Positions 1-64,000 of a stretch of DNA of 64,000 bases are shown in pieces. Location of the stretch: the NCBI GenBank assembly GCA_019358985.1, contig JAHHIJ010000011.1, positions 62,001 to 126,000 of the forward strand, written 5' to 3'. This DNA is from Tolypothrix brevis GSE-NOS-MK-07-07A (GTDB lineage Bacteria; Cyanobacteriota; Cyanobacteriia; Cyanobacteriales; Nostocaceae). The notes below the pieces were generated by a model. That model had not been told where the DNA came from. It did not search any database and saw only the letters and a list, made by a program, of their open reading frames with translations. A program made the position numbers and the translations under genes. How positions within the stretch are numbered: position 1 is the stretch's first letter; the number at the start of each line of letters is the position of its first letter.

Positions 1-2213
1 ACAATTCCTCCTAAGAGATAGTGAGCCACCCCAACAGCACGACCTTGAATAATACTCAAAGCGCGAGGTTGAATTGATGGCGCTACTTTCAATTTATTAT
101 GCGCCCAAACGATGGACTCAATCAGTTCTTGCCAGTAGCCGCGACCGCTGAACAAGAACATCAAGCTGAATGCCCAAATAAAGTGACCGCCTAAGAAAAG
201 TAGACCATAAGCTGACAGCTCACTGCCGTAGGAGTTGATCACTTGTACAGCTTGTGCCCACAAGAAGTCACGCAACCAGCCGTTGATGGTGATTGCACTT
301 TCGGCGAAGTTACCACCGGTGAGGTGAGACACAACTCCATCGCTGTCTACCGTCCCCCAGACATCTGATTGCATTTTCCAACTAAAGTGGAAAATTACGA
401 TGGAAATGGTGTTGTACATCCAGAATAAACCGAGGAATACGTGATCCCAACCGGATATCTGACAAGTACCACCACGACCTGGACCATCGCAAGGAAAGCG
501 GAAGCCGAGGTTGGCTTTGTCTGGAACCAGACGAGAACCGCGAGCAAACAGAAATCCTTTTAACAGAATTAGGACTGTGACATGAATTTGGAATGCGTGA
601 ATGTGGTGGATCATGAAGTCCGCCGTACCCAGCGCGATGGGCATCATTGCCACTTTACCGCCTACAGCCAAAATTCCGCCACCGAAAGCATAGCTAACAG
701 GTTCTAGAGCATTGGGAGCGGTGCCGCCAGGTGCTAATGTGTGTATGTTTTGTACCCACTGAGCAAATACTGGCTGTAATTGAATTGCTGAATCTGAGAA
801 CATGTCTTGGGGACGACCCAAGGCACGCATCGTGTCGTTGTGAATGTACAATCCAAAGCTGTGGAAGCCGAGGAACATACAAACCCAGTTTAGGTGAGAG
901 ATGATTGCATCTCGGTGACGAAGCACGCGATCCAAAACGTTGTTTCGGTTCACCACAGGATCGTAATCCCGCACCATGAAGATGGTGGCGTGAGCCGCAC
1001 CGCCTACAATACAGAAGGCTCCAATCCACATGTGGTGGGTGAAGATACACAACTGTGTTGCGTAGTCGGTTGCCAAGTACGGATACGGCGGCATCGCGTA
1101 CATGTGGTGTGCCACGATGATTGTTAGGGAACCTAGCATTGCGAGGTTAGTTCCTAACTGAGCGTGCCACGATGTGGTCATGTTTTCGTAGAGACCTCTG
1201 TGACCATCGCCTGTGAAGGGACCTTTATGGTTTTCGAGGATCTCTTTCATGCTGTGACCGATACCCCAGTTGGTACGGTACTGGTGACCAGCAATAATGA
1301 ATAGAACAGCGATCGCTAAATGGTGATGAGCAATATCACTCATCCACAAGCCGCCAGTTACTGGGTTCAGACCGCCTTTAAAAGTCAGGAAGTCCGCATA
1401 CTGACCCCAGTTCAATGTGAAAAATGGCGTTAAACCATTGGCAAAGCCGGGGAACAACTCGATCAATAAGTCTTTGTTCAGGATGAACTCGTGGGGTAAA
1501 GGTACGTCTTTTATTGACACACCTGCATCCAAAAGCTTATTAATCGGGGCTGATACGTGGATGATGTGACCTGCCCAACCCAAAGAACCGCAACCCAGCA
1601 ATACTGCTAAGTGGTGATTCATCATCGACTCGACATTCTGGAACCATTCCAGTTTGGGAGCGCGTTTGTGGTAGTGGAACCAGCCAGCAAACAGCATTAA
1701 TGCTGCCATCACTAAGCCGCCGATGGCGGTGACGTACAACTGGAAGGAGTTTGTAATACCCCAGCCACGCCAGATTTGAAACAAGCCTGAGGTGATTTGG
1801 ATACCGTGGAAGCCACCACCGACATCACCATTCAAAATATCTTGTCCCACAATGGGCCAAACGACCTGAGCACTTGGCTTAATGTTCAAGGGGTCGCTTA
1901 ACCAGGCTTCGTAGTTGGAAAACTTCGCGCCGTGGAATATCATCCCGCTCAACCAGATGAACACTACGGCTAGGTGCCCGAAGTGTGCTGCAAATATTTT
2001 GCGGGATATGTCTTCTAAATCACTGGTATGTGTATCAAAGTCGTGGGCGAGAGCGTGAAGGTTCCAAATCCAGGTGGTGGTTTTTGGACCTTTAGCAAGG
2101 TTCCTGTCGAAGTGACCTGGGGTCGCCCACCTTTCAAATGAGGTAGGAACTGGGTCGTTATCGACTATTACTCTTGCTTTTTTCTCCTCTCGCTCTGGAG
2201 GACTTATCGTCAT
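1..2213 (-). CDS. psaA: Photosystem I P700 chlorophyll a apoprotein A1 (3' end outside window)
   Basis: PsaA is one half of the heterodimeric photosystem I core. It binds P700, the A0/A1 electron carriers and antenna chlorophylls in the thylakoid membrane, and shares the FX 4Fe-4S cluster with PsaB. The frame runs from an ATG at 2213 to the window edge without a stop, giving 737 codons of a family that is usually about 752 residues. Only about 15 C-terminal residues are missing. The FX-binding loop with [10 protein letters not shown] lies near residues 575-585, and His-rich chlorophyll-binding transmembrane helices are seen throughout. A GGAGG ribosome-binding site lies about 8 nt upstream of the start. 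psaB normally follows psaA and would lie beyond position 1. Identity is certain. Confidence 0.98.
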
Positions 2214-2775
2214 TCAGACCCTCCTCTCTTAACAAGGATGTGAGGAATCATTTAAACCACTAGTTGTCTTTTTGGCTAAGTTGTGCTTAGTCCGATGCTC
2301 CAGATATATCCGAGGCAGCGGCGACGACAAAGAGTGGAGATTGCTTTCTGTTGAATTATAAAGTCTTATCTCCCACTTTGTTGAACACAAGTTAACAATA
2401 ATTAAAAATCCCTGGATTAATTGTGGAATCTACTTTTTCCAGAAAAGCAACTTGTCCAAAAGTCAATAGCTTATTCATATAATTTACAAATGATAACAAT
2501 TCATAAATTTTGTATATTAACCAGACGCAGTAAGCATTTTCGCTCTGTTCGGCTTTGATTTGTATACGTTAGTCTTTGAGATAACACCTACTACCATATT
2601 TTGCTGAAATTGCTTTTAATAAATATTTGTGATCAATATGACTAATTATGAGAAATAACTGATAAAGACCTAAGCAAAATCAGATTTGCAAAAAAATTCA
2701 CCTTTTAGGCTGTGGTTCCGAATGCATGATTTGCGCCAAAATCAGTTGTTGAAGACTAAAAACTAGGTGGAAGTC
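2214..2775. promoter_or_regulatory. psaA upstream region between divergent genes
   Basis: This AT-rich stretch of about 560 bp has no credible gene. It separates psaA (minus) from the lipoprotein gene (plus). It must hold the psaA promoter and 5' leader, and psaA genes in cyanobacteria are known for long light-regulated upstream regions. I cannot place individual promoter boxes with confidence. Confidence 0.5.
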
Positions 2776-4188
2776 ATGAAGTGGCAGACAACAACAGTAA
2801 TAGCGAAAATCCAAACTAGGATCGCTATCCTCAGACGGCTAATAATTTTGTTACTGGTATTGACTATTACTAGTTGTGGCGAGAAAGCCGTAAGTCAAGA
2901 AGCATCCATTGGATACAAAGAAAAGCCGCAAGAGATTTCTCGGCAATTCTCTGAAGTTTCACCACCAGCGACAATTCAAGAACTGCGAGCGTCCTTAGAA
3001 GTTTATCAACCACAAGTAACAATAGTTACTCCCCAAGCTGATGAAGTTCTCCAAGACGACAAAGTTACAGTTCGCTTGCAAGTTAAGGATTTACCAATAT
3101 TTCAAGACCCAAAACTAAATCTAGGACTACATTTAAATGTAATTGTTGATAATGAACACATACGTGCTGTTTATGACCTGAATCAACCGCTGGTTTTACC
3201 AGACTTGTCCCCAGGTACCCATACTTTGCGCGTCTTTGCTTCTCGTCCTTGGGATGAAAGCTTTAAAAATGAAGGTGCTTACGCTCAGACAACATTTCAC
3301 ATCTTTACGAAAACCGACGATAATAATCCCGATCCGGCACTACCCCTGATAACCTACAACCGTCCTCAAGGCATCTACGGGGCAGAACCAATTCTACTAG
3401 ACTTTTATTTAACTAATGCGCCTTTGCACCTCGTTGCTTCACATAATCCCAACAATCAAATTGCTGATTGGCGCATTCGTTGTACAATTAATGGTGAAAG
3501 CTTTGTTCTCGATCGCTGGCAGGCTATTTATCTCAAAGGCTTTAAACCTGGTAAAAACTGGGTCAAGCTAGAATTTCTCGATGATCAGGGAAATGTTGTG
3601 AAAAATGTCTTCAACAGCACAATCAGGCTGATTACCTACGAACCCAAGGGTAAAGACACTCTTTCTAAAATCGTCAGAGGCGAACTTTCAGCAGAGCAAG
3701 TTCGATCAACTATAGACCCAAATTATACTGCTAAACCGACAACGGCTGAACCAATAACCGCGCCAACAGTTGAAACAACACCGGAAACTAAGGTAGAGGA
3801 ACCTGTTACTGAATCTGAATCTCCTGAATCAAGCCAGTCAAAACAAGTTGAACCTCAACCAAAGGAAACGATACCAGAGCAATCCCCCCAACCTGGTAAA
3901 CCAAAATCAGACGGTTTTTTCAATCGTCAGACACCTAAGATTCCCACTTTACAACCACCCGCGATACCATCTCCAAGTGTATCGCCAACATTACCAGAAA
4001 TTATCGAGCCAAAACCTGAACCACAATTAGAGGAAACGCCAACTCCGGAATCAACCACTTTACCAGAAAAAATCGCTCCCAATCTGGAAAAACCGGAATT
4101 AAAGGGAGATTTGACTGATGCTTCTCCATCTTTGAATTTGCCGCTAAATCAACCGGAGTTGTCCGCACCAACATTAGATAAAGGGTGA
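2776..4188 (+). CDS. Conserved cyanobacterial lipoprotein with Pro/Glu-rich C-terminal tail
   Basis: The product has 470 residues. I chose the ATG at 2776 because AGGTGG lies just before it; an in-frame GTG at 2767 is the alternative. Residues 18-34 form a hydrophobic signal ending in a lipobox (I-T-S-C34), so a lipid-anchored, exported protein is likely. Residues about 45-310 look globular and beta-rich. Residues about 311-470 are low complexity, rich in Pro, Glu and Thr, with repeated PxP motifs, as in cell-wall-spanning linkers. I do not recognise a functional domain. The gene is divergent from psaA and ends at a strong hairpin that faces the convergent moaD-like gene. Its role is unknown. 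Confidence 0.75.
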   Translation: MKWQTTTVIAKIQTRIAILRRLIILLLVLTITSCGEKAVSQEASIGYKEKPQEISRQFSEVSPPATIQELRASLEVYQPQVTIVTPQADEVLQDDKVTVRLQVKDLPIFQDPKLNLGLHLNVIVDNEHIRAVYDLNQPLVLPDLSPGTHTLRVFASRPWDESFKNEGAYAQTTFHIFTKTDDNNPDPALPLITYNRPQGIYGAEPILLDFYLTNAPLHLVASHNPNNQIADWRIRCTINGESFVLDRWQAIYLKGFKPGKNWVKLEFLDDQGNVVKNVFNSTIRLITYEPKGKDTLSKIVRGELSAEQVRSTIDPNYTAKPTTAEPITAPTVETTPETKVEEPVTESESPESSQSKQVEPQPKETIPEQSPQPGKPKSDGFFNRQTPKIPTLQPPAIPSPSVSPTLPEIIEPKPEPQLEETPTPESTTLPEKIAPNLEKPELKGDLTDASPSLNLPLNQPELSAPTLDKG

Positions 4189-4197
4189 CGTACTGAC

Positions 4198-4230
4198 ACG
4201 TTTCGAGGGGAAGCTTCCCCCCCGAAACGT
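4198..4230. terminator. Hairpin between convergent genes, likely bidirectional terminator
   Basis: Arms ACGTTTCG (4198-4205) and CGAAACGT (4223-4230) are perfect complements, extended inward by GGGG/CCCC around AAGCTT. It starts 10 nt after the lipoprotein stop and lies between two convergent genes. No long T-run follows, so termination is inferred from position and stem strength. Confidence 0.55.
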
Positions 4231-4288
4231 CACTTGTGAGTGTGGGCTTCTCAGTATTTCCTCAGCTTAAGCTGAAGGGAGTGTCAAT

Positions 4289-4564
4289 TCAACCACCAGC
4301 TACAGCGGGAACGATACTGACTTGATCACCATCTTTGAGGGGTGTATCTGTCCCTTCTAAAAAACGGATGTCTTCATCGTTAACATATAAATTCAAAAAC
4401 CGCCGTAGTTGTCCTTTATCATCGCACAAAGACGACTTGATACCAGGGCAGCTTTTCTCTAATGAGTCCAACAGTTGAGCAATATTGCTGCCGCTACATT
4501 CTAGAGTAGCTTGGTTGTTGGTGAATTTCTGAAGAGGAGTAGGAACTAAAACTTTTATTGACAT
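4289..4564 (-). CDS. MoaD/ThiS-family ubiquitin-like sulfur-carrier protein, downstream of thrC
   Basis: This 91-residue protein has a beta-grasp pattern and ends in a C-terminal Gly-Gly (…VPAVAGG). That tail is the mark of sulfur carriers that are adenylated and thiocarboxylated. The ATG at 4564 is preferred: 27 further codons are open upstream but are made of GTTGATG-type tandem repeats. It sits about 100 nt downstream of the threonine synthase gene on the same strand and is probably cotranscribed with it. A second GG-ending protein lies upstream of thrC. The pairing of a carrier with a PLP enzyme recalls mycobacterial CysO-CysM, but the substrate here is unknown. A general MoaD-like role is the alternative. 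Confidence 0.8.
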
Positions 4565-4630
4565 AGTGAAGTGATGGTTGATGGTTAATAGTTGATGGTT
4601 GATGGTTGATGGTTGATGGTTGGAAAACTC
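4565..4630. repeat. Short tandem repeats (GTTGATG-type, STRR-like)
   Basis: Heptamer-like units (GTTGATG / TTGATGG) are repeated several times just upstream of the moaD-like start. They keep a reading frame open in front of the gene and would falsely extend its N-terminus. Confidence 0.8.
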
Positions 4631-4663
4631 ATAGCTACTAACCACTAACCACTAACTACGTTC

Positions 4664-5968
4664 CTAAACAAGTACCTGTTGCCATTCTAGGCGGTCGAGT
4701 GTACGCGATCGCTCTAGTGCGCGTTCAAAACTATCGAGTTTGGCATCAATTGTCAAAGGTTCACCAACGTAACCTTGTACTGCTTCTTGGGTTTTCAAAC
4801 CATTGCCAGTAATGTAAACCACGGTAGTTTCATCTGGATCTATTTTGCCAGCTTCTACCAATTTTTTCAGTACGGCAACGGTTGTACCACCAGCGGTTTC
4901 GGTGAAGATGCCTTCAGTTTCTGCCAAGAGCTTCATGCCTTCAATGATTTCTGCATCATTGACTGACTCAATGTTACCATTTGTTTTCTTAGCTATTTCC
5001 ACAGCGTAAATACCATCTGCGGGGTTGCCTATCGCGAGGGATTTAGCTATTGTATTCGGTTTCACTGGCTTGATAAAGTCGCTTCCTTCACGGAATGCTT
5101 CAGCAATTGGTGAACAACCTTCAGCTTGGGCGCCACTAAAACGCACCTTTTTACCTTCCACCAAACCGACTTCGACAAATTCGTTAAAACCTTTGTAAAT
5201 TTTTGTGAACAACGAGCCAGATGCGAGGGGAGCAACGATGTGATCTGGTAATTCCCAACCTAATTGTTCAGCAACTTCATAAGCTAGAGTCTTGGAACCT
5301 TCTGAGTAATAGGGACGCAAATTAATATTGACAAAACCCCAACCTTGTGTATTGGCTACTTCACAACAAAGGCGATTAACTTGATCGTAATTGCCTTTAA
5401 CAGCCATCAGGGTAGGACTGTAGATCAAACTACCGAGGATTTTACCAGCTTCTAAATCGGCGGGGATGAATACGCAACAATCTAAACCGGCGTGAGCGGC
5501 GATCGCAGCGGTAGAATTTGCTAAGTTGCCGGTGCTAGCACAAGAAACTGTTGTGAAACCTAATTCACGCGCACGAGAAAGAGCAACTGACACCACCCGA
5601 TCTTTGAAGCTGAGGGTGGGCATGTTGACGGCATCATTCTTTATATATAGTTTATTTAAACCAAGGCGACGCGCCAAGCGGTGGGAGCGCACCAAGGGAG
5701 TCATACCAGTTCCCACATCTATAACATTATCTGTAACGACTGGCAGAAACGGACGGTAACGCCAAATCGAATTTGGTCCAGCTTGAATAGTTTCACGGGT
5801 GACAGTCTGACGCAAGGCGTTGTAATCATACTTGACTTCTAATGGACCAAAGCACAACTCACAAACATGGCTGGCTTTTAGTTCATATTCTGCGCCACAT
5901 TCCTTACACTTGAGGGCTTTCAAGTAAGCAGTGGTGGTTTGGTTTAAGTGTGCGATCGCCTGAGTCAT
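4664..5968 (-). CDS. thrC: Threonine synthase with N-terminal zinc ribbon
   Basis: Threonine synthase is a PLP enzyme that converts O-phosphohomoserine to threonine. The 434-residue product starts at the ATG at 5968, with GGGAAG upstream; 46 more in-frame codons exist upstream but do not resemble the family. An N-terminal zinc ribbon has Cys21, Cys24, Cys36 and Cys39. The PLP lysine is K122 in LSFKDR, the PLP-phosphate/substrate loop is ASTGNLANST (about 145-153), and a TGNGLKT motif lies near the C-terminus. It lies between two MoaD/ThiS-like genes on the same strand, an arrangement that suggests a sulfur-carrier link. The family is certain; the exact substrate is inferred. Confidence 0.93.
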   Translation of the reverse strand: MTQAIAHLNQTTTAYLKALKCKECGAEYELKASHVCELCFGPLEVKYDYNALRQTVTRETIQAGPNSIWRYRPFLPVVTDNVIDVGTGMTPLVRSHRLARRLGLNKLYIKNDAVNMPTLSFKDRVVSVALSRARELGFTTVSCASTGNLANSTAAIAAHAGLDCCVFIPADLEAGKILGSLIYSPTLMAVKGNYDQVNRLCCEVANTQGWGFVNINLRPYYSEGSKTLAYEVAEQLGWELPDHIVAPLASGSLFTKIYKGFNEFVEVGLVEGKKVRFSGAQAEGCSPIAEAFREGSDFIKPVKPNTIAKSLAIGNPADGIYAVEIAKKTNGNIESVNDAEIIEGMKLLAETEGIFTETAGGTTVAVLKKLVEAGKIDPDETTVVYITGNGLKTQEAVQGYVGEPLTIDAKLDSFERALERSRTLDRLEWQQVLV

Positions 5969-6115
5969 AAAACAACTTCCCTGTGTCTCCGTCAACTTTG
6001 AATTGATGCTACCACGAGCCAAAACACTAGTCAAACATACCCGACAAATTTTATCGGGATTGATTTGGCGATGAAAATAGGGCTTCTTTTTCACACCAAA
6101 ATCCACGTATCTACT

Positions 6116-6367
6116 TCACCCACCGCTAACCGGGGGAATTAATACCACTTCATCGCCATCTTGCAGAATCGTATCTGCTTCGACAAATTGCAGATTTACG
6201 CCAAAACGGGTGATTTCTCGCCATTGAGCAAGTTCGGGGTGTTCGGCAATTAGGCGATCGCATACCCCAGCTACTGTTGTACCATCAGGTAATTCCAGCA
6301 TCAGTTCTGGAACTTTATAAGCTTCTTGATAAACAGCGAATAACTTGACGGTGACGGTGTTGGACAT
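6116..6367 (-). CDS. MoaD/ThiS-family sulfur carrier upstream of thrC
   Basis: The 83-residue protein closely resembles molybdopterin synthase small subunits. It has a beta-grasp fold pattern (TVKLFAVYQEAYKV…LPDGTTV…GDEVVLIPPVSGG) and a terminal Gly-Gly. In the MoaD role it would carry a C-terminal thiocarboxylate used by MoaE to build molybdopterin. No moaE or moeB lies nearby; its neighbour about 150 nt downstream is the zinc-ribbon threonine synthase. It could be a true MoaD or a dedicated partner of the PLP enzyme. The ATG at 6367 is the only sensible start. Confidence 0.82.
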   Translation of the reverse strand: MSNTVTVKLFAVYQEAYKVPELMLELPDGTTVAGVCDRLIAEHPELAQWREITRFGVNLQFVEADTILQDGDEVVLIPPVSGG

Positions 6368-6526
6368 AAAACAATAGGAAAAAAATTAACGCTGCTGTTG
6401 TGAGAACTTGCAACACTGATAGCCCATTTTAATACTAATTGAGTCACAGAGGAGGATCGCACCACACTAAAAGCGGTGGGTCGTCGATTGGCTATAATGC
6501 TTGTAGTGAGTAGGACATAAATAAAA

Positions 6527-6829
6527 ATGTCAGAAAAAACTTTCGATATTGCTTACTTATCTGATAATTTACTTGATTTATTATCAGATATCCAAAATCA
6601 TGTTGAAATTACCCTAACTCATCAGGGAGTACCTTGGGCAAAAGTTTTACCTCTGTCTCAAGCAGAGCCTAGAGTTGCTAAAGCGGGTTTAAATCATGGT
6701 TCGATAGTGATGAGTGAAGATGTCTTAGAACCAAGGGTTGCGGGTTTTTGGCAAGGACAGGTTAAGATTTCTGATGATTTTGATGACACTTCAGAAGAGG
6801 TGATTGCTAGTTTTTATGGGAAAGATTAA
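6527..6829 (+). CDS. Antitoxin of Phd/VapB type, partner of the PIN-domain gene
   Basis: This small acidic 100-residue protein overlaps the PIN-domain gene by one base (TAATG), the usual layout of type II toxin-antitoxin operons. Its N-terminal half (…LLDLLSDIQNHVEITLTHQGVPWAKVLPLS) has the Phd/YefM-like pattern 'sufficient helices, then a strand ending in VLP'. The C-terminal half (about 55-100) should be the toxin-wrapping segment. It would neutralise the PIN RNase and repress the operon. The frame is intact even though the toxin downstream is broken. Confidence 0.75.
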   Translation: MSEKTFDIAYLSDNLLDLLSDIQNHVEITLTHQGVPWAKVLPLSQAEPRVAKAGLNHGSIVMSEDVLEPRVAGFWQGQVKISDDFDDTSEEVIASFYGKD

Positions 6830-7211
6830 TGAGTTTTCTGCTAGATACTCATATCTTATTATGGTTTTTAGAAAATGATCCTAAGTTATCAATTGAGTTA
6901 CGAGAAGTAATTACTAAACCTGAGAATTTAATTTTTGTCAGTGCTATTAGTGCTTGGGAAATTTCGATTAAACAGTCTTTAGGAAAGTTAATAGCTCCTA
7001 GTAATTTAGAAGAGGCTTTGCGCTTTAGTCGGTTAGAGGTTTTAGCGATTACGTTGGCACATGGAATAAAGGTTGCTGATTTGCCAATGTATCATAAAGA
7101 TCTTTTGATCGGATGTTAATTGCTCAGGCTTTGGTAGAAGGTCTAACGATAATTACTGTAGATCAAAAGTTTAAATTTTATGATGTGCCGTTGTTAATAA
7201 CTGAATCATAA
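6829..7211 (+). pseudogene. PIN-domain RNase toxin, frameshifted by a 1-nt loss near codon 92
   Basis: Residues 1-91 read as a PIN domain of the type found beside Phd-like antitoxins (FLLDTHILLWFLE…, SAISAWEISIKQ, …DLPMYHKD). The frame then ends prematurely at 7119. Adding one base near 7100-7105 restores the expected PFDRMLIAQALVEGLTIITVD continuation to a stop at 7209-7211. The lost segment carries the conserved C-terminal Asp residues (in FDRML and TVD) of the metal site, so the short product is probably inactive. A sequencing error or programmed shift is possible but not supported by a clear slippery site. Confidence 0.8.
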
Positions 7212-7268
7212 ATATTTGCTGCTTCGGTGAGGGCATTGATTTTTGCAACAAATCTATCTACTACCAAA

Positions 7269-7709
7269 TTATGGAACAACCGTAAATTTCACAGTATAGC
7301 TATAGTTACCGGCTCGCAGAGAACGACCTCTATCTATAGCAAAATCAATTGTTAAAGGAGTAGTTCCCGCAGGTACAGCTAAGGGAGCATCACCATTTTT
7401 AGTAGAGCTACCGGAGGGAATTGTCACAGTAGCAACAGCAGATAGCGGGGTGAATTCTGGTCCCGCAACTTGAATTGGTGCAGATACACTTATATTTGCC
7501 GATTGGCTACAAATAGCATCAATTTTAGTCGGAGAACCACCAGCAGAAGCGAAAGTAACTAATTTCTTTGGTAAAGTACCACCTTCAGTGACTAATTGAC
7601 CAGGAGTAGCTTGAGAGAAAGTGCATAAAGGTTCTGAAGCGATCGCACTTTTGAATATAATTAAATTAGCAGTTACAATTATAAGTGAAAAAAATATTAT
7701 TTTAGACAT
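7269..7709 (-). CDS. Small secreted beta-rich protein, paralog of the upstream gene
   Basis: The 146-residue product has a clear signal peptide (residues 1-24, cleavage after AIA). The mature part is Ser/Thr/Gly-rich, beta-strand-like and has two cysteines (PLC and AIC) that may pair. The layout (Cys near the start, a second Cys, a late NYSYTVKFTVVP strand) matches its upstream neighbour, so the two are tandem duplicates. The pattern is loosely like secreted spore-coat-U/DUF4402-type pilin-like domains, but I cannot confirm that. Only 35 nt separate the genes, which are probably cotranscribed. Confidence 0.7.
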   Translation of the reverse strand: MSKIIFFSLIIVTANLIIFKSAIASEPLCTFSQATPGQLVTEGGTLPKKLVTFASAGGSPTKIDAICSQSANISVSAPIQVAGPEFTPLSAVATVTIPSGSSTKNGDAPLAVPAGTTPLTIDFAIDRGRSLRAGNYSYTVKFTVVP

Positions 7710-7744
7710 ATTTATTTAAATATTTTACCCAATATAAAGCTTAG

Positions 7745-8254
7745 TTAAGGAGTAGAAGTAATAGTTACTGTAAACTTGTAGTCTCCAGGAGAAATTTTCT
7801 GAGTGCCATTACGTGCTTCCATATTTACTTCGAGAGTCATATCTGCAACTCCAGAAGTACCGGGAAAAATATTTGCAGATGTACTAATAGATTCAGAACT
7901 AACATTTACACCAAAAGTAGAATTTTTTGCTCTTGCAGTTAGATTTTCAGATAAAAATACTGTTTGTCCACTAAGAAATTTTGTTTGTACAGGCTTAGAA
8001 ATAGTGAGAGTAGCATCACCATTACAGGTTATATCAACTGTTGCTGCTCTTCCACCAGATGCACTACTACTAAGAGTTGTAGGATTGGAAGGAGCGTCAA
8101 CACCCAAATTTCCATCAATAGGGTTGCCCAAATTACAAAATTCGGCTACCATACCGCTAGCATTAGCCGAACCTTCTTCAGCATTAGCGGTAGTTGCAAA
8201 GATGAAAGTGTTTACAAGCAGAAAGGCTGAAGTGATTAGTAGGTGACGAATCAT
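7745..8254 (-). CDS. Small secreted beta-rich protein, first of a paralogous pair
   Basis: The 169-residue product has a signal peptide (residues 1-25, cleavage after ANA). The mature part has two cysteines (EFC, ITC) and ends with a strand GDYKFTVTITSTP like the C-terminus of its downstream paralog. It is probably a periplasmic or surface-exposed Ig-like or pilin-like single-domain protein. No function can be assigned. The promoter should lie in the AT-rich region beyond 8254, which is shared with a divergent RTX protein gene. Confidence 0.7.
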   Translation of the reverse strand: MIRHLLITSAFLLVNTFIFATTANAEEGSANASGMVAEFCNLGNPIDGNLGVDAPSNPTTLSSSASGGRAATVDITCNGDATLTISKPVQTKFLSGQTVFLSENLTARAKNSTFGVNVSSESISTSANIFPGTSGVADMTLEVNMEARNGTQKISPGDYKFTVTITSTP

Positions 8255-8940
8255 GTTTTAATATCCATGTATATTCGGACAACGTATCAACCGTTATTAG
8301 GTTAACTTCTATTTACAAGCTTTGTGTTGAGTAAATTAACGGACTTTTATTCCCAGAGTATCTATGAAAATTATCTATGATTTGTGAAAATTCACGATGC
8401 CCAGAAACCCGACTTCTTAAATAAGTCGGGTTTCTAAATTTCACGCTCTTGTTTAGAATTTATGCAACTAGCACATCCTAAAGGTTCGTAATCAGCGTTT
8501 TAACGCTTTTTTAGGCACTAAAGTGCCACTAATCAAATTTTTATTTAAATCTTTATCATATCAGTACGAATACGTAAAGAAATATAATAATTTCTAATTT
8601 TGCAATTCATCATAAAGCTTAGATTATTTAAAAATAATTAAATAAAAAGTTGCTGAAATTCATCAACTAATTCAAAATAGCTCTACAAACTCTTCAAAAT
8701 AAACATCGTGTAATTACCGAGGCACTAATTTATCTCTAAAGTTGATAATTATTAGCTAATGGCTATTAATTTTATTTTGTGTAGCTTTGAAATAATTCAA
8801 AATTTATTTGGCAATTTGATAATCTCTAATTTTTATTTACAAAAATGAAACGAGTTTGATAGTAACAAATTTGATTGATTGTCGATAAATATACCTTGAG
8901 TTTGCATACATAGTATCAATAATAAGTAGAGGTGTTTCAT
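8255..8940. promoter_or_regulatory. Long AT-rich region between divergent genes
   Basis: This stretch of about 690 bp has no convincing gene. It contains the 8403-8435 hairpin and then a very AT-rich part (about 8530-8900) leading to the RTX protein gene. Promoters for both flanking genes should be here. I see no clear operator. Confidence 0.45.
8403..8435. repeat. AGAAACCCGACTT inverted repeat (dispersed hairpin, possible terminator)
   Basis: Arms AGAAACCCGACTT (8403-8415) and AAGTCGGGTTTCT (8423-8435) are perfect 13-bp complements with a 7-nt loop. This palindrome is a common dispersed repeat in filamentous cyanobacteria. It lies in a long intergenic region between divergent genes, so it is not an obvious terminator of either. 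Confidence 0.75.
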
Positions 8941-11900
8941 ATGGTAAATTTAACTGGTACGCAATACAGTGAATATTTTGACGGTATTGGCTTAGGTCTA
9001 CCACTTGGCTGGCTGGTATATACGGGTGCGACTAACTCATCTTTGGGAACTTCGGTGAGTTTCACCACAACAACTACAACTTGGGATGATACAACAGGTG
9101 CTTTCAAAAACTTTGCAGCAAACGACAGTAGTCTTGCATCAAATGCCTCAAACAACTTGCAAAACTCAGCTACAGATCGAGCATTAGGTATCCGTCAGAC
9201 AAGCAGTATTGGAGACCCTGGTGCATCGTTTGTTTTCAATCTTGACAATACACTTGGCTTTCAGAATTTTGGACTTTCTTTGAAAGCTCAGATGCTAAGT
9301 GTTCAGCCTCGCTCTACAACTTGGACAATTGATTATAGGGTTGGAAATTCTGGTACTTTCAATGTTCTTGGAACTTATGCAGATCTGAGTGTATTTGGCT
9401 CTTCAACTTTAAATTTATCAAATTTCGGCACTGATATTAACAATCAGTCTAATCAAGTTCAAATCCGAATATCTGCACTCTCAGCAAGTACAGGTAGTAG
9501 CAATCGAGACAGTTTTGGTATTGATGATTTTCAACTGACTTACAGCTCTCTACCAGTAAATAATCCTCCTGTCGTGACTTTGCCTAGTACGGCTATCTCT
9601 TACACCGAAAATGCTTCAGCTACGATTCTTGATGCAAGTGCGACTGTCACAGATATTGATTCACCCAACTTCAATAATGGTAGCCTCACTGCTCGTTTCA
9701 CGACAGGAGGTAGTGCTGATGACCGTATAAATATTCGTAATGAAGGTACTGGGGCAACTCAAATTAATCTTGATGGCAGAGAAATTTATTACGGTAGCAA
9801 CTTAATTGGTAACTTTATAGGCGGTATTGGCACTGAGAATTTTGTAATTAGCCTGAATACAAATGCCACTCCAGAAAGGGTTCAGGCTTTATTACGTAAT
9901 ATAACTTATGCAAATGTCTCTGAAAATCCTTCAGTAAATAATCGTACCGTCGAATTTCTTCTCAACGATGGCAATAGCGGTATCAGCACACCAGTTACAA
10001 AGACAATTACAGTTGCCAGAATAAATGATGCACCGCTAATTGGTGGCACCACTGTTCTTTACGATGGCTCTTTGGTAGGAACACCAGACAGTCAAAATAA
10101 AGGATTAAAGTATTTTGGACTTGGTGTCACTCCCACTCCTGGTAGTGGTGTTACAAATTTGAATACATTCGGAAATAATAGCTTCCAAGCAGGATTTTCT
10201 AACTATTCAACATCTGGAACCAATCTCACCTCATTTACACTTGATCGTACTACTGGTTACACCATTAGTTTCTCTGCCAAAGTCACAGATGAAGCACGCG
10301 CTACAACTGCTAACAAAAATAACGATGGTAAAGATGACCGTGCAGGTTTTAGTGTTATTGCTATTAGTAGTGATCGCAAGTATGGTATTGAATTAGGTTT
10401 TTGGAAAGATCGTATCTGGGCACAAGATGATGGCACTACTCAAAAAAATCCTTCCTTGGAACCAGATGCAGCACCAGCTAGTAACTTCCGCACTTTTTTT
10501 ACTCAAGCAGAAGGTGTAGGCTTCACCACCACTAATCTAGAAAATTATGACCTGACTGTACTCGGTGATACCTATACTTTATTTGCTAATGGTAATGCAA
10601 TCCTCAGTGGTAAATTGCGGGATTATAGTGCTTTTCCTAATGGACTTCTTGATGTGTACGAAAAACCCAACTTTATTTTCTTTGGCGATAATACACCTTC
10701 GGCACGAGCGAATATTGATTTAAACCGGGTAGCGGTAACTACTAGTAGTATCCCCAATCTAACAATTAACGAGGATAATATCACAGGACCAATTCCTTTC
10801 AAAATCCGTGACTTTGAAACTGCTGCTGATTCCCTGATGGTTAATTTCTCCTCATCGAATACAGCTTTAATTCCAAATAATAATATTTCTTATAGCCTTA
10901 CGGAAATCAATCCCACTCGCACTTTTACTGTCGTACCTGCTGCAAATCAAAATGGCACAGCGACAATTACACTGAATGTCAGCGATGGTATTACGACAAC
11001 TCAGCGGACATTTGATATCACCGTTAATTCTGTAAACGATCGCCCCAGCTTCACTATAGGCGCCAACCAAAGCGTAAAAACAGGTGTGGCACAAACCATC
11101 AAAGGTTGGGCATACAATTTTAATTCTGGTGCTGCCAATGAAACACAAAGTGCCGCAGGTTACACCGTTACATTTGAGAATAATTTAGATAGTCAACTTT
11201 TTGCCGTTGCACCAACAATCGACCTTTCAACAGGCGATCTTAAATATACTCCAACTAATACAATTACTAGCAGCAAAACTGTACAATTTAAAGTCACAGT
11301 TCAGGATAACGGGGGTACTGCTAATGGTCTTGATACCTCAATCGAGCAAACTTTCAAAATCACCATCAATCCGACAGCTACTAACACAATTAAGGTTACT
11401 TCAGGTGTAAGTACTACGGGAACAGACCAAAACGATTTCATTACTGGATTAGATGGTATTGACACCATTATTGGTGGATTGGGTAATGACTATATTTTCG
11501 GTGGCAAAGGTAACGATATTCTCTACGGCGATTTGGGCATAAATGCCAACAATTCTGACATCATACCAGACTACGGTTCTAATCTGACGATGAATGACAC
11601 TATTTATAGTGGTGATGGGGATGACTTTATCTACGGCAATGTTGGCAATGACAAGCTATATGGTGATGCCGGAAATGATACCATCTGGGGTGGTAATGGT
11701 GATGATATCATCTGGGGTGGTAATGGCAATGATACCTTCTGGGGGGGTGCTGATAAAGATAGCTTCGTTCTAGTTAGAGGGCAAGGTAAAGATACAATTG
11801 AGGATTTTAAAATTGGTGAAGATGTGCTTGGTTGTGCAGGTGGCTTAAGATACGATCCGTTGGTATTAGGTTTTCAAAATGTAGTTGGTGGCACCTCGAT

Positions 11901-11991
11901 TTTTGATATAGTGGGAAATCAAGAGTTGGCATTCGTCAAAAATATTACTATGTCTCAACTGAATAATTCTAGTAATTTCCGTCTCTTTTAA
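8941..11991 (+). CDS. Large secreted calcium-binding RTX protein with cadherin-like domains
   Basis: The product has 1016 residues. AGAGGTG precedes the ATG at 8941, so I prefer it to the in-frame GTG at 8932. Residues about 1-200 form a beta-rich N-terminal domain. About 205-365 are cadherin-like (NNPPVVTLPSTAISYTEN…). About 370-600 look like a LamG-type jelly roll. About 600-800 hold further Ig/cadherin-like modules (…VNSVNDRPSF). About 823-940 hold the RTX nonapeptides (GGLGNDYIF, GGNGDDIIW, GDAGNDTIW), which bind calcium. There is no N-terminal signal peptide, as expected for type I secretion with a C-terminal signal. It is probably a surface or extracellular matrix protein. Confidence 0.88.
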   Translation: MVNLTGTQYSEYFDGIGLGLPLGWLVYTGATNSSLGTSVSFTTTTTTWDDTTGAFKNFAANDSSLASNASNNLQNSATDRALGIRQTSSIGDPGASFVFNLDNTLGFQNFGLSLKAQMLSVQPRSTTWTIDYRVGNSGTFNVLGTYADLSVFGSSTLNLSNFGTDINNQSNQVQIRISALSASTGSSNRDSFGIDDFQLTYSSLPVNNPPVVTLPSTAISYTENASATILDASATVTDIDSPNFNNGSLTARFTTGGSADDRINIRNEGTGATQINLDGREIYYGSNLIGNFIGGIGTENFVISLNTNATPERVQALLRNITYANVSENPSVNNRTVEFLLNDGNSGISTPVTKTITVARINDAPLIGGTTVLYDGSLVGTPDSQNKGLKYFGLGVTPTPGSGVTNLNTFGNNSFQAGFSNYSTSGTNLTSFTLDRTTGYTISFSAKVTDEARATTANKNNDGKDDRAGFSVIAISSDRKYGIELGFWKDRIWAQDDGTTQKNPSLEPDAAPASNFRTFFTQAEGVGFTTTNLENYDLTVLGDTYTLFANGNAILSGKLRDYSAFPNGLLDVYEKPNFIFFGDNTPSARANIDLNRVAVTTSSIPNLTINEDNITGPIPFKIRDFETAADSLMVNFSSSNTALIPNNNISYSLTEINPTRTFTVVPAANQNGTATITLNVSDGITTTQRTFDITVNSVNDRPSFTIGANQSVKTGVAQTIKGWAYNFNSGAANETQSAAGYTVTFENNLDSQLFAVAPTIDLSTGDLKYTPTNTITSSKTVQFKVTVQDNGGTANGLDTSIEQTFKITINPTATNTIKVTSGVSTTGTDQNDFITGLDGIDTIIGGLGNDYIFGGKGNDILYGDLGINANNSDIIPDYGSNLTMNDTIYSGDGDDFIYGNVGNDKLYGDAGNDTIWGGNGDDIIWGGNGNDTFWGGADKDSFVLVRGQGKDTIEDFKIGEDVLGCAGGLRYDPLVLGFQNVVGGTSIFDIVGNQELAFVKNITMSQLNNSSNFRLF

Positions 11992-12104
11992 AACAGTGTT
12001 CGGTGTTTTTAGATTTCTCTTAGAAACGCCGAATTTAGCCAAAAATAATACATACGGACGCTTCCAAACTTGAGTAAACCCGATCAACTGGCTAAAATAG
12101 GGTT

Positions 12105-15044
12105 ATGTCTCAAATATCCTCAAACCAATTGACTTCCGATTCTGCACTCCTCACACGTCCAGTGTTCATCTTAGTAGATGGACACTCCCTCGCTTATCGT
12201 TCTTACTTCGCTTTCGCTAAAGGACGAAATGGGGGAATGCGTACAAAAGCGGGAATTCCCACCAGTGTATGTTTTGGCTTTATCAAGTCTTTGCTGGAAG
12301 TAATGGGAACCGAACAGCCGCAAGCGATCGCTATTGCTTTTGATTTGGGTTCACCAACCTTCCGTCACGAAGCTGACGATACTTATAAAGCCGATCGCTT
12401 AGAAACACCAGAAGACTTTATTCCTGACTTAAAAAATCTGCACGAGTTGCTTGATGGCTTCAATTTGCCAATTTTCACCGCTCCTGGTTATGAAGCAGAT
12501 GACGTGTTAGGTACTTTAGCACAAAAAGCAACTGCCGCTGGGTATAGAGTGAAAATTCTTACAGGCGATCGCGATCTATTTCAACTTATCGACACAGAAA
12601 AAGAAATTACTGTTCTCTACTTTAGTCCAGAAGCGATGAAGCGTTCTACAAGTAGTATCACGGAATTTGACGCAGAACAAGTTAAACTAAAGCTAGGCAT
12701 TTTACCATCACAAGTTGTTGATTATAAAGCTCTTTGTGGCGATAAATCAGATAATATTCCTGGAGTTAAGGGAATCGGAGAAAAGACAGCAGTGCCGCTG
12801 CTAAATACCTACGGTACTCTTGATAATATATATGCTTCTTTAGGTGAAATTAAAGGCGCAACTCAGCAAAAACTGGAAGCTGGTAAACAAGATGCCGAAC
12901 ATTCTCGCTTTTTAGCAAGTATAAGACTTGATGTGCCGATAGAAGTTAATTTAGAAGATTGTAAATTAACCGGATTTGATACCAACATCCTTACACCACT
13001 GTTAGAAAACTTAGAATTAAAGACTTTTTTAGGCAAAATAAACGAACTTCAGCAACGTTTTGGTGGGACAATTGAAGAAGCACCAAAACCCGAAACATCA
13101 AAACAAATTCACCCAAATGAAGATAATGATTTGTGGTTTTTTACTGCTGAGGATACAGCAGCAGCACAAAAACAATCGGCTTCACCAATTCAACCACGCA
13201 TTATCAACACAGAAGCCAAACTAAGCGAGCTAGTCAAGCTTTTAGAAAAATTAACCAACATAGAAACACCGGTCGCTTGGGACACAGAAACCACTGGTTT
13301 AGAACCTCGTGATGCTGAGTTAGTAGGAATTGGCTGTTGCTGGGGAAGCAATCCTGATGAAGTAGCTTATATTCCTCTTAATCATAAAAGTGGAGATAAT
13401 CTAAATCAAGAAATTGCTATAGAAGCACTACGTCCAATTTTAGAAAGTGCTGATTATCCGAAAGCGTTGCAAAATGCAAAATTTGACCGCTTAGTTCTCC
13501 GCTGTCAAGGAATTAAATTGGCAGGTGTAGTCTTTGATTCGATGTTGGCAAGTTATGTGTTGAATCCAGATAGTAGCCATAAGTTGGATGATTTGTCTAA
13601 ACAATATTTGGATTTGACAGCAAAAAGTTACTTAGAATTAGTTCCTAAAGGTAAAACTATCGCTGATATTGACATTCCCGCAGTCGCTAATTATTGCGGG
13701 ATGGATGCTTATTCTACATTCGGATTAGTACCAAAATTGCGAGAGGAATTAGATAAAATTCCGACTTTACATAAGCTTTTGTTGGAAGTAGAACAACCGC
13801 TAGAACCAGTTTTAGCGCAAATGGAATATACAGGTTTCCGCATTAATACAGATTATTTAAAAGAACTTTCGCAGCAGTTAGAAATAGATTTAGCCAAGTT
13901 GGAACAGCAAGCTATTGAGATAGCTGGAGAAAAGTTTAACTTGGGTTCTCCGAAACAATTAAGTCAGATATTGTTTGACAAATTAAGTTTAAGTACGAAG
14001 TATTCCCGGAAAATTCAAACGGGTTACTCTACTGATGCAGCGACACTAGAAAGACTGCAAGAAGTAGATGAAACGGGCTTTGTTGATGCGATTATGGAGT
14101 ATCGTACTTTATCTAAATTAAAGTCTACTTATGTGGATGCACTGCCAACATTGGTGCGCCCAGATACTCAACGGGTACATACGGATTTTAACCAAACGGT
14201 GACATCTACTGGAAGGTTATCTTCTTCAAATCCAAATTTGCAAAATATCCCGATTCGGACTGCTTTTAGTCGTCAGATTCGTAAGGCTTTTGTGCCAGAA
14301 TCAGGTTGGTTAATGGTAGCTGCTGATTACTCGCAAATTGAGTTAAGAATTTTGGCTCATTTGAGTCAAGAACCAGTGTTAGTTGAAGCATACCAAAACA
14401 ATCAAGATATTCATACTGTTACAGCGCGTTTGGTGTTTGAAAAAGAAGATATAACATCAGATGAAAGAAGATTGGCAAAAACGATTAATTTTGGCGTGAT
14501 TTATGGGATGGGTTATTTGAGGTTTTCTCGTTCAACTGGTGTAGATAAAACCCTGGCTAACGAGTTTATTCAACGTTTTTACAGTCGCTATCCGAAAGTA
14601 TTTGAATATTTGGAGAGTGTGAAAAAACAAGCTATATCTCAAAATTATGTCGAAACTATTCTCGGTCGTCGTCGTTATTTTGATTTTACCAGCAACAGCA
14701 TCCGCAAGTACAAAAACAATAAACTAGAAGATATTGACTTGAAAAAATTGGGTAATTTGGGTGCTTTCGATGCGGGATTATTACGTGCTGCTGCTAACGC
14801 CCCAATTCAAGGTTCCAGTGCTGATATTATCAAAATTGCGATGGTGAAAATGCATAAAATTTTGCAGAGATATCAATCGCGGTTATTGTTGCAAGTTCAC
14901 GATGAATTAGTATTTGAAATTCTCCCCAGTGAGTGGGAAGAATTAGAACCGCAAATTAAATCAGCGATGGAAGATGCTGTATCGTTGAGTGTACCGTTAA
15001 TTGTAGATGTGCGTGCCGGTGAGAATTGGATGGAGACGAAGTAA
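12105..15044 (+). CDS. polA: DNA polymerase I
   Basis: The 979-residue enzyme fills gaps and removes RNA primers in replication and repair. Residues 1 to about 300 are the 5'-3' exonuclease (FILVDGHSLAYRSYFA, GYEADDVLG, GDKSDNIPGVKGIGEKTA). A 3'-5' proofreading domain follows, with its first acidic motif intact (WDTETTGLEP, about residue 392). The polymerase domain has motif A DYSQIELR (about 740), the O-helix RRLAKTINFGVIYG (about 788) and motif C QVHDEL (about 931). Unlike Taq-type enzymes, the proofreading motif is present, so all three activities are expected. The gene stands alone on the plus strand. Confidence 0.97.
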   Translation: MSQISSNQLTSDSALLTRPVFILVDGHSLAYRSYFAFAKGRNGGMRTKAGIPTSVCFGFIKSLLEVMGTEQPQAIAIAFDLGSPTFRHEADDTYKADRLETPEDFIPDLKNLHELLDGFNLPIFTAPGYEADDVLGTLAQKATAAGYRVKILTGDRDLFQLIDTEKEITVLYFSPEAMKRSTSSITEFDAEQVKLKLGILPSQVVDYKALCGDKSDNIPGVKGIGEKTAVPLLNTYGTLDNIYASLGEIKGATQQKLEAGKQDAEHSRFLASIRLDVPIEVNLEDCKLTGFDTNILTPLLENLELKTFLGKINELQQRFGGTIEEAPKPETSKQIHPNEDNDLWFFTAEDTAAAQKQSASPIQPRIINTEAKLSELVKLLEKLTNIETPVAWDTETTGLEPRDAELVGIGCCWGSNPDEVAYIPLNHKSGDNLNQEIAIEALRPILESADYPKALQNAKFDRLVLRCQGIKLAGVVFDSMLASYVLNPDSSHKLDDLSKQYLDLTAKSYLELVPKGKTIADIDIPAVANYCGMDAYSTFGLVPKLREELDKIPTLHKLLLEVEQPLEPVLAQMEYTGFRINTDYLKELSQQLEIDLAKLEQQAIEIAGEKFNLGSPKQLSQILFDKLSLSTKYSRKIQTGYSTDAATLERLQEVDETGFVDAIMEYRTLSKLKSTYVDALPTLVRPDTQRVHTDFNQTVTSTGRLSSSNPNLQNIPIRTAFSRQIRKAFVPESGWLMVAADYSQIELRILAHLSQEPVLVEAYQNNQDIHTVTARLVFEKEDITSDERRLAKTINFGVIYGMGYLRFSRSTGVDKTLANEFIQRFYSRYPKVFEYLESVKKQAISQNYVETILGRRRYFDFTSNSIRKYKNNKLEDIDLKKLGNLGAFDAGLLRAAANAPIQGSSADIIKIAMVKMHKILQRYQSRLLLQVHDELVFEILPSEWEELEPQIKSAMEDAVSLSVPLIVDVRAGENWMETK

Positions 15045-15175
15045 ACTTAACTGCACAATTCAATGATTGACCATGATCTCTTGTTTAAGGAACTCCTAAC
15101 GACATTTTTTGTAGAGTTCTAAACTTATTTTTCCCAGCGGTAAGTAGGTGGGTGTAAATAAACATAACTATATTT

Positions 15176-15245
15176 CTGTCATTGCGTTCGCGGAGCGTCT
15201 CGTAGAGAGGAGGCACGACAAAGCAATTCGCTTGCGGTTACGGAC
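15176..15245. repeat. Dispersed palindromic repeat (GCGTTCGCGGAGCGTCTC type)
   Basis: The segment GCGTTCGCGGAGCGTCTCG followed by TAGAGA and a partly complementary AAGCAATTCGCTTGCGG forms an imperfect palindrome. It belongs to a repeat family common between genes in Nostocales. The 15045-15308 interval between polA and the convergent kinase gene holds no gene. Confidence 0.6.
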
Positions 15246-15308
15246 TTTTTATATTTTGTTACATAGCTAGGTTTATTCGTGCCTACCTACTTACTGGTTT
15301 ATACGCCA

Positions 15309-18300
15309 TTAGCCTTTCAAAGTCAATTTGGTAATAGCGGCAATTAACTCTGTTGGTTCGACTGGTTTGGGGATATGCATTTGAAAGCCGGCTGAAATTG
15401 CTTGTTGGCGATCATATTCTCCAGCATAAGCTGTTAGAGCGATCGCTGGTATTTGTCCCCCTTGTTCTGGCAACCAATTTCTCACTTGACGAATCAGCAT
15501 ATAGCCGTCCATTTCTGGCATCCCAATATCACTTAATAAAATATCTAATTTCGACTTTGCCAAGATTTGCAGTGCTTCCATCGCGGATGAAACTGCTATC
15601 ACTTCGGCATTCTCTTCTTGCAATAGGAAGGTAATAAAGTCTCGTGAATCAACGTCATCATCTACAATCAGTATTTTGGTTCCTTCCAAATTAAGTGAAT
15701 TAAATTTCGCTTCTGTTGTCAACTCACTTTCTCCTAAATCTTTTATTGCCAACAATGGCAGCTTGACTGTAAATGTTGCTCCCTGTCCTTCTCCAGGACT
15801 TTCTACATAGACTGTACCACCGTGGAGTTCTACTAACTGTCGCGCGATCGCTAATCCTAATCCCAATCCACCAAATTTTCTCGTAGTGGCACCATCTGCT
15901 TGGCGGAAGTAATCAAAAACATAAGGTAAAAACTCTAGGGCAATACCTTTGCCTGTATCGCTAACTGTAATCTGAGCATACCTGCATGAGGGGGAGAGGG
16001 GGAGAGGGGGAGATGGGGAGAGGGGGGGATGGAGGAAAGAATTATTCTCCTTGTCCCCTTGTCCCCCACTCCCCATTTCCATTGACAATCGCACCTCTAC
16101 CCGTCCCCCATTGGGTGTGAACTTAACAGCGTTGGAAAGCAAATTCCAAATAACTTGTTGCAAGCGACCTGCATCACCTGCTATTTGCCCCACATTTGGG
16201 TCGAAAATGGTCACAATCGAAATCGATTTCGCTTCTGCTGCTAAACGTACTGTCTCTAAAGCTGCTAAAATAATTAATGATGGACTTACTTTGTCTATAT
16301 TCAGGGTTAGTTTGCCGCGAAGTATTCGTGAGACATCCAGCAAGTCTTCAATCAGTTGTACCTGTAATTTGGCATTGCGCTCAATTGTTGCTAAAGCTTC
16401 AGCGGTCTTTTTTTCATCAAACTTGCGGGTTCGCAACAGCTTAGACCAACCGATAATCGGGTTTAGTGGGGTGCGTAATTCGTGCGAAAGAACGGCGAGA
16501 AATTCATCTTTGATGCGGTTTGCCGATTCAGCTTGGGTACGCGCTAGTTGTTCAGCTTCGTACAAGCGAGTATTTTCAATTGCCACAGATGCCATCTGTG
16601 CTAATTGTACCAAAATGGCTTCGTCTTCTGCTGTAAACTCGCTTTCGTCGTATTTATCAGATAATTGAATCAGTCCAATATTACCACCATCTCGTCCTGT
16701 TAGGGGTGCAGCCAGACAACCGCGCATCGGTAGATTTTCGGCTTCTGCGTCAAATCTGCGCCATTGGGGATGCGCTTCTAGTTCGGTTTGAGTCATGCGG
16801 ATGGGACGATTTCTTTGGCAGATGTATGCGTAAATGCCTGAGCCATCGGGTTTTAGTTTATAATCTTGCCATGCCGCATATTTATTTGAAAGTGAGGTAG
16901 CGCTGATAGATTCTGCCCAATTACGATCAATCGTCATGCTGGTAAGTGATTGATGTGCGCCGATTAAAAAACGCGATCGCTCGGTAATTATTTGCACAAC
17001 TTCTTCAATAGAAAGTGCTGAATTTATCGTCAATGCTGCCTCAGTTAACCCACGCAGTTGACCGGTATATTGTTGAACCCGCACGAGCATTTTTTCGCGT
17101 TCAGTTACATTCAACGCTAGTGATAGCACGGAAATTAATTTACCAGATTCATCTAATAAAGTCGAATTGTACCACTCACAGGACACAATCGAATTATCTT
17201 TTGTGTAATTGCGGTTGTAAGAAATATTACGGTTTTCAATTCCTTGAGTCAGTCGAGTTACCGCATCTGTAACAACTTCTAAATCTTCCGTAAAGACAAA
17301 CTGCCAATCTTGGAAATTCTTACCGATGACTTCTGATGCTTGCCAGCCAAAAATTCGTTCCGCTTCCACCGACCAACGAGATACACGAAATTCATGATCC
17401 CACTCAACTACTGCCAAAGGCGAGTTTTCTACATGAAAGTTTAACCTTTGCAGGGCATTTTGCAATGATATTTCCGTAGTTTTACGAGCAGTAATATCGC
17501 GGAAATAAATACCCATCCCTTCTTCTGATGGATAAGCATGAATCTCCAACCACATCTTTAATGGTTCGTACAATACCTCAAAATGTACCGGAATTTGCTC
17601 TTTGATTGCTTGACGATATTTCTGCTCAACTATTGTACCAACTGACCAAGACCACATTTCCCAGTGGGTTTTGCCAATTATTTCCTCTGGCTGCATATTG
17701 TTGCGCCTTGCTGTCTGTTGGTTCACATAAGTGATCCTAAATTCGCTATCCAGCGCAATAAAAGCATCAGTCATGTTTTCCAGAACGTTGCTCAGATGCT
17801 CGTTGGCATCTTGCAGCACTTGGTTGATGTTCTGACGCATTCTGCTCAATTTTATAGTAGACTCGACACGCGATCGCAGTTCACGCTCAGAGAAAGGTTT
17901 AACTAAGTAATCGTCAGCCCCAAATTCTAACCCCTCAATTCGGGATTCTTCCCCAGCACGAGCAGATAGCAAGATGATCGGTATCTCTTTGGTGAGTGGA
18001 TCTTCACGCAGTTGCCGCAACAACTCGAAACCATCGAGTCCTGGCATCATAATATCAGTTAAGACTAAATCAAAAGGCTGCTGGCGAATAGCGGCTCTAG
18101 CCGCTAATCCATCCGCGACTGTTTCTACTTGATAATTTTTGTGAAGCAGACGCTTGACATAATCTCGCATATCTGCATTATCATCAGCCAGGAGAATACG
18201 GGGAATTGGCAAGTTAGTTGCCAGATTATTGTCTGAAAATTCATTTCCCCGAAGCATAGGCATCAGAGCTTTGTGGGGTTTCTTTTCCCCAGAAGTTTGC

Positions 18301-20207
18301 GCCATTTTTACTGTTGGAGAATTCTCAATTTGGAGATTAATCTGTGTTTCCTCAGTTTCTGCTGGCAACCACCGCAAAGCTTCTTCAACGTAGGAGGTAG
18401 CCCCGACTGCGGTTGATGGTAATGTATTAATTTCACCGATGTTAACGCTTGGCAAGTGAGCGTATCCTGTGGGAATAGATACTACAAAGCTGGTTCCCTG
18501 GTCAACAATGCTACTTACGCTGATGATGCCACCGTGTAGTTTGACTAATTCTTGGACTAACGATAAACCAATTCCAGAACCTTCAAAACTACGTCCTTTC
18601 GCACCCTCTACTCGGTGGAAACGCTTGAATAAATGGGGTATTTCTTCTTCGGGGATGCCTGTGCCAGTATCACTTATTTCTAACTCGACGTGATTTTGGT
18701 AATCGCGCAATGTTACTGTTATCTCTCCTTGGAAGGTAAACTTAAATGCGTTGGAGAGTAAATTTAGCACAATCTTTTCCCACATCTGACGGTCTACGTA
18801 CACCGATGACTGTAGATGCGGGCATTGTACTATTAAGCGCATACACGCAGCTTCAATTACTGAGTGAAACAAGCTAGCGAGTTCGGCAGTAAAGCTAGCC
18901 AAATCAATTGGTTCATATACAGCTTGGACTCGTCCTGCCTCAATACGGGAGAAATCTAGAAGACTGTTGACCAATTTCAGCAAGCGCTGTGAGTTACGAT
19001 GGATTAATTGCAATTGTTCTTGGTCTTGTGGCGCAAATTGTTGTAAGCGATCGCGCAACATTTCCTCTAAAGGTGAGATAATTAACGTTAGGGGCGTGCG
19101 AAACTCATGGCTAATATTACTAAAAAAAGTCGTTTTTGCCCGGTCTAACTCAGCTAGAGCTTCCGCTCGTTTTCGTTCTATTTCATAGGCACGAGCATTA
19201 GCGATCGCTGTTCCCACATTACCTGCAATCAATTGAAAAAAACCGCTATACTGTTCATCTAAAGCACGTCGCGGATTGATTCCAACTACCAGTAAACCTG
19301 CGGTCAAATTCTGGTTTGCTTGGGTTATTGGTAATATTAATGCCGACTCAGCTAAGTCTGCATAACTAGAGGCACCCCAATTATCTACCCGTTCAGGCTG
19401 ACCTGTCTGCACAACTTTTACCAGCGGGAAGTTGTGTGTATCATCTAACAATAAATCTAAATTTTCTTGGCTTGCTATTTCTGGAGGTGCTAATCCCACT
19501 GATTTGATCAACTGAGCTTGTTTACCTGTCTCATCCAGCAAATAAATTAAAGCAAAGGGAATATCAGCGACATTATCAGCTAAAGTTTCCATACTGAGTT
19601 TGCAAGCAGACTCAACAGTCTTCGCTTGGGAAGTTTTTGCGGCTAATTCTCGCAGAGTACGTAACCGTCGTTCGCTCAAAACCCGCTCGGTTGTTTCCGT
19701 AACCGCAGTAAAAATGCCACCTATACCACCTGTTTCATTGCGGATAGGACTATAAGAAAAAGTGAAGTAGCATTCCTCAAGATAACCATTGCGGTCTATT
19801 AGGAGTAACTGATCGTCAGACCAAGTAGCATTGCCTGTAGTCAGCACACCTTCGAGCATCGGTCCGATGATATCCCATATTTCTGACCAACACTCCCGTC
19901 CTGGTTGACCCAAAGCTTGCGGATGCTTAGTTGCCCCTAGAATTGGACGGTAAGCATCGTTATAAAGCATGGCAAATTCCGATCCCCACCAAATCAAAAT
20001 TGGGAATCGAGAGGATAAGCAAATACTTACAGAAGTACGCAAACTCTGACACCAATGGTTAACAGAACCGATTGGTGTAACTGACCAATCGAGAGTCCGC
20101 ATCATCAGACTCATTTCCCCATTGCCAGGAAAGATATCCTCTTGCTGATAATCTGGGGATGTAGAGTTCGCGCTTAAGCGTTGGTAGTCCGATTCCTTGT
20201 CTTGCAT
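15309..20207 (-). CDS. Giant hybrid sensor histidine kinase with two kinase cores and two receiver domains
   Basis: The 1632-residue cytoplasmic protein has, in order: PAS (about 30-175), GAF (195-345), HisKA with His367 in NISHEFRTP, HATPase (470-585), receiver with Asp718, two PAS domains (about 815-1055), GAF (1075-1215), a second HisKA with His1242 in LSHELRTP, a second HATPase (1345-1500) and a C-terminal receiver with Asp1560. No transmembrane segment is seen. Two complete kinase cores in one chain allow a multistep phosphorelay. The second ATPase domain is interrupted at about 1378-1408 by a low-complexity GDKENNSF…PPLSPSP segment encoded by a dispersed repeat. The input signal is unknown; an output protein is not adjacent. 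Confidence 0.93.
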   Translation of the reverse strand: MQDKESDYQRLSANSTSPDYQQEDIFPGNGEMSLMMRTLDWSVTPIGSVNHWCQSLRTSVSICLSSRFPILIWWGSEFAMLYNDAYRPILGATKHPQALGQPGRECWSEIWDIIGPMLEGVLTTGNATWSDDQLLLIDRNGYLEECYFTFSYSPIRNETGGIGGIFTAVTETTERVLSERRLRTLRELAAKTSQAKTVESACKLSMETLADNVADIPFALIYLLDETGKQAQLIKSVGLAPPEIASQENLDLLLDDTHNFPLVKVVQTGQPERVDNWGASSYADLAESALILPITQANQNLTAGLLVVGINPRRALDEQYSGFFQLIAGNVGTAIANARAYEIERKRAEALAELDRAKTTFFSNISHEFRTPLTLIISPLEEMLRDRLQQFAPQDQEQLQLIHRNSQRLLKLVNSLLDFSRIEAGRVQAVYEPIDLASFTAELASLFHSVIEAACMRLIVQCPHLQSSVYVDRQMWEKIVLNLLSNAFKFTFQGEITVTLRDYQNHVELEISDTGTGIPEEEIPHLFKRFHRVEGAKGRSFEGSGIGLSLVQELVKLHGGIISVSSIVDQGTSFVVSIPTGYAHLPSVNIGEINTLPSTAVGATSYVEEALRWLPAETEETQINLQIENSPTVKMAQTSGEKKPHKALMPMLRGNEFSDNNLATNLPIPRILLADDNADMRDYVKRLLHKNYQVETVADGLAARAAIRQQPFDLVLTDIMMPGLDGFELLRQLREDPLTKEIPIILLSARAGEESRIEGLEFGADDYLVKPFSERELRSRVESTIKLSRMRQNINQVLQDANEHLSNVLENMTDAFIALDSEFRITYVNQQTARRNNMQPEEIIGKTHWEMWSWSVGTIVEQKYRQAIKEQIPVHFEVLYEPLKMWLEIHAYPSEEGMGIYFRDITARKTTEISLQNALQRLNFHVENSPLAVVEWDHEFRVSRWSVEAERIFGWQASEVIGKNFQDWQFVFTEDLEVVTDAVTRLTQGIENRNISYNRNYTKDNSIVSCEWYNSTLLDESGKLISVLSLALNVTEREKMLVRVQQYTGQLRGLTEAALTINSALSIEEVVQIITERSRFLIGAHQSLTSMTIDRNWAESISATSLSNKYAAWQDYKLKPDGSGIYAYICQRNRPIRMTQTELEAHPQWRRFDAEAENLPMRGCLAAPLTGRDGGNIGLIQLSDKYDESEFTAEDEAILVQLAQMASVAIENTRLYEAEQLARTQAESANRIKDEFLAVLSHELRTPLNPIIGWSKLLRTRKFDEKKTAEALATIERNAKLQVQLIEDLLDVSRILRGKLTLNIDKVSPSLIILAALETVRLAAEAKSISIVTIFDPNVGQIAGDAGRLQQVIWNLLSNAVKFTPNGGRVEVRLSMEMGSGGQGDKENNSFLHPPLSPSPPLPLSPSCRYAQITVSDTGKGIALEFLPYVFDYFRQADGATTRKFGGLGLGLAIARQLVELHGGTVYVESPGEGQGATFTVKLPLLAIKDLGESELTTEAKFNSLNLEGTKILIVDDDVDSRDFITFLLQEENAEVIAVSSAMEALQILAKSKLDILLSDIGMPEMDGYMLIRQVRNWLPEQGGQIPAIALTAYAGEYDRQQAISAGFQMHIPKPVEPTELIAAITKLTLKG
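15987..16075. repeat. GC-skewed palindromic repeat inserted in frame in the hybrid kinase gene
   Basis: On the plus strand, GGGGAGA-type units run into AGAATTATTCT and then TCCCCTTG-type units. This is an imperfect inverted repeat with a purine arm and a pyrimidine arm. Similar copies lie at 35655-35757 (inside an ABC ATPase gene) and 49084-49166 (intergenic). The insert keeps the kinase frame open and adds about 30 residues. Confidence 0.85.
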
Positions 20208-20555
20208 TTTTAGGGGTTAAATGAAAGGAGTGGGGATTTTTTGTCCAATATTAACCTACTCTTAGGGTAATCTATTCTGGAAATACTGCTTCAGGCGATC
20301 GCACTTATGTGCATAAAAATTTTGGACGAATCGTAGAGACGTAGCACAGAATAGTCTAGTCAAAGGTTTTCGAGAACGCATATTTAATTTTTACCAGACG
20401 TGTAATATCATGTTCGTTTAATTAACAGTAATAAAAACACCGTAAACCTCGTAGAGACGTTCCGGCGGAACGTCTTTGCAGTATGTGTAATTTACCAGAT
20501 GTGTAATACGATAAATTCGCGTCTTTGGTCTAAATATTATTACGTAGTAAGCGCT
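20208..20555. repeat. Intergenic region with dispersed GTAGAGACG palindromes
   Basis: No gene is visible in this interval. It holds a GAGACGTAGCACAGAATAGT unit near 20335-20356, also found at 38570-38590, and a palindrome AGACGTTCC-GGC-GGAACGTCT at 20455-20475. Both belong to the GTAGAGACG repeat family spread through the window. Confidence 0.7.
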
Positions 20556-22694
20556 TCAGCGCTTAACTTCGCCCAAATCAGTCTTCCAAGGAATTCTCAC
20601 AGTAAAAGTAGTACCAACCCCCACTTTACTTTCTAACTTAATACTACCACCGTGTAGTTCTACACACTTTTTCACCACAGCTAGTCCTAAACCAGTCCCA
20701 GTCACATCACCAACATTTTCCCCTCGCTGGAAAGCTTGATAAAGTTGTTCTTCCTCTTCTTGACAAATTCCAATTCCTTGGTCTTGTATCTGAAAAATAG
20801 CTTGTCCTGATTCAGCCGCCAAAGTGAAATAGATTTTGCTATCATCTGGAGAATACTTGATAGCATTATCAACCAAATTAGTCACAATCGAACGCAGCAT
20901 TCTTTCATCCATCCAAGCGATTCTTTGAGAACATTGGCTGACAAAAACTATGTCTTTTTCAGCGCGAGTACTAAACTTGATTTCTTCTAATAAGGAGAAG
21001 CAAAAATCTTCTAAATCCAAAGGTTGCGGTCTAAACTCTAATTTACCAGCTTCTGCCCTCGTTAAGGTCAGAATATCTGTTAACAATTGTGTCATCGTTT
21101 TCGCCGAAGATTGAATGCGATGAAGATTTTTCAGCTTTTTCTCTTCTGACCATTCTTTATTAGAATTTTCTAACAGTTGCGCCGAAATTAAAATAGTACT
21201 TAAAGGAGTGCGAAACTCATGAGAAACCATTGAAAAGAAACGAATTTTCAGTTCATTTAATTCTAGTTCTTTTTCTAAATTTCGCTGAACTTCTTCCGCT
21301 CGCTTTCGTTCAGTGATATCTTGGGTAACTACGGCTCGACGATAGACTTTTCCTAACCCATTTTTAACCGGAAAACTGTGTTCCCAAACCCAGCGCACCG
21401 AATCATCTGGACGCACAATGCGATATTCAATTTCAAATTCTTTTTTAATGTTGTTCTTCAGATTAGAAATTACACGAGCTTTATCTTCTGGATGAACACC
21501 ATCTAGAAATGATTGGGGTTCTATATACAAACTTTCACAACTGCGTCCCCAAATCCTTTCATAAGCCGGATTAACATATAAAACTATATCTGCCTCAGCA
21601 TCCCTCATCCAAAAAATTTCATGAATATTTTCCGCAATTTGACGAAACTTTTCTTCGCTGGTAGCTAGTGCTTCCTGTGCTTGCTTTTGTTGAGTAATAT
21701 CCCGTGCTAATACTAATCTAGCAGGTCGTCCTTTAAATGTTAATTCGTGAGAGGTAACTTCTACATCAATTTCTGTTCCGTCGCGCTTTTTGTGTCTCCT
21801 AGTTGCGAATCGTTTATCTGCCCAACGTAGCCCAGGAATTCTATTAAGAAGTGCGGGAACCTCTTCTGGTGGACGAATATCTTTAATTGTCATAGAAAGA
21901 AATTCTTTTTGTGAGTAGCCATACTTTTTAATCGCTACTTCATTAACAGCCAAAAAGCTTAAATTTTCTAAGTCATAAACCCATAAAGGATGAGGATTGA
22001 CTTCAAATAAATTTCGGTATCGTTGTTGACTTTCTCGTAAAGTATCTTCTAATTGTTGGCGAGTACTAATTTGTCGATGTAATAATGAATAAACTATAAA
22101 TAATAGGGCAAAACTAATCCAATAACCAGTGATTTTGGCGATGATTGTGAACCGAAAACTTGCATCAGAATGAACTTGGTGATACTGTACCAATGATTGC
22201 TCTTCTTTCTCAACTTCGCTAATCAGTTGCCATATTTTGTTTTGAATTATAATACCTTTATCTGTAAGGGCTAATTGAATTGCTGTGTTAGATTTATCTC
22301 GTTTGTAAAAGTCAACAGATTGTTTGAGCAAACTTACTTTCTGGGCAATCAAAGGTTTGAGAATATCTAGTTTCTGCTGCTGTGTGGGATTATTAGTAGT
22401 AGCGCGTTGAGCATCTGTTAATTTAGCTTCAATAGTTTGAATTGCGGTGTTGTATGTTTCTTCATAAGACTTGTTTCCGGTAATAATGTAGCTGCGTCTA
22501 GCTTTTTCCGCATTTTGCAGTGTAGTTAGCACATCTCTAACTTTTTGTATGACTTCGTAGGAATATTCTAATTGTCTTTCTCTAACGAATAATTTATCTG
22601 TATTTTGATATGAAATAATGTTAACAATTGCAATAATCAACATTGCCAATCCAAACCCGACAGCAATGATTTTTCTTTCCAATGACCATTTCAT
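20556..22694 (-). CDS. Membrane sensor histidine kinase with CHASE3 and two PAS domains
   Basis: The 712-residue protein starts at the ATG at 22694; a TTG two codons upstream is less likely. It has a transmembrane helix (about 7-27), a periplasmic helical CHASE3-type sensor (about 30-170, with the typical NAEKARRSYIITG), a second helix (about 182-205), two PAS/PAC domains (about 223-465), HisKA with His492 in MVSHEFRTP, and a HATPase domain with the DNAIKYSP, DQGIGI and GTGLGLAV boxes. It is divergent from an OmpR-type regulator gene whose start is about 150 bp away, which suggests a cognate two-component pair. The signal is unknown. Confidence 0.93.
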   Translation of the reverse strand: MKWSLERKIIAVGFGLAMLIIAIVNIISYQNTDKLFVRERQLEYSYEVIQKVRDVLTTLQNAEKARRSYIITGNKSYEETYNTAIQTIEAKLTDAQRATTNNPTQQQKLDILKPLIAQKVSLLKQSVDFYKRDKSNTAIQLALTDKGIIIQNKIWQLISEVEKEEQSLVQYHQVHSDASFRFTIIAKITGYWISFALLFIVYSLLHRQISTRQQLEDTLRESQQRYRNLFEVNPHPLWVYDLENLSFLAVNEVAIKKYGYSQKEFLSMTIKDIRPPEEVPALLNRIPGLRWADKRFATRRHKKRDGTEIDVEVTSHELTFKGRPARLVLARDITQQKQAQEALATSEEKFRQIAENIHEIFWMRDAEADIVLYVNPAYERIWGRSCESLYIEPQSFLDGVHPEDKARVISNLKNNIKKEFEIEYRIVRPDDSVRWVWEHSFPVKNGLGKVYRRAVVTQDITERKRAEEVQRNLEKELELNELKIRFFSMVSHEFRTPLSTILISAQLLENSNKEWSEEKKLKNLHRIQSSAKTMTQLLTDILTLTRAEAGKLEFRPQPLDLEDFCFSLLEEIKFSTRAEKDIVFVSQCSQRIAWMDERMLRSIVTNLVDNAIKYSPDDSKIYFTLAAESGQAIFQIQDQGIGICQEEEEQLYQAFQRGENVGDVTGTGLGLAVVKKCVELHGGSIKLESKVGVGTTFTVRIPWKTDLGEVKR

Positions 22695-22733
22695 ATGCAA
22701 TGCTTGTATGGTAAAAAATATCGACCGCTATGC

Positions 22734-22796
22734 TTATTATGCGTTGCCCGAAACCCTTGATTAGACGTAGCATTGCTACGTCTATACGTCTTTTCT
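22734..22796. repeat. Dispersed ~62-bp repeat with AGACGTAGC palindrome
   Basis: It contains the palindrome AGACGTAGC-ATT-GCTACGTCT (22763-22783) preceded by ATTATGCGTTGCCCGAAACC. A second copy of the whole unit, slightly diverged, is at 36238-36300. It lies in the shared promoter region of the divergent kinase and regulator genes. Confidence 0.75.
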
Positions 22797-22847
22797 GATG
22801 ATAATTAATATCGTTTAGTGATTGATGTCACATCTTTTTTAATTAAT

Positions 22848-23525
22848 ATGCGAATTCTACTTGTTGAAGATAATGCGCGTTTGGCAGAAGCGCTTTTAGA
22901 AGCTCTAACTGATCAACTGTATGTGGTAGATGTAGTCAAGGATGGGGAGTTTGCTTGGGATCAAGTTAAAGCGAATGCCTACGATTTGATTTTGTTAGAT
23001 GTGATGCTTCCTAGATTAGATGGGATCAGTCTTTGTCAACGCTTACGTCAACACGGTTATTCTCTACCAATTTTGATGTTAACGGCTCGTGACACCAGTA
23101 CAGATAAAGTTAATGGTTTAGACGCAGGAGCGGATGACTATGTGGTTAAACCCTTTGATTTGCAAGAGTTATTGGCTCGCATCCGCGCTTTATTACGTCG
23201 GGGAAGTTCTACCTCTCCACCTATTCTGACATGGGGTAAGTTGCTTCTCAATCCTAGTACCTATGAAGTTACTTATTTGGATGTGCCTTTGCAATTAACC
23301 CCTAAAGAATTTAGTTTGTTGGAACTATTACTTCGCAATGGTCGTCGCGTCCTCAGCCGTGCTGTAATTATTGATAGTCTGTGGAAAAGTGAAAGTTCAC
23401 CGGAAGAAGATACTGTTAAGGCTCATGTTAAAAGTTTGCGTCAGAAACTTAGAACTGTAGCCGCTCCGGAAGATTTCATCGAAACGGTTCATGGTTTAGG
23501 CTATCGTTTGAAGCAATTGTCTTGA
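22848..23525 (+). CDS. OmpR/PhoB-family response regulator
   Basis: The 225-residue regulator has a receiver domain (1-115) with the phosphorylation site Asp51 in LILLDVMLP, an acidic pair E7/D8, and the conserved Lys101 in VVKPFD. A winged-helix DNA-binding domain follows (about 125-222, LTPKEFSLLELLLRN…VKSLRQKLR…VHGLGYRL). The ATG at 22848 matches the usual start MRILLVEDN; a GTG 30 nt upstream is open but not homologous. It is divergent from the CHASE3 kinase gene and is probably phosphorylated by it. Targets are unknown. Confidence 0.95.
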   Translation: MRILLVEDNARLAEALLEALTDQLYVVDVVKDGEFAWDQVKANAYDLILLDVMLPRLDGISLCQRLRQHGYSLPILMLTARDTSTDKVNGLDAGADDYVVKPFDLQELLARIRALLRRGSSTSPPILTWGKLLLNPSTYEVTYLDVPLQLTPKEFSLLELLLRNGRRVLSRAVIIDSLWKSESSPEEDTVKAHVKSLRQKLRTVAAPEDFIETVHGLGYRLKQLS

Positions 23526-23846
23526 AGATAGGGGAAAGGGGAAAAAGAGATTTTGATCCCTTTGTTGTATAATGGGTTATTCTTGGGGATCAGTCCAAAA
23601 TTGGTCATAGCCGTTAAGTATTACAATTTTTTTACATTATCAATCTTTGCTGACTTATGTCAGCCTTTTTTATTTTTGAAAGTACTTGTAGAGGGCATTT
23701 GCGGGTATCTTCCCGATTTCTTCCCGATATTTTCTCCATATTTTCTCGATTCTTTCCTCAGCTTATATACTTCTGCGGTGTAACCTCAATATACAGTAAC
23801 TATCATCACGAACGGTTGATATAACTGACACCCAGAGGTAAAAAAC
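23526..23846. other. Intergenic region, no gene supported
   Basis: About 320 bp between the response regulator and the pentapeptide gene. It has a T-rich run and a TTCTTCCCGATATTTTC-type short tandem repeat around 23705-23760. A 76-codon open frame here has no family pattern and I do not call it. Confidence 0.5.
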
Positions 23847-24503
23847 ATGATAAATTATGCTGATAAACAAGAATTCATTCTAAGTCAAATTACACAAAAG
23901 TCTTTTCAACGAGAAGATTTTAGTGGATGTGACTTGAGCGGAATCGACCTTAGGGCAGTTGACTTAAGTGGAATTAATTTGATAGGAGCAGATTTAAGCG
24001 GGGCAAATTTGAGCGGATCTGTGCTTGTTGGCGCAAATCTTAGTGGTGCAAATTTAAGCGGAGCCAATTTGCAGTCAGCTTATTTATATGAAGCTTCATT
24101 ATGTGAGGCTAATTTGAAGAATGCTGATTTAACGCGAGCCAATTTGTGTTGTGCTTTTTTATGGCGAGTAAATTTGACAAAAAGTAAGCTTTGGGGAGCA
24201 TCGTTGTGCGGTGCAGATTTGAGCGAAGCAAATTTAAGTGAAGCTAACTTGATTGAAGCATCATTAATTGAAGCCAACTTAATGAGAGCAAATTTAATCC
24301 AAGCCAAGCTATGTGGTGCGATTTTGCTCGAAGCTAATTTAAAGAAAGCCAATTTAACGAGTGCAGATCTAACTAGTGCAAACTTAACCGAGGCAAACTT
24401 AAGTGGAGCGAACCTTTGGGAGGCAAACTTGATTCATGCCAAACTATGGGACGCTGTTATGCCTGATGGAACGATTCAATACCCTCAAATCATGTTTTGT
24501 TAA
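23847..24503 (+). CDS. Pentapeptide-repeat protein
   Basis: The 218-residue protein consists almost entirely of A(D/N)LXX pentapeptides from about residue 20 to 205 (for example ADLSGANLSGSVLVGANLSG). Such repeats fold into a right-handed quadrilateral beta-helix. There is no signal peptide, so it is cytosolic or membrane associated. Several copies carry Cys or Trp (LCGADL, LWEANL). These proteins are very numerous in cyanobacteria and mostly have no known function; DNA-mimic gyrase protection is known for only a few. A monocistronic unit ends at the hairpin at 24514-24563. Confidence 0.92.
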   Translation: MINYADKQEFILSQITQKSFQREDFSGCDLSGIDLRAVDLSGINLIGADLSGANLSGSVLVGANLSGANLSGANLQSAYLYEASLCEANLKNADLTRANLCCAFLWRVNLTKSKLWGASLCGADLSEANLSEANLIEASLIEANLMRANLIQAKLCGAILLEANLKKANLTSADLTSANLTEANLSGANLWEANLIHAKLWDAVMPDGTIQYPQIMFC

Positions 24504-24513
24504 TGAGTGATGA

Positions 24514-24563
24514 AGTCATTAGTCATTTCTTATTGTCGTATTTTTGACTTATAACTAATGACT
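24514..24563. terminator. Inverted repeat between convergent genes
   Basis: Arms AGTCATTAGT (24514-24523) and ACTAATGACT (24554-24563) are perfect complements with a 30-nt loop that itself contains TATTGTCGTATTTTTGAC. It lies between the pentapeptide gene and the convergent fraE. It may be a terminator or a remnant of ACTAATGACT short repeats. Confidence 0.45.
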
Positions 24564-24575
24564 AATAACTAATAA

Positions 24576-25355
24576 TTAAAACTCACGTTGGGAAAAAATA
24601 AAAATAGCGATCGCTAATAAAATGACGCTGTAAAGCAAGGCATAACCAGCATTCGTAATAAGTGCCATTGAGTCAGGTAGCGCTGCAAGACCATAAACAG
24701 CATCATTTTTTAAATCTAATCGAGATAAATCAGGCAAGAGGAGATACAAGCCTTGAGTGAGGCTTTCAATGCTCTTATTATTTCCCAAACGACCAAATTT
24801 TACTAAATCTTGAGTAATGTTCCCGATTAAATACACTGCAAATGTTAAAGCAGTCGCTAACAGGGAACTAGTAAACACACCTAAGGCAATAGCTACGGCA
24901 CTAATTAAGGCTAGTTGCAAGAATAAGAAAATGACAGCAATTAAAATGCTTGGTGTGGAATGAGGGATATTTCCAAACTGCAAAAATGCTAGAAAAATCG
25001 CCGTCATAGCTGCAACAAGTGTAGCTAGTACTGTTAATAACCCGAAATATTTACCAGTAATAAATTCACTATGGCTGACTGGTTTGGTAATTAACACTAA
25101 AATAGTGCGTTTCTCTATTTCTTTGTTAACTAGTCCTGTACCGACAAATACGGCAACAATTAAGCCGAGGATATTCATCACTGCGAGACCAAAGTCTAAA
25201 AACATTTTATCTTCTGTCGAACCAGCAAATTCTGGAAGTAAGCGGATAGCGACGGCGAGTATTACCGTATAAAAACCGATAATATATAGAATGCGATCGC
25301 GTACCACTTCCCGAAATACATTCGTTGCTAGCACAAAAATTCTGCCCAAATTCAT
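24576..25355 (-). CDS. fraE: FraE, ABC-2-type permease for filament integrity
   Basis: The 259-residue membrane protein has about six hydrophobic helices and the layout of ABC-2 export permeases (NVFREVVRDRILYIIGFYTVILAVAIRLLPEF…, LVNKEIEKRTILVLITKPVS). It is the third gene of a minus-strand cluster whose order and sizes (176, 342 and 259 residues) match fraC-fraD-fraE of Anabaena sp. PCC 7120. There FraE is needed for filament integrity and heterocyst maturation. No ATPase gene is adjacent, as in Anabaena. Family is clear; the symbol rests on synteny and length. Confidence 0.88.
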   Translation of the reverse strand: MNLGRIFVLATNVFREVVRDRILYIIGFYTVILAVAIRLLPEFAGSTEDKMFLDFGLAVMNILGLIVAVFVGTGLVNKEIEKRTILVLITKPVSHSEFITGKYFGLLTVLATLVAAMTAIFLAFLQFGNIPHSTPSILIAVIFLFLQLALISAVAIALGVFTSSLLATALTFAVYLIGNITQDLVKFGRLGNNKSIESLTQGLYLLLPDLSRLDLKNDAVYGLAALPDSMALITNAGYALLYSVILLAIAIFIFSQREF

Positions 25356-25361
25356 CGCTAT

Positions 25362-25420
25362 TCAGTTGTTAGGTGTTAGTTGTTAGTGGTTGGTGGTTAG
25401 TAGTTTGTTGTTAAGTAACT
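25362..25420. repeat. Short tandem repeats (GTTAGT-type) between fraD and fraE
   Basis: The interval holds imperfect units such as GTTAGTGGTTGGTGGTTAGT with a complementary AACTACTAAC near its end. This STRR-like sequence separates fraD and fraE. Confidence 0.65.
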
Positions 25421-25450
25421 ACTAACTTTTCCCATGTCCCCTTGTCTTAT

Positions 25451-26479
25451 TTATTGCTGTGCTGGAGGTGAGCCGACAATAAATTTAGGAACGCGATCGC
25501 AGTCAATTTCTGCTAAGGTGGCTTTATCTGGTTTGCTCACATTGGCAATGCTTGAGTTTGTTGGGGCTGCGATTGGGTTAACCCGACAAGACTTTTTCAC
25601 GTAAAATCCGCGTGAGTTGGAACTCGGACCTGTCCAGATACTTAACAAATCTAATATATACCCTGATTTTGTATTAACTACACGCGGTCTAACAACCCAC
25701 AATTCTTTCTCTTCATATTTTGCTAAATTTCTTTCTATAACTCGTCTACCCAAATTTCCTACTTGTTGATCCGCATTTATTAGCCATCTTTCTACTTGCG
25801 ACCAAGGTCTTCCAGCTACTTGTTCTTCTACTAATGGCTGAAGTTTATTGATAATCAACACACCATTTGCCGGGATTTTATCTGGGGATTCTGTTCTAAT
25901 GACAAATGTACTTTTCTTAAAATCATTTGTCTGCAAACTGGGATATTGTGTTAACCAATTATCCATCACAAAGTAAAACTGAATCCAGCAACTTAGTATC
26001 ATACAACTGGCAACCATGACTATTAGTCTTTGCCGGATTTCTGGCTTAGGAATTTGTGTTTGCATATCAGTACCACTTCCTTCAAAAAATTCAGGAATTG
26101 CTGTGATTAATGCTGAAATGGTTGGCCAAAGAACGATTGTTCGTGGTGTAATTACATCTTCCCCTTGTCCAAAAGCAAAAACACTTACTAAAAATCCCGT
26201 TACTACTGACCCTAATGGCATAAAAGTACCGGGAATTCTTAAAGGATCATCAGTGGTATACCAAGATGTCCCAGCAATTAAAAATAACCAGCCGAAAAAT
26301 GAAATTAGATCTCTTACATAACCTACTGCCAATGATGAGGCGAACCAAGAAAAAATACTCAAATAAATTAATGTTTGCCAAGAGTAAGCTTTTTCCGGAA
26401 CCAACCACTTTCTGATTCGTGCATAAATTTCTTCAAGAAATTTAAATACCCCAAATAAGTCTTTTAACAAGAAATTCAT
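25451..26479 (-). CDS. fraD: FraD, septal-junction protein (DUF5357)
   Basis: The 342-residue protein has about five hydrophobic helices in its first half (about 35-185) and a soluble C-terminal half (about 190-342) expected in the periplasm. In Anabaena, FraD sits at intercellular septa, is part of the septal junction plug and is required for cell-cell molecular exchange. GAGGAG lies about 7 nt before the ATG at 26479. It is the middle gene of fraC-fraD-fraE. The periplasmic part has two Cys (SCRVNP, IDCDRVP) that could pair. I recognise the family from sequence and neighbours. Confidence 0.9.
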   Translation of the reverse strand: MNFLLKDLFGVFKFLEEIYARIRKWLVPEKAYSWQTLIYLSIFSWFASSLAVGYVRDLISFFGWLFLIAGTSWYTTDDPLRIPGTFMPLGSVVTGFLVSVFAFGQGEDVITPRTIVLWPTISALITAIPEFFEGSGTDMQTQIPKPEIRQRLIVMVASCMILSCWIQFYFVMDNWLTQYPSLQTNDFKKSTFVIRTESPDKIPANGVLIINKLQPLVEEQVAGRPWSQVERWLINADQQVGNLGRRVIERNLAKYEEKELWVVRPRVVNTKSGYILDLLSIWTGPSSNSRGFYVKKSCRVNPIAAPTNSSIANVSKPDKATLAEIDCDRVPKFIVGSPPAQQ

Positions 26480-26586
26480 ATTTACTCCTCTTAATTACTC
26501 TGGGAAAATTATCTTATTTATTATTTAAGAAAATCAAATTTATGTTGAATAGTTTAATATTTACAAATTTGACTTAATGAAAGCAC

Positions 26587-27117
26587 TTATCTAGAGCGAG
26601 TCAATAAAATTATGAGAATAATTGCACTATAGCTAAGTGAATTCGCTACTAGTATAGTAGTGACTAAATTTGTGTTCTGCAATTTAACCTTGCTAGCACG
26701 CCGAAAGTTACGACGTGGATATGCTTGAAATTCTAATTCATTTTTTGTTGGTTCAGCTAGTGATAGCAAAACAAGCTTTAATAGAAAATATTTCAGCAAG
26801 AAAGTCGCGAAGAAAATTATAAAAGCAAGCAAAATCATTAAAGACTGGACATTATATTGATTAAAAAAGACATAACTGATTAGTTGTGATTTTAAATTAA
26901 CTGGTAAAATTGGCTCGATAAAGAAAAAAGTTATCCAACCAATCACAGCAGTAAACAGATTGATGCAGATGGCATAAAAAATGCTAGTTTTTTTGTCAAA
27001 TCTTAACCTAAGATTCAAAACATACCCTTCTATGGGTATGGCTACCAATAAAAATAAAAAGTCAAACAAAATGGCACCAAGGGGAAAAGTTGTCGGAAGT
27101 TCAGTAAATTCAAACAT
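26587..27117 (-). CDS. fraC: FraC, filament integrity membrane protein
   Basis: The 176-residue integral membrane protein has about four hydrophobic helices (about 12-30, 44-68, 93-118, 150-172) and a basic loop (YPRRNFRRASKVK). Length, topology and position before fraD and fraE agree with FraC of Anabaena, which localises to septa and is needed for long filaments and intercellular transfer. It is the promoter-proximal gene; its promoter must lie in 27118-27275, shared with the divergent adenosyltransferase gene. Confidence 0.9.
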   Translation of the reverse strand: MFEFTELPTTFPLGAILFDFLFLLVAIPIEGYVLNLRLRFDKKTSIFYAICINLFTAVIGWITFFFIEPILPVNLKSQLISYVFFNQYNVQSLMILLAFIIFFATFLLKYFLLKLVLLSLAEPTKNELEFQAYPRRNFRRASKVKLQNTNLVTTILVANSLSYSAIILIILLTRSR

Positions 27118-27275
27118 AAAAGGGTGAGCTATAAGGGTGGACTTGAGAGAGTAAACTAGTGAGATTCAGAATGATAGGGAAAATTATCTCATTATTCCAG
27201 TCTTGTACCATCTTTTTGTTCTTTTGGTTATGATATTGCAAAACTTTACAAAATTAGGGTCTCCTGGAGGGTTAG

Positions 27276-28412
27276 ATGATAAGGAACGGCATAGGTATTC
27301 GCACGGCACAAGTGCGCTCTCAACGGCTCACTGGTCAAATTCACGTTTATGATGGCGTGGGGAAAGGTAAATCCCAAGCTGCTTTAGGGGTAGTTTTGCG
27401 GTCGATTGGCTTGGGGATAAATGCACCAAGCAATTCCAACCGAGTTTTACTGCTGCGGTTTTTAAAGGGACCAGAACGTGATTATGATGAGGATGGGGCG
27501 ATCGCAGCTTTACAGCGTGGTTTCCCTCATTTAATTGACCAAGTTCGCACAGGGAGAGCCGAATTTTTTGGTCACGACGAAATCACCCCTTTTGACCGAG
27601 AAGAGGCAGCGCGGGGTTGGGATGTGGCAAAAGGAGCGATCGCTAGCGGTTTGTATTCGGTTGTCGTTTTTGACGAAATTAACCCCGTTCTGGATTTAGG
27701 TTTGCTAGATGTGGATGAGGTGGTGCAGACTCTCAAAGCCAAACCCCAAGAGTTGGAAATTATTGCTACTGGACGCGCAGCACCGCAAAAGTTACTCGAC
27801 ATTGCGGATCTTCACTCGGAAATGAAACCCCAACATCACCCAACCGCAAAAGCACTTTTCATTGAAGGTATTGAAATTTATACTGGTGCTGGCAAGGGTA
27901 AGTCTACCAGCGCTTTGGGTAGGGCGTTGAAAGCCATTGGTAGAGGTATCAATCATCCGGGATCTACTCGCGTATTGATTATGCAGTGGCTTAAAGGTGG
28001 TAGTGGCTACACAGAAGATGCTGCCATCGCCGCTTTGCAGCAGTCATATCCAGAGGTGGTAGATCATCAACGCTGCGGACGAGATGCCATCGTTTGGCGC
28101 AATTCTCGGCAAGAATTAGACTATCTGGAAGCCGAACGCGGTTGGGAAATCGCCAAATGTGCGATCGCTTCGGGACTATATAAAACTATCATCCTTGATG
28201 AACTCAATCCCACCGTTGACTTGGAACTACTCCCAGTTGAACCAATCGTCCAAGCTTTACTTCGTAAACCCCGCGACACAGAAGTTATTATCACCGGTCG
28301 CTGCCAAAATCAGCCCGCATACTTTGACTTGGCAAGCGTTCACTCTGAGGTATACTGCCACAAACACTATGCCAATCAAGGCGTAGAACTCAAACGTGGG
28401 GTAGATTTTTAA
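27276..28412 (+). CDS. Duplicated cob(I)yrinic acid a,c-diamide adenosyltransferase-like P-loop protein
   Basis: The 378-residue protein is two CobA/CobO/BtuR-type units in tandem. The first has Walker A GVGKGKS (about residues 28-34) and VVFDEINPVLDLGLL. The second has GAGKGKS (about 207-213) and IILDELNPTVDLELL. The family transfers adenosine from ATP to a reduced corrinoid. Single-domain bacterial CobA is about 180-200 residues, so this is a clear internal duplication. Both P-loops look intact, so either or both halves may be active. CTGGAGG precedes the ATG at 27276. No other cobalamin gene is adjacent. Confidence 0.88.
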   Translation: MIRNGIGIRTAQVRSQRLTGQIHVYDGVGKGKSQAALGVVLRSIGLGINAPSNSNRVLLLRFLKGPERDYDEDGAIAALQRGFPHLIDQVRTGRAEFFGHDEITPFDREEAARGWDVAKGAIASGLYSVVVFDEINPVLDLGLLDVDEVVQTLKAKPQELEIIATGRAAPQKLLDIADLHSEMKPQHHPTAKALFIEGIEIYTGAGKGKSTSALGRALKAIGRGINHPGSTRVLIMQWLKGGSGYTEDAAIAALQQSYPEVVDHQRCGRDAIVWRNSRQELDYLEAERGWEIAKCAIASGLYKTIILDELNPTVDLELLPVEPIVQALLRKPRDTEVIITGRCQNQPAYFDLASVHSEVYCHKHYANQGVELKRGVDF

Positions 28413-28580
28413 ATCGTATGTACGAAAATTCGACACTCATGCTTTTAGGGGATGCGATCGCAATTTTGTAAGTGTAACTATAGAAAGTGTCCAATGTAAG
28501 AAAACGTTATCGTTGTCTAAACCTAAGATCAAGTTGTTCAAAAGAATAACTTTGACTTGTAGCAGAAGGTACAACAATTT

Positions 28581-28979
28581 ATGAATCGAATCTTAAAACG
28601 CACATTTTTACCCAGCCTCTTGGCTGCCACTTTAGCTGGTGTCACCTTAGTTCCAGCTAAACCCGCTGCTGCCGATAATCGCATACTTGAAGATGTGGGT
28701 ATTGGTGCTGCCGCTGGTGTAGTATCGGGTGCTATTAGGGGAAATGGTAGGATATTAAACAATGCTGTTAAAGGTGGTGCTGCCGGCGCTGCTGTTAATG
28801 GTGTTAACGGTACCAGAAGAAATACCAGAAACCGTAACTTAGGTCAAGATATCGGAGTAGGTGCAGCCGCAAGTGGTGTCACTGGTGCGGTTACTCGCGG
28901 TCGTAAAGATACCTTAGGTGATGTCGTTGATGGTGCAGCCGCAGGTGCAGCTATCCATATCTTGAGGAATAGAAAATAA
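28581..28979 (+). CDS. Small exported glycine-zipper-like protein
   Basis: The 132-residue protein has a signal peptide (residues 1-31, cleavage after PAAA). Two or three imperfect repeats follow, of the form (D)VGIGAAAGVVSGAIRG…, VKGGAAGAAVNG…, IGVGAAASGVTGAVTRG and VVDGAAAGAAIH. Small residues every third or fourth position suggest glycine-zipper helices that insert in or pack against the outer membrane. Basic spacers (RRNTRNRN) separate the repeats. No function is known. It is followed by strong terminator hairpins. Confidence 0.75.
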   Translation: MNRILKRTFLPSLLAATLAGVTLVPAKPAAADNRILEDVGIGAAAGVVSGAIRGNGRILNNAVKGGAAGAAVNGVNGTRRNTRNRNLGQDIGVGAAASGVTGAVTRGRKDTLGDVVDGAAAGAAIHILRNRK

Positions 28980-29009
28980 TTCGTTTGACACTTAAGCCAC
29001 ATACAAACT

Positions 29010-29070
29010 AAGCCTGCGGATTGGCAGGCTTAGATATAAAAAGTCCGTCCCTTGTGCGGACTTTTTGTTT
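29010..29070 (+). terminator. Tandem hairpins, intrinsic terminator after the glycine-zipper gene
   Basis: A first stem AAGCCTGC/GCAGGCTT (29010-29031) is followed by a second, AAAAAGTCCG/CGGACTTTTT (29038-29066), ending in TTTTTGTTT. The second has the stem plus T-run layout of a rho-independent terminator, also usable in the opposite direction because of its A-run. Confidence 0.85.
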
Positions 29071-29171
29071 ATATTCTATGATTTTGGGTAGAGTGCTATC
29101 GCGTATGCTGCCAACTAATCATATCCGTCGCATAGCGCGAAGAAAGATACAGCTAAACTTATTAGCAACCT

Positions 29172-29363
29172 TTAGCCCTTCAACGCCTTTTTAAAGTTGC
29201 GACGATAGGACGGATTTGTAATAAACAAAGCGGGCCATAATAGAGATAAACCGAGGCGATTGGGCAAACTTTGCGAGAAATTCGTCCGCTCAAATCCATT
29301 CCAAAACTTCCACACACCATAGAAATAAGCCGCCATCAAGCCAAAAATAAGTAACTGAGACAT
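29172..29363 (-). CDS. Small conserved single-helix membrane protein
   Basis: The 63-residue product starts at the ATG at 29363, with GGAG about 9 nt upstream. Residues 1-20 (MSQLLIFGLMAAYFYGVWKF) form a transmembrane helix, and another hydrophobic patch (LGLSLLWPALFITN) lies at about 38-51. The C-terminus is basic (YRRNFKKALKG). It looks like a conserved cyanobacterial small protein rather than a chance frame, because the start signal is good and composition is natural. Function is unknown. Confidence 0.65.
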   Translation of the reverse strand: MSQLLIFGLMAAYFYGVWKFWNGFERTNFSQSLPNRLGLSLLWPALFITNPSYRRNFKKALKG

Positions 29364-29489
29364 TCTTATCACTCCATAAGCAACTGATACAATTCGAGAA
29401 AAGTATTCTCACACCCTCACCCAAAATTATACTTTTCAGGATAAGGAAATGCGAGTCACCGGACGATACTTTATCCTATTCCAGATACT

Positions 29490-30737
29490 TCAAGCCCGGT
29501 CAACTCCGTAGTTTTCCTGACATAGCGTACTAGAAACCTCAGTCCCTAGTCCGGCAATATCTCGCAATGCCTTAAGGAAAATCCCTAAAGCGCCATTCCA
29601 ATCTCTAGGAAGTTGATGCCCACATTCGGGACACTTAAACTTCTTAGAACTGCCTAATTTAACGTGTACGTGACCACATTTGGTGCAAGTCTTGGAAGTG
29701 TATTCCTCTGTGACATCTAATACAGTACAACCACGTTTAAAGGCTTGGAATTTTAAGGTTTGTTTAAACCGATAATGCGACCAACGCAGCATTTGACGAA
29801 CGGTTTTAGAATTAATCTTTCTTTTTTTCTTACCTGTTTTGGCTACCATTTGGGAAGTCTCAAAAGTTGGAAGAAAGATAACTCTGTACTCCGTCGTTAA
29901 CCATTTAGATACTTTCTTGTGACACTCATCAATTAGATTGCAAACACGAATAAATAAACTATCAATTTTCCCTTGCACCTTTTGACGTTGGTGTTTATTC
30001 TTGCGTCCTGTTAGCTTAGTTTTACGAGATATTAATTTATCGGTAAAGCGACACAACCTGTATATTTTCGTAATGTCTCTATTTCCAATATCAATAAACT
30101 TCTCCCCGTCAAATCCAGTCAGGAATGACCTGACTCCTGGGTCAAGCGCTATTATGGTTTGTTTATCTGATGTTTGAGGTATAAACTTAACAGGTAATAC
30201 AGCAAACCAGCGCTTCTTGTCATAAACTAATTGAGTTGAGGCATCCCATGAGAAAACACGGTCATGGGTTTTAAATGATTTATCTTTTTGCTTAATTTGA
30301 TATTGAATATCCGCCTGTGGTAATGGCTCAGAAGCTTTAAACTCTAAACCTTTTACCTCAGTTGGATACCAAGTACCATTTGAATAATTCTCAGGTTGAA
30401 ATTTAATTGCACGATGAGCATCTCTCCAACTTCTAAACCTGCCTGCACAAAGCTGTTTAGTTCCAGATTTGAGACTGTCAATAAAAGCTTTATGAGCGTC
30501 TAAAACGGCTTCACCTTTTGGATTGTAAGGACATTCTTTAACCCAATCAGGAGCCTTATTAAGTATTAATTTCCTCAAATCATATTTAGATATTTTTCCA
30601 TGTTTTCTCAAATAGGCAATACTTTGATTAAAGCAATACTTAGTCGCTGCTAACCATTTTTTCCAGATTTGATGGAGTTTCTCTTCTGGGTAAATTCTGA
30701 TCTTTAGCGATTTCAGATTTGTATTTTCGTAATCCAT
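29490..30737 (-). CDS. tnpB: TnpB, RNA-guided nuclease of the IS607 element
   Basis: The 415-residue protein starts at the ATG at 30737. Frame continues 169 codons further upstream but that part only shadows tnpA. TnpB proteins are RuvC-type nucleases guided by an RNA made from the element end; they cut targets next to a short motif and help the element persist. The RuvC triad is present: Asp199 (IALDPGVRS), Glu293 (PTFETSQ) and Asp379 (RDWNGA). A CX2C…CX2C zinc ribbon (CTKCG…CPECG) lies just before the last Asp. The family's usual RDxNAA reads RDWNGA here. It ends only about 28 nt from the proposed right end, consistent with a guide RNA overlapping the 3' end. Confidence 0.93.
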   Translation of the reverse strand: MDYENTNLKSLKIRIYPEEKLHQIWKKWLAATKYCFNQSIAYLRKHGKISKYDLRKLILNKAPDWVKECPYNPKGEAVLDAHKAFIDSLKSGTKQLCAGRFRSWRDAHRAIKFQPENYSNGTWYPTEVKGLEFKASEPLPQADIQYQIKQKDKSFKTHDRVFSWDASTQLVYDKKRWFAVLPVKFIPQTSDKQTIIALDPGVRSFLTGFDGEKFIDIGNRDITKIYRLCRFTDKLISRKTKLTGRKNKHQRQKVQGKIDSLFIRVCNLIDECHKKVSKWLTTEYRVIFLPTFETSQMVAKTGKKKRKINSKTVRQMLRWSHYRFKQTLKFQAFKRGCTVLDVTEEYTSKTCTKCGHVHVKLGSSKKFKCPECGHQLPRDWNGALGIFLKALRDIAGLGTEVSSTLCQENYGVDRA

Positions 30738-31257
30738 ACAATCTTGCTGAGAAACAATGGAGGATTGCAAGGATGTCCTCAACCATTTCTTCCTGGGGAG
30801 ATAGCTCAACTTGGTTGAGAACCACGATTTCGCAAGAGTTTTGGGAACAGAGCCAAGCGAAAAAGTCGAAGCCAAATCTAGCGAATCGATCTTTATATGC
30901 GATAACAATGCGCTCGATATCTCCTGACATAACTCGTTCCAATAGGGCAAGAAACTTCTTTCTTTTGTAGTTAAGACCTCCGCCAATTTCTGCGACAACT
31001 TCTGCTGTAACGTATTTAGATTGGAGATAATCACATTGACGTTGTAAGTTTTCTCGTTGCTTGGGACTTGAGACTCTGGCGTAAATAACGGTACGTCGAA
31101 CAGACTTAGTTGTAAATCCTGTGATGTCGTAACGTCTTTTGCCTCCCGGAGTACGGAACGCTTGGATTTGACCCGCTTCTTCCCAACGTCGGAGGGTTCG
31201 TTCGTTAACCCCAAGAGTTCTAGCAGCGTCGCCTGGTGTGACATACTTATCGGACAT
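30640..31257 (-). CDS. tnpA: TnpA, serine recombinase of IS607 type
   Basis: The 205-residue protein has an N-terminal MerR-type helix-turn-helix (residues 5-45, TPGDAARTLGVNERTLRRWEEAGQI) followed by a resolvase domain with the nucleophile Ser63 in YARVSS. This order is the signature of IS607 transposases, which use a serine covalent intermediate and need little target specificity. It overlaps tnpB by about 98 nt, in a different frame. All catalytic-region motifs (YKDRFARFG) are present, so the element may be active. Confidence 0.94.
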   Translation of the reverse strand: MSDKYVTPGDAARTLGVNERTLRRWEEAGQIQAFRTPGGKRRYDITGFTTKSVRRTVIYARVSSPKQRENLQRQCDYLQSKYVTAEVVAEIGGGLNYKRKKFLALLERVMSGDIERIVIAYKDRFARFGFDFFAWLCSQNSCEIVVLNQVELSPQEEMVEDILAILHCFSARLYGLRKYKSEIAKDQNLPRRETPSNLEKMVSSD

Positions 31258-31360
31258 AGCGCTATATTATTGAACTACTACAACACTATGGCTCTATGTC
31301 CGGTATTGTCTAGCAAGCTTAATATTTAGTAACATCAGTTTAAGATAGCCTTTCAGATTC

Positions 31361-31432
31361 GGGGGGATGGGGAGATGGGGAGATGGGGGAGTTAGAATTA
31401 CCAATGCCCAATGCCCAATGCCCAATTCCTTG
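31361..31432. repeat. STRR-like tandem repeats (GGGGAGAT and CCAATGC units)
   Basis: GGGGAGAT units run into AATGCCCAATGCCC units. The purine part resembles the left arm of the palindromic repeat at 15987 and 49084. The interval 31303-31601 holds no gene; the ribosome-binding site AAGGAGG for the next gene lies at about 31589. Confidence 0.75.
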
Positions 31433-31601
31433 ATTTTCTCTAGGGAAGCACGTTAGCTTATGAGCATATCTACTTATTCTTTGACAGATGCATCTTGTGG
31501 AAGTTTCTAAAATACCAAGATCCGTAGGAGACTAAAGAATAGCAGAACAAATCTCACGGGTCTAGAAGCAGCAACAGCGCTCACACAGCTAAGGAGGATT
31601 T

Positions 31602-34130
31602 ATGCGTGCAGTACTGATGGCAGGTGGTTCGGGAACGCGGTTACGTCCGCTAACTTGTGACTTGCCCAAACCGATGGTGCCCATCCTAAATCGACCAATC
31701 GCCGAACACATTATCAATCTTCTCAAACGGCATCACATTACAGAAGTTGTTGCCACACTGCATTATTTACCTGATGTCTTGCGAGATTACTTTCAAGATG
31801 GTGGCGATTTTGGTGTACAAATGACCTACGCGGTGGAAGAGGATCAACCACTAGGAACAGCAGGTTGCGTTAAGAACATTGCCGAACTTCTAGACGAAAC
31901 CTTTTTAGTAATTAGCGGCGACAGTATAACAGATTTTGACTTAACAGCCGCAATTGAATTTCACAAACAAAAGAAGTCTAAAGCCACTTTGATTTTGACT
32001 CGTGTCCCCAACCCAATTGAGTTTGGGGTGGTAATTACCGATGAGCAACATCGAATTCGTCGATTTTTAGAAAAGCCCTCTACCAGTGAAATTTTTTCCG
32101 ATACCGTCAACACTGGTATATATATTCTAGAACCTGAAGTTTTGGAATATCTACCTCCTAACATAGAATCTGACTTTTCTAAAGATTTATTCCCCCTGCT
32201 TTTAGAAAAAGACGAGCTAATGTATGGCTACGTAGCTGAGGGTTACTGGTGCGATGTCGGTCACTTAGACGCTTATCGCGAAGCGCAATATGACGGCTTG
32301 GAAAATAAGGTAAAACTTGACTTTGCCTACAAAGAGATGTCAAATCGCTTGTGGGTGGGTCAAAACACTTATATCGATCCAACGGCTCAAATTGAGGCAC
32401 CGGCGGTTATTGGCGATAATTGCCGCATTGGGGCTAGAGTTCAAATTGAAGCCGGAACCGTAATCGGGGATAATGTCACCATTGGGGCTGATGCTAACCT
32501 CAAACGTCCAATTGTTTGGAATGGGGCAATTATTGGGGACGAAGCACATTTATCGGCTTGTGTGATTTCCCGTGGGACTCGTGTAGACCGTCGCGCTCAT
32601 GTTTTAGAAGCTGCTGTGGTCGGTTCGCTGTCTACTGTAGGAGAAGAAGCGCAAATTAGTCCAGGTGTCCGCGTTTGGCCCAGCAAAAAAATTGAGTCCG
32701 GCGCAATCTTAAATATTAACTTGATTTGGGGTAACACTGCTCAAAGAAATTTATTTGGGCAACGTGGCGTCCAAGGATTAGCCAATATCGATATTACCCC
32801 AGAGTTTGCGGTGAAGTTAGGAGCCGCTTATGGTTCTACTTTGAAACCGGGTTCTAAAGTCACGGTTTCCCGCGATCAGCGCAATATTTCGCGGATGGTG
32901 ACGCGATCGCTCATCGCTGGTTTAATGTCTGTAGGTATCGATATTCAAAACCTTGATGCTACCGCTATCCCCATCGCTCGCACAGTTATCCCCACTATGT
33001 CGGTAGCTGGTGGTATTCATGTACGGGTACATCCCGATCGCCCTGATTATATCCTGATTGAATTTATGGATGTCAAAGGCATCAATATTTCCAAGTCAAA
33101 GGAAAAGAAAATTGAAGGAGCTTACTTTAAAGAGGATATGCGGCGATCGCAAATTCACGAAATTGGCGATGTCTCATACCCCAGTCAAGTCATTGACCGC
33201 TACTGCACAGCTTTTGAAAAGTTATTGAATATTGACACTATTCGTAACAGTCGGGCAAAAGTAGTAATTGACTACGCTTATGCTGTCTCTGGTGCAGTAT
33301 TGCCGCAAATGTTAGATAACTTTGGTGCTGATGCGGTGGTGCTAAACGCCAGTTTGAATAAAAACGCCATGTCCACAGTTGAACGCGAAGGGTTGATAAC
33401 TCAGTTGGGTCATGTGGTGGAAGCTTTGAAAGCTAACTTTGGCGTACAGGTGTCCGCAAATGGCGAACAAATGATTTTGGTGGATGAATCAGGGACTCCG
33501 ATTCGCGGCGAAATGTTGACAGCGCTGATGGTGGACTTAATCTTAACTTCTAACCCTAGAGGGACGGTTGTAGTACCAGTTCATGCTTCGAGTGCTGTTG
33601 AACAAATTGCCCGTCGCCACGATGCGAAGGTCATTCGCGCCAAGGCAAATCCCACTGCATTAATGGAAGCTTGTCAAACAAATTCTAGTGTAGTTTTGGG
33701 TGGTAGCGGCGATACTGGCTTTATTATCCCGCAATTGCATCCGGGATTTGATGGCATGTTCTGTATTGCCAAGCTAATTGAAATGCTCACAATTCAGGAG
33801 CGATCGCTTGCTTCTGCCAGATCAGAATTACCGCGTGTAATTCACAAAACTTATACAGTCCGCTGTCCTTGGACAGTCAAAGGTGCGTTAATGCGGTATT
33901 TGGTAGAAACTCATCCGGCACAAAACCTGGAATTAATCGATGGGGTAAAAATTTGTCAACCCTACGATGACAGTTGGGTGTTAGTTTTACCAGATGCTAG
34001 CGAACCACTGGTACATTTATATATCAACAGCAACGATCGCGATTGGGTAGATGATTCTTTAAGACAATACCGCACCCGCGTTCAAACTTTTGTGGAAAAA
34101 CAAGAAGAGCAAATTCCACTAGAGGTGTAA
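31602..34130 (+). CDS. Mannose-1-phosphate guanylyltransferase-like protein fused to a degenerate phosphomannomutase-like domain
   Basis: The 842-residue protein begins with a sugar nucleotidyltransferase domain (1-235) that has the nucleotide-binding loop MAGGSGTRLRPLT and KPMVPI. Left-handed beta-helix hexapeptide repeats follow (about 245-365, IGDNCRIGARVQIEAG). Residues about 380-840 are a phosphoglucomutase/phosphomannomutase-like fold. In that part the catalytic-serine loop (TASHNP in active enzymes) is replaced around 470-481 by GGIHVRVHPDRP, and the metal loop DGDADR by ANGEQM (619-624). The nucleotidyltransferase is likely active (GDP-mannose or related), while the mutase-like part looks non-catalytic. 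AAGGAGG precedes the ATG. Confidence 0.88.
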   Translation: MRAVLMAGGSGTRLRPLTCDLPKPMVPILNRPIAEHIINLLKRHHITEVVATLHYLPDVLRDYFQDGGDFGVQMTYAVEEDQPLGTAGCVKNIAELLDETFLVISGDSITDFDLTAAIEFHKQKKSKATLILTRVPNPIEFGVVITDEQHRIRRFLEKPSTSEIFSDTVNTGIYILEPEVLEYLPPNIESDFSKDLFPLLLEKDELMYGYVAEGYWCDVGHLDAYREAQYDGLENKVKLDFAYKEMSNRLWVGQNTYIDPTAQIEAPAVIGDNCRIGARVQIEAGTVIGDNVTIGADANLKRPIVWNGAIIGDEAHLSACVISRGTRVDRRAHVLEAAVVGSLSTVGEEAQISPGVRVWPSKKIESGAILNINLIWGNTAQRNLFGQRGVQGLANIDITPEFAVKLGAAYGSTLKPGSKVTVSRDQRNISRMVTRSLIAGLMSVGIDIQNLDATAIPIARTVIPTMSVAGGIHVRVHPDRPDYILIEFMDVKGINISKSKEKKIEGAYFKEDMRRSQIHEIGDVSYPSQVIDRYCTAFEKLLNIDTIRNSRAKVVIDYAYAVSGAVLPQMLDNFGADAVVLNASLNKNAMSTVEREGLITQLGHVVEALKANFGVQVSANGEQMILVDESGTPIRGEMLTALMVDLILTSNPRGTVVVPVHASSAVEQIARRHDAKVIRAKANPTALMEACQTNSSVVLGGSGDTGFIIPQLHPGFDGMFCIAKLIEMLTIQERSLASARSELPRVIHKTYTVRCPWTVKGALMRYLVETHPAQNLELIDGVKICQPYDDSWVLVLPDASEPLVHLYINSNDRDWVDDSLRQYRTRVQTFVEKQEEQIPLEV

Positions 34131-34205
34131 TTGGGCATTGGGCAATGGGCATTGGTAATAATTCTTTTACCTTTCCCCTTTCCCTTTTCCCTTTTCCCTT
34201 TCCCC
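34131..34205. repeat. STRR-like tandem repeats after the guanylyltransferase gene
   Basis: GGGCATTGGGCAAT units pass into a TTTCCCCTTTCCC pyrimidine run. The run also encodes the Lys/Gly/Glu-rich tail of the small minus-strand gene at 34167. Confidence 0.8.
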
Positions 34206-34310
34206 TTCTTCAAAGTCACGAGCAAGTTTCAATAAATTTACCGCATCTGTACGATCAACAGATGGGAAATTGTCCAAAAACTCTTCTAAAGAAAAGTCAT
34301 CGTGTGACAT
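34167..34310 (-). pseudogene. DUF433-like antitoxin remnant, truncated
   Basis: From the ATG at 34310 this encodes 47 residues: DDFSLEEFLDNFPSVDRTDAVNLLKLARDFEE resembles the C-terminal helical half of DUF433 antitoxin-like proteins. The N-terminal half is missing and upstream codons have no similarity that I see. The last dozen residues (GEREKGKGKGER) come from a pyrimidine tandem repeat. It is best read as a decayed fragment; a small functional protein is possible. Confidence 0.5.
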
Positions 34311-34757
34311 ACTCCTACAAGTAAAGCAAGCATACAGTGTAGGCTTCTCAGTGACTCCCGGTATCCCGTCGAACATTAACTGAGCTTTATTTTGAGTCCA
34401 CGAGATGCCCCTCCGCAGACTTTGAACAAGTACCAAAAAGTATGTTCCACCTTAGTACCGCTAGAATTTTCCCCATTCACGGAGATGACACAAAAATGTC
34501 TATTCTTGAATGGAACCCTATATTCTAGATTGTCTAGGTTCAGTGTACGACCAGCATTTTCGGCTTTGTCTGTACCTATTTATAATACCATTAATCAAGG
34601 CTTTGATTCTTTCTCCCCTTCCCTTGTAGGGAAGGGGTTGGGGGTTAGGTTTGAGGAAAAGTTGCACACGGCGTAGTATATCTTCGTGATATGAGAAGTT
34701 TAACAGAAGCGATCGCCCAACCGCTCCAATGCTGCAACACTTTGATGTACCTAAAAT
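34311..34757. other. Gene-poor interval, possibly with transposon debris
   Basis: No full gene is visible. The segment GTGTAGGCTTCTCAGT at 34338-34353 nearly repeats GTGTGGGCTTCTCAGT near 4240. A stop-free minus-strand stretch at about 34385-34545 reads NAGRTLNL…NGENSSGT, vaguely like a decayed TnpB C-terminus. A short direct repeat (CCCTTCCCTTGTAGGGAAGGG) forms a hairpin at about 34616-34636. None of this is firm. Confidence 0.35.
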
Positions 34758-36146
34758 TTACTTCTCAAATGGCAAAGATGGGGAGGAACTCTTAGGATAT
34801 ATTGCCAAATCGGTTTCCGGGTCAAAAAAGTGGATTTTATCTGGTGTCAGCGATAACCACAATTGTTCACCAATACGTACAGTGCGATCGCTTGGAACTC
34901 GCACTTGCAGGTAATTGTTTGTATAAGTGGTTTGATCTGGTTCGACAAGTTTGACAGCAAGATAAGTGTCGTTACCCAAGTTTTCCACCAAGTCCACTTC
35001 CACTTGCAGATTTTTGGTTGCAGGTAAACTTATACTTAAGTGTTCTGGGCGAATACCCAAAATTAAAGTTTGCCCGTCGTATTTTTGTAACGCAGTTGCC
35101 CAAGCTTCTGGTAAGGTTAGACGAAACTGAGAATGAGTAATTACCTGGGGAGCTTGAAATTTGACAGGTATAAAATTCATTGGCGGCGAACCGATGAATT
35201 CTGCAACAAAACGAGTTGCTGGATGGTTGTATAATTCCAATGGAGCAGCAACTTGCTGAATTTGCCCTTGATTCATAATGGCAATGCGATCGCCCATTGT
35301 CATCGCTTCAGTTTGGTCGTGGGTAACATAAATTGTCGTTGTACCCAGCTGACGTTGTAATTTGACAATTTGAGCGCGAGTTTCTGCCCGCAGTTTCGCA
35401 TCTAAATTAGAAAGCGGTTCATCCATTAAGAATACTTGCGGATTGCGAGCGATGGCTCGTCCTAATGCTACCCGTTGTCTTTGTCCACCAGATAACTGTT
35501 TGGGTAAGCGATTTAACAATCCTTCCATTTGTAATAAATTGGCTACATAACGCACCTGTTCGTTCACTGCCCTTTCTTTCTCAGAAATATACTGTAGTCC
35601 TTTCGGTAATTTTCGCGTCACACCTACTAGGAGATTTTCCGCCCAATTCCGCAGATGGGGAGAGGGGGAGAGGGGGGGATGGGGGGATGGGGGGAAAGAA
35701 GAATTATTCTCTTTGTCTCCTTGTCTCCTTGTCTCCTTGTCTCCAAGGAGTCCCCCTCCTCCCCTCCGTCGCAACCCAAAAGCGATATTATCGTACACCG
35801 TCATGTGCGGATAAAGGGCGTAATTTTGAAACACCATTGCGATGTCTCGCTCTTTGGGAGGAAGATCATTAACTAAGCGATCGCCTACTGAAATATTACC
35901 ACCAGTCATCGCTTCTAACCCCGCAATTAAGCGCAGCAGGGTGCTTTTACCACAGCCGGAAGGTCCCACCAGCACCATAAACTCGCCATCTGCTACAGTC
36001 AGGTTAATCCGTCGCAAAACGTTGATATTTTCTGAGTGTTCTGGTGTCGCGTCACTCTTGTTTGCATTTTTAGTTTGTGAAACAACATTTTCCCCTTTGC
36101 GAGGGGGAAAACTTTTATAAACATTTTCTAAAAGAACTTGCGCCAC
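34758..36146 (-). CDS. Sugar/glycerol-3-phosphate-type ABC transporter ATPase (MalK/UgpC family)
   Basis: The 462-residue ATPase uses a GTG start at 36146. It has Walker [10 protein letters not shown] (61-69), a Q-loop [10 protein letters not shown], the signature LSGGQRQR (about 217), Walker B VFLMDEP, and a C-terminal TOBE-like regulatory domain (about 335-450, GIRPEHLSI). It would energise import of a sugar or polyol with permeases and a binding protein encoded elsewhere. Family members are about 360-370 residues. Extra length comes from a hydrophilic insert at 18-42 and a repeat-encoded insert at about 130-164 (GDKENNSSF…PPLSPSP) between Q-loop and signature. Confidence 0.92.
35655..35757. 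repeat. GC-skewed palindromic repeat inserted in frame in the ABC ATPase gene
   Basis: Plus-strand GGGGAGAGGGGG units lead to AGAAGAATTATTCT, then (TTGTCTCC)n and TCCCCC. It has the same arm and centre structure as 15987-16075 and 49084-49166. Translated on the minus strand it gives GDKENNS followed by a Pro/Ser stretch, nearly the same peptide as in the hybrid kinase. Confidence 0.87.
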
Positions 36147-36237
36147 GAGTGTTATTTGTTGAAATTGTTATTATTCAAGGGTCAATAGTCAATGGTCAAT
36201 TTTTGGACTTTGGACTATTAGATAAGCAATGTGGAAA

Positions 36238-36300
36238 TTAATTATGCGTTACCCAGAACCCCTAAAGACCTAGCATTGCTACGTCTCTACATCTTTTCCA
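36238..36300. repeat. Second copy of the ~62-bp AGACNTAGC repeat
   Basis: The segment ATTATGCGTTACCCAGAACC followed by TAGCATTGCTACGTCTCTAC matches 22734-22796 with a few changes and one 2-nt gap. One palindrome arm is mutated (AGACCTAGC). It lies between the ABC ATPase start and the IsrB gene. Confidence 0.72.
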
Positions 36301-36397
36301 CTTTCTTTGTATCTATTGACTATTGACTTTAGCGCTCATAAAACTTCCTGGAATGTCTGGAAACTCAGTGTCTTTAGACCTTCCTAGGAAACACGAC

Positions 36398-37447
36398 TCA
36401 AGCGACTTTAGTCGCCGTGGATATTCTCCATGAGCCATAAGATTTAAATTTACAATCGCAAGTTTGCGCGTTTTGAGTTAGTCGTTTACCAGTGTCTAAA
36501 CTGTGTAAACTGATTGTTTTTCTACTTGGGTCTTTCTTTGTCGGTGATTCTTGCCAACCGCCGATATAGCAGAACCCAAATTTAATGTGTTTGACAATGG
36601 AACCGCGTTTAAAACCCGCGCTAATTGTGCCACCATATCTAGAACGAATATGCCCGACAGAGTGCTGTAAGCGATGAAGTTGACGACGGTGAAACTCTAG
36701 CGGTATGACTTCAATTAATTGAGTGTTTTCGGGTTTAATATGTCCGCCCACAAACCAATTAGCTAGCACCCAAGAATCAACACAGTGAGCATCAAACTTA
36801 TTAGATAGCTTGTTTTTAGACTTTTTCAAACCTAAGACTTGACGCATTTCATAGGTGTCCTTACCCGTCCTAATCTCTAAGTTGGCAAGTTTTCCCATCT
36901 CTGAATAAAACCATTTTTTACCAACTTCCAATGGGCTAAACATAACGTTCCATTTTTTTGCACCTTTCCATGTTTTAGCTTTAATATCTTCAACTACAAA
37001 AGTTGAGACTGGAAACATCAACGTTAACCACTTGCAAATACGTAATTTCCATTGCCATCTAGCTTTTGTTGATGGGGGTAATTTTTGCTTATTTACAAGT
37101 CTGTTTTTACGATTTTGTCTACATGGAGTGTTGCGAAATCGTCTAGCGCGTCGCATATTTCGACGAACTTCAACATGCTCTTTTACCCAGTCAACTGCGT
37201 GAGTTTGGATGTTTAAGTATGTATGTGCTTGTGATTTTACGGTGTATCCTTCACGCTTACTCCCAGGGTCAACACCAACTGCTATTGGTTGGGTATTTCT
37301 ATTGGATGGTTCTTGGTTTAATCGAACACAAAAAACTCCTTTTTTAAAAAATGGTGTAGCCTTAAGAGATTTAATCCAACGTTTTGCCCTGCTAGGGGTT
37401 GTTGGCATTAGCGGACGGTTGTTTTGGTCAACTACTGGAACAAACAT
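36398..37447 (-). CDS. isrB: IsrB-type protein (HNH-less IscB relative), RNA-guided nickase candidate
   Basis: The 349-residue protein has the order known for IsrB/IscB. It begins with a PLMP motif (RPLMP, 11-15), then RuvC-I with Asp60 (VGVDPGS) and an arginine-rich bridge helix (95-116, RRNMRRARRFR). RuvC-II with Glu153 (VVEDIKAKT) and RuvC-III with His221/Asp224 (AHCVDSW) follow. Only 68 residues separate RuvC-II from RuvC-III and no HNH motif is present, so it fits IsrB, not IscB. IsrB proteins nick the non-target strand guided by an omega RNA. The last codons run through a hairpin (36402-36415), probably the element end. All RuvC residues are intact. Confidence 0.87.
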   Translation of the reverse strand: MFVPVVDQNNRPLMPTTPSRAKRWIKSLKATPFFKKGVFCVRLNQEPSNRNTQPIAVGVDPGSKREGYTVKSQAHTYLNIQTHAVDWVKEHVEVRRNMRRARRFRNTPCRQNRKNRLVNKQKLPPSTKARWQWKLRICKWLTLMFPVSTFVVEDIKAKTWKGAKKWNVMFSPLEVGKKWFYSEMGKLANLEIRTGKDTYEMRQVLGLKKSKNKLSNKFDAHCVDSWVLANWFVGGHIKPENTQLIEVIPLEFHRRQLHRLQHSVGHIRSRYGGTISAGFKRGSIVKHIKFGFCYIGGWQESPTKKDPSRKTISLHSLDTGKRLTQNAQTCDCKFKSYGSWRISTATKVA

Positions 37448-37645
37448 GATAAATCCTATTGCTAGGTGTATATATCCCTTCGCTACTGACTGCCACAGAG
37501 GTTAAAAACTAGGGAGGTATTCAAAACATGTTTTGAGCTACCACACTCAGACAGTTCAGTCTTATTAGCTAGACACTTGTTTAACTTGATTTTGGGAGGT
37601 AGTTATTTTCCCTCTTGCAAGCCCAGTGGCTTTAGCCCTGGGTTA
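37448..37645 (-). ncRNA. Omega (HEARO-type) RNA of the IsrB element
   Basis: About 200 nt without a gene precede isrB on its strand, as in known IscB/IsrB loci where the omega RNA is encoded upstream. On the minus strand it holds a hairpin CCCAG-GGC-TAAA-GCC-A-CTGGG (37622-37642), a GAC/GTC-rich segment (AAGACTGAACTGTCTGAG), and a second hairpin around TCAAAACATGTTTTGA (37522-37537) extended by GGTA/TACC. Position and fold support the call; exact ends are estimated. The guide would be the sequence just 5' of the first hairpin. Confidence 0.7.
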
Positions 37646-37743
37646 GTGACATATGCTACATCTGAATACGAAAAGTTAAAAAAACAGCTTTAAGCACAAA
37701 AAGCGAACTACCTTTAATTCAAAGGCTTTTAGTAGGTGTGTTT

Positions 37744-38479
37744 ATGGCTGCTAATATACCCTCGAATCCGGTTCAAGAGCCAACCGTTAAGCCGGATCAT
37801 GACATTTTAGACATACAAACTACATCTTGTTGCATTGTTGGTGGTGGGGTGGTCCTGCCGGTGCAGTGCTGGCTTTGTTGTTAGCGCGTCAAGGTATCCC
37901 GGTGATGCTGATAGAAACACATAAAGATTTTGACCGCGACTTTCGGGGAGATACAATTCATCCATCTGTGATGCAGATTATGGAAGAATTGGGTTTAAGC
38001 GATCGCTTGTTGCAATTGCCTCATGCTAAAATGCGCCAAATCAGGATTCAAACTCCTAATGATACCATTACCTTGGCTGACTTTAGTCATCTCAAAACTC
38101 GCTACCCCTATATTACGATGCTTCCCCAGGTTAAGTTCCTGGAGTTCATCATCACTGAAGCGCAAAAGTATCCGAATTTTCACTTAGTCATGAGTGCGAA
38201 TGTACAGGAATTAATTGAAGAAAATGGCGTCATTCAAGGTGTTCTTTATCGGGGACAAGGTGGCTGGCACGAAGTCCGGGAAATACTTACAGTCGGTGCT
38301 GACGGACGTCATTCCCGATTGCGACAACTAGGCGACTTTGAATCAATTCAAACCTCACCTCCAATGGATGTGTTGATGAAATTGTCCGGACTCCGGGTTT
38401 CTTGCGTCTACCCATTTTACGCGACTTGCCGGCGCGGTTGATTGCTTTGGGTGTTTTTCCGGTTCATGTGCAAACTTAA
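37744..38479 (+). pseudogene. FAD-dependent monooxygenase, frameshifted and internally deleted
   Basis: The gene reads ATG at 37744 (MAANIPSNPVQEPTVKPDHD…CCIVGGG), then the dinucleotide-binding motif is broken: GGTGGTGG is followed by an extra GGTGG (about 37840-37852), shifting the frame. The second frame continues as GPAGAVLALLLARQGIPVMLIE to about 38385. The normal C-terminal end (PGFLRLPILRDLPARLIALG) resumes in another frame up to a stop at 38477. A normal member is about 410 residues, so about 170 residues are missing internally. It resembles PHBH/UbiH-type oxidoreductases and cannot be functional. Confidence 0.88.
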
Positions 38480-38856
38480 TACACGCATTTCACCTTCTGT
38501 TGCCCTGAATTCTTCCTAGAGACGTTCTAGAACGTCTCTAGAATCAATCGTCTGGGATAAAGCAGAGACGTAGCACAGAATAGTCTCTACGAGGGTAGGA
38601 CTTACGCAATCGTAACGAGAAAACAAGACTTAGATAGGTGCTTCCTTGCGTCGCAATGACGTAACTGCGTAGTCCTTGCGTAAGTCCTGAAGGGTTTTGG
38701 ATCAGGCTGCGATCGCAAAGGAATTGCTGTAATTTTACGTGGTACAATAGTACTAATAAATCCCCAATCCTGAAAAACAGGGAATTTATTAATAAATTAA
38801 AAAAATTGTCGAAAATAAAACATATATAGAACCATTCCTAACAAACGGAGTAATTA
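38480..38856. repeat. Repeat-rich interval: palindrome 38517-38540 and GAGACGTAGCACAG unit
   Basis: A perfect palindrome TAGAGACGTTC-TA-GAACGTCTCTA lies at 38517-38540. The GAGACGTAGCACAGAATAGT unit at 38570-38590 also occurs near 20335. A small MITE-like element (annotated separately) follows. Near 38750-38795 a TAATAAATCCCC/GGGAATTTATTA inverted repeat lies upstream of ssb. Confidence 0.7.
38597..38688. mobile_element. MITE-like element with AGGACTTACGCA terminal inverted repeats
   Basis: Termini AGGACTTACGCA (38597-38608) and TGCGTAAGTCCT (38677-38688) are perfect 12-bp inverted repeats around 68 bp of non-coding sequence. TAGGACTTACGCA-type ends are common on small transposon relatives in cyanobacteria. 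No transposase gene is inside, so it is non-autonomous. Confidence 0.75.
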
Positions 38857-39558
38857 ATGAACAATTGTATTTTGATGGCGGAAATCGTGGAAGATCCGCA
38901 GCTTCGCTACACCTCAGATAACCTGGAAATCAGTGAAATGCTCGTGCGGTTTCCGGGAATGCGCCCGGATGACCCCCCAGCAACCCTAAAGGTGATAGGC
39001 TGGGGTAACATCGCGAAAGAAATTCAGCAAAACTACCACGAAGGCGATCGCATTCTCATCGAAGGACGCTTAGGAATGCATACCATCGAACGTCGAGAAG
39101 GTTTCAAAGAAAAACGTGCGGAGTTGACAGTGCAACGCATTCATGCATTAGGAGCGGGTTTTGATATTAATTCCTCAACAAGAATAGAAACTACTCAACG
39201 ACAATCAGAAATTCCCGTGGCAGCTGCAACAAACTACGGGCAAGTTTCTCCGGTTGTAACTCCCGAAAAAACTGTACCCACTTACCAACCGCAGGTTTCC
39301 ATACCCACGGAAGTTAAGAAAGAGTTTCCCCCTCTTTTGGAGGATGATTTTGATGAACCTAAACAAAGTCCGAAAAATAGCGATCGCAATCCTTATTCCG
39401 CACCGGCACAAGACGAACCTAAACCCGAAGTGAAAAATAGCGATCGCAATCCTTATTCCGCACCGGCACAAAACGAACCTAAACAAAGTGCGAAAAATAG
39501 CGATCGCAATCCTTATTCCGCACCGGCACAAAATGAAGAGGATGATATTCCCTTTTAA
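38857..39558 (+). CDS. ssb: Single-stranded DNA-binding protein with expanded repeat linker
   Basis: The 233-residue protein binds single-stranded DNA in replication, repair and recombination. Residues 1-105 form the OB fold (MNNCILMAEIVEDPQLRYTS…TLKVIGWGNIAKEI…GDRILIEGRLGMHT). Residues 106-165 are a disordered linker. Residues about 167-226 are three 20-residue repeats (core NSDRNPYSAPAQ) that end in the acidic tip EEDDIPF, the docking peptide for partner proteins. Each repeat is a 60-bp unit containing a HIP1 site. The linker is unusual; the rest is standard. Confidence 0.94.
   Translation: MNNCILMAEIVEDPQLRYTSDNLEISEMLVRFPGMRPDDPPATLKVIGWGNIAKEIQQNYHEGDRILIEGRLGMHTIERREGFKEKRAELTVQRIHALGAGFDINSSTRIETTQRQSEIPVAAATNYGQVSPVVTPEKTVPTYQPQVSIPTEVKKEFPPLLEDDFDEPKQSPKNSDRNPYSAPAQDEPKPEVKNSDRNPYSAPAQNEPKQSAKNSDRNPYSAPAQNEEDDIPF
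39355..39534 (+). repeat. Three 60-bp in-frame tandem repeats inside ssb
   Basis: Units at 39355-39414, 39415-39474 and 39475-39534 are nearly identical and each holds AGCGATCGCAATCC. The 60-bp period keeps the reading frame, so the copy number can change without a frameshift. Confidence 0.93.
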
Positions 39559-39598
39559 GCGGAAAGTGATTTTTGGCAATTGTATCTGAGATGAAGGA

Positions 39599-39627
39599 GT
39601 AGAGACGTTCCGCCGGAACGTCTCTAC
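39599..39627. repeat. GTAGAGACGTTCCG palindrome
   Basis: GTAGAGACGTTCCG and its complement form a near-perfect 29-nt palindrome just after ssb. It belongs to the same family as 20455, 45160, 47287, 58164 and 61373. TTGTCTCCC/TTGTCCCCC tandem units follow at about 39640-39680. Confidence 0.85.
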
Positions 39628-39689
39628 TAAAGTTAGTTGCCCCCTTGTCTCCCTTGTCCCCCTTGCCTCCCTGTCTCCTTTTTGTCGAT

Positions 39690-39740
39690 AACGGATGTAG
39701 CATCAGGCTAGTTTACGTAGCCAGATATGCTACATCCGTT
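39690..39740. repeat. AACGGATGTAGCAT inverted repeat upstream of the ABC gene
   Basis: Arms AACGGATGTAGCAT (39690-39703) and ATGCTACATCCGTT (39727-39740) are perfect 14-bp complements with a 23-nt loop. The core ATATGCTACATC also occurs at 37651-37662 next to the IsrB element. Confidence 0.75.
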
Positions 39741-39886
39741 AAAATTTCCGAAAAATTGTCATATATAATGCAAAAATTACCAGCAAAGGTGTAACAATCA
39801 GAAAAATCAGTTCACCTGATTACAAAAGCACTGTTAAAATCCAGATAATTTTAAATTCAATAAGTCACGATTAATACCCGATTCCT

Positions 39887-41776
39887 ATGAGAGAAACTAT
39901 CCTAGAGGTTCGCAATCTACAAGTTGAATTTTCCGATGATGGCAACAGCGTCAAAGCGGTAGATGGCATTTCCTTTGAAGTGCATCGCGGGGAGACTCTG
40001 GGAATAGTAGGAGAGTCGGGAAGCGGAAAATCAGTAACATCCTTAGCTGTGATGGGTTTGGTGCAGACTCCGGGAAGAATAAGTGGTGGTGAAATCTGGT
40101 TTCGTCATCAAGAAAACTCCGCACCAATCAACTTGGTGGAGTTACCCCCACAGCAAATGCAGCTTTATCGTGGTGGTGACATCGCCATGATTTTTCAAGA
40201 ACCGATGACTTCACTCAATCCAGTTTATGATATAGGGTTTCAGCTAACCGAAGCGATTATGCGACATCAGAAAGTGTCGCAAGGTGAAGCAAAACAAAAA
40301 GCGATCGCAGGTTTACAAGAAGTCAAACTCCTTCCCAGCGATGAGCAAATAAAAGACCAATATCTCGAAACCTGGAAACAAACTTCTGTTAACTCATCAA
40401 AACCACTAGATGACCGACAACTAACAGAGTTGGTGAAGCAACACAAAGAAGCTATGCTGGAACGCTACCCGCATGAACTTTCTGGTGGTCAATTGCAACG
40501 GGTGATGATTGCAATGGCAATTTCCTGCAATCCCTTACTATTGATTGCAGACGAACCCACCACAGCTTTAGATGTGACAGTCCAAGCAACAATTCTCGAA
40601 TTAATGCGCGAATTGCAGCAGCATCGCGATATGGGAATGATTTTTATCACCCACGATTTAGGATTAATTGCCGAAGTTGCCGACTCTGTAGCGGTGATGT
40701 ACAGAGGTAAAATTGTCGAATATGGATTAGCAGCCCAAATTTTTAACAATCCCCAGCATCCCTATACTAAAGGCTTAGTTGCTTGTCGCCCCTCACTTGA
40801 CAGCCATCCGCAAAAACTCCTCACCGTTTCCGACTACATGAGTGTGGAGGAAACCCCAAACGGACAAGTTGTAATTCAAGCCAAAGAACCGCTAACCCCC
40901 ATAGAAGTTAGCAGAGAAGAAATTACCGCAAGATTGGCAAAGCTGAACGAACAGAAACCGCTGTTGGAAGTCCGCGATTTGAAAGTTGGTTTCCCAGTGC
41001 GGGGTGTATTTGGAAAAACGACACGCTACACTATGGCAGTTAATGGCGTTTCTTTTGATGTCAAACCTGGGGAAACACTCGGATTGGTGGGAGAATCAGG
41101 TTGTGGAAAAACCACCCTTGGTAGAACTTTACTGCGATTAATTGAGCCGATGAGCGGTGAGATTATTTTTGAGGGACAAGATATTACCACCCTCAAAGGT
41201 GAACCGTTGCAAAAACTGCGACGAGAAATGCAAATAGTCTTTCAAAATCCCTTTAGTGCGCTTGATCCCCGAATGAAGGTTGGGGATGCAATTATGGAAC
41301 CGTTGTTAATTCACTCTGTGGGAAAGACGACGAAACAACGACGGGAACGAGTAGCGGAACTTTTGGAAAGGGTAGGATTGAGTGCAGATGCAATTAAGCG
41401 CTATCCGCATCAATTTTCTGGTGGTCAACGTCAAAGAATTTGTATTGCCCGTTCTTTGGCGTTAAATCCCAAGTTTATCATTTGCGATGAGTCGGTTTCC
41501 GCGCTGGATGTTTCGGTACAAGCGCAAGTGTTGAACTTGTTGAAAGAATTGCAAGAAGACTTTAACTTGACTTATATATTTATTTCCCACGATTTGAGTG
41601 TGGTGAAATTTATGAGCGATCGCATTTTGGTGATGAATCGCGGTCAAATTGTCGAACAAGGTATAGCCGAAAACATCTACCGCGCACCGAAGGAAGAATA
41701 CACGCAGAGGTTGATTGCTTCGATTCCCACCGGGAGTGCGGAAAGAGTGCAGAAGAGGCAATTACGAGCGTTGTGA
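39887..41776 (+). CDS. Fused dipeptide/oligopeptide ABC transporter ATPase (DppD-DppF type)
   Basis: The 629-residue protein carries two complete ABC domains of the peptide-importer class. The first (about 1-300) has Walker A GESGSGKS, signature LSGGQLQR and Walker [13 protein letters not shown]. The second (about 355-625) has [17 protein letters not shown] and [12 protein letters not shown]. In most bacteria these are two separate subunits; cyanobacteria and GsiA-type systems often have the fused form. It would drive uptake of peptides or related solutes with permeases encoded elsewhere. Both sites look catalytically intact (the second Walker B has DES rather than DEP). Confidence 0.95.
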
Positions 41777-41875
41777 TGTCAGAAAAGCCGACACCGTGAA
41801 CTAAACTAGACACAATTGGTGAGGATATGACTCATGCGATCGCCCAAAGTAATTGAAATGCGATCGCACATACCT

Positions 41876-44800
41876 TTAAAATGGTACACCGACGTAAACA
41901 GGCTTTGTTCGTATAGCCTCACTCTTCCACGATGAAGCATAATCAGCCTTAACATTTGCCAACATCAACTCGTCCCTTTTATCCCAAACTGCAAATATTT
42001 CTTTTCTCCCATCATCAAGCGTCGCTAAATCGATTTGAAAAACCTTATTTACTTCCTTCAATTTCAAACCCAACAAATTTAACAATCGGCTGAGAATTTT
42101 AATCCCCAACACCCGCTCTTTATCCTGTACCAAATTAATCCCCAGCGCTCTTCTAATATGCTTGCTACACTGGAACGCCGTATTTTTTAATAATATCAAA
42201 TCAGCATCATTCTCACTAAATCTGCGTCCTAATTCCAGAAACTGTTGCATCCCCAATGCTCTCAGAGCCTCAACTTTCAGCGTATAAGTTTTTATATCTG
42301 GGAGAAAAACTTTCCCCTCACCCCAAGATAACTGCTGATACCATTCTTGCTTATCTCTAACCCAAAAATACTCGCTATCGTGAGTTAGATAATAGTGAGT
42401 TAATAATTGATAATAATATCCTTTATCATTTCTTAACTTCAGCAGTGGAGTCACTTCAACACCGTATCTTTTTTTCAGAATATATTTATCAATTTGGTTG
42501 CGTTCCTCATTGCTAAGAGAATGTTTAGCTATTAATTGCTGATATTCTATATAATCAATATCTCTGGCATTAGTGATAGCAATGGCTACCAAAAATTGAT
42601 TTTTTCGCTTAATTTCTTGAATTTTTTGTTTAATTTCTTTTGCCTTTTGCCGACTGTCTGACCAATCTTTTTGGACTTTGACAATATCTAAAATTAACCT
42701 TCGTCGAGTTACCGAGTCATCGGCATCAGTTGCTAAAAAGGCAAGTCTTAAATCGCGAATAATATTATTGTTAACAGCATTACTTCGCATCCAAATTTGA
42801 TGTCCCTCACCAATCAAATTCTCTTTCATCGATTTGCGATAAAAAGTAATAGAAGCATTCACCCTTGCAGACATCTTTGCCCAACTTCTTAAATGTATTG
42901 GGTCATAAACTGCTGGCAAATCAACATCTATTTTATGCAACGGACTGAGTAAAGCTAAATTTTCTTTTTGATTTTCTTGATACCAATGAGAAAGCAAACG
43001 ATAATTTGTACTACCACTACCAATTAAACCTATACCGCGTTTAGCACACCAAACAATACGCGGCACATCATCGCGGACTCTAGCTAATGCTTGTCGTGCT
43101 TCTGAGTCAGTTATTACCCCTTGAAAAATGCCATAAACGCAGTCGAAATGTTCGACATCAATACTGATTCCCGTACCCAGACTTGGAGTGACAAAAACCG
43201 CATTATATTCAGTTACTTTTTGATTAATTTCTGCAACAAAATCAACCGCTTTATGTCCCAGTGTGTTTGTTGTGTGACTGCTAACAACCAGAGTTTTGGG
43301 AAATTCCTTTTGCAATCTTTCTAAACGCTCTTTTAAATAACGTTCGATGGTTTCGCAACTATAACGCCCAGTGCGACTATCGGTAGTAACATAACATTTA
43401 CGTCCGGCAAGTAGCTCTAATTCGAGTTGATGAATTAACGGGGTTGGGTTAGGAGAATCATAAAAAGTTACATCCCAACCTCGCTCTGGTTTCCACTGAT
43501 TTACAACTACCCAAGGTGTTAATTTAATACCTGCCAAGCCTTGTAAATATTCTAAGGAAACATCTGATAAATCGGCATCTTGGACAATAATTAACCCACC
43601 AGTGGTTAAAACAGTGTAAATTAACTGTTGAAATACTTTTAATATTTTAATGCGCTTATCTTTACAAGTATTGCTGTTGAGTAAATGCCATAAGGATTGT
43701 TCTACTTCGTCTAATATTATGATTGCACCATGCCAATTTTCTGGGTTAAGTTTCCAGAGGGAATCTATGCATAGTCCGAGGGATTGAGCACTGAAGTGCT
43801 CACTACGTGTTTTCCAATTGATGCCGATTTTTTCACATAAGAAGCGTCCCAGTTGGATGCGGTGGGTTATTAATAAAACGGGTTTATTTTGGCTTTTGGC
43901 TTGATTGACTATTGCTTGCAATGCTGTGGTTTTTCCGGTTCCTTTGGCTGATTTTACTCCGACTAAGCCAGAAGCGGGAAAAGGTATTTCTCCTAAATAG
44001 CGACGGTTCAGAGTAAGTGCAGGAGAAATGGTTAAAGCGGTGTGCGGTTTTGTTTGAGCAATATAAACTTCTAAATCAACACTTTGGCGATAAATTTGCT
44101 CGAATGCACCTGCACTTTTGGCAACGATAAATTCATCTACCCCTTTTTCTTTTCCGGGAAGTTGGATGATTTGAACCGGACAACTTTTTGCTTGGAATAA
44201 AAAACCAAGTTGAGAAATGGCGTTATTTACTGCGGCGATTTTTTTCGGTTCTGTTTCAAAATCAAAGCAAATATAACAGGTGCGTTTGGTAATAGCAAAA
44301 GCTGCTAAATCTGGGATAAGTTGACGACTGGTAACTTGACCAAATTCATCTTTGACGACGCGATAACCGCTGGTAATTCCGGGAACTCCTATAGCTGCAT
44401 ATCCTTGTGTTAAAAGTGCGGCGGCTTTCTTCACACCTTCGCAGATAATTATGGGAATGTTTCGTTGCATTACCCATTCCCAAAAGCCTATAGCTTCCCC
44501 ATTTTCAGCAATGTTGATATCTTCAGGTATGGCTACATTGTAACGTTTGGCGACTTGCTGCCAGACACGCAATGTTACCCGCAAACAAAATATCCGGGTT
44601 GGTGTGCTGGGGGGATGTTCGTATTTGATGGACTTGCTATTTTGATTTAGTCGCGGTTGATTTGGCTTAAAGCATCCCCATTCCATCATCTGCCAATTAT
44701 GCAATGGGTCAAGTCCAGAACACCACCAACCGCCTGCGGTAATATGAGCGTAACGTTGCAACCACTCATTTTTTACCATACCACTATTTTTACGTGGGAG

Positions 44801-44980
44801 ACGTTCAGAAATTAATAAATATTCATAAGCGGTTCTGTCTTGGAGGGAGCGGAAATTTATCTGAGCCAGGTTTAAATCTATACCTGAACTATTGACTAAT
44901 TCCTCTAAGTGTTGGGGGTGTAAATAGTGGTGCACTACTGTAAGGCGAAAATGCGAGACGACGGAGTTACAAGGTATCAT
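41876..44980 (-). CDS. Plasmid-type replication protein, CyRepA1 family (DUF3854 primase-helicase)
   Basis: The 1034-residue protein has a TOPRIM-like DUF3854 domain with Glu near residue 184 (IICEGVKKAAALL) and Asp pair near 239 (CYICFDFETEP). A helicase-like ATPase follows, with Walker A SAKGTGKTTAL (about 341-351) and Walker B IIILDEVEQ (about 423). The C-terminal third is helical with coiled-coil segments. CyRepA proteins initiate replication of many cyanobacterial plasmids. Here it stands among chromosomal genes without parA/parB. It may come from an integrated plasmid, or be one of the chromosomal copies seen in Nostocales. The frame is intact. Confidence 0.82.
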   Translation of the reverse strand: MIPCNSVVSHFRLTVVHHYLHPQHLEELVNSSGIDLNLAQINFRSLQDRTAYEYLLISERLPRKNSGMVKNEWLQRYAHITAGGWWCSGLDPLHNWQMMEWGCFKPNQPRLNQNSKSIKYEHPPSTPTRIFCLRVTLRVWQQVAKRYNVAIPEDINIAENGEAIGFWEWVMQRNIPIIICEGVKKAAALLTQGYAAIGVPGITSGYRVVKDEFGQVTSRQLIPDLAAFAITKRTCYICFDFETEPKKIAAVNNAISQLGFLFQAKSCPVQIIQLPGKEKGVDEFIVAKSAGAFEQIYRQSVDLEVYIAQTKPHTALTISPALTLNRRYLGEIPFPASGLVGVKSAKGTGKTTALQAIVNQAKSQNKPVLLITHRIQLGRFLCEKIGINWKTRSEHFSAQSLGLCIDSLWKLNPENWHGAIIILDEVEQSLWHLLNSNTCKDKRIKILKVFQQLIYTVLTTGGLIIVQDADLSDVSLEYLQGLAGIKLTPWVVVNQWKPERGWDVTFYDSPNPTPLIHQLELELLAGRKCYVTTDSRTGRYSCETIERYLKERLERLQKEFPKTLVVSSHTTNTLGHKAVDFVAEINQKVTEYNAVFVTPSLGTGISIDVEHFDCVYGIFQGVITDSEARQALARVRDDVPRIVWCAKRGIGLIGSGSTNYRLLSHWYQENQKENLALLSPLHKIDVDLPAVYDPIHLRSWAKMSARVNASITFYRKSMKENLIGEGHQIWMRSNAVNNNIIRDLRLAFLATDADDSVTRRRLILDIVKVQKDWSDSRQKAKEIKQKIQEIKRKNQFLVAIAITNARDIDYIEYQQLIAKHSLSNEERNQIDKYILKKRYGVEVTPLLKLRNDKGYYYQLLTHYYLTHDSEYFWVRDKQEWYQQLSWGEGKVFLPDIKTYTLKVEALRALGMQQFLELGRRFSENDADLILLKNTAFQCSKHIRRALGINLVQDKERVLGIKILSRLLNLLGLKLKEVNKVFQIDLATLDDGRKEIFAVWDKRDELMLANVKADYASSWKSEAIRTKPVYVGVPF

Positions 44981-45026
44981 GCATCTGCGGATGATTCATA
45001 TGTGGTGTCGTCTGGTTTGATGATGC

Positions 45027-45047
45027 TTTTATCACTTGGTGATAAAA
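45027..45047. promoter_or_regulatory. Palindrome TTTTATCAC/GTGATAAAA upstream of the replication gene
   Basis: Perfect 9-bp arms separated by TTG lie 47 bp upstream of the CyRepA1 start. The position suits an operator or autoregulatory site, or on the plus strand a hairpin followed by A-rich sequence. Function is inferred. Confidence 0.45.
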
Positions 45048-45159
45048 AAGACACAGTTGTATTTATGAAAGGGCTGTCTGGTCTTGTGTATTGTTCTGGT
45101 AATATTTTTGTATTGTGATATTTGTTGGTATTAAATTTTTAGGAATCAGTAGATTACTT

Positions 45160-45348
45160 ACAATGTAAAGACGTTCCGCCGGAACTACAATGTAAAGACG
45201 TTTCGGTGGAACTACAATGTAAAGACGTTTCGGTGGAACTACAATGTAAAGACGTTTCGGTGGAACTACAATGTAAAGACGTTTCGGTGGAACTACAACG
45301 TAAAGACGTTCCGGTGGAACTACAACGTAAAGACGTTCCGCCGGAACG
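45160..45348. repeat. Seven-copy 27-bp tandem repeat derived from the GACGTTCCG palindrome
   Basis: Seven contiguous units of 27 bp (starts at 45160, 45187, 45214, 45241, 45268, 45295 and 45322), consensus ACAATGTAAAGACGTTTCGG+TGGAACT. The first and last units keep the palindrome GACGTTCCG-CCGGAACGTC; the inner five carry changes. The period is a multiple of 3, so a reading frame of 9-residue repeats stays open through it. No spacers, so not a CRISPR. Confidence 0.93.
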
Positions 45349-45385
45349 TCTCTACGAGGATTTGGTCTTTAACTGGGTTTTACCG

Positions 45386-46414
45386 TCAAGACTTTTGTTC
45401 GCCAACTAGTACCTTAGTCGGTTCGGCGCGGATTTCATTTACACAGGTACGACTCTGTTCAGTGTCGGTAATACTAGCTATAGTTGTATCAGCAATTTTA
45501 CTTAGGGCGTTTTCGGTAAAGAAGGCTTGATGTCCGGTAACGAGAACGTTGGGAAACATGATCAAGCGCTCGAAAACGTCATCCTGAATAATCGCACTTG
45601 ACAAATCCTCAAAAAACAAGTCTTCTTCTTGCTCGTATACATCCATACCCAATGAGCCGATTTTACCTGATTTCAAACCTTTAGTGACGGCTGTTGCATC
45701 AATTAGCGCACCTCGGCTTGTATTAATCAGCATCACGCCGGATTTCATCTGTTCTACGGCTTTGTCGTTGATTAAATGGTGAGTTTCCGGCATTAGAGGA
45801 CAATGCAATGAGATAATATCAGAGTTGGCGAATAATTCCGAAAGCTCGACATACTTCGCACCCAATGCTTCAAGTTCAGGATTTTGATACACGTCGTAGG
45901 CAAGCAGGTTACAGCCAAATCCTTTCATAATTTGGGCGAGAATTTGACCGATTTTACCAGTACCGATAATCCCGACGGTGCGTCCGTGCAAGTCAAATCC
46001 CAAGAGTCCATCTAGGGAAAAATTGCCTTCGCGGACGCGGTTATAAGCGCGATGAATCTTGCGATTGAGGCTGAGAATTAGTCCTACGGCATGTTCTGCA
46101 ACTGCGTAGGGTGAGTAAGCGGGAACACGTACAACGGTAATTCCTAGCTCGGCTGCGGCTTTTAAATCTACGTTGTTGAAGCCGGCACAACGTAGCGCCA
46201 ATAAACGAGTTCCGCGTGATGCTAAAATCTCTAAAGTTGTGGCATCAGCTTGGTCATGTACAAATACACAAACTGCCGGAAATCCAGCGGCTAAGATGGC
46301 GGTATCGCGATTGAGACGGGGTTCAAAGAAGACTAGATCGTGTTCGTTGGAAGAATTTGCAGCCTCTAAGAACTGGCGATCGTAGGCTTTTGTACTGAAG
46401 ACTGCTACTTTCAT
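45386..46414 (-). CDS. ldhA: D-lactate dehydrogenase / 2-hydroxyacid dehydrogenase
   Basis: The 342-residue NAD-dependent enzyme reduces pyruvate to D-lactate or acts on a related 2-oxoacid in fermentation. It has the Rossmann motif GIIGTGKIG (about 148-156), the substrate-binding Arg in [10 protein letters not shown], the catalytic Glu in [13 protein letters not shown], and the active His in GHQAFFT. The N-terminal [12 protein letters not shown] segment is typical of LdhA/Ddh. The ATG is at 46414. It is downstream of the broken YefM/YoeB pair but in a separate unit. The D-lactate specificity is a family inference. Confidence 0.92.
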
Positions 46415-46571
46415 TAAGCACCTAAGCTATATGTTATATGGCTTTGCTTGTAAATGATAGCTTAATGTGAATTTATGCGATCGCACTTGTGATGAGTATC
46501 AGTCTTAGATATTGGCGAATATTCGCGTGATATAAAATTAAAGCAAATATTTAGGATTCATCTGGTAATCT

Positions 46572-46874
46572 TTAATAGTGATGTCGAGCTTGAAGAAAAT
46601 CAATGCGATCGTCGCTAATAAAGTAAATAATGCGATGTTCTTGGGTGAGTCGCCGTGACCATGAATCCGAATCCAAGTATTTCAATGGTTCTGGCTTACC
46701 AATACCTATAAACGGATCTCGCATAATTGCTTCAATTAAGTCAAACGCACGCTATGCAGTTTTGCTATTTGTTTTTATCCAATAGGCAAGGTCTTCTCTA
46801 AATTCTGGATGAAAAACAGCATCTCGAACTTTTATTTCCTGAGGTTGGGTTTCATTCTTCTTTTTCTTCGCCAA
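46572..46874 (-). pseudogene. yoeB: YoeB-type mRNA interferase toxin with an internal stop
   Basis: The frame overlaps the end of the YefM antitoxin gene (possible TTG start at 46874). It reads VRDAVFHPEFREDLAYWIKT, then meets a TAG at 46752-46754, then continues as RAFDLIEAIMRDPFIGIGK, PEPLKYLDSDSWSRRL and RIIYFISDDRIDFLQARHHY up to a stop at 46572. This is a complete Txe/YoeB sequence, including the C-terminal His-Tyr active-site end, apart from one nonsense codon where Leu (TTG) would be expected. Only a 40-residue peptide would be made, so the toxin is probably inactive. Confidence 0.85.
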
Positions 46875-47145
46875 TACCCAACTCCTGACGTAGTTCGTTA
46901 ATGCTTTGAGGTTCTAAAGTTCTAGCTTTTGCTCTTGACAAAGCTGTTAATAGGCGGGTAGCATTTTTCGGTGAGCGAAGTAAATAAGCTGTTTCTAGTA
47001 AACTGTTTAGTTCCTCAACAGCAATTATGGCAACGCTTTCGCCTTCTTGTCGCGTAATAATTACGACATCGCGATCGCTAACTACTTGCTCACACAGTTG
47101 GGCAAGGCTGGCACTAGCATCATTTAAGGTTGTCTGATTGGACAT
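46852..47145 (-). CDS. yefM: YefM/Phd-family antitoxin
   Basis: The 97-residue protein (MSNQTTLNDASASLAQLCEQ…DVVIITRQEGESVAIIAVEELNSLLETAYLLRSPKNATRLLTAL) has the YefM fold pattern: an N-terminal DNA-binding region and a C-terminal acidic toxin-wrapping tail (residues about 60-97). I prefer the ATG at 47145; 31 further upstream codons are open but not homologous. It overlaps the yoeB reading frame by about 23 nt. With YoeB broken, the antitoxin is orphaned and may only regulate its own promoter or counteract a related toxin. Confidence 0.88.
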   Translation of the reverse strand: MSNQTTLNDASASLAQLCEQVVSDRDVVIITRQEGESVAIIAVEELNSLLETAYLLRSPKNATRLLTALSRAKARTLEPQSINELRQELGIGEEKEE

Positions 47146-47286
47146 GATGAGAGTTTTTTGTTTTGCTGTATGGCTTTTGACCAGATCATAACTTGAGGCA
47201 TCCAAAAGTAGGCGATCGCTATGAGTGATGATTGTCAATCTTAAGGTTTAGCGAATATTTGCGTTATATACATCCCTAAAATGAAT

Positions 47287-47310
47287 GAGACGTAGCATTG
47301 CTACGTCTCT
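47287..47310. repeat. GAGACGTAGCATTGCTACGTCTC palindrome
   Basis: A near-perfect palindrome upstream of the antitoxin gene and downstream of the SH3b gene. It is one of the GTAGAGACG-type family copies. The interval 47146-47408 holds nothing else recognisable. Confidence 0.82.
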
Positions 47311-47408
47311 ACATACATACCATTTTTTACCACCAATTCCTTAACACCAACTGTATAAAGTCAAAAATTGTAGGTTGGTATTGAAAGGCAAAACCCAACC
47401 GACAATTT

Positions 47409-47924
47409 TTATGGGCAAGCTATATAATTGGAATTTACCCAGCCTTCTAATCCATTAACTCGGTTGTTTGGTCCAGATATAACACGCACGTAAGACCAAT
47501 TACCTTGAGTTTTGATAGGGAGTACTGTATTTCCATTATTTAACCCAGCTTTAGATTTTCCATTTGGAGATAAGCGAAGGGCTAACTGTCCTGTTTGGAT
47601 GCCTGTTACACTACAATAAGCTTCTACAACTTCACTATTTGATTGCAGTCGAATTTGGCTTTGATGAATGAAACCAGACCGACCGCAAGCATCTGTTTTA
47701 TACCATCCATTTCTATTTTTATAGACAGCTATAGATGCTTGGGATTTGATGGCACAAATAATAGTACCATTTGGTTTAGCTCTAACATTTGATGGCGGGT
47801 CGATAACAACTGCTGATTGTATAGATTGTGCGTTAGCTGATGGTGCTTTTATCAAGAAGGGAATGACAGCAAGTAAAGTAATATTCACACCAGAAAACAC
47901 TATGTTCTGAATCGCTTTCTTCAT
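47409..47924 (-). CDS. Exported protein with two SH3b-like domains
   Basis: The 171-residue product starts at the ATG at 47924; a TTG 21 nt upstream is less likely. It has a signal peptide (residues 1-32, cleavage after SANA). Two bacterial SH3-type domains follow: about 36-95 (VVIDPPSNVRAKPNGTIIC…WYKTDACGRSGFIHQSQI) and about 100-170 (CSVTGIQTGQLALRLSPNG…GWVNSNYIACP). Such domains bind cell-wall peptides. Four or more Cys in the mature part suggest disulfides. It is probably a periplasmic or wall-associated protein with no enzymatic domain. Confidence 0.82.
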   Translation of the reverse strand: MKKAIQNIVFSGVNITLLAVIPFLIKAPSANAQSIQSAVVIDPPSNVRAKPNGTIICAIKSQASIAVYKNRNGWYKTDACGRSGFIHQSQIRLQSNSEVVEAYCSVTGIQTGQLALRLSPNGKSKAGLNNGNTVLPIKTQGNWSYVRVISGPNNRVNGLEGWVNSNYIACP

Positions 47925-47945
47925 ATTCTTATGGTTAAATTTCAA

Positions 47946-48297
47946 ATTTTGCTTGACTGATTTTGAGCAAAAAGCCCATATTTTATTTATAACAGTAATA
48001 AATAATACTAAATAAGAGTGATTTTACTGAAAATCAGCCAACGGTGACTTTGTAAATTTTTATTGCTGAAGATTGCGAACTATGTCAATAATTTGCTGAT
48101 AATAACCCAAGTTGCTAGTAATAAATTTAGGCGATCGCAAGATACCATTTAAGAAATAAAATCCTCTCCTCTGGCAAATATTCTCTCTTATTGCAGCTTT
48201 ACGTGAAGGCGATCGCTTATAATCTTATAGCCCGCAAAGGCGGGCTTAGTACGCACAACGCCCCATACTTCTAGTCTGAGGGCGGATTTTTAATTAA
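47946..48297. other. Interval with a hairpin downstream of the tRNA
   Basis: No gene is visible. A stem AGCCCGC-AAAG-GCGGGCT lies at 48229-48246, about 50 nt past the 3' end of the minus-strand tRNA, and could be its terminator although no T-run follows. Confidence 0.5.
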
Positions 48298-48369
48298 AGC
48301 CGATGACGGGATTTGAACCCGTGACCGCTCGATTACGAATCGAGTGCTCTACCACTGAGCCACATCGGC
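48298..48369 (-). tRNA. tRNA-Thr, anticodon CGU
   Basis: The 72-nt minus-strand sequence folds as a cloverleaf: acceptor GCCGATG/CATCGGC, D-stem GCTC/GAGC, anticodon stem CTCGA/TCGAG with loop TTCGTAA (anticodon CGT, Thr), and T-stem ACGGG/CCCGT with loop TTCAAAT. The CCA end is not encoded. Identity follows from the anticodon. Confidence 0.96.
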
Positions 48370-48403
48370 AAAAGCCATTTTTTATCATAGCACTAATAAG
48401 GTC

Positions 48404-48673
48404 ATGATACAACAAAATCCCAAAAATCCCCTTAACCCAAAACAATACGCCCGTCTAAAATCAGAAATGGCAGCCCCCTATCGCGGCTTGCGGCAATTTA
48501 TATATATTGCTTGCGGTGCTTCTGGTTTCATCGGCGCATTCGTCTTTTTTTCCCAACTGCTTGCAGGACGCGATATTGATAGCGCCTTGCCTAACTTAGC
48601 ACTTCAGGTAGGGGTTGTTGCCTTAATGGTATTTCTTTGGCGATGGGAACAGCGTCGGCAAAAACGCTCATAA
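48404..48673 (+). CDS. DUF3493 / LPA1-Rep27-like membrane protein
   Basis: The 89-residue protein has two transmembrane helices (about 30-52 and 62-80) after a conserved soluble start (LNPKQYARLKSEMAAPYRGLRQFIYIACGASGFIGAFVFF). This matches the DUF3493 family, whose plant and algal members (LPA1/Rep27) help assemble the photosystem II D1 protein. It is expected in the thylakoid or plasma membrane. It starts 34 nt beyond the tRNA gene on the opposite strand and ends before a hairpin at 48975-49014. Function here is inferred from the family. Confidence 0.82.
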   Translation: MIQQNPKNPLNPKQYARLKSEMAAPYRGLRQFIYIACGASGFIGAFVFFSQLLAGRDIDSALPNLALQVGVVALMVFLWRWEQRRQKRS

Positions 48674-48869
48674 ATAAGTAAAATTATAAGCTTTTTACGG
48701 AAGAAATTCTCTCTTTTTGCTTGCTTTACGTTTCATATGTGGTAACAGATGTCTAATTTAGTTAACTAACTTAACATAATTCTATAATCCGAAACATATA
48801 TACAGAAAAAATTAAGAAATTATTACGAAATCTGAAAACTTGAAATTTTCAACATACACTAAAAATAGT

Positions 48870-49014
48870 TAAAACAGGGTCAGCCAATATAAAGACCCTG
48901 AATATAAGTTCACAAATTTCAATGGGGTCAACCAAATTTTAAAGACCCTAAAGTTAAAAAAACTCAAAATGTTTAAAGCGCCAAGTCCTAACAATTGTTA
49001 AGCCTTGGCGCTTT
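48870..49014. terminator. Hairpin cluster after the DUF3493 gene
   Basis: Two GGGTCa…GACCCT stem-loops (about 48879-48900 and 48923-48949) are direct repeats of one another. A stronger hairpin AAAGCGCCAAG/CTTGGCGCTTT spans 48975-49014. The last is the best intrinsic-terminator-like structure in the interval, though about 300 nt past the gene. Nothing else is recognisable in 48674-49083. Confidence 0.55.
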
Positions 49015-49083
49015 GATTATGCAAATCGCTATGAACTTTGCAGTTCAACTTTTGATTGCCCGGTTGAAGAGGAAGGGAGATGC

Positions 49084-49166
49084 AAAGAGGGGGGATGGGG
49101 AGAGGGGGGATGGGGGAAAGAAGAATTATTCTCCTTAGTCCCCCTTGTCCCCCTTGTCTCCCCCTC
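49084..49166. repeat. Intergenic copy of the GC-skewed palindromic repeat
   Basis: GGGGATGGGGAGAGGGG units run into AGAAGAATTATTCTCC and then TCCCCCTTG repeats. It has the same structure as the in-frame copies at 15987-16075 and 35655-35757. It lies directly before the stop of the SLH protein gene (minus). Confidence 0.87.
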
Positions 49167-49177
49167 CCCTTCCCTAA

Positions 49178-50890
49178 TTATGGAGTTTGTACCAAATAAG
49201 GTGAGGGAATTGCTTGAGCGCGTCCAGCACTAACTAGCGCTTGGTAAACAAAAGCAGCAACTTCTGCCCTAGTTGCCTGACGATTTGGATTTAGTTGCTT
49301 AACGGTAGGATAATTAATTACCAATTGCCTGGAAGTTGCAGCAGCAACAGAACCCATCGCATATTTGGGAATCTGTGCCACATCAGTATAGAAACCCAGA
49401 GCATTTTGAGTATCAGCATTTAAACCTAGACCGTTGGCTAAAGATACTAACACCTGCACTCTAGGAATTTGCTGCTGCGGTTGAAATGTACCGTCGGGAT
49501 AGCCCGAGACATACTGACCCTGGTAAGCAGATTGAATTGCTGCGTAAGCCCAGAAATTGCTATTGAGATCCTTAAAATCAATACCTGAGCGTTTGCTTGC
49601 TGGCGACAAAGCTTTATTGACAATAGTAGCAAATTGAGCGCGTGTTACAGGTTCATTAGGTTTAAAAGTGCCATCGGGGAAACCCGCAATAATATTCGCA
49701 GAGGCTAAAGCTTCAATATATCCTTTTGCCCAATAACCCCCAGGTACATCCTTGAAAGCGGTTTGACCGTTACCTGTGGGTGGTTCAACGCTGGCAGCAA
49801 CAAAATCTACCTTGCCAGAAATTCGTGTAGGATCAATATCATTACCAACAGCAACTATTGTATTTTGAGTAGTTGCATTTAATACGTCAAAAAGCTTTTT
49901 CTGGTCTTTTTTACCATTATTGCGAATCAAGTTTTTACCAGGATTTTCCTGAGTTCCCAAGTCTGGCAAAGATTTCTGAAGCGCAACTAATCCGTGATCT
50001 CGGTTATCCTGAATGATGTTGTTACGCAGCATCGGTTTAGCGCTACCAGTTACAACAATGCCGCCATAGTTTTCGATAATTTGATTATCAGTAATTAAAG
50101 GGGTTGCCAAATCGCTAACTGCAATACCAAAACCAGTTGACTTAAGCAAGTTATTGCGAATTTCACCTGTGGCAGATTTAGCGATGGAAATCCCATTGCC
50201 CTTGTTTTCAGTAAAGACGTTATTTTCGATTTTAGGATTACCTGTACCCGTAACGAAAATACCTTCTCTTCCACTGTTGACAAATGTACTGTTTGTAATT
50301 TTGGGATTAGTCGATTCAACCCACACACCAGTACCGCGTTGATTGGGGTTGGTGACACTAACGCCAGTGATGGTAGAATCTTTGTCAGCGCGAATAGTTA
50401 TGTTTTGTGCAGCAAAGGTACGACTAGTATATGAACCACTACCTGTAATTAATATTGCCTGACCTCTGCTGGCATCATCACCCCGTAGTGTGACACCTTG
50501 TGGAATGAATAGTGGGAATTTTTCGCCGCTTTCACTGTTATAAGTACCACCAGCAAGTTGAATGACGGTACCTGGTTGAGCTTTGCTGAGGGCTTGGGTG
50601 ATAGTTTTATAGGGTGTTGCTTCAGAATTGCTAGCAGCGCTGTCTACACCGGTTGCTGGGTTGACGTAAATTGCTGTTGCTGTTGCAGGAACTTGCGAGG
50701 TTAGAGTTGGAGTGATACTTTCTTTAAGGGTAGCACCAGCATTTACTTGAGCAGGCGTGAGCATTGACGTAGCAGAAACCAGTATCAAGGCGCTTAGTCC
50801 TGCTTGCAACGGTAGAGTATATCTAAGGTGATTGCTAGAAAGAAAAAGAAAAGTTTTCGATTGAGGCTTGTGAAAACCCTGACGTTTCAT
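49178..50890 (-). CDS. Secreted beta-helix (DUF1565) protein with three SLH domains
   Basis: The 570-residue protein has a signal peptide ending near residue 52 (AQVNA). A DUF1565-type right-handed beta-helix covers about 72-350 (IYVNPATGVDS…TPYKTITQALSKAQPGTVIQLAGGTY, with PbH1 repeats such as GNPKIENNVFTENKGNGI). Three S-layer homology modules occupy about 378-555 (FKDVPGGYWAKGYIEALASANIIAGF…). SLH domains bind peptidoglycan-linked polymers, so it is probably anchored between outer membrane and wall, or in the septal wall. A role in carbohydrate binding is possible; no catalytic site is evident. Confidence 0.9.
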   Translation of the reverse strand: MKRQGFHKPQSKTFLFLSSNHLRYTLPLQAGLSALILVSATSMLTPAQVNAGATLKESITPTLTSQVPATATAIYVNPATGVDSAASNSEATPYKTITQALSKAQPGTVIQLAGGTYNSESGEKFPLFIPQGVTLRGDDASRGQAILITGSGSYTSRTFAAQNITIRADKDSTITGVSVTNPNQRGTGVWVESTNPKITNSTFVNSGREGIFVTGTGNPKIENNVFTENKGNGISIAKSATGEIRNNLLKSTGFGIAVSDLATPLITDNQIIENYGGIVVTGSAKPMLRNNIIQDNRDHGLVALQKSLPDLGTQENPGKNLIRNNGKKDQKKLFDVLNATTQNTIVAVGNDIDPTRISGKVDFVAASVEPPTGNGQTAFKDVPGGYWAKGYIEALASANIIAGFPDGTFKPNEPVTRAQFATIVNKALSPASKRSGIDFKDLNSNFWAYAAIQSAYQGQYVSGYPDGTFQPQQQIPRVQVLVSLANGLGLNADTQNALGFYTDVAQIPKYAMGSVAAATSRQLVINYPTVKQLNPNRQATRAEVAAFVYQALVSAGRAQAIPSPYLVQTP

Positions 50891-51354
50891 CTTTTTTATA
50901 TCTGTGATTTGAGTGAATTAAGGTAAGTTGAAAGAGGTGTCGATACCAGCCATGTAGCTGTAAAACCTATGCAAAACTATACTGGAATAAGAGCACCTTA
51001 TCAGCCAAATTCTTGAAGAAAAATCAATCCTTATGTTATTGAATGTTACAGTTTTAAAACTGTCAAGATCAATTTCAGTTTGACCAAAAAGCCTCTTACA
51101 ATAGTGCCTTTGGGCTGTAATTAAAAGCTATTGTACTTAAGAATACTTTTTATTGAGGTTTTAGTGTTTAAGTTTATTATCTAAAAAGCCAATAATTTAA
51201 TATTTTTTTAATAAAAATATACGTCAGAGTTAGTATTTATATGTTAAGCAGCAATAAAAATACCATTTTATGCTCATGATAAATAGCTAATTGCCTTTGT
51301 GATATGAGCAATCAGCTATTGGGATTATTGTTCTCGTCATTTATACTTAGCTAT
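50891..51354. other. AT-rich intergenic region, no gene seen
   Basis: This region of about 460 bp lies upstream of the SLH gene and downstream of the small 51355 gene. It is AT-rich and unstructured apart from short T- and A-runs. It should hold the SLH gene promoter; I cannot mark specific boxes. Confidence 0.45.
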
Positions 51355-51534
51355 TTAGTAAGCTAAAGTTTCTAAAGTTTCCCGTAAATAGCGCTTTACT
51401 TGCTGCTCAAGACGAAGCTTTTGTAATTGAGTATCGTGTTCAAGTTGCCAGCTTTGGAAACCAGAACTTGAAGCTATCGCCGATATGAGACTATCCCAAA
51501 TTTCCGTAACGGTAGAAGTTTGAATTCGAGCCAT
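51355..51534 (-). CDS. Small conserved helical protein at the end of the infB operon
   Basis: The 59-residue product (MARIQTSTVTEIWDSLISAI…QKLRLEQQVKRYLRETLETLAY) begins at an ATG at 51534, only 6 bp after the stop of the upstream membrane protein gene on the same strand. It is amphipathic and probably all helical, with a Gln/Arg-rich C-terminal coiled-coil-like half. Translational coupling to the upstream gene is likely. I do not recognise a family, but spacing and composition argue for a real gene. Confidence 0.62.
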   Translation of the reverse strand: MARIQTSTVTEIWDSLISAIASSSGFQSWQLEHDTQLQKLRLEQQVKRYLRETLETLAY

Positions 51535-51540
51535 AATTAT

Positions 51541-52152
51541 TCATTCCTCAGTTTTAACTTTGCCAGTCAACTGGGGCAAGATTTGATTAACCCGCACCCC
51601 TAAAATTGTAAAATCCTGCTTAATCTTTTCTAAAGATAACGGTTCTAAAGCAGCAAATTCTGTTTCCTTCGTCACGAAAACTCGTGCTACACTCAGGGGA
51701 ATTTGCAAAAATAAATTACTCGCAAAAAAGAATAATCCAGCAAGGAGCAATGCTAAACCTCTCCATTGAGGTAAAAGCCGAGCAATGTTTGCTACGTGGG
51801 GAGTTGCTTGATAAAGCAGTCCCAGTACTGCCACTGATAATACAGCTCCGAAAACTGCCAGGAGGCGATTTAATTTTGTATTAACTAAACAGAGAATTTT
51901 ACGCTGGGGTTCTGAGAGAGTTTCTGGCTTGATGGCTACTCCCAGAAGGGCGAATATATAAAAAGGACGGCGTAACTGCATCCACAACAGTGGTAGAGTC
52001 CCAATTGCCCCAACTACTAATAATTCTAACCAAATTGGTAGTGAGCGATCGCCTACTGCCAAAAACAATAAGCACAGGGGCAAAAAAATTGGCAGCGTTG
52101 CCAATCCAGCAACGTGAATCCACAAAATAGGTTCAGAGCGGAATGAGGACAT
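51541..52152 (-). CDS. Low-complexity-tail membrane protein
   Basis: The 203-residue protein has about four hydrophobic helices (about 10-35, 38-62, 98-118, 128-155) and starts SSFRSEPILWIHVAGLATLPIFLPLCLLFLAVGDRSLPIWLELL, a pattern I recognise from a cyanobacterial family named for its variable tail. Here the tail is short. It lies 80 bp downstream of infB, and the two probably form one transcript, separated by an ACTCCTAACT-type short repeat. Function is unknown. Confidence 0.72.
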   Translation of the reverse strand: MSSFRSEPILWIHVAGLATLPIFLPLCLLFLAVGDRSLPIWLELLVVGAIGTLPLLWMQLRRPFYIFALLGVAIKPETLSEPQRKILCLVNTKLNRLLAVFGAVLSVAVLGLLYQATPHVANIARLLPQWRGLALLLAGLFFFASNLFLQIPLSVARVFVTKETEFAALEPLSLEKIKQDFTILGVRVNQILPQLTGKVKTEE

Positions 52153-52154
52153 AG

Positions 52155-52215
52155 CAGAATTAGGAGTTATTAGTTGAGAGTTAGGAGTTAAAAACTCATA
52201 ACTCCTAACTTATAG
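52155..52215. repeat. AGTTAGGAGTT-type inverted short repeats
   Basis: Units AGGAGTTATTAGTTGAGAGT and their complement AACTCATAACTCCTAACT form an imperfect hairpin between infB and the membrane protein gene. A related ACTCCTAACT array lies at 58200-58262 after rimP. Confidence 0.6.
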
Positions 52216-52232
52216 CTATTTTGCACTCAACA

Positions 52233-55200
52233 CTATCTGGTTGAAGTCAAAGTGCGGCGTTTCGTCACCATTTGATAGGATTCGATGCTGTCATTTTCAG
52301 CCCAGTCGTTGAATTTATCAACGCCGATACCGCATTCATAGCCAGCATTCACTTCCTTAACGTCATCTTTCATCCGTTTGAGGGAGTCAAGAACACCCTC
52401 ATAGATGACTTTGTTATTACGACGCACTCGGATTTTGCAATTGCGAAGCAGCTTGCCAGATTGCACGTAGCTACCAGCAACCGCACCACGACCAATTGCG
52501 ATGACGGCACGCACTTCTGTAATACCCAGGTGTTCTTCTACTAATTCTGGCTCTAACAGACCTTCCAAAGCTCCTTGAATGTCTTCTAGGAGTTTGTAGA
52601 TGATGTTGTATTCGCGCACATCCACACCAGATTCATCGGCGGCTTGTCTGGCACCACTAGCGTAGGTAGTGTTGAAGCCAATGATGACGGCTTTACTGGC
52701 GGCTGCCAAGTCAATATCTGTCTCGGTGATTTCGCCAGGAGCAGCCAATAACATGCGAATTTGTACTTCGTTTTGCGGGATTTGTTTGAGCGATCCCACA
52801 ATGGCTTCTATAGAGCCTTGGACGTCTCCCTTGAGAATCAAGTTGAGTTCCTTTAACTCGCCTTCTTTCGCTTGAGCGGAGAGGGTTGTCAGGGTAACTC
52901 GTCCTTGTAATAGGCGGGAAGCGCGTTGCTTGTCTGCCCGGTCTGAGGCGAGTGCGCGTGCTTGTTTTTCGTTCCCGAAAACCTCGAATTCGTCGCCTGC
53001 TGCTGGTACATCGCTTAAACCCAACACCTCGACGGCAAAACTCGGACTTGCAGCTTCAACTCTGGCTCCTCTGTCATCGACCATTGCCCTAACTTTACCA
53101 AAAGCTGATCCAGCTACGAGCATGTCGCCGACGTGGAGAGTACCATTCTGAATTAACAAAGTAGCAACTGCTCCCTTTGCTTTATCCAGATGAGCTTCAA
53201 TTACTGTTCCTTTAGCAGTCCGATTTGGATTGGCAGAGAGTTCGCCTACCTCATCGACTATTAGAATCATTTCTAAGAGCGTATTCAAATTTTCGCCCTT
53301 GATGGCGCTGACGGGAACCATGATTGTGTCACCGCCCCAATCTTCTGCGGTCAAACCATACTGGGTAAGTTCTTGTTTCACCCGCTCTGGCTGTGCCCCT
53401 TCCTTGTCAATTTTGTTGATTGCAACGACAATTGGCACTCCCGCTGCTTGGGCGTGGCTAATGGCTTCAATGGTTTGGGGACGAACGCCGTCATCTGCTG
53501 CTACAACCAACACAGCAATGTCTGTCACCCGCGCTCCCCGCGCCCGCATAGCTGTAAAAGCTTCGTGACCGGGGGTGTCAAGGAAGACAATTTGCTGCAT
53601 TTTGCCTTCGTGTTCGACATCGACGTGGTAAGCACCGATGTGTTGGGTAATACCACCTGCTTCGCCCGCAGCCACTTTGGTTTTGCGAATCGAGTCGAGG
53701 AGGGTAGTTTTGCCGTGGTCTACGTGACCCATAATTGTCACGACTGGCGGACGGCGCACAAGGTTTTCCAAGTCTCCCGCTTCGATCATTTCCGTGACTT
53801 TAATTGCCTCGGATTCTAATTCGGCGGTTTCGACTGGTATTTCTAGCTCGGTTCCGATCAGGGTAATGGTGGGAATATCGAGGTTTTGGGTGATGCTTAC
53901 CGCCATGCCTTTCATGAACAGGATTTTCACAATCTCTGTATCGGCAACTGCTAAGGCTTCAGCCAGTTCTTGCACGGTCATTGGACCGGTTACTATGAGT
54001 TTTTCTGGGCGATCGCGCTTTTGCTCTTGCTGGCGTCCGCCTTTTTGATCCCGGTCACGATCGCGATCGCGACTGCCTGACTTTTTACTACCTCTAGCAG
54101 TTGGGATGCTAGTTGTTGGGGCTATTGTTGGTGACGAAGGTCGGCTTGACTTGGGTTTGGGAGGACGAGCGATGGAAAGGCTGACCTGAACGGTGAGAAG
54201 TGAATCTGGATCTTCATCATCGAGCAAGTCTTCTTCAAATTCATCATCCAGGATCGGCTTAACTCGTTTGCCTTTGGTGACTCCCTTGCCTGCTTTTTCT
54301 TTAACTTCATCAATAATTTCCTCTTCCTGCCACTTTTTGCCACCTTTAAGTAGACGAGGTGGTGTGGGGCGTTTGAGGTCGAGCAAATCGGGTGGTATGG
54401 GATCGTCATCCAGAGAGTCTTGTTTGCCGGAAATGCCCGCAAGCCCTCTTGGTGGAGTTGCCACTGGTGAGGCTGCTGGTTTTTCACCTGGACGTACCGG
54501 TCTGGGTCGTTGGGGATCTCCTCCGGGTGTTGGCGCTCCTGGTCTACTACCTTTTTGCTCTGGTCTGACTGGTGCGGGGGTCGGTCGTCCTGCTGGACGG
54601 GGTGCATCTGATGCTGGCTGGTCGCTTGTTGGTCTGGCGATTTTGGGTTTTACCTGATCGCGATCGCGCTTGAGGATAGGTTTTTGTGATTCACTCAGCG
54701 ATTGCGCTTCAATTGGCTCTCCCATTTCCACCAGAGGCTCTCCATCTGTAGTCGCTGTTTCCCCAAGTGGTCTTGCGGGTGGCGCTACTAGTTGCGGTCT
54801 AGGCGGTTTTTCCGGTTTTGGTCTAGGCGGTTTTTCCGGTTTTTCTGTGGCTGTTTTTTCTGGTATCAGAGTATGATCAAGCGTTTGATCTGCTTCAGTC
54901 ACAGGAGGTTTTTGTTGGGTCTCCGACTGATTCCGGGGTACTGGTCGAGTTGGTGCCGTCGGCTTCATTGATGATGAGACTGGTGTGGCGAAGGGTCGTG
55001 GAGGTGAAGGAGGATTAGCCTCAGAAGAAGCAAATTCAGTATTAATAGCAACTGACGCCTCTTGGGCGTTGGAGGTGGTGTTTCTCAATATTTTGGGTTT
55101 GCGAATTTCCAAAATTTGTTGTTTGTGGGGTGCGGTTGGTCGGGAAGGTCCACCAATTTGCGGTGAATTGGTTTTATGACTAGTTGTAAGTTCTTTTTTT

Positions 55201-55385
55201 GGCATTACATTCGTAGCAGCGAGTTTTTCCGCTGCTGTCCGGATTTGTTCTGCCTCTGTTTCTGAAATTGTACTGCTATGGCTTTTGACCGCAATATCGA
55301 GCTGGTCGCAAATTGCTAATAGCTCTTTGTTATCCAAATTCAATTCCTTTGATAATTCGTAAATTCTCACTTTGCCGTTGTTCAT
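52233..55385 (-). CDS. infB: Translation initiation factor IF-2
   Basis: IF-2 is the GTPase that brings initiator tRNA to the small ribosomal subunit. The 1050-residue protein has an IF2_N region (about 1-60, [31 protein letters not shown]), a long Pro-rich and charged linker (about 65-450), a second IF2_N-like segment (about 470-530), the G domain (about 545-720, G1 [10 protein letters not shown]2 GITQHIG, G3 DTPGHEAF, G4 NKID) and domains II-IV to the end (…[11 protein letters not shown]). The linker length is typical of cyanobacteria. It ends the core of the rimP-nusA-ylxR-infB operon. Confidence 0.98.
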
Positions 55386-55836
55386 CCACTCTTCCCCAAT
55401 AAGATTACAGTTTTAGCGGATGGCTGCCTGGGAGTGCGACATCTCCATCCTTTGATTACTGTGTTTAGGTTGCCCTTGGTAATTTTGCCGGTGCCTCCAA
55501 TCAGGAAAGAGAGATGTTTCGGTTTACTGCTGGCATCTCCACATCCAAGGATGGTTGATGCAATCGCGCGATCGCGCTACCAGGTTGCCATATTGTTTTT
55601 TTTGTTTTGCTGATTCTGATTCCACAACACAATCTAGTAAAACTTTTTAGGAATGTTGCTTCGCCACTCTGCAATAAAGTTGAGAAGCGAGCTAGCTGCT
55701 AACTACACCCATCTCCTATTTTGGCATTAACCCAAGCAATCAACTCAGAATGTGATGATAGCGTATTTAGTACGGCTGTCAGTACAATTGTCTGATTGTG
55801 ATTACCGCCAAAACCTGAATATTAACAGGTCTGGCT
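55386..55836. other. Long gap between ylxR and infB
   Basis: About 450 bp between ylxR and infB on the minus strand; no gene is evident. It contains CATCTCCATCC (about 55440) and CATCCAAGGATGG (about 55543-55555), which can pair over a distance. An L7Ae-like gene occurs here in some bacteria but is not present. Confidence 0.4.
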
Positions 55837-56082
55837 TTAGGCTAAACGTTGCCACAATGCTTCATACAGTGTTTCTGGCACTGATGCATGTAGCGATCGC
55901 CCTAGTCTATTTTTTTTTTGAGCAGCGCAAAGGCAGCTCGCTTGCGGACAAATGTAAGCAGAACGCCCCATGCCCTCATTTAATTGTACCTGTCTACATG
56001 GAAAGACGCGGACAATCCGCCAAAACTCTTCTTTTAATTTGACTTGGCGGCAACTTATACAACGTCGATAATTCTTTTTCAT
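55837..56082 (-). CDS. ylxR: YlxR (DUF448) RNA-binding protein
   Basis: The 81-residue protein has the YlxR signature (YRRCISCRQVKLKEEFWRIVR…EGMGRSAYICP…C…AQKKNRLGRSL) and two CX2C-like Cys pairs. It lies between nusA and infB, the standard position in bacteria. YlxR-type proteins bind RNA and affect ribosome and RNase P activity in some species. Its gaps to nusA (417 nt) and infB (451 nt) are unusually long for this operon. The ATG at 56082 follows an AAAAGAG sequence that is too close for a strong ribosome-binding site. Confidence 0.9.
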   Translation of the reverse strand: MKKNYRRCISCRQVKLKEEFWRIVRVFPCRQVQLNEGMGRSAYICPQASCLCAAQKKNRLGRSLHASVPETLYEALWQRLA

Positions 56083-56499
56083 CTCTTTTGTCTGGGTTCT
56101 GTGCCGTATTTTTTGTTAAACAACTCCTCAGTAATAATATTTGTATTTTGTTATATTCTCAACTAGACCTTGATAATCCGCGTTAATGATAAATTAAGAT
56201 TTGTTAAGTTGTTTATATTTGTACCCGGTTTATTGATGTGTTGCAACATCTGAGAATATTTATACCAACTTGCTGACGCGAAGGTCATTATTTTGACCGT
56301 TAATAATTCTCGACAGCTTCATAGCGCGATCGCTTTACCTAAAAGCGTCAAAAAGCTCGTTTTTTGGCAGGAATGAACGCAATAACGGCAACAAACTCTT
56401 ACCTCTTCTCCTTCCGGAGACGCCCTCACGTAGCCGCGTGCCTAACGACGTGCAAGTGCATCTCCGTAATTGAGAAGTGAGCCAATATTTTTGGAATAC
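56083..56499. repeat. Gap between nusA and ylxR with CCTTCCGGAGACGC repeat
   Basis: No gene is visible. Around 56405-56440 lies CTCCTTCCGGAGACGCC, a CCGGAG-type dispersed palindrome related to the GCGTTCGCGGAGCGTCTC family. The rest is AT-rich and unassigned. Confidence 0.45.
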
Positions 56500-58107
56500 T
56501 CAAACTACCAATAAAGACAAGATGCTTTGAAATGTAGCACCTTTTATTCCTAAAGCGCTAGTAAGTTTGGCTATAGCAAAAGGTGTATCAGAAGCCACAG
56601 CTAAATCGGCTAGGTGTTCTAAAAGCTGTTTTAGCGAACTTAAAGAGCTTTTCAGTAACAATTGTCTAAAATCGTCTGCTAATTGCGATCTTTCTTCTAT
56701 GAAATTTTGCAAAGCTACTCTTAAGTCAGATGGAAAATTCTCAACTGACTTCATAACTGTTTCTAACTTGTTTTGACATGCTTCTATCTCTTCATCTTGT
56801 TCATCTTGTTCATCTTGCTCATCTTCATACTCGTCGTTTGTTTCTAATTCCTCGTACTCATTTGCTTGGTCTAGGTGTAGTTGCTCTATTTTTTCGAGTT
56901 CCTCAAACTCCCTTTCATCTTCTTCTTGTTGATGTTTTGCTCGGACGGCGATAAATTTTGCATCTTCCGCTGCGGGGTCATACTTTGCTTTGTCTTTGAT
57001 GTCAATTTTCCAGCCAGTCAGACGAGCAGCTAAACGGACGTTTTGTCCTTCTTTACCAATAGCTAAACTCAGTTGATCTTCAGCTACTAAAACGTGAGTT
57101 TGACGACTTTCGGGGTCCATGAGACGTACTTCATCGACTCGTGCGGGACTCAAGCCGTTAGCAATGTATGTTGCGGGGTCTGGAGACCAACGAATCACAT
57201 CAATTTTTTCTCCGCGTAATTCATTGACTACCACTTGAATTCGCGATCCTCGCGCTCCAATACAAGCACCAACCGGATCGACATCGCGATCAAGGGTATC
57301 AACAGCAATTTTAGTTCGCGGTCCGACATAACGTGAAGGAGGATTAGCTTCTCTGGCTACAGCAACAATTCGCACAACTTCATCTTCAATTTCCGGCACT
57401 TCGTTGGCAAACAAATATACTACTAAACCAGCATCTGCTCTGGAAACTAGTAACTGCGGTCCGCGTTGCTGTCCTTGAGAAACCTTTTTCAAATATACCT
57501 TAAATGTAGCATTTGCTCGGTAATTATCGTTAGGCAATTGTTCGCGCTTGGGTAATTCAGCTTCTACCTCTGGTTGACCGAAGGCACTAATAACTGCCAT
57601 AACCACTGACTGCCTTTCAAAGCGCAGTACTCTTGCTTGGAGTACAGTTCCTTCTAAGTCTTGAAATTCTTCTTGCACCATCTGTCGCTGCTGATCTCGC
57701 AGTTTTTGCGCTAAAACTTGCTTAGTTTGCATCGCTGCCATGCGACCAAATTCTTCTTTGTCAGGGGTAACATCTAGCACTACTGAGTCACCTAATTGCG
57801 CTTCAGGAGCTACTTCTTGAACTTCTTTTAGAGAAATCTGATGGTCGGTATTGCCAACTTCTTCAACAATATTTTTAGTGGAAAGAACACGAAATCCCTG
57901 TTCATCAACATCAAGTTCCACTTCAAAATTATTAAAGTAGTCTTCATCAAATTGTCTTCGCTCTAAATTTTGGGCACGACGATAACGTTCATAACCTTTT
58001 AGCAATGCTTCTCTGATAGCTGATTGAACTGCCAGACGCGGTAAATTTCGTTCGCGACTGATATTTTCGATTAAATCTTTTAATCCCGTTAATTTAACTG
58101 TAGACAT
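56500..58107 (-). CDS. nusA: Transcription termination/antitermination factor NusA with a C-terminal extension
   Basis: NusA binds RNA polymerase and modulates pausing, termination and antitermination. The 535-residue protein starts at the ATG at 58107, with AAAGGAG upstream. Residues 1-130 are the NusA N-domain (MSTVKLTGLKDLIENISRERNLPRLAVQSAIREALLKGYERY). An S1 domain (about 140-205) and two KH domains (about 235-370, CIGARGSRIQVVVNELRGEKIDVI…AIGKEGQNVRLAARLTGWKI) follow. Cyanobacterial NusA usually ends near 400-430. Here an acidic DEQDEQDEQDEE stretch is followed by about 85 more residues that look helical (SDLRVALQNFIEERSQLADD…). Confidence 0.96.
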   Translation of the reverse strand: MSTVKLTGLKDLIENISRERNLPRLAVQSAIREALLKGYERYRRAQNLERRQFDEDYFNNFEVELDVDEQGFRVLSTKNIVEEVGNTDHQISLKEVQEVAPEAQLGDSVVLDVTPDKEEFGRMAAMQTKQVLAQKLRDQQRQMVQEEFQDLEGTVLQARVLRFERQSVVMAVISAFGQPEVEAELPKREQLPNDNYRANATFKVYLKKVSQGQQRGPQLLVSRADAGLVVYLFANEVPEIEDEVVRIVAVAREANPPSRYVGPRTKIAVDTLDRDVDPVGACIGARGSRIQVVVNELRGEKIDVIRWSPDPATYIANGLSPARVDEVRLMDPESRQTHVLVAEDQLSLAIGKEGQNVRLAARLTGWKIDIKDKAKYDPAAEDAKFIAVRAKHQQEEDEREFEELEKIEQLHLDQANEYEELETNDEYEDEQDEQDEQDEEIEACQNKLETVMKSVENFPSDLRVALQNFIEERSQLADDFRQLLLKSSLSSLKQLLEHLADLAVASDTPFAIAKLTSALGIKGATFQSILSLLVV

Positions 58108-58163
58108 AGATTTATCTCCTTTAATTATTATGCAGACACCCAGCAAAAGTTAGGAGTTGTAGT

Positions 58164-58262
58164 TGTAGAGACGCGAAATTTCCCGTCTCTACAGTAAAGT
58201 TAGGAGTTTTAAAATAACTCTTAACTCTTAACTCCTAACTCCTACTCCGTTCTCCTAACTCT
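58164..58262. repeat. GTAGAGACG palindrome and ACTCCTAACT short repeats
   Basis: GTAGAGACGCGAAATTTCCC and CGTCTCTAC form an imperfect palindrome at 58164-58192. Beyond it, AACTCTTAACTCCTAACTCC and similar units run to the stop of rimP. Confidence 0.72.
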
Positions 58263-58723
58263 TATTTGCTTTCATTCAACTGCACCCTACTTATAAGAGT
58301 GCGAGGAATTTCGATTACACGACCTTTTTGGTTTAAGTAAACTGATATTTCATCCCGACGAATCAACTGACCAATCCACTCTTGCTGTCCGTCGTAGGGT
58401 TGGGAAGTAAAGACAATTACAGGAAATCCTTTGAAGGACAGGTATTCCTTGTCGGTTGTCAGTTGCCGCGAAATACCAGGACTTGACACCTCTAAAACGT
58501 AAGCATCTGGAATGATATCCGATCCATCTAAGGAGGCTTCTAAAGCACGGCTCATCCGCTCACAATCATTCAATCCAGTCTCCTCTTGGGGATTGCGGAT
58601 ATCTACCCGCAACACTGGTGGACGTTGGTTAGTATGAAAAACTACCCCAACGACTTCCAATCCCAGCTCTTCTGCTACTGGTGTCGCCAAATCAATAATT
58701 TGTGGGATTAAGGGATGAGTCAT
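58262..58723 (-). CDS. rimP: Ribosome maturation factor RimP
   Basis: RimP assists late 30S subunit maturation. The 153-residue protein starts at the ATG at 58723 (MTHPLIPQIIDLATPVAEELGLEVVGVVFH). Earlier codons are open but part of the leader hairpin region. The N-domain (about 1-85) and C-terminal SH3-like domain (about 90-150) are present with the usual LEVSSPGISRQL motif. It is the first gene of rimP-nusA-ylxR-infB. A terminator-like hairpin lies 12 nt upstream, and no good ribosome-binding site is seen. Confidence 0.95.
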   Translation of the reverse strand: MTHPLIPQIIDLATPVAEELGLEVVGVVFHTNQRPPVLRVDIRNPQEETGLNDCERMSRALEASLDGSDIIPDAYVLEVSSPGISRQLTTDKEYLSFKGFPVIVFTSQPYDGQQEWIGQLIRRDEISVYLNQKGRVIEIPRTLISRVQLNESK

Positions 58724-58734
58724 GCAATAATTCA

Positions 58735-58761
58735 ATAAAAAAAGTGGGCATTGACCCACTT
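58735..58761 (-). terminator. Intrinsic-terminator-like hairpin in the rimP leader
   Basis: On the minus strand, AAGTGGG-TCAATG-CCCACTT is followed at once by a T-run (TTTTTTTA) and then, about 12 nt later, by the rimP ATG. This is the classic stem plus U-tract layout. Because so few bases remain before the start codon, rimP transcripts must either begin at or after it or read through it. It could also simply end the upstream membrane protein transcript. Confidence 0.75.
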
Positions 58762-58867
58762 CCTGCGATAAGGATATCTTCCAAGAAGTATTGTGCCGAA
58801 CCAAAGATGGTTCGACCTAAATTGAGTTTAGCGCATTTCTTTTGAGGGGAGAAGTGAGAAATTAATA

Positions 58868-58912
58868 ATGGGGCATTGGGCATTGGGCAATGGGCATTGG
58901 GCAATGCCCGTC
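58868..58912. repeat. GGGCATTGGGCAAT tandem repeats
   Basis: Four or more GGGCATT/GGGCAAT heptamers abut the stop of the membrane protein gene. The same heptamer occurs at 34131 and 31400. Confidence 0.85.
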
Positions 58913-60365
58913 AACTTGGCTTATTCTTAGTTTGTACTAGAGCAGAGCTTTGACTGACTACTGTGGTTACAGATGCTTGCGATCGCATTTGTCGAGTTTG
59001 TTGGATAATTTGCTCTATATCCTCGTGGGACAAGCGTTGGACGTAGTTGATTTTGACTTCTTCCAAAAAGTCAAAGAGTAAGCTTTGAATTTCTGAAAGT
59101 ACTTGTTTTTTCTGCATTTCGGCTCCCAAGGCTTCGGTAAAGCGTTCCAGTAATTGACTCGAAAGTTTTGCGACTACTGGATCTTCAACAACGTTAGCTA
59201 AAACTTTGTAAAGGTTTGTGGTGATTTGAGTTGATAATTCTTCACTCAGTTGAGCCTGCATCTGTCCCACTCCGGGGAGGTTGTGCAGGTTGCGATAGAT
59301 GGGGGATTGATTCAAAGCGCCATCTATAGTGTGATGTAAGATGGCAACTATTTCTGGTTGAATTTTGGGTAGCACTTGAAAAACGATCGCTTTGATCAAT
59401 ATACCTGCGATCGCTTCCACTTCATTAATATTATTAATATCGACATACTCAGAGCCATTCTCTTTTTGCAATAGCCAGCGCGTCAAGTCTCCCTGCTTTA
59501 TCGATCCTTGAATCTGGTTAATTAGCCTGACTATAACAATTTCTGTGAGTTCGTCGGCAAAATTGGCGACAACTCCTTGATTAATTTGCTTTCTTACTGG
59601 ATGCAAATTTAATAAATGCGCTTTATCGAGGCGAACTAATACAGGTATTATTCGCAACCATCGCAAAAATGGAATCAGCAAGAATAAATCGTACCAGCGC
59701 CACAAAACTGCTTCTACCCAGCTAAAACCAGGATTACGCCGTCTGATATAAAAAGTCCGCGTCAGTAATTCTAAAGCAAAGTAAATTACAAACGGTAAAT
59801 CTATTAACCAGAAATCATCAGTAAATTCACCGTTTTCGTCGATTCTGCGGTAGTAGTTTATAGCGATTAAAGGTTGAATTTTCTGGTTGAAAAAAGCAAT
59901 TTCTTGATTCCACCCTTTTTCAGTTAAATAAGCTTGACTCCAAAAAGTGCCAAAGGCTAGTTTCGCAGATTCTACAGATGTGCGATCGCGCATTCTCTTT
60001 TTGATTTTTTCCAGCGTTCCACTCTTATTTACTGCCCCAAAAGGATTATCGTCTATCATTTCAGTGCTAAAACGGCGCAATTCTTCCAATCGGGTTGCAC
60101 TTTCTTTTGACTTTAACCCTGTTTGGCTTACCTGTTCTTCTAATAACTTAACATTTGCTAGATAGTTTTCTGTTTCTCGATGCGGTTCAATACCTTTTAC
60201 TTTGTCATAAACCTTGGTAATCTGGGGAACTTTTCGCAAGTACGAATCCCGCCAAGGAATATAACTTAAATCAAACAAACAAATGCATAAATTTACTGTA
60301 GCAATAATTGCCATTAAGCGCTCAAACCATAGGTTTCGCCGCTTGTCCGAGTTTATTTGAGCCAT
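58911..60365 (-). CDS. Conserved cyanobacterial membrane protein of unknown function
   Basis: The 484-residue protein has one N-terminal transmembrane helix (about 15-38), then a soluble helical stretch to about 185, then further hydrophobic helices (about 187-205 and 222-250) with an arginine-rich loop (LLTRTFYIRRR). The C-terminal half (about 260-484) is helical, with PGVGQMQAQLSEELSTQITTNLYKVL and a coiled-coil-like end. Charged residues at helix ends recall voltage-sensor or ion-channel-like proteins but I cannot support that. It lies just upstream of rimP on the same strand. Confidence 0.68.
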   Translation of the reverse strand: MAQINSDKRRNLWFERLMAIIATVNLCICLFDLSYIPWRDSYLRKVPQITKVYDKVKGIEPHRETENYLANVKLLEEQVSQTGLKSKESATRLEELRRFSTEMIDDNPFGAVNKSGTLEKIKKRMRDRTSVESAKLAFGTFWSQAYLTEKGWNQEIAFFNQKIQPLIAINYYRRIDENGEFTDDFWLIDLPFVIYFALELLTRTFYIRRRNPGFSWVEAVLWRWYDLFLLIPFLRWLRIIPVLVRLDKAHLLNLHPVRKQINQGVVANFADELTEIVIVRLINQIQGSIKQGDLTRWLLQKENGSEYVDINNINEVEAIAGILIKAIVFQVLPKIQPEIVAILHHTIDGALNQSPIYRNLHNLPGVGQMQAQLSEELSTQITTNLYKVLANVVEDPVVAKLSSQLLERFTEALGAEMQKKQVLSEIQSLLFDFLEEVKINYVQRLSHEDIEQIIQQTRQMRSQASVTTVVSQSSALVQTKNKPS

Positions 60366-60622
60366 TTGCTGATAAGTGGATTTTAGAAATGTTCCTTATG
60401 ACATCTCTAATTTATGCTGTTTTCAGCACATATCAACTTAAAAATTAAAGTCAGTCTACAGAAGGATGACAAAATTCTCTTTATAGTATCCACTTAATTT
60501 TATCCAGGTATAACTTAATTTAATCAAAAATAATTAATATTAAAGAATAATGAGGTTAAATAAACTTAAGATCAGCTATCAGCCCGACTACATAGCTGAT
60601 TTAACCAAAAGGAGTTTTAACC
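60366..60622. promoter_or_regulatory. Divergent promoter region
   Basis: This AT-rich region of about 260 bp separates the membrane protein gene (minus) and the peptidoglycan-binding protein gene (plus). GGAG lies 9 bp before the plus-strand start (AAAAGGAGTTTTAACC). No repeat or operator stands out. Confidence 0.4.
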
Positions 60623-61300
60623 ATGTGGTGTGGGTTTGGAAAATCAAGCATTTCCATTGCTGTTGTCTGCCTGATAACAGCTAGCGTCGTAATTTCAGAT
60701 ACAGCTACTGCTGCTCGCCAACGTAATTATAGTCCACAACAATTCCGTGCAGTATTGCGCGGATTAGGCTATAGCGTTGACTTAACAAATACGCCCTTGA
60801 CGGATGCGAAAACTAAAAAAGCAATCCGTGAATTTCAAACAGGGTACAAATTAACACCTGCTGATGGGGTAGCCGGACCGAAAACTCAAGATTTTGCCGC
60901 GAGCATAATTCAAATTTTACAGGCAAACTTGAATGCGGTATTGAAGTCTAAGACTCCTCTACCCCGTGATCAGTTTTATGGTAAGCGGACGGAAGCGGCA
61001 GTTAAGGAAGCTCAGAAAAAACTTCAGTTACAAGAAACTGGAATTGCCGATTTAGCTTTTCGTCAGAGATTGAACGAAGAGGCAAAAACAAGCGCAGGTC
61101 AGCCGAGTACTGAGCCAACTCCTGTGCCGACACCTTCACCAACTCCGACAACAAGACCAACTATAAAACCAAGAACAAGAACTACACCAACGCCAACACC
61201 TACGGTGACGCCGACATCTTCACCTGAGGCAACACCGACACCTTCGCCTGAGGCAACACCGACACCTACAGTGACACCGACAGCTTCACCAACACCTTAG
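60623..61300 (+). CDS. Exported peptidoglycan-binding protein with Thr/Pro-rich tail
   Basis: The 225-residue protein has a signal sequence (about 1-30, SISIAVVCLITASVVISDTATA). Two PG_binding_1-like helical motifs follow: about 38-90 (FRAVLRGLGYSVDLTNTPLTDAKTKKAIREFQTGYKLTPADGVAGPKT) and about 95-150. The tail (about 160-225) is repetitive TPTPTPT/SPEATPTP and probably spans the wall. AAAAGGAG gives a good ribosome-binding site. It may be a wall-anchored accessory protein; no enzymatic domain is present. Confidence 0.85.
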   Translation: MWCGFGKSSISIAVVCLITASVVISDTATAARQRNYSPQQFRAVLRGLGYSVDLTNTPLTDAKTKKAIREFQTGYKLTPADGVAGPKTQDFAASIIQILQANLNAVLKSKTPLPRDQFYGKRTEAAVKEAQKKLQLQETGIADLAFRQRLNEEAKTSAGQPSTEPTPVPTPSPTPTTRPTIKPRTRTTPTPTPTVTPTSSPEATPTPSPEATPTPTVTPTASPTP

Positions 61301-61372
61301 GTACAATTGACATTCTCCCACCTACGGAGATGACGCGGACTATAGCGCTTCTCGGTTGTGTGCAATACGTGG

Positions 61373-61403
61373 TGTAGAGACGTAGCAGTGCTACGTCTCT
61401 ACA
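61373..61403. repeat. TGTAGAGACGTAGCA palindrome
   Basis: A 31-nt near-perfect palindrome (TGTAGAGACGTAGC…GCTACGTCTCTACA) between convergent genes. One of the GTAGAGACG family; it could serve as a bidirectional terminator. Interval 61301-61479 has no gene. Confidence 0.82.
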
Positions 61404-61479
61404 TTTATTTTTTGAACATGTATGTGATTCAAATGAGAACCGCTATATTACGGGCAGCCCCATTTCTGTAGCTTCTTCA

Positions 61480-63273
61480 TTATTTTCGTCGCCAAATCTT
61501 GATGGTTTGATCATCACTACAGCTAACTAGGGTTCGCCCATCGGGACTGAAGGCAACGGTTCTGGCATAGTTGAAATGACCAGTGAGAGTGCAGATTTCT
61601 CTACCTGTGCTTGCGTGCCAAATTTTGATAGTTTTATCCCAACTAGCACTAGCTAGAAGTTGCCCATCTCGACTAAAGGCGACTGACCAAACTGAGTCGG
61701 AATGCCCAGTGAGAGTGCAAAGTTCTCGATGTGTACTTACTTGCCATAATTTAATGCTGTTGTCAGCACTACCACTAGCAAGTATCTGTCCATTTGGACT
61801 AAAGGCGACAGAGTTAACGTAGAAAAAATGACTTGTAAGAGTGCAAATTTCTCTACCTGTGTTTACTTGCCAAAGTTTGATATTATAATCAGCACTGCCA
61901 CTTGCGAGAATTTCTCCATCTTGGCTAAAGGCGACTGACCCAACTAAGTCGGAATGACCTGTGAGAGTAGAGACTTGTCTGCCTGTCTTTATTTGCCATA
62001 ATTTAATGCTGTTGTCCGCACTACCACTAGCAAGTATCTGTCCATCTGGACTAAAGGCGACAGAATTAACCCAGTTAGAATGACCTGTGAGAGTAGAGAT
62101 TTGTTTGCCTGTATTTACTTCCCATAATTTAATAGTGTCATCCCAACTGCCGCTAGCAAGAAGCTGTCCGTCTGGGCTAAAGGCGAGGGAATCAACCATG
62201 CTGGAATGACCAGAAAACCAACGATTGAAATCACGTAATAATTTACCGGTTGTTAGTTGCCATAGTTTGATATTATTGTCATTACTGCCACTGGCAATTA
62301 GTTGCCCATCAGGACTAATAGCGATCGCCTGAACCATGCTAGTATGACCTTTGAGAGTGTGTACGCATTGCCACTCTAGTGGAGCTACTACAGCAGGTTT
62401 GGGGATTTGTGGATTATATCTCTTAACTATTAATGGTACATCTGACCCAATATCACCAGCCAATAAATTCAACCACTCCTGCACGGATTGGGGGCGATAA
62501 TTTGCCTGCAAATCCATACCCTGCATAATTGCCTGATTTACTCTCTCACTAATATTGGGATTGAAGTGTAGCGGTGGTTGCAAGAGAATATTCTTGCGTC
62601 TGTCTTCTGCACTGGTAGGCACAACTCCGGTTAATAAGTTATATAAAGTGGCGGCGAGGGCGTAGATATCAATAAATTCTCCCCGTGGTGCAACTAAATC
62701 ATACTGTTCTGGAGGGGCAAAACCAGGAGTGCGATAAACTGTATGTTTTTGAATAACATTAGGGATAAAATCTCTGGCAATACCAAAGTCAATTAACACT
62801 GCTTCTGATTTGCCAGAACGAAGCATAATGTTACGCGGCTTGAGGTCACGATGCAGCAAGCCTTTATTGTGAATTACTGTTAACGCATCACCAATTTGTC
62901 GAATATATAATAAGGCTTCTGCTTCTGATAACAACCTCATCCTTAGCAAACGCTTACCTAATTCTTCTCCTTCGATATACTCCATTACCATGCAAGGAAA
63001 TTTGCCCTCATCGAAGATAGTTTCTACCTCCACTACATGGGGATGGCGACACACAGCTAGACGAACAGCTTCATCGCGAAAGTCTTGCCGTAATTTGTCC
63101 CGGTGGTGTTTCCAAGCCGGGTGATTAATAATTTCTTCTTTGAGGGTTTTAATTACTCGTAGTTCATTGCGTTGGGTTCTGGCAAGATAGGTAATGCCAA
63201 TTCCACCTTCGCCTAGTTTGCTTTCGATAATGTAGCGCCCTCCAAATAAAGGCTGCCCCGGTTTCCACGCCAT
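61480..63273 (-). CDS. Serine/threonine protein kinase with seven WD40 repeats
   Basis: The 597-residue protein starts at the ATG at 63273. A Hanks-type kinase domain occupies about 12-275: glycine loop LGEGGIGITYLA (20-31), ATP lysine K42, catalytic Asp143 in HRDLKPRN, metal Asp162 in IDFGIA, and an APPEQY-type activation segment end. A linker to about 305 is followed by seven WD40 repeats (about 310-597, such as GHSNWVNSVAFSPDGQILAS), which should form one beta-propeller. No transmembrane segment is present. Such kinases are common in filamentous cyanobacteria; targets are unknown. The kinase residues are intact. Confidence 0.94.
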   Translation of the reverse strand: MAWKPGQPLFGGRYIIESKLGEGGIGITYLARTQRNELRVIKTLKEEIINHPAWKHHRDKLRQDFRDEAVRLAVCRHPHVVEVETIFDEGKFPCMVMEYIEGEELGKRLLRMRLLSEAEALLYIRQIGDALTVIHNKGLLHRDLKPRNIMLRSGKSEAVLIDFGIARDFIPNVIQKHTVYRTPGFAPPEQYDLVAPRGEFIDIYALAATLYNLLTGVVPTSAEDRRKNILLQPPLHFNPNISERVNQAIMQGMDLQANYRPQSVQEWLNLLAGDIGSDVPLIVKRYNPQIPKPAVVAPLEWQCVHTLKGHTSMVQAIAISPDGQLIASGSNDNNIKLWQLTTGKLLRDFNRWFSGHSSMVDSLAFSPDGQLLASGSWDDTIKLWEVNTGKQISTLTGHSNWVNSVAFSPDGQILASGSADNSIKLWQIKTGRQVSTLTGHSDLVGSVAFSQDGEILASGSADYNIKLWQVNTGREICTLTSHFFYVNSVAFSPNGQILASGSADNSIKLWQVSTHRELCTLTGHSDSVWSVAFSRDGQLLASASWDKTIKIWHASTGREICTLTGHFNYARTVAFSPDGRTLVSCSDDQTIKIWRRK

Positions 63274-63617
63274 TGTTAACAATTACCAAATGCTGCTATT
63301 TATTTTTGCAATACATCGTAGAGTAGAGGGGTAGATAATTTTTCAGTTCTTTCATCCCATTTTACTTGCGGCTTAGAACACATCAATTATTCAATCTCTT
63401 TGAGGATAAGGATTTTATAGTCTAAAATCCACACATCCCAAATCTCAAATTATATTAACTTTTCTCCCTAGCTTACTTACCGATTTACCCTGGCATATTC
63501 CGGAATTGTGCATTTCGCTTTTGTAGGTACATAAGTTACTGCAAAAGGTAAGATGTAACGGACTGTAACTTTCAGTATCTCGATAAGAAAAATTTGAATT
63601 GCAAGTAATCCACAATC
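63274..63617. promoter_or_regulatory. Divergent intergenic region, no gene seen
   Basis: About 340 bp separate the WD40 kinase (minus) and the DUF3365 protein (plus). It is AT-rich with short T-runs. It must hold both promoters, but I cannot assign elements. Confidence 0.4.
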
Positions 63618-64000
63618 ATGTTGAAAAATCTCAATTTGAAACAACAATTTACAATCATGCTGATTGTAATTCTGGTATTAGGTATGAGTTCAAGTGGATT
63701 TGCTCTGTCTTCTGTGCTGAAGCAGAATGCAATACATGATATTAATTCAACCGCTTTCATGCTTATGGAAACGATGAGTTCTATACGTGACTACACTAAT
63801 ACTCAAGTTAAGCCACTTTTGGACAATCAACTAGAAGCTGAGTTTTTGCCGCAAAGTGTACCTGCGTACTCTGCACGGGAGATTTTTGAGAATCTGCGAA
63901 AAAATCCGAAATACAGGGACTTTTTCTATAAAGAAGCCACGCTTAATCCCACTAATCTTCGAGATAAAGCTGATAATTTTGAAACTATAACTATAAATAA
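63618..64000 (+). CDS. Tll0287-like (DUF3365) membrane sensor protein, N-terminal part
   Basis: The frame opens at an ATG at 63618 and is still open at the window edge (127 codons). Residues 1-35 (LKNLNLKQQFTIMLIVILVLGMSSSGFALSSVL) include a transmembrane helix. Residues about 38-127 match the start of a DUF3365/Tll0287-like heme-sensor domain (AIHDINSTAFMLMETMSSIRDYTNTQVKPLL…FLPQSVPAYSAREIFENLRKNPKY). Such domains usually head a histidine kinase, adenylate cyclase or chemoreceptor. The output domain is outside the window. Confidence 0.82.
   Translation, partial: MLKNLNLKQQFTIMLIVILVLGMSSSGFALSSVLKQNAIHDINSTAFMLMETMSSIRDYTNTQVKPLLDNQLEAEFLPQSVPAYSAREIFENLRKNPKYRDFFYKEATLNPTNLRDKADNFETITIN

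What the first reader, a model, noticed from the sequence alone, without database searches (positions are those of the whole stretch)
36398..37645. IsrB-type RNA-guided nickase locus with upstream omega (HEARO) RNA
The 349-residue product has PLMP, RuvC-I, an Arg-rich bridge helix, RuvC-II and RuvC-III, with only 68 residues between the last two and no HNH motif, so it fits IsrB rather than IscB. All RuvC acidic residues and the His are present. Upstream on the same strand are about 200 nt with strong hairpins and no gene, matching where IscB/IsrB omega RNAs are encoded. IsrB with its RNA is known in only a modest number of characterised cases, so an intact copy in a filamentous cyanobacterium is worth study.
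Basis: partly seen in the sequence, partly recalled or inferred. Interest (0 to 1): 0.78.

Follow-up and report, generated by a model that had tools for sequence, protein, structure and literature searches.

The report
IsrB nickase transposon homing to start codons
The locus is an intact member of a known group of small mobile elements that carry an RNA-guided DNA-nicking protein and its guide RNA; comparing about 70 relatives shows that these elements usually sit exactly in front of the start codon of an ordinary gene, which would explain how they can land beside essential genes without breaking them.

Summary
Observation and interpretation hold. Window 36340-37650 (minus strand) is one 1,311-bp non-autonomous IS200/IS605-superfamily (ISC/OMEGA-type) element. 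It holds an omega-RNA (37448-37650) and an intact 349-aa IsrB (36398-37447) with all four RuvC residues and no HNH. The closest solved protein is DtIsrB by sequence (4e-37) and by fold (rank 1). The RNA scores below Rfam's HEARO threshold (30.6 vs 83 bits), but its fold is supported by covariation over 54 relatives: 30 of 35 pairs have compensatory changes, 96% of cells pair, 0 of 500 shuffles match.

New here is the insertion pattern. Left ends start GTCA and right ends abut ATGA, fitting the published IsrB motif NTG(A). At 39 of 62 distinct sites that ATG is the start codon of a gene, against 3.5% of ATGAs in the same flanks (p ~ 4e-37); excluding ATGAs inside genes, 75% vs 10%. Targets include fabF, leuA, trpS, lpxC; 26 congeners keep the empty fabF site. 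Some right ends carry Shine-Dalgarno-like sequence. The window copy itself is intergenic, ~195 bp upstream of an ABC-transporter gene. I found no description of the start-codon bias, but key papers were not readable. Activity is inferred, not shown.

The parts
36340..37650 (-). Whole element, 1,311 bp, reads right to left; non-autonomous (no transposase)
   Evidence: Sharp ends in alignment of ~70 copies in unrelated contexts; related genomes carry homologous sequence running across the junction
37448..37650 (-). Left end plus omega-RNA scaffold (HEARO-type), starts with invariant GTCA
   Evidence: HEARO 30.6 bits; covariation 30 of 35 pairs, 0/500 shuffles; GTCA in 65/65 copies
37651..37670 (-). 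Predicted guide (flanking DNA, 5'-CGTATTCAGATGTAGCATAT-3'), the sequence the RNP would seek
   Evidence: Position by analogy with characterised IsrB omega-RNAs (20-nt guide segment, PMC9581776); at the insertion site the guide match is followed by GTC, not NTG; no second place in the genome matches the guide's 16 motif-proximal bases plus NTG with fewer than 3 mismatches
36398..37447 (-). isrB, 349 aa: PLMP, RuvC-I (D60), bridge helix, RuvC-II (E153), RuvC-III (H221, D224), C-terminal domain
36340..36400 (-). Right end: hairpin flanked by TTTCC...GTTTCC, ending CCAGGAAGTTTT (Shine-Dalgarno-like AGGA at 36346-36349)
   Evidence: Conserved in relatives at different sites; first 40 nt of the 90-nt right-end query shared (88%) with an IscB-element end in the same genome
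36336..36339 (-). ATGA: target site and predicted target-adjacent motif, host DNA
   Evidence: 71 copies with an identifiable right end abut ATGA; agrees with published NTGA / NTG motifs

Best explanation
The locus is an intact, non-autonomous IS200/IS605-superfamily element that encodes an omega-RNA and the HNH-less RNA-guided nickase IsrB. Shown here: exact ends, an empty site in relatives, no target duplication in the close comparisons, a conserved structured RNA, conserved catalytic residues, and ATGA as the right-hand target. Inferred: a Y1 transposase supplied in trans moves it as single-stranded DNA, recognising 5'-TCAT on the strand opposite isrB. The flanking 16-20 nt left of GTCA become the guide. 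IsrB then nicks any copy of that guide sequence followed by NTG(A), that is, the empty site. The occupied site is spared because the guide match is there followed by GTCA. Nicking helps the element to be copied back or kept. Across the family the ATG of the motif is usually the start codon of a working gene, so insertion separates promoter and 5' leader from the ATG but leaves the coding sequence whole. In several subgroups the right end supplies a Shine-Dalgarno-like sequence, and the host promoter may read through guide, omega-RNA and isrB. The window copy itself is intergenic, about 195 bp upstream of, and in sense with, an ABC-transporter ATPase gene.
For: Protein: PF14239 5e-34, DtIsrB 4e-37, fold rank 1 = 8dmb (model of moderate quality, pLDDT 65), catalytic residues nearly invariant. 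RNA. Ends and empty sites: (fabF site uninterrupted in 26 of 30 genomes of the genus at 83-96%; L152 site uninterrupted at 94% in G708). Start codons: 45/68 distinct sites open an ORF of >=90 aa at the ATG vs 12.4% of control ATGAs (p 1.7e-23); 39/62 are called gene starts vs 3.5% (p 3.6e-37), or 39/52 vs 66/649 when in-gene ATGAs are excluded (p 1e-24). Downstream products match LeuA, FabF, LpxC, TrpS, RimM, NadA, PyrF/E, NifJ, TrxA models from residue 1-12 onward. Independent annotation agrees in two plasmids. Three pairs of sites with the same downstream gene were counted once; the other sites have non-homologous downstream genes.
Against: No expression, nicking or transposition data. The window copy and its 91% sister (L148) are not at gene starts. 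In the window the relatives' empty site is 3 nt longer than the joined flanks. No transposase in the genome was shown to recognise these ends. The right ends of the large Microcoleus-type subgroup lack a clear Shine-Dalgarno motif. The HEARO score is sub-threshold.
Confidence: 0.88

Rival explanations
1. The start-codon pattern is pure survivorship: insertion is blind among ATGA sites and only harmless ones are kept.
For: Insertions in reading frames are clearly depleted (10 of 62 sites fall inside called genes vs 1242 of 1891 control ATGAs), and an intact coding sequence downstream is the expected mark of tolerance.
Against: Among ATGAs outside genes, start codons are still 75% of sites vs 10% of controls. 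Blind insertion with loss of gene-breaking copies would leave mostly intergenic sites.
Confidence: 0.3
2. An ordinary IscB that lost its HNH domain, or a decaying remnant without function.
For: Other copies in the family are frameshifted or internally deleted (L056, L057, L062, L063); IscB and IsrB elements in this genome share a right end.
Against: At least 64 sequences of >=300 aa keep the same HNH-less architecture and the RuvC residues, at 50-92% identity, out to Acidithiobacillus and Poribacteria; the RNA fold is kept by compensatory change.
Confidence: 0.06
3. Domesticated regulator: the omega-RNA/IsrB acts on expression of the downstream gene rather than in element spread.
For: Position in the 5' leader of genes, sense orientation, exact ATG junction.
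Against: Downstream genes differ at every independent site; guides are unrelated flank sequences; insertions are polymorphic between close relatives.
Confidence: 0.05

Closest known systems
Desulfovirgula thermocuniculi IsrB and omega-RNA (PDB 8DMB; PMC9581776)
   Same: Domain order, no HNH, ~350 aa, upstream structured RNA, NTGA/ATGA target motif, same overall fold
   Different: About 29% identity in the fold match; RNA about 200 nt before the start codon here vs a 284-nt RNA with 20-nt guide; a cyanobacterial clade rather than a thermophile
Cyanobacterial IsrBs CwIsrB (Crocosphaera) and DsIsrB (Dolichospermum), PMC9581776
   Same: Cyanobacterial IsrB with tested RNA and NTG motif
HEARO RNA, Rfam RF02033
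   Same: Full-length alignment at the correct position, starts GUCA, in 6 of 12 sources searched
   Different: Score 29-35 bits, below the curated 83
ISC / IscB elements (HNH-containing)
   Same: Shared right-end sequence in this genome; some also end at ATGA/GTGA at gene starts
   Different: IscB has an HNH domain between RuvC-II and III and makes double-strand cuts

Membership tests
IsrB | PLMP domain, RuvC-I, bridge helix, RuvC-II, RuvC-III | tested here: met
IsrB | No HNH domain between RuvC-II and RuvC-III | tested here: met
   67 residues between E153 and H221; guided_IscB model matches only its first half, 90.9 vs cut-off 175 bits
IsrB | Closest to DtIsrB among solved proteins | tested here: met
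IsrB | Structured omega-RNA directly upstream on the same strand | tested here: met
IsrB | RNA-guided nicking of the non-target strand with NTG(A) motif | not testable with these tools
   motif inferred from junctions only
HEARO (RF02033) | Score at or above the curated threshold | tested here: not met
   30.6 vs 83 bits; best relative 34.9
IscB | HNH domain | tested here: not met
IS200/IS605 superfamily, non-autonomous (ISC/OMEGA type) | Subterminal hairpins, no inverted terminal repeats, no target duplication, fixed tetranucleotide target at one end | tested here: met
   (absence of duplication shown base by base for the fabF copy)
IS200/IS605 superfamily, non-autonomous (ISC/OMEGA type) | Mobilised by a Y1 transposase | tested here: inconclusive
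   Y1 genes exist in the genome; none next to any copy fetched and no shared ends found

The most novel reading that the evidence does not exclude
IsrB (and probably many IscB) elements are start-codon-directed transposons: their target motif, NTG(A), is in effect the bacterial start codon. They insert exactly between 5' leader and ATG, may use the host gene's promoter to express guide and omega-RNA, and in some lineages bring a replacement ribosome-binding site, so that even essential genes are safe landing sites.
Probability: 0.5. Interest if true: 0.68.

Novelty: new member of a known kind. Interest (0 to 1): 0.5.

Why it matters
The element adds a well-supported cyanobacterial IsrB/omega-RNA pair with a 54-sequence covariation alignment. 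The insertion-site census suggests why IsrB recognises NTG(A): the motif doubles as the start codon, giving the element a large supply of landing sites that leave coding sequences intact. This makes the question of what selects OMEGA target motifs testable in the laboratory.

Tried and rejected
Rfam at gathering threshold finds no omega-RNA; treated as a model limit, not a negative, after covariation. Solo omega-RNA copies in the genome: none beyond the three isrB-linked ones. Helper transposase: Y1 loci of the genome share no ends with the element, and no Y1 gene lies in any of the isrB loci fetched. Guide-directed jumping to other sites: no other place in the genome matches the guide's 16 motif-proximal bases plus NTG with fewer than 3 mismatches, and guides are simply flank sequence. 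Shine-Dalgarno replacement as a universal feature was rejected: only 24 of 55 unique right ends have a core motif (background about 10%, original leaders 11 of 65). Literature: Weinberg 2009, Kapitonov 2015/16 and Altae-Tran 2021 were not held. From memory, HEARO integration sites were given in the first as ATGA or GTGA, so the tetranucleotide itself is probably known; whether start codons were noted I could not check. Library searches found no such statement.

Full report
WHAT IS THERE. Pfam names it RRXRR (PF14239, 5e-34); the NCBIfam IscB model matches only its first half and far below cut-off. The best solved relative is DtIsrB, 8dmb, E = 3.9e-37 over residues 3-304, well ahead of every IscB. 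A predicted structure, of moderate confidence (pLDDT 65), also has 8dmb as first match, E = 6e-23. D60, E153, H221 and D224 are conserved in 63, 65, 64 and 64 of 65 sequences. There is no HNH domain.

THE RNA. Rfam finds nothing at its curated threshold. With permissive settings HEARO aligns end to end at 37449-37650 with 30.6 bits, and it does the same, at 29-35 bits, in five of eleven related loci. To decide independently, I aligned the region between left end and start codon from 54 copies. RNAalifold gives 35 pairs, 30 with compensatory double changes. 95.9% of cells pair, against 75.7% in shuffles and 31-43% when partners are slid; the covariation score is 0.586 against 0.197 (0 of 500). 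Because the structure was derived from the same alignment, the slid control leans in its favour, but 383 double-change cells against 25-81 is not a marginal result.

THE ELEMENT. Copies in unrelated contexts share a sharp left end, GTCA (65 of 65), and a right-end hairpin that abuts ATGA. For the window copy this gives 36340-37650, with ATGA at 36336-36339. At least ten related genomes align across the junction. Their site is mostly 3 nt longer than the joined flanks, which I take as lineage variation but cannot prove. No target duplication is seen. The genome has one 91% sister (C49), one 90% partial copy (C44) and more distant relatives. No copy fetched has a transposase beside it, so mobilisation in trans is inferred. 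The right end resembles that of an IscB element in the same genome.

THE INSERTION PATTERN. I located both ends in 65 copies and the right end in 71; 11 other distinct loci were truncated, deleted or lacked a recognisable ATGA end. ATGA at the end is partly by construction, since I used it to place the end. What follows it is not. After removing three orthologous duplicates, 45 of 68 sites open a frame of at least 90 aa at that ATG, against 226 of 1821 other ATGAs in the same flanks. Requiring the ATG to be the first of its frame gives 39 of 68 against 68 of 1821. With a simple gene caller on the joined empty sites, 39 of 62 are gene starts against 66 of 1891; leaving out ATGAs inside genes, 39 of 52 against 66 of 649. 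Apart from the removed pairs, no two downstream proteins are similar, so these are separate insertions. Ten downstream products were compared with NCBIfam; nine match equivalog models from near residue 1, including LeuA, FabF, LpxC, TrpS, RimM, NadA, PyrF/PyrE, NifJ and TrxA. Annotated plasmid records show the same arrangement: a DUF1257 gene in Leptolyngbya boryana, and the gene after parA in Stanieria.

EMPTY SITES. The fabF insertion (L112) is the clearest. The joined flanks match 26 of 30 genomes of the genus without interruption (83-96% identity; one further genome, G354, has the same acpP-fabF gap split by an unrelated insertion), and the junction falls precisely between GAAATC and the fabF ATG in the eight inspected base by base, without duplication. 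The L152 site is likewise uninterrupted in G708 at 94%. The start codons were therefore there before the element.

HOW IT MOST LIKELY WORKS. Published IsrBs nick the non-target strand next to NTGA or NTG; two cyanobacterial ones read NTG (PMC9581776). The junctions fit that rule: in the empty site the guide sequence is followed by ATGA, in the occupied site by GTCA, so the RNP would spare its own element and attack the vacated allele. That retention logic is established for TnpB (own knowledge) and is inferred here. Start codons as targets add an explanation for tolerance: the coding sequence stays whole, and in 24 of 55 unique right ends a Shine-Dalgarno core lies at a suitable distance, against about 10% background and 11 of 65 original leaders. 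Expression of guide and RNA from the host promoter is plausible but untested. Selection against gene disruption alone does not explain the excess of start codons over other intergenic ATGAs; transposase preference, promoter use or both may contribute.

LIMITS. The window copy is not at a start codon: its ATG opens 8 codons, and the next gene, an ABC ATPase starting at 36146, lies about 195 bp downstream in sense. Controls come from flanks, not whole genomes. Gene calling was simple. HNH-containing IscB elements seem to show the same tendency, but there I did not place the ends rigorously. The key older papers could not be read, so novelty of the start-codon observation is uncertain.

VERDICT. 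A genuine, intact new member of a known kind. The family-level insertion pattern is the part worth following.

Noticed in passing
window 29490-31257 (-): IS607-type element: serine resolvase/MerR transposase (30640-31257) overlapping by about 600 nt, in another frame, a 584-aa TnpB-like ORF (PF07282, 3e-20). A second RNA-guided element lies about 5 kb from the IsrB element.
   Followed up: partly
window 37744-38441 (+): FAD_binding_3 monooxygenase gene, divergent from isrB, frameshifted near 37845 and covering only about half of the domain: probably a pseudogene.
   Followed up: partly
window 34758-36146 (-): MalK-like ABC ATPase with an in-frame low-complexity insert of about 60 aa ([12 protein letters not shown]...[12 protein letters not shown]) inside the ATPase domain, which looks like an intergenic repeat that entered a gene.
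   Followed up: no
window 38857-39558 (+): SSB-family protein with several NSDRNPYSAPAQ repeats; in L050 a relative of the IsrB element sits at the start codon of a similar gene.
   Followed up: no
L041 and L151: IsrB elements in Brasilonema and Scytonema have the same downstream gene (first 60 aa identical) but unrelated left flanks; cause unknown.
   Followed up: no
L149 (G000:C44:148509-149033): A 90% sister copy in the same genome keeps only IsrB residues 1-175 closely and then runs on in an open frame of largely unrelated sequence.
   Followed up: no
L248 (G354:C387): The acpP-fabF gap that holds an IsrB element in G276 is split in G354 by a different insertion with a 495-aa ORF that looks TnpB-like by eye only, about 26 nt upstream of the fabF ATG.
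   Followed up: partly
L218-L247, L034: HNH-containing IscB elements often also end at ATGA or GTGA at the start of a gene, with GGAG-like sequence before it; ends not placed rigorously.
   Followed up: partly
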